Below are positions 1 through 10,704 of a stretch of DNA of 10,704 bases, one piece after another. Numbering within the stretch: position 1 is the first letter of the stretch; every line of letters begins with the position of its first letter. Both the position numbers and the translations under genes were made by a program. The stretch is from Candidatus Helarchaeota archaeon (GTDB taxonomy: Archaea; Asgardarchaeota; Lokiarchaeia; Helarchaeales; HEL-GB-A), in the NCBI GenBank assembly GCA_013375405.1, contig JABXJU010000149.1, positions 1 to 10,704 of the forward strand. Reading direction: 5' to 3'. The notes below the pieces were generated by a model that saw only the letters and a program-made list of their open reading frames with translations, was not told the DNA's origin and searched no databases.

Positions 1-11
1 GGAAGAGTCCC

Positions 12-2930
12 ATGCTGGATAAGAACAAATTGAGGAAAATTTTCGGCCGAGCAGCCTACGAAGTCCAACTTTTCAAAGAGAAGGGTTTTAATAGGAAACA
101 ATGTCCTCATTGTGGAGGTTATTATTGGACTTTAAATCCTGACCGCTCAGATTGCGGTGATACAAACTGTATCGGCGGATATACGTTTATTGGAAAAGGA
201 TCAGGGAAATCTTGGGATTTTCATGACACCGTGCGAAATTGGTGCAAGTTTTTTGAGGATCAAGGGCATACTTGGATAACCGAATACCCAACGGTAGCAC
301 GATGGCGTGATGATATCGAATTCACCATTGCATCTATTGCATGCTTTCAACCAAACATTTTGAATGGAACGATCAAACCCCCAGCGAATCCACTAGTTCT
401 ACCTCAACCATGCATTCGGTTTGGTGGCAAAGGTTTCAACGACATTGACAATGTTGGGCGAACTGGAAGGCATCTTACCTCTTTTATCATGGGTGGTCAA
501 CACGCCTTTAACTCTAAGAAGCTTGGCTACAAAGGATATTGGATGGATCGTTGCATAGAACTCGATTTTCAATTTTTAACTCAGGTTCTCCAGATTCCTG
601 AAGATAAAATTACATTGCGTGAGGATATCTGGCTAGGAGGTGGAAACTTCGGTCCCTGCCTAGAATCATTTTGTGATGGTTTAGAAATTGTCAATAGTGT
701 CTTCATGCAGTATGAAGTTCTCCCTGATGACACCTACCGCCAAATGGAAATGACAGTGGTGGATGTCGGCTGGGGCGTGGAGCGGGTTGGTTGGTACGCT
801 ATAGGATCACCCACGGTTTATGAGGCAACATTCGGTCCGGTATTAACCAAGATGCGGGACGCTGTTGGCATTGAAATCGACACTAAATTACTGAATAAAT
901 ATTATGTTCTTTCTGGTTTACTGAATGTTGATGAGGTTGATATAAAGGTCGAACGTCAACGAGTCGCTAAGGAAATCGGAATCGATTATACCGAACTTGA
1001 GAAGATCATAGGACCATTAGAAGCTTTATATGCCATAGCTGATCACCTCCGGACAATAATATATACCGTTTCTGATGGGGCGATTCCCTCTAATGTTGGT
1101 GGTGGATATAATCTCCGAACCATTTTACGGCGTGCCATAAACCTAAAGCAGCGATTCCAGTTTAATAATCTAGATCTCCTAGATATTTGTCATTGGCATA
1201 TCGATTATTTACAAAAGACATATAAGGGTGTCAAAAATGCAGAGGAATCTATTGATGAGATTTTCCAAATTGAGCAAGAGAAATATAATACTACGCTTAA
1301 GAAAGGGCGTAATCAAATTAATAACCTTGTAAAAAAGAAGGTTACATTCGATTTAGACAAGTTAATTGAGCTCTATCAATCAGAAGGAATTTTACCAGAA
1401 TTAATTGAAAAAATTGCTTCAGAACAGGGAGTTCAAGTCGAAATTCCAGCGGATTTCTTTACTGAACTTATGGAAAGGAACATTCAAAGAGAGAAAGAAC
1501 AAGAAATTACCTTGGAGGATAAATTGAAAGATTTTACCAAAGAAATTCCGGATACAAGATTACTTTATTACGAAGATCAGTACCTTGATACAACTGAAGC
1601 TATAATTCTGAAAATCTTACCAGAGAATAATATTGTGTTGAATCAAACAATATTTTATCCCTTAGGAGGCGGACAAATTCATGATATAGGATTCATCAAT
1701 AAATACCCAGTGAAAAACGTAGAAAAAGTGGGTGCTGTGGTAATCCATCAGCTAGGTAATAAATCGAACAACTTGAAGGAAGGCGACACAGTCCAAATTA
1801 AAATTGATAAAAATCGCCGAATGGCACTTATGCGCCACCATACTGGAACTCATGTCGTGAATGGTGCTGCAAAACGAGTACTGGGTAATCATGTTTGGCA
1901 GGCAGGCGCTGAGAAAAAACCGGATATTGCAAGATTAGATATAACTCACTATAAACCAGTTTCCCAAGAAGAAATCTGGGAAATAGAAAAATTGGCAAAT
2001 CAAGTTGTGATGGAAACCCGCCCAGTCGATATTAAATTCATGCCTCGAGGTGAAGCCGAACAGCGCTATGGTTTTACACTGTACCAGGGAGGGATCGTTC
2101 CTGGAAAGGAAATCCGTGTCATAGATATTAAAGATTGGGATACCGAAGCCTGTGGTGGTACCCACCTTAAAAATACGGGCGAAATTGGACCGATTAAAAT
2201 AATAAGTTCACAAAAACCCCAAGATGGCATCATCCGTCTTTTATTTGTAGCTGGTGGTGCAGCTATCAATGAAATACATAAACAAGAAAAAGGGCTAATC
2301 GAAACTGCGAAATTCTATAAAGTTGGAGTTAAGGATTTCTTTAAAAGTGCTAAACGAATTTACAAAGAATGGAAAGAATATCGAAAAGAAATTGATAAAC
2401 TTCGTAAGGAAAAAATAAAACTTGAAGAGTTATCTGTAAAAGAAGATTTTACTCTATTTAACGAGTATTCTAAGAAGAATTTATTTAATTTTTATATTGC
2501 ACATCACAAGAGATTTAATAACAACTTAAGTAAAGAAGATTTCAAAAAGAATCTTAAAACATATGACTTATTTAGAACTCCCTTAATTAGAGCTAAATTA
2601 AAAATTTTATTTAGGCAATATTATAAAAAATCAATCATGGAATTAATTGAAATAGGGAGTATGTTAGTCAAAGAAGATCCTTGGTTGATCGTAGTACTCA
2701 GTGCTGGTACCAAAAAAATGAATTTAGTAGTCCTCGAAGGTGAAGAGGCAAAAAACTCTGGTATTCACGCTGGAAACTTAACTCATAAAATTGCTAAAGA
2801 AGTTGGTGGGGGTGGCGGTGGAAAACCTGTCTTAGGACAAGGTGGTAACCTTCCAAAAATAGAGTTAAAAGATTTACGGAAAATAACTCTCTCAAAAATT
2901 TTAAATGAGAATATAATTACTAACTTATAA
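12..2930 (+). CDS. alaS: Alanyl-tRNA synthetase, archaeal type
   Basis: Charges tRNA-Ala with alanine in the cytoplasm and clears mischarged Ser/Gly-tRNA. Visible parts in order: N-terminal zinc-binding cysteines C31, C34, C48 and C53 (CPHC...C...C), typical of archaeal AlaRS; class II catalytic core with GRTGRHLTSF, GGGNFGPCLE and the motif-3-like GWGVERVGWYAIGSPT; tRNA-recognition helices; an editing domain with zinc ligands H610, H614 (HHTGTH) and C714, H718 (CGGTH); and a C-terminal C-Ala domain with a glycine run near residue 931. At 972 residues it is somewhat longer than many archaeal AlaRS (about 890-915); extra Lys/Asn/Phe-rich sequence lies around residues 815-870. The ATG at 12 has a purine-rich GGAAGAG upstream, but the frame is open to the window edge, so a start further left cannot be excluded. 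pyrH follows 11 bp downstream, suggesting co-transcription. Confidence 0.96.
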   Translation: MLDKNKLRKIFGRAAYEVQLFKEKGFNRKQCPHCGGYYWTLNPDRSDCGDTNCIGGYTFIGKGSGKSWDFHDTVRNWCKFFEDQGHTWITEYPTVARWRDDIEFTIASIACFQPNILNGTIKPPANPLVLPQPCIRFGGKGFNDIDNVGRTGRHLTSFIMGGQHAFNSKKLGYKGYWMDRCIELDFQFLTQVLQIPEDKITLREDIWLGGGNFGPCLESFCDGLEIVNSVFMQYEVLPDDTYRQMEMTVVDVGWGVERVGWYAIGSPTVYEATFGPVLTKMRDAVGIEIDTKLLNKYYVLSGLLNVDEVDIKVERQRVAKEIGIDYTELEKIIGPLEALYAIADHLRTIIYTVSDGAIPSNVGGGYNLRTILRRAINLKQRFQFNNLDLLDICHWHIDYLQKTYKGVKNAEESIDEIFQIEQEKYNTTLKKGRNQINNLVKKKVTFDLDKLIELYQSEGILPELIEKIASEQGVQVEIPADFFTELMERNIQREKEQEITLEDKLKDFTKEIPDTRLLYYEDQYLDTTEAIILKILPENNIVLNQTIFYPLGGGQIHDIGFINKYPVKNVEKVGAVVIHQLGNKSNNLKEGDTVQIKIDKNRRMALMRHHTGTHVVNGAAKRVLGNHVWQAGAEKKPDIARLDITHYKPVSQEEIWEIEKLANQVVMETRPVDIKFMPRGEAEQRYGFTLYQGGIVPGKEIRVIDIKDWDTEACGGTHLKNTGEIGPIKIISSQKPQDGIIRLLFVAGGAAINEIHKQEKGLIETAKFYKVGVKDFFKSAKRIYKEWKEYRKEIDKLRKEKIKLEELSVKEDFTLFNEYSKKNLFNFYIAHHKRFNNNLSKEDFKKNLKTYDLFRTPLIRAKLKILFRQYYKKSIMELIEIGSMLVKEDPWLIVVLSAGTKKMNLVVLEGEEAKNSGIHAGNLTHKIAKEVGGGGGGKPVLGQGGNLPKIELKDLRKITLSKILNENIITNL

Positions 2931-2941
2931 GGTGTGATCCA

Positions 2942-3631
2942 ATGAAATTGGTTATAAAAATCGGAGGTTCCTTACTTTTAGATAAGGAAGGTCAAATTAG
3001 AGTCGCATTAATTACACAATTTGCCAAAAATCTTGAATTGTTATTGAAAGAGGGGCATGAAATTGTTGTAGTTGTAGGTGGGGGGATTGAAGCGAGGAAA
3101 TACATCACCGCAATGCGTGCATTAGGTGCGTCCGAAGGATTTTGTGATGATATTGGAATACGCGTATCACGAGTAAATGCACGGCTATTAATTAGCGCTT
3201 TAAAAGGATTGGTATATCCAATTCCACCTAGAACATTAGAAGATGCACTACAAGCAGCTTCTATCCGAAGACTTGTTGTATTAGGAGGGCTTCAACCAGG
3301 ACAATCTACAAATGCAGTAGCGGCGGTAGTAGCTGAACTCATCGGCGCTAAAATCCTCATCAACGCTACCGACGTTGATGGGATCTATACTGCAGATCCA
3401 AATAAAGATCCTGAAGCTGAGAAATTAGATGAAATCACAACCGCGCAATTTTACAAGCTGATTGATAAACCTGACTCAAATCGCGCAGGACAATATGAAT
3501 TATTTGATCTTTTAGCGTTGAAAATTGTCGAACGATCAAAAATCTATACCCACTTCATCTCTGGGAAAAATCCAGAAAATATTATTAAAGTAATAAAAGG
3601 TGAAAAAATCGGGACCCGTATCATTTTCTAA
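2942..3631 (+). CDS. pyrH: UMP kinase, archaeal type (amino acid kinase family)
   Basis: Phosphorylates UMP to UDP in pyrimidine nucleotide synthesis; cytoplasmic, normally a homohexamer. The 229 residues show the amino acid kinase fold: N-terminal KIGGSLL phosphate loop, VVVGGGIEARKY glycine loop, the GGLQPGQSTNAVAA segment, the nucleotide-binding INATDVDGIYTADP motif and the C-terminal LLALKIVERS and GTRI. This set matches archaeal UMP kinases better than isopentenyl phosphate kinase, which lacks the NATDVDG...LLALK pattern. The ATG is preceded by an AAGGTG-type ribosome binding site and lies 11 bp after the alaS stop. Its last 11 bp overlap the stop end of the convergent nuclease-like gene. 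Confidence 0.95.
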   Translation: MKLVIKIGGSLLLDKEGQIRVALITQFAKNLELLLKEGHEIVVVVGGGIEARKYITAMRALGASEGFCDDIGIRVSRVNARLLISALKGLVYPIPPRTLEDALQAASIRRLVVLGGLQPGQSTNAVAAVVAELIGAKILINATDVDGIYTADPNKDPEAEKLDEITTAQFYKLIDKPDSNRAGQYELFDLLALKIVERSKIYTHFISGKNPENIIKVIKGEKIGTRIIF

Positions 3632-4868
3632 TCTCAAAGTCTTTTAGACGATGAAAGTAATTATATCCTTTTTTCAATAATTTGAAGAAGATTTTAGAGG
3701 CTCTTCGAAATTTAATTAGATTTTTTTGCATCAATTCATCTCCCGCATGTCTTATCCATTGATATTTAATTCTGTTAAATTTCCATCCCGTTACTTCTGC
3801 CATTTCTCTCATAGTCGTTTCCTTTCCTGGTGAAAAAATGGTTAAACCAAGTGCGTCGAAAAAAATACTCGATTTAAAAGTCAATGGTATATAAGAAACA
3901 CCTGTTAGTCCATAGCTGTTCCGTAAATATCCTGTAATTGAAAATTTTTTGTATTTTCCTACTTTCACTCCCCTTAATAATGCTAATCTTACAATTTTTT
4001 CAAGCTCTTCATTTTCTAGATATAGAATCTTCCCCACTTTTATTGGATTTAATATGGGGTCATCTTCAAAACTTTCAGTTATTTCGCTAACATACAGAGG
4101 CCGATAAGAACTTCTGATTCGCCTTTCTATTTTTCTTTCTAAATAATCCTTCTTTTTCCACCACTTCGGGATTTTTATCTTAGAAAGTTCATATTTTTGT
4201 TGTTTATCCTCCGTAGGATGGGAAATGGTCCATTTTAATTTTTCAAATAGCACCTTATAAACCAATTCTTTATCAAAAGATTCAAACCATGATCCTACAA
4301 AACCTAGCTTACCTTTCACTATTTTAAATATATTGAGATTGCATGATTGTCCTAACAATTTATCCAGAACATTCCCTGAATAATCCTCATAGAGTTCTGT
4401 AAATGAATTCTGGTTGATATAATCATCTAGACCCTGAAATCGAAATTCGTAAATTGTATAATTTTTCCCTCTTAATGTGATTCCTTTTTTATGAAAGCTC
4501 TTAGAAAGAGCCCTCATAAAATTTGGAGTCCAATAACAAATCATAGTCGCTTTGTGAGGATTTGAGTAGGATAATTTTACTCCACAAAATCGCGTTGTCA
4601 CCCACAAATTATCTTCCGATTTCAAAAATCTTATCTTTTGAGCATTTGTAAAAGTAAATTCACGCATTTCTTTAAATTCAATCCACAATGCCCCACCCCT
4701 TGGATTATATAATAAAAAGTCTGCTCCTACAACAGATCTTTGCTCTCGTCCCCCTCCCGCTATGAATCGATCTACCTTCCAAACTCCCTCATCTTCTCCT
4801 CTTTTCAGAACAATCTCAGCAAATTTTTTTTCAGCTGGTGATAATTTGGCAGTCCCGAAAAATTCCAT
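3621..4868 (-). CDS. Orphan PD-(D/E)XK nuclease-like protein with C-terminal HTH-like segment
   Basis: I do not recognise the family. With the ATG at 4868 it has 415 residues. Near the N-terminus, GAD (D50) on a strand, then WIEFKEM (E64, K66) about 14 residues later, then Q77 in a helix (NAQKIRFL), gives the D...ExK...Q pattern of PD-(D/E)XK nucleases such as restriction enzymes and Holliday-junction resolvases. The middle is Lys/Trp/Tyr-rich with no motif I can name. Residues about 351-390 (TTMREMAEVTGW then RIKYQWIRHAGDEL) look like a helix-turn-helix. A GTG 45 bp upstream (4913) could extend the protein by 15 residues. I prefer the ATG because a TATA-like element (4901-4907, read on the minus strand) lies about 36 bp before it, leaving only a short leader. 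The gene is AT-rich, faces pyrH and diverges from the zinc-ribbon gene. Nuclease activity is inference. Confidence 0.72.
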   Translation of the reverse strand: MEFFGTAKLSPAEKKFAEIVLKRGEDEGVWKVDRFIAGGGREQRSVVGADFLLYNPRGGALWIEFKEMREFTFTNAQKIRFLKSEDNLWVTTRFCGVKLSYSNPHKATMICYWTPNFMRALSKSFHKKGITLRGKNYTIYEFRFQGLDDYINQNSFTELYEDYSGNVLDKLLGQSCNLNIFKIVKGKLGFVGSWFESFDKELVYKVLFEKLKWTISHPTEDKQQKYELSKIKIPKWWKKKDYLERKIERRIRSSYRPLYVSEITESFEDDPILNPIKVGKILYLENEELEKIVRLALLRGVKVGKYKKFSITGYLRNSYGLTGVSYIPLTFKSSIFFDALGLTIFSPGKETTMREMAEVTGWKFNRIKYQWIRHAGDELMQKNLIKFRRASKIFFKLLKKGYNYFHRLKDFEIRK

Positions 4869-4900
4869 TTTTATAATCAAAATATCTTTTAGAAAACCTC

Positions 4901-4907
4901 TTATAAA
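4901..4907 (-). promoter_or_regulatory. Candidate TATA box of the nuclease-like gene
   Basis: On the minus strand this reads TTTATAA, close to the archaeal TATA consensus. It is about 36 bp upstream of the ATG at 4868, so initiation some 25 bp downstream would give a leader of about 10 nt. No Shine-Dalgarno sequence precedes that ATG, which fits a near-leaderless transcript. Confidence 0.4.
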
Positions 4908-4910
4908 CTC

Positions 4911-4937
4911 CACTGATATTTTTTGAAATATCTAATG
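4911..4937. repeat. Inverted repeat upstream of the nuclease-like gene
   Basis: GATATTT (4915-4921) and AAATATC (4926-4932) form a perfect 7-bp inverted repeat with a 4-nt spacer. Beyond a single unpaired T, CACT (4911-4914) can pair with AATG (4934-4937) with one wobble. It sits just upstream of the candidate TATA box and could be an operator, possibly for the gene's own HTH-like protein. It lacks the paired 3-nt bulges of an intron. Confidence 0.5.
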
Positions 4938-5024
4938 AAAAACAAGTTTTAAGCCTCTAATTTAAATTATAACAAGATCCAAAAAAAATTTTTAAAAAAT
5001 ATTCTGAAAATCCATGTATATTCC

Positions 5025-5043
5025 ATTATAGAAACGCTATAAT
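5025..5043. repeat. Inverted repeat in the divergent region
   Basis: ATTATAG (5025-5031) and CTATAAT (5037-5043) are a perfect 7-bp inverted repeat around a 5-nt loop AAACG. The arms resemble TATA elements on either strand, so this may be an operator, a bidirectional promoter element or a transcript hairpin. Confidence 0.45.
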
Positions 5044-5054
5044 CTGCTTTGAAA

Positions 5055-5071
5055 TAAAATTCTTATAAAAG
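5055..5071 (+). promoter_or_regulatory. Candidate BRE/TATA of the zinc-ribbon gene
   Basis: CTTATAAAAG (5062-5071) preceded by an A-rich BRE-like stretch is the best TATA match upstream of the zinc-ribbon gene and would give a leader of roughly 60 nt. A second candidate, CTATATTTTTA at about 5100-5110, would give a leader near 27 nt. The sequence alone does not choose between them. Confidence 0.38.
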
Positions 5072-5156
5072 GCATAATTATTATTATGATTTTATTTCAC
5101 TATATTTTTAAGAAAAATTAGTTATAGATTTTACAAATCAATTAGGAACGTTAAAA

Positions 5157-5434
5157 ATGGCTACGCTAGAAAAACATAAGAAGAAAAAGTGGGTAAAAAA
5201 GTGGGAACCGCACAAATATTAATACCTGGGTATTAATAGTGTAAGCATTGCCTCGTGTGTGGTATTGCGACTTCCACTGATAAAGAATTTTGTTCAACAA
5301 CTTGTGAAAACGAATATTTCCAATGGAAAAATAAACAAAAGGGCAAAAGTCGAAATATGTGGCTTTGCATGATCTTAATGATTGTAGTGGTGGTCGTGAT
5401 GATGTTTGTTCTACCAATGTTGTCTGGGGGCTAA
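5157..5434 (+). CDS. DUF2116-like zinc-ribbon protein with C-terminal membrane anchor; split by a 29-nt BHB intron
   Basis: Read as join(5157..5215, 5245..5434), this encodes 82 residues. Exon 1 starts at an ATG with AGGA (5144-5147) nine bases upstream and encodes a very basic start (MATLEKHKKKKW) ending EPHK. Exon 2 continues HCLVCG with four zinc-ligand cysteines C22, C25, C36 and C40 in CxxC...CxxxC spacing, a Lys/Gln-rich linker, then one hydrophobic segment at about residues 58-79 that should span the membrane. Archaeal zinc-ribbon proteins of this type (DUF2116-like) carry the PHKHCxxCG signature and a C-terminal TM helix; their function is not established. Unspliced, translation stops after 21 residues and exon 2 has no start codon before its cysteines. 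Splicing at the canonical BHB positions restores the family sequence exactly. The stop faces the convergent DUF3194 gene 22 bp away. Confidence 0.82.
5216..5244 (+). other. 29-nt bulge-helix-bulge intron in the zinc-ribbon gene
   Basis: Central helix GCAC (5210-5213) pairs with GUGU (5239-5242), with one G-U pair. The 3-nt bulges are AAA (5214-5216) and AAG (5243-5245). The inner helix is a perfect 10 bp, TATTAATACC (5217-5226) with GGTATTAATA (5229-5238). Canonical cleavage after the second base of each bulge removes 5216-5244 and joins CACAA to GCATTGC, giving EPHK-HCLVCG in frame (phase 2). The outer helix is weak: two mismatches, then AA/TT. This would be a relaxed motif. The intron carries stops and a frameshift. 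Excision by the tRNA splicing endonuclease and RtcB-type ligation is inferred. Confidence 0.83.
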
Positions 5435-5458
5435 TTTTTATTCATGAAATCCTTTTTT
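5435..5458 (+). terminator. T-rich stretch after the zinc-ribbon gene
   Basis: TTTTT directly after the stop and TTTTTT at 5453-5458 on the plus strand fit the oligo-T terminators of archaeal RNA polymerase. They lie between two convergent genes. Confidence 0.4.
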
Positions 5459-5735
5459 AAGGTTCGCTTTCAATGACTTCATAAATCTTTTGGACTGCCT
5501 CATCTGTTACTTTTTTTGGATTTAATTTAGATTGTTTGGTTAACTCTAAATCAATAACACAATCTATTGTAAGGTCTTCACTATTAAATTCAATCAAAAT
5601 ATCGAAGGTTTTTAATTCCTTACGAGGGATTTGTGACTGAATATATTCTCGACCTGCTTGTTCTGCAAGGGAAAGAAGTTCTTCTACCTGTTCAAGAGTT
5701 AGATTTTGAATTGAAAAAGAAGTTTTATCACTCAT
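5457..5735 (-). CDS. DUF3194 family protein
   Basis: Small acidic protein of 92 residues, recognised as DUF3194 from its pattern and from its usual place just downstream of prefoldin beta in archaea. Predicted layout: helix (LTLEQVEELLSLAEQAGREY), two strands (KTFDILIEFN and LTIDCVIDLELT), then a C-terminal helix (DEAVQKIYEVIE). It has no cysteine motif, no signal peptide and no catalytic motif. Size and helix-strand-strand-helix order resemble Pcc1, encoded two genes upstream, so a Pcc1-like role in KEOPS is conceivable but unproven. The ATG has no Shine-Dalgarno sequence; 49 bp including a T-run separate it from prefoldin beta, so it may have its own promoter. Confidence 0.8.
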   Translation of the reverse strand: MSDKTSFSIQNLTLEQVEELLSLAEQAGREYIQSQIPRKELKTFDILIEFNSEDLTIDCVIDLELTKQSKLNPKKVTDEAVQKIYEVIESEP

Positions 5736-5768
5736 TTTAAAAACAAAAGATTTACTTTTTTAGGAAAG

Positions 5769-5776
5769 TGAAAAAA
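5769..5776 (-). terminator. Possible oligo-T terminator after prefoldin beta
   Basis: On the minus strand a T-run (TTATTTTTTC) follows the prefoldin beta stop by a few bases. It may terminate or attenuate transcription before DUF3194. Confidence 0.3.
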
Positions 5777-5784
5777 TAAGGGGA

Positions 5785-6168
5785 TCACATAGGCCCTGGG
5801 AAACCTCCACCCATGCCGCCTACTTGCGATTGCTGTAGAGCTGCTTGAACTACCTTTCGCTTCTCTTCTAAATCATTTTTGGCTCTTTCTTCTTGTCTCA
5901 TTATTGTCTTAATTCTCATGTCAAGCGTTTCTTTACGGTCATTTAATTCTTCTTTTACTTTATCTCTATTAGCTTTAACAAGAATTGCTCCAATTGTCTT
6001 ATAAACTAACGCATTTGCATCTAATGGTTCCAGTTCTGCTAATGCTCTTTCTGTTTCTTTTAATTCTCGATCTAATTGAAGACGTTGAGTGACCAAAATC
6101 TCCATTTTTTGTTGTAATTGTTGCAGCTGAATCAGATTTTGTTGCATTTGGGGCGAGATCTTTGCCAT
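5785..6168 (-). CDS. pfdB: Prefoldin subunit beta
   Basis: Beta subunit of the prefoldin (GimC) chaperone, a jellyfish-shaped alpha2-beta4 hexamer that captures unfolded proteins and hands them to the chaperonin. The 127 residues show two long coiled-coil helices: a Gln-rich N-terminal one (SPQMQQNLIQLQQLQQ...) and a C-terminal one with KEELNDRKETLDMRIKT. Between them lies the beta-hairpin segment VYKTIGAILVKANRDKV diagnostic of the family, and the end is a flexible GGMGGGFPGPM tail. I chose the ATG at 6168 (MAKISP) over the in-frame ATG at 6186 because GGTG lies 5 nt before it and family members start here. A 99-bp AT-rich gap to pcc1 may hold a promoter. Confidence 0.95.
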   Translation of the reverse strand: MAKISPQMQQNLIQLQQLQQKMEILVTQRLQLDRELKETERALAELEPLDANALVYKTIGAILVKANRDKVKEELNDRKETLDMRIKTIMRQEERAKNDLEEKRKVVQAALQQSQVGGMGGGFPGPM

Positions 6169-6267
6169 TAACACACCACATATCAAAAATTTTTGTATAC
6201 ATTTTTACTGAATTTTGTATATTTGAACGTTTACTAATTAAATATTTGAATAAATTAGAAAAAAATC

Positions 6268-6519
6268 TTAGGAATCAAATAAGGTTGAGATAGAAGCAAG
6301 GATTCGCATCCAAATTAAATAAGAATTTACAGTAGCTCGGAATGCTGTCACATCTTTGGCATCAATATTAAATTGAATAATATCATTTTCTTTCTTTATA
6401 GAAATAGTAGATCTATCTGTAAATGTTTTAAGAGTTTCAGGCTGCAAAGCCACAAAGAAGGATTCAGCTGTTTTAGGATCTGTGAATTTAACAGAAATAT
6501 CTGCCCTAATGTTTTCCAT
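6268..6519 (-). CDS. pcc1: KEOPS complex subunit Pcc1
   Basis: Dimerisation subunit of KEOPS (Kae1-Bud32-Cgi121-Pcc1), which makes the t6A37 modification on ANN-decoding tRNAs; Pcc1 bridges two Kae1 copies and helps bind tRNA. The 83 residues show the expected N-terminal strand (IRADISVKF), a helix ending in ALQPE, a strand pair (STISIKKENDIIQFNIDAKD) and the family signature FRATVNSYLIWMRIL in the last helix. AAGGTC lies 5 nt before the ATG. It starts 44 bp after rpl37Ae, and that gap holds a tandem pair of TTCTAATTAAA-like sequences. Confidence 0.93.
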   Translation of the reverse strand: MENIRADISVKFTDPKTAESFFVALQPETLKTFTDRSTISIKKENDIIQFNIDAKDVTAFRATVNSYLIWMRILASISTLFDS

Positions 6520-6563
6520 GCTAAGACCTTTTTTTAATTAGAATTTAATTAGAAGGTTTTTGG

Positions 6564-6842
6564 TCATTCACTAGTTTGACTTGCGATTCGTTTTGTCACT
6601 CTTGCCGTTTTTTTACCTTCGCTTGTTTGAGGTATGTAGGCTCCTCCCGAAAATGTAAAATTACATTTTCTACATTTCCAAATACCAACAGATACCCGTT
6701 GCACTGCTTTTGTTCGACACTGAGGACAGCCATGTGGTTGCTTCATTCGCTCTTCGATTTTTTTTACTCTTTTTCGTATAGTTGAGCCATATCGTGCTCC
6801 ATATCTGCCGGTAATTCCAACTTTTTTGGTTCTTTTTCCCAT
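6564..6842 (-). CDS. rpl37A: 50S ribosomal protein L37Ae (eL43)
   Basis: Zinc-ribbon protein of the large ribosomal subunit. The 92 residues begin with [20 protein letters not shown], very like the eukaryotic eL43 start. The four zinc ligands are C39, C42 (CPQC) and C57, C60 (CRKC), followed by the conserved GGAY. The ATG matches the family start. The frame is open upstream for about 35 codons but has no ATG, GTG or TTG there, so the start is firm. No clear Shine-Dalgarno sequence precedes it; the leader just upstream is locally GC-rich. rpoP, often adjacent in other archaea, is not present. Confidence 0.96.
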
Positions 6843-6856
6843 TACGAATCCGTCCT

Positions 6857-6866
6857 GCGAAGTCGC
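6857..6866 (-). promoter_or_regulatory. GC-rich leader hairpin before rpl37Ae
   Basis: On the minus strand GCGACTTCGC can fold into a short stem (GCGA/TCGC), inside a GC-rich patch of about 25 bp directly upstream of the rpl37Ae start in otherwise AT-rich DNA. It could be a leader element for ribosomal-protein feedback; that is inference. Confidence 0.25.
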
Positions 6867-6894
6867 CTGTTTTAGTTCTCTTTCATCTTTTAAA

Positions 6895-6904
6895 ATGATA
6901 TCAT
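6895..6904. repeat. 10-bp palindrome in the rpl37Ae leader/promoter
   Basis: ATGATATCAT is a perfect palindrome about 35-40 bp downstream of the candidate TATA element, near or just after the expected transcription start. A dimeric repressor site is possible. Confidence 0.3.
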
Positions 6905-6931
6905 ATGAGTTGTATGAATATTCTATTGTCT

Positions 6932-6950
6932 GTATTATAAATATTTTTTA
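6932..6950 (-). promoter_or_regulatory. Candidate promoter of the rpl37Ae-pcc1 unit
   Basis: On the minus strand, an A-rich BRE-like stretch followed by ATATTTATAATA resembles an archaeal BRE/TATA. It lies right after the rrp42 stop and would give a leader of about 70 nt for rpl37Ae. The 114-bp gap here, against gaps of 4-39 bp further upstream, supports an internal promoter. Confidence 0.42.
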
Positions 6951-6956
6951 GTTCTC

Positions 6957-7751
6957 TTATTTATAGTATTCTCGTAATTTAGGCGAAATTTCTTGAGCAG
7001 TCTCAATTGCCTCTGATATTTCATCTACCGTGAAAGTTCCTGCACCACCTTTTTGCATGCTGACAATTTCATTTTTTGCGTTTAGAGTTAAAGTAATTCT
7101 ACTATCTAACACTCTTGTCTCGTTAGCATTCGGATCTACAAGTAATGCATTCCCTATTTTTGCGAGAGTTACTGAAACAGGATAATCCATAATTTCCAAG
7201 GGATTTAATTCCTTATTGACCTTTACTTCTCCATCGACAACTTCAATTTTTGGGATTTTTGTTGTACATAACGCCTTTACAGCAGCTAATTCACCCACAT
7301 CAAACATATTTCCATCATAGCTGAGGACATAGAGATCAACAAATATGATAAACACCTTTTTACCAGGGATAATCACCAATGTTTTCTTGTCAATTATATC
7401 GGAATGTCGAATCCCTCGATCAACAACTCTAGCCACTTCTACAGATTCTTCGCCTGGAGGTCCTGATTCAAAATGAGGCGCCGCCATAGGAGATAACTCT
7501 GTATTAACTGTAATTACTCCTGAGTTCGGAGTATCAGGATATGGTGTACCTATAGAAACTTTCACCCCAGCAACGAGCTGTGTTTTACCAAGGAAAGCTC
7601 TAGCTGAACCTTCAGCTTTTGGAATATAATCCGTTTCAATTGAAATCTCCCGAAAATCTTTAAATCCACGACCATCGATTCTTTGTCCTTTTCTGGCTAG
7701 GGCCGAAATATGATTCTTTTCTATATCTGAAATTATTTTATATGAATCCAT
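6957..7751 (-). CDS. rrp42: Exosome subunit Rrp42 (RNase PH-like, non-catalytic)
   Basis: Forms the hexameric ring of the archaeal RNA exosome with Rrp41 in alternation; the ring degrades and tails RNA 3' to 5'. The 264 residues carry the Rrp42 signature: N-terminal GQRIDGRGFKDFR, the GKTQLVAGVKVSIGTPYPDTP segment, the Arg-containing VARVVDRGIRHSDIID stretch that contributes to RNA binding, VDLYVLSYDGNMFD, and a C-terminal helix. It lacks the paired catalytic aspartates of Rrp41, as expected, because Rrp42 supports but does not perform catalysis. The ATG lies 4 bp after the rrp41 stop, indicating translational coupling. Confidence 0.96.
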   Translation of the reverse strand: MDSYKIISDIEKNHISALARKGQRIDGRGFKDFREISIETDYIPKAEGSARAFLGKTQLVAGVKVSIGTPYPDTPNSGVITVNTELSPMAAPHFESGPPGEESVEVARVVDRGIRHSDIIDKKTLVIIPGKKVFIIFVDLYVLSYDGNMFDVGELAAVKALCTTKIPKIEVVDGEVKVNKELNPLEIMDYPVSVTLAKIGNALLVDPNANETRVLDSRITLTLNAKNEIVSMQKGGAGTFTVDEISEAIETAQEISPKLREYYK

Positions 7752-7755
7752 TCAA

Positions 7756-8526
7756 TCACTCTTCCTGTAATTCTTGTTCTTCCTCTTCTTTTGCTGACTG
7801 ATCAATAAATTTCGTGCGGATAGTCTCCTGTTGAAGATTGTAAATCTCTTGCATTCCTTTTATTCCTAAATTTATTGCTTCCATAAATTCAGGTTTACTC
7901 ATTTTTCCATCAAACTGAAGTAGAGTTATTTTGTTACTTTGTGGCATCATTGCTATAGGTAAATCTGCCTGACCTTCTTTATCTTCAATATCATTTAGAT
8001 CCAGGACAATTTGCCCATCAATTTTTCCTACAGCCACAGCAGTTACAAGATCTCTTAGTGCAATACCTGCATCAGCAAGAGCTAAAGACGCAGCACAAAT
8101 ACAAGCACACCTTGTTCCTCCATCTGCAGCTAAGACCTGAATAGTAATATCAATCAAGGTCTTTGGATAATAGGTGACAAAAATTGCCGGTAACAAGGAA
8201 TTGCGAATGACCATTGATAATTCTACTTCTCTTCGACTGGGAGCTGGTGATTTCCGTTCATCTACCGAAAAGGTTGCCATTCGATATAATGTACGGAGAA
8301 CTACTTTGCCTGGATGTGCTAAGTGTCGTGGCTGCACCTTTCTTGGCCCATAAACCCCAGTTACTATCTTATTTCCACCCATTTCAATATAAGCAGAGCC
8401 ATCGCAATTCGGTAAAACACCCATTTTAAGGGAAATAGGTCTTAATTCATCAAACTTCCTTTTATCCATCCTAAATCCCTTATCATCAATTAATTTTTCT
8501 GGTACTTCATATTTAAACAGTGCCAA
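7756..8526 (-). CDS. rrp41: Exosome catalytic subunit Rrp41 (RNase PH family)
   Basis: Phosphorolytic 3'-5' exoribonuclease subunit of the archaeal exosome. The 256 residues show the archaeal Rrp41 pattern: FDELRPISLKMGVL; PFSVDERK-like TFSVDERKSPAPSRRE with RNA/phosphate-contacting arginines; the ADGGTR phosphate loop at 134-139; and the catalytic aspartate pair D182 and D188 in EDKEGQADLP, spaced as in known Rrp41. The tail is highly acidic (EEEEQELQEE). The start is TTG at 8526, chosen because a strong GAGGTGAT ribosome binding site lies a few bases upstream and overlaps the end of rrp4. The overlap suggests coupling with rrp4, though a TTG start may lower initiation. Confidence 0.96.
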   Translation of the reverse strand: MALFKYEVPEKLIDDKGFRMDKRKFDELRPISLKMGVLPNCDGSAYIEMGGNKIVTGVYGPRKVQPRHLAHPGKVVLRTLYRMATFSVDERKSPAPSRREVELSMVIRNSLLPAIFVTYYPKTLIDITIQVLAADGGTRCACICAASLALADAGIALRDLVTAVAVGKIDGQIVLDLNDIEDKEGQADLPIAMMPQSNKITLLQFDGKMSKPEFMEAINLGIKGMQEIYNLQQETIRTKFIDQSAKEEEEQELQEE

Positions 8527-8530
8527 TTAT

Positions 8531-8538
8531 ATCACCTC
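8531..8538 (-). promoter_or_regulatory. Strong ribosome binding site deciding the rrp41 TTG start
   Basis: GAGGTGAT on the minus strand is nearly a full anti-Shine-Dalgarno match, 4 nt before TTG, and overlaps the rrp4 stop codon. It supports the unusual TTG start. Confidence 0.75.
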
Positions 8539-9254
8539 ACGATTTTTTTAATTCTTCATGAATCAAATCTTTTATTCTATCTGTTAGGCCAGAAGTATGA
8601 GATTCCCTCTCAATTTTTCGAATTAATTTGTCAATGAGCAATTCACTCTCGAGGGTTTTTCCACTTACCCATACCCGCCCATTTTGTCCAATCATCAATC
8701 TACAATTTGTTTCAGTTTTTATCAAATTAATCATAGAGCCTTTTCTTCCTATTAATCGGGGAACTTTAGCTGAAATTATATTTATAATTCGTCCCCCTCT
8801 TAATTTGCCTAATCCTCTTCCTCTTAAAGATAAGACTGGATCTCTTGTTCTATTAAAAGCAGTTATTTCTGCTGCTAATATCTCACCAATATCGAAATGT
8901 CTTCGAATATCATCTTTCGTAGGATTAAAAGATCGATCTAAAACTGTAGTTGCATGAAGCGTTGCAGTATATGCAGAATTTATATCAACTTTCCAAGACA
9001 CAATCGTTGTATTTATTATTTTACCGATTACAAGATCTCCCACTTTAGGGATTTACGCTTATCCTTAACTATGATATATACGCTCCCTGAAGGGGAATTA
9101 CTGTTATATAATTATTTTTAATATCAGGTAATCCTACAATAGATGACTTGATTAAATCTTTTACTTTATAAGTACCGTACCCTGCCTTATATTGTCCTTC
9201 GGCAAGTGTCTCTCCAGGTACAACAACTTTCTTTTTCTCAAAAAATACACTCAT
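8537..9254 (-). CDS. rrp4: Exosome RNA-binding cap subunit Rrp4; split by a 25-nt BHB intron
   Basis: Rrp4 caps the exosome ring and binds RNA substrates. Read as complement(join(8537..9052, 9078..9254)), it has 230 residues, the normal family length. Exon 1 (59 codons) is the N-terminal domain: VVVPGETLAEG, GYGTYK, VIPLQGAY. Exon 2 starts IPKVGDLVIG and holds the S1 domain (about 60-138) and the KH domain with its GRKG loop. The ATG at 9254 has GAGGTG 5 nt upstream. In the genomic DNA the first frame stops at TAG two codons after GAY, and the second frame has a TAA just before IPK. A GTG at 9043 in the second frame has no ribosome binding site and would drop the N-terminal domain. Removing the BHB intron restores GAY-IPKVGDLVIG, as expected for the family. 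SBDS ends 39 bp upstream and rrp41 follows immediately. Confidence 0.88.
9053..9077 (-). other. 25-nt bulge-helix-bulge intron in rrp4
   Basis: On the transcribed strand: outer helix AGGGA (9088-9084) with UCCCU (9051-9047), 5 perfect pairs; central helix GCGU (9083-9080) with GCGU (9058-9055), two G-C and two G-U pairs; 3-nt bulges AUA (9079-9077) and AAA (9054-9052). Canonical cleavage after the second base of each bulge removes 9077-9053 and joins GCGTAT to ATCCCT, restoring GAYIPKVG in phase 0. The inner helix is short: TATC (9076-9073) with GATA (9063-9060), plus one unpaired A. This meets the strict hBHBh layout. Removal by the tRNA splicing endonuclease is inferred. Confidence 0.86.
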
Positions 9255-9259
9255 TAAAA

Positions 9260-9265
9260 CACCTC
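9260..9265 (-). promoter_or_regulatory. Ribosome binding site of rrp4
   Basis: GAGGTG on the minus strand, 5 nt before the ATG at 9254. It shows that the N-terminal exon is a genuine translation start rather than a relic. Confidence 0.75.
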
Positions 9266-9293
9266 AATAATCCTTCTTGATTTTCTTTTAATT

Positions 9294-10010
9294 TTAAATT
9301 TTTTTAACTTCTAAACGTCCCTTTGTAAGTTTTTTTAATTGGTCTATGACCTTCGGTTGTACTCCAGCTACCATCTCCGCTAGAGCAATCCATTTTCCAT
9401 CAGGTTGCCATTCTTCTTTGGTAATCGTCCCATTTCGTATTAATATTTGATAAGCTTTTACTTGATATTTCCCAGGTAGTTTTACAGCAAATGACATTTT
9501 TTCCAAACGAATAGGTATTATTGGTTCTAGATCCTTTACAAGATTTTTGACTTGACTTTCCACGTTTTCCCAAGGATCTATTATTACTTTTATTTCTTCT
9601 AAGGCACGTTCAATACGTGTGGGCGGATGTGGAAGTCCTGTCTGTGGATTAATTGCATTATGGGAAATATAAGTAATTATTTGCTTTCGTTTTTCTTCTA
9701 CCATTTTCCGTCTTTGTTCGGTAGTAAGCTGAATTTCTCCTTCTAGAAGAATGTGTTTTGCAACTTCCATGGAATCAAGATCACCAAATACTTTTTGGAT
9801 AGTTTCATCAGGAGCTTTTTTTCCGCGTAGTGCATCCTGAAAAATCGTATACCCCACTAAAATATCCCGAATTTCTACTTCTTTATCGTCGCGAAAATCC
9901 CAAGCTAAATCAGGATTAACTAGGATTTCAAATCTTTCTCCGCTCGTTTCATATCGAGCTATAACTGCGTTGCCTATGCTTACGCGCTTGTCTCCGCGCA
10001 TGCCTACCAT
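9294..10010 (-). CDS. sbds: Ribosome maturation protein SBDS homologue
   Basis: Archaeal orthologue of the Shwachman-Bodian-Diamond syndrome protein (Sdo1 in yeast), which in eukaryotes works with EFL1 to release eIF6 from 60S subunits; archaeal SBDS binds the large subunit. The 238 residues show the N-terminal FYSH domain ([25 protein letters not shown], then [17 protein letters not shown]), the helical middle domain ([43 protein letters not shown]) and the C-terminal ferredoxin-like domain ([15 protein letters not shown], then [20 protein letters not shown]). The ATG at 10010 lies 5 bp after the psmA stop; a second in-frame ATG three codons later is an alternative. It is intact, with no sign of an intron. 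Confidence 0.96.
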
Positions 10011-10015
10011 TCATT

Positions 10016-10704
10016 TCACGAACCGCTATTCTTAACCTTATTATCCTTAACCTTATTATCCTTAACCTTATTATCCTTAACCTTATCGATATATTCTTGC
10101 AGTTCTTTAAGAGAAAGTCGTTCAAATTTTTTGGTGTCTGTTTTGATGACTGCAATTTCAGCTTTAGTGGCGTCTAATTCAGATTCAATTACCTTTTTTA
10201 AGGCCTTTAAAGCTATGACAATGATTTCTTCAATTGGTTTGTTCTCATCATAATCTTTTTCTAATTCTTCACGAACTGTCTGAGCACCTGAACCAATTGC
10301 TTGCGCTCGATATCCCCAAAATGCACCAGAAGGATCTGTCATGAACAATTTGGGTGCATCGTCTACTCCCGCAACTAATAATGACACTCCAAATGGACGA
10401 ACACCTGCATGCTGAGTATAGAGTTGCTTTAAATCACAGATTTTCTTCGTTAACATCGGAATCGAAATACTTTCATTATAATACAGGCGATTAACCTGTG
10501 ATTGAATTCTAGCATTATCTATTAAAACTCGCGCATCAGCAGTCAATCCCGCAATGGCAGCTCCAACATGAGTGTCTATATCAAAGATCTTCTCAACAGA
10601 TTCGGGTTCCTGCAAATTTAAGACCCGTTTTTCAACTGCTAATACAACTCCATCTTTACATCTAATTCCAATTGCAGTTGTTCCTCTTCGAACCGCCTCA
10701 ATTG
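10016..10704 (-). CDS. psmA: 20S proteasome alpha subunit (5' end outside the window)
   Basis: Non-catalytic alpha subunit that forms the outer rings and gate of the 20S proteasome. The gene runs off the right edge; 228 residues are visible, beginning IEAVRRGTTAIGIRCKDGVVLAVEKR, the conserved region just after the missing gating N-terminus. Further signatures are EKIFDIDTHVGAAIAGLTADARVLID, the helix ending LTKKICDLKQLYTQHAGVRPFGVSLL and GSGAQTVREELEK. The lysine in VEKIF may correspond to the pocket lysine used by HbYX activators. The C-terminus is unusual: a VKDNK pentapeptide repeated three times plus a partial copy, then NSGS. An internal TTG near 10615 is not the start, because coding homology continues upstream. 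Confidence 0.95.
   Translation of the reverse strand, partial: IEAVRRGTTAIGIRCKDGVVLAVEKRVLNLQEPESVEKIFDIDTHVGAAIAGLTADARVLIDNARIQSQVNRLYYNESISIPMLTKKICDLKQLYTQHAGVRPFGVSLLVAGVDDAPKLFMTDPSGAFWGYRAQAIGSGAQTVREELEKDYDENKPIEEIIVIALKALKKVIESELDATKAEIAVIKTDTKKFERLSLKELQEYIDKVKDNKVKDNKVKDNKVKNSGS
10031..10086 (-). repeat. 15-bp tandem repeat encoding the PsmA C-terminal tail
   Basis: Three perfect copies of a 15-bp unit (plus strand CTTAACCTTATTATC) at 10031-10075, and an 11-bp partial copy to 10086. The unit is a multiple of three, so each copy adds a VKDNK-type pentapeptide. Perfect identity between copies indicates recent slippage or strong homogenisation. Confidence 0.9.

Follow-up and report, generated by a model that had tools for sequence, protein, structure and literature searches.

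Why does the exosome gene rrp4 of a Helarchaeota archaeon appear as two separate reading frames, and could the short stretch between them be a bulge-helix-bulge (BHB) intron? The window, meaning the whole 10,704-nucleotide stretch of DNA that was analysed, carries on its minus strand one row of genes, psmA, SBDS, rrp4, rrp41, rrp42, L37Ae, Pcc1 and prefoldin genes, and rrp4 is the sole broken gene from psmA to prefoldin. Frames, stops and coordinates proved to be as an earlier note on this DNA had described them: an N-terminal ORF of 61 aa at 9254–9069 and a C-terminal ORF of 168 aa at 9043–8537 starting from GTG, both on the minus strand. The two halves match Rrp4, as had also been claimed, the N-terminal one through Pfam ECR1_N_2 (E 7.9e-14) and the C-terminal one through RRP4_S1 (E 6.7e-07) and KH_6 (E 3.4e-07), with the break at the domain boundary.

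10016–10702, minus strand: psmA (10702-10016), running off the window
9294–10010, minus strand: SBDS (10010-9294)
9260–9265, minus strand: GAGGTG, a Shine-Dalgarno-like run before the rrp4 ATG at 9254
9078–9254, minus strand: rrp4 exon 1, codons 1–59, with the N-terminal ECR1_N domain
9069–9071, minus strand: TAG ending the unspliced rrp4 frame
9053–9077, minus strand: predicted 25-nt BHB intron; corresponding insert at L012:1917–1941 of a relative (below)
9041–9043, minus strand: GTG, start of the C-terminal ORF, without a Shine-Dalgarno-like run just upstream
8537–9052, minus strand: rrp4 exon 2, codons 60–230 and stop, with the S1 and KH domains
7756–8526, minus strand: rrp41 (8526-7756)
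6957–7751, minus strand: rrp42 (7751-6957)

Two other features of the window were recorded. The end of psmA (10016–10155, minus strand) encodes a short tandem repeat, KVKDNKVKDNKVKDNKVKN, and a 430-aa ORF lies at 3621–4913 on the minus strand, flanked by genes for an amino acid kinase and a DUF2116 protein; no Pfam match at E 0.001 was found for this ORF.

When 9077–9053 is taken out, a 230-aa protein containing ...LQGAYIPKVGDLVIG... is obtained. In an alignment with Rrp4 homologues, which had been proposed as a check, its residues 3–227 match solved Rrp4 chains, e.g. 2je6_I. The MFE fold of 9088–9047 is a canonical BHB of −9.9 kcal/mol, in which a 4-bp helix is flanked by two 3-nt bulges and the outer helix lies in the exons; it reproduces exactly the textbook motif that the earlier note had drawn at the junction. 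Two of the four central pairs are G·U.

9084–9088, minus strand: outer helix, 5' strand AGGGA (exon 1), MFE fold
9080–9083, minus strand: central helix, 5' strand GCGU (exon 1), MFE fold
9077–9079, minus strand: 5' bulge AUA; predicted cut 9078/9077
9073–9076, minus strand: inner stem, 5' strand UAUC, MFE fold
9060–9063, minus strand: inner stem, 3' strand GAUA, with the A at 9059 unpaired, MFE fold
9055–9058, minus strand: central helix, 3' strand GCGU (intron), MFE fold; identical in L012
9052–9054, minus strand: 3' bulge AAA; predicted cut 9053/9052
9047–9051, minus strand: outer helix, 3' strand UCCCU (exon 2), MFE fold

The predicted cut after the second base of each bulge, or the equivalent cut after the third, gives TAT ATC (Tyr-Ile), and a cut after the first base gives GCG TAA, a stop. 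As had been asserted, the canonical base-2 cut restores the 230-aa Rrp4 frame, with the conserved Rrp4 segment exactly rejoined. Rfam returned no match in the window at gathering score, and a group I or group II intron was rejected with no Rfam ribozyme core in the window; 25 nt is also too short for either class.

How much weight the fold can bear was gauged from shuffled sequence. Counting BHB-like motifs (5+4 bp, G·U allowed, without an energy filter) on the minus strand gave 152 against 134 ± 11 in 40 shuffles, and 6 against 9.7 ± 3.0 for motifs with a 4-bp inner stem; such loose motifs are common in this AT-rich window, so that the motif by itself is no evidence. At one fixed insert, the same 40 shuffles give an in-register motif at about 2.3e-4 per start-and-length pair, and an in-register motif with inner stem at 1.6e-5. 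With the exons fixed and the insert shuffled, the central helix fell in register in 1.8% of cases and was joined by the inner stem in 0.11%, while the fold energy was unremarkable against such shuffles (z −1.2; 127 of 1000 as low). Because the energy is not exceptional once the exon sequence is fixed, and motifs are common, the fold alone proves little; what is unusual is the exact place and the conservation of the motif, not the motif itself. All five outer pairs can form in only 2 of 107 distinct rrp4 genes without a break at the site, and are present in both intron-bearing DNAs (the window and Hel_GB_A). A chance BHB as the sole explanation was rejected because the frame is restored and the site is conserved.

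Conservation at the DNA level comes from one relative. A scan of genome contigs yielded 187 relatives, from which the best 80 loci were kept; the rrp4 site is open in one frame in 79 of these 80 and interrupted in a single one, that of Candidatus Helarchaeota Hel_GB_A (L012), where a 25-nt insert occupies the same codon boundary and preserves the BHB around a diverged interior. The strands of the outer and central helices and the AAA bulge are the same as in the window; an ungapped comparison of the two inserts gives 17 matching positions out of 25, and 9 out of 17 within the interior. The 42-nt junction of L012 has an MFE fold of −7.0 with the outer and central pairs as in the window, its insert folding without the inner stem. 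Insert DNA thus comprises two sequences, the other inserts being read from proteins. A dN/dS of 0.18 for exon 1 and 0.20 for exon 2 between the window and L012 shows purifying selection on both. Around the site, the conservation of codons is no more than suggestive (9 of 10 codons versus 111 of 172 overall, p 0.075), and the longest run of identical codons does not lie at the site (p 0.53).

Across the class of Hel_GB_A, 78 of 83 genomes have an Rrp4 match and only Hel_GB_A (G001) has the break, its two Rrp4 matches being two pieces of one gene. A second intact rrp4, which the earlier note had named as an observation that would speak against an intron, was not found in the Hel_GB_A assembly, which may be incomplete. 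In the phylum, 219 of 227 genomes have an Rrp4 match; among the best 150 of these 219, one a genome, 149 are open through the site and only Hel_GB_A is broken, so on this sample the break is rare among phylum genomes. No relative was found in plasmid and viral collections. Further candidates were set aside: in G082 and G005 the N-terminal match is absent through a contig end or masked stretches, and the stop within the match of L014 is the end of the gene. The frame break of G054 is at another place and is not the same intron; it lies inside the S1 region (L118:1–751) and may be an error or real.

Proteins extend the picture to a clade of Helarchaeota-like Asgard archaea. In a search with the spliced Rrp4, the 120 matches listed (of 3967) include a set of C-terminal proteins of about 168–171 aa. 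A search with the N-terminal ORF yielded 13 N-halves, the window's included, and a profile search yielded 29 proteins, 24 of them N-terminal halves (P0121–P0144, again with the window's); the other five (P0145–P0149) are not breaks at the rrp4 insert site. All 24 N-halves end at most 10 residues from Gly-Ala-Tyr (GAY), and 17 of them continue GAY-Ile-Ser, as expected from a kept AUAUC start. Six of the 24 (P0127, P0129, P0133, P0134, P0138 and P0141) read through into exon 2, with exactly seven residues from GAY to VNP or VNS in each; this spacing points to an insert of 25 nt whose 3' end is kept, and the P0129 tail is the reading of the Hel_GB_A insert. A change of Ser to Asn before VN would correspond to a change from G·U to A-U in the central helix. 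P0140 and P0137 have tails that do not fit a 25-nt insert and instead fit 24 and 27 nt, respectively, as lengths inferred from protein tails.

The C-terminal side gives the same boundary. In alignment A1, 17 of the 19 rows without an N-terminus begin at the break point: 16 C-half rows, including that of the window (P0002), start at M/V-GD, and P0027 starts a single residue after that point; the starts of P0046 and P0058 lie deeper in the protein. For ten N/C half pairs, including that of the window, an equal-sized longest contig is listed for both halves. The exon-2 tree unites the split rows with the intact P0001 in one clade (100/97), and two changes suffice for the history of the break. P0001 is an intact Rrp4 with the exact junction, nested among split ones and 93% identical to the split P0144 over 60 N-terminal residues. 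The simplest reading would be a single gain in the clade's ancestor followed by one exact loss. Grouping all the split rows in one clade that excludes P0001 was not rejected by an AU test (p 0.18), which leaves the free tree and the 93% identity to P0144 as the basis for a loss in P0001; P0001 is listed from one source (lgn) and represents either exact intron loss or an RNA-derived contig. As with the cbf5 intron of other archaea, the insert sits inside a conserved coding gene and is kept through a lineage, as the 24 N-halves, the 17 of 19 C-half rows and the tree show.

Genes for the putative machinery are present in related genomes. A PF01974 endonuclease occurs in three of three related genomes and RtcB in four of four, and the genomes of L001 and L002 have two endonuclease paralogues. 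One paralogue (L081) has chain 3p1z_B as its best match (E 5.2e-48) and aligns with it ungapped over the KPLGIRKPKNAEF stretch; we take this chain to be from Aeropyrum pernix, and the stretch is presumably the loop associated with relaxed specificity. For the other (L083), the nearest chains are 5x89_A and 1a79_A. In Hel_GB_A, whose assembly may be incomplete, one paralogue was found, and it is of this second kind, not the 3p1z_B-like one. Two different subunits would fit an endonuclease of the (αβ)2 type, which the available portion of PMC6379350 describes as broad in specificity, with one named exception. For 12 of the 19 distinct tRNA genes of Hel_GB_A (L125–L147), a hand count over overlapping loci, ARAGORN predicts introns of 9–58 nt; some of the anticodons it calls seem odd, so the intron placements are rough. 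For three other Asgard genomes, excerpts of PMC11291895 give introns in 92–95% of tRNA genes.

On this evidence we consider 9077–9053 a likely BHB intron in rrp4, with a probability of about 0.92, predicted to be excised by the endonuclease and closed by RtcB to give a 230-residue Rrp4. The tRNA-splicing endonuclease would cut the 25-nt insert out of the rrp4 mRNA, RtcB would then join the exons, and the joined exons would be translated into the full protein; cleavage and ligation of this mRNA are predicted here from the DNA and protein record. The intron proposed in the earlier note thus gains support from the relative's insert, the shared break point, the fixed spacing, purifying selection and the machinery genes.

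Of the other explanations, the one that survives best is that the clade makes Rrp4 as two proteins, an N-terminal domain and an S1–KH protein started at the GTG (9043). The break between domains is where a split could be tolerated, public annotation lists the halves as separate proteins, and the first stop of L012, a TAA just upstream of the GTG, could allow a restart. Such a split would, however, lose the conserved Ile-Pro-Lys between the halves, and it would have to start at a GTG that lacks a Shine-Dalgarno-like run, whereas rrp4 and rrp41 have GAGGTG; it also leaves unexplained both the kept BHB-pairing parts of the insert and the presence of the intact P0001, with its exact junction, among split copies. 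We give it a slim chance. Translational bypassing or frameshifting, which would join the frames without splicing, is fainter still: the direct repeat GCGTA on either side of the insert, with a period of 25 nt, might serve as take-off and landing site, but translation that hops from one GCG to the other would next meet a TAA stop, and the P0140 and P0137 tails suggest inserts of 24 and 27 nt, a different relation between the frames, which splicing would tolerate. An assembly error, a sequencing error or a decaying pseudogene, the first of which had been named beforehand as a way in which the intron could fail, is scarcely credible, for although the window's break is not checkable within its own assembly, the same break recurs in other assemblies with diverged sequence, both exons show low dN/dS (0.18 and 0.20), and no other Rrp4 copy was found in the Hel_GB_A assembly.

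The nearest known parallel is the cbf5 pre-mRNA intron of Crenarchaeota, which the earlier note had also named. PMC2738675 (Yokobori 2009) reports splicing of that intron, cites Watanabe 2002 on it and, in the portion available, describes introns in other archaeal protein genes as predicted, not confirmed. Apart from the cbf5 mRNA, a 2020 paper knew of no additional archaeal BHB intron, and it contributed a 5' UTR substrate of its own (PMC7714728, in the excerpts at hand). Like cbf5 in these sources, rrp4 encodes an RNA-handling protein and would carry a BHB intron in its coding sequence, with the cut (here predicted) between bulge bases 2 and 3, a variable interior and a host endonuclease that would combine two different subunits; a single gain followed by loss in particular lineages, as inferred for rrp4, also matches the cbf5 history in the available text of PMC2738675. 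The differences lie in the gene, in the phylum (Asgard), in a canonical motif where the newly folded cbf5 motifs are, by the same excerpts, mostly unconventional (all but two named cases), and in that splicing is reported for cbf5 and predicted for rrp4. The size of 25 nt, which had been called very small, is indeed below the 36 bp of the cbf5 introns of two Staphylothermus species, but it is not exceptional against the 11 to 175 nt of archaeal tRNA introns (both from the accessible part of PMC2738675). The interruption is not the cbf5 intron itself, since the gene here is rrp4; in Hel_GB_A, the apparent interruption of cbf5 consists of two HMM segments only, with the TruB_N part in an open frame of 338 aa.

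Archaeal tRNA BHB introns share motif kind and size range with the rrp4 insert and differ in that the host RNA here is an mRNA, in which splicing would restore a reading frame and not a tRNA fold. The BHB of HVO_1309 in Haloferax volcanii is, as predicted for rrp4, an mRNA substrate of the splicing endonuclease, but it lies in the 5' UTR and not inside a coding frame (PMC7714728, in the part available). An archaeal virus has putative introns of 12 bp (Peng et al., cited in the available part of PMC2738675), likewise very short and in coding genes; they belong to a viral genome, and their splicing is putative. The literature searched, most subscription papers and all bioRxiv preprints lying outside it, yielded no report of an intron in rrp4 or in Asgard protein genes, in keeping with the earlier note, which knew of none in rrp4. 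Within that literature, no archaeal coding gene other than cbf5 of Crenarchaeota had a confirmed BHB intron.

In eukaryotes, XBP1/HAC1 have a small mRNA intron that is removed by a protein endonuclease and a ligase with no spliceosome; the cut is made by IRE1, not by the tRNA-splicing endonuclease, and is stress-regulated. No homology with rrp4 is implied. A bolder reading is that the rrp4 intron acts as an XBP1-like control switch, tying exosome assembly to tRNA-splicing capacity because Rrp4 would be made only after processing by the endonuclease and RtcB, and that it is the first seen of a hidden group of introns, which gene callers mistake for broken genes; we regard this as unlikely.

Public annotation splits this exosome gene, and in some records turns it into a hypothetical protein (some N-halves) and a truncated Rrp4, some C-halves being named Rrp4 or RNA-binding protein. 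If spliced, rrp4 would belong to a very small set of archaeal protein genes that have a splicing-dependent intron. It would be the second such gene, in another phylum and predicted to work like cbf5. Found in the phylum closest to eukaryotes, a second gene would point to repeated origins, within archaea, of protein-gene splicing by the tRNA enzyme, and to its ability to last throughout a clade. The question of how an mRNA intron is gained from the tRNA-splicing system thereby becomes testable in a second lineage.
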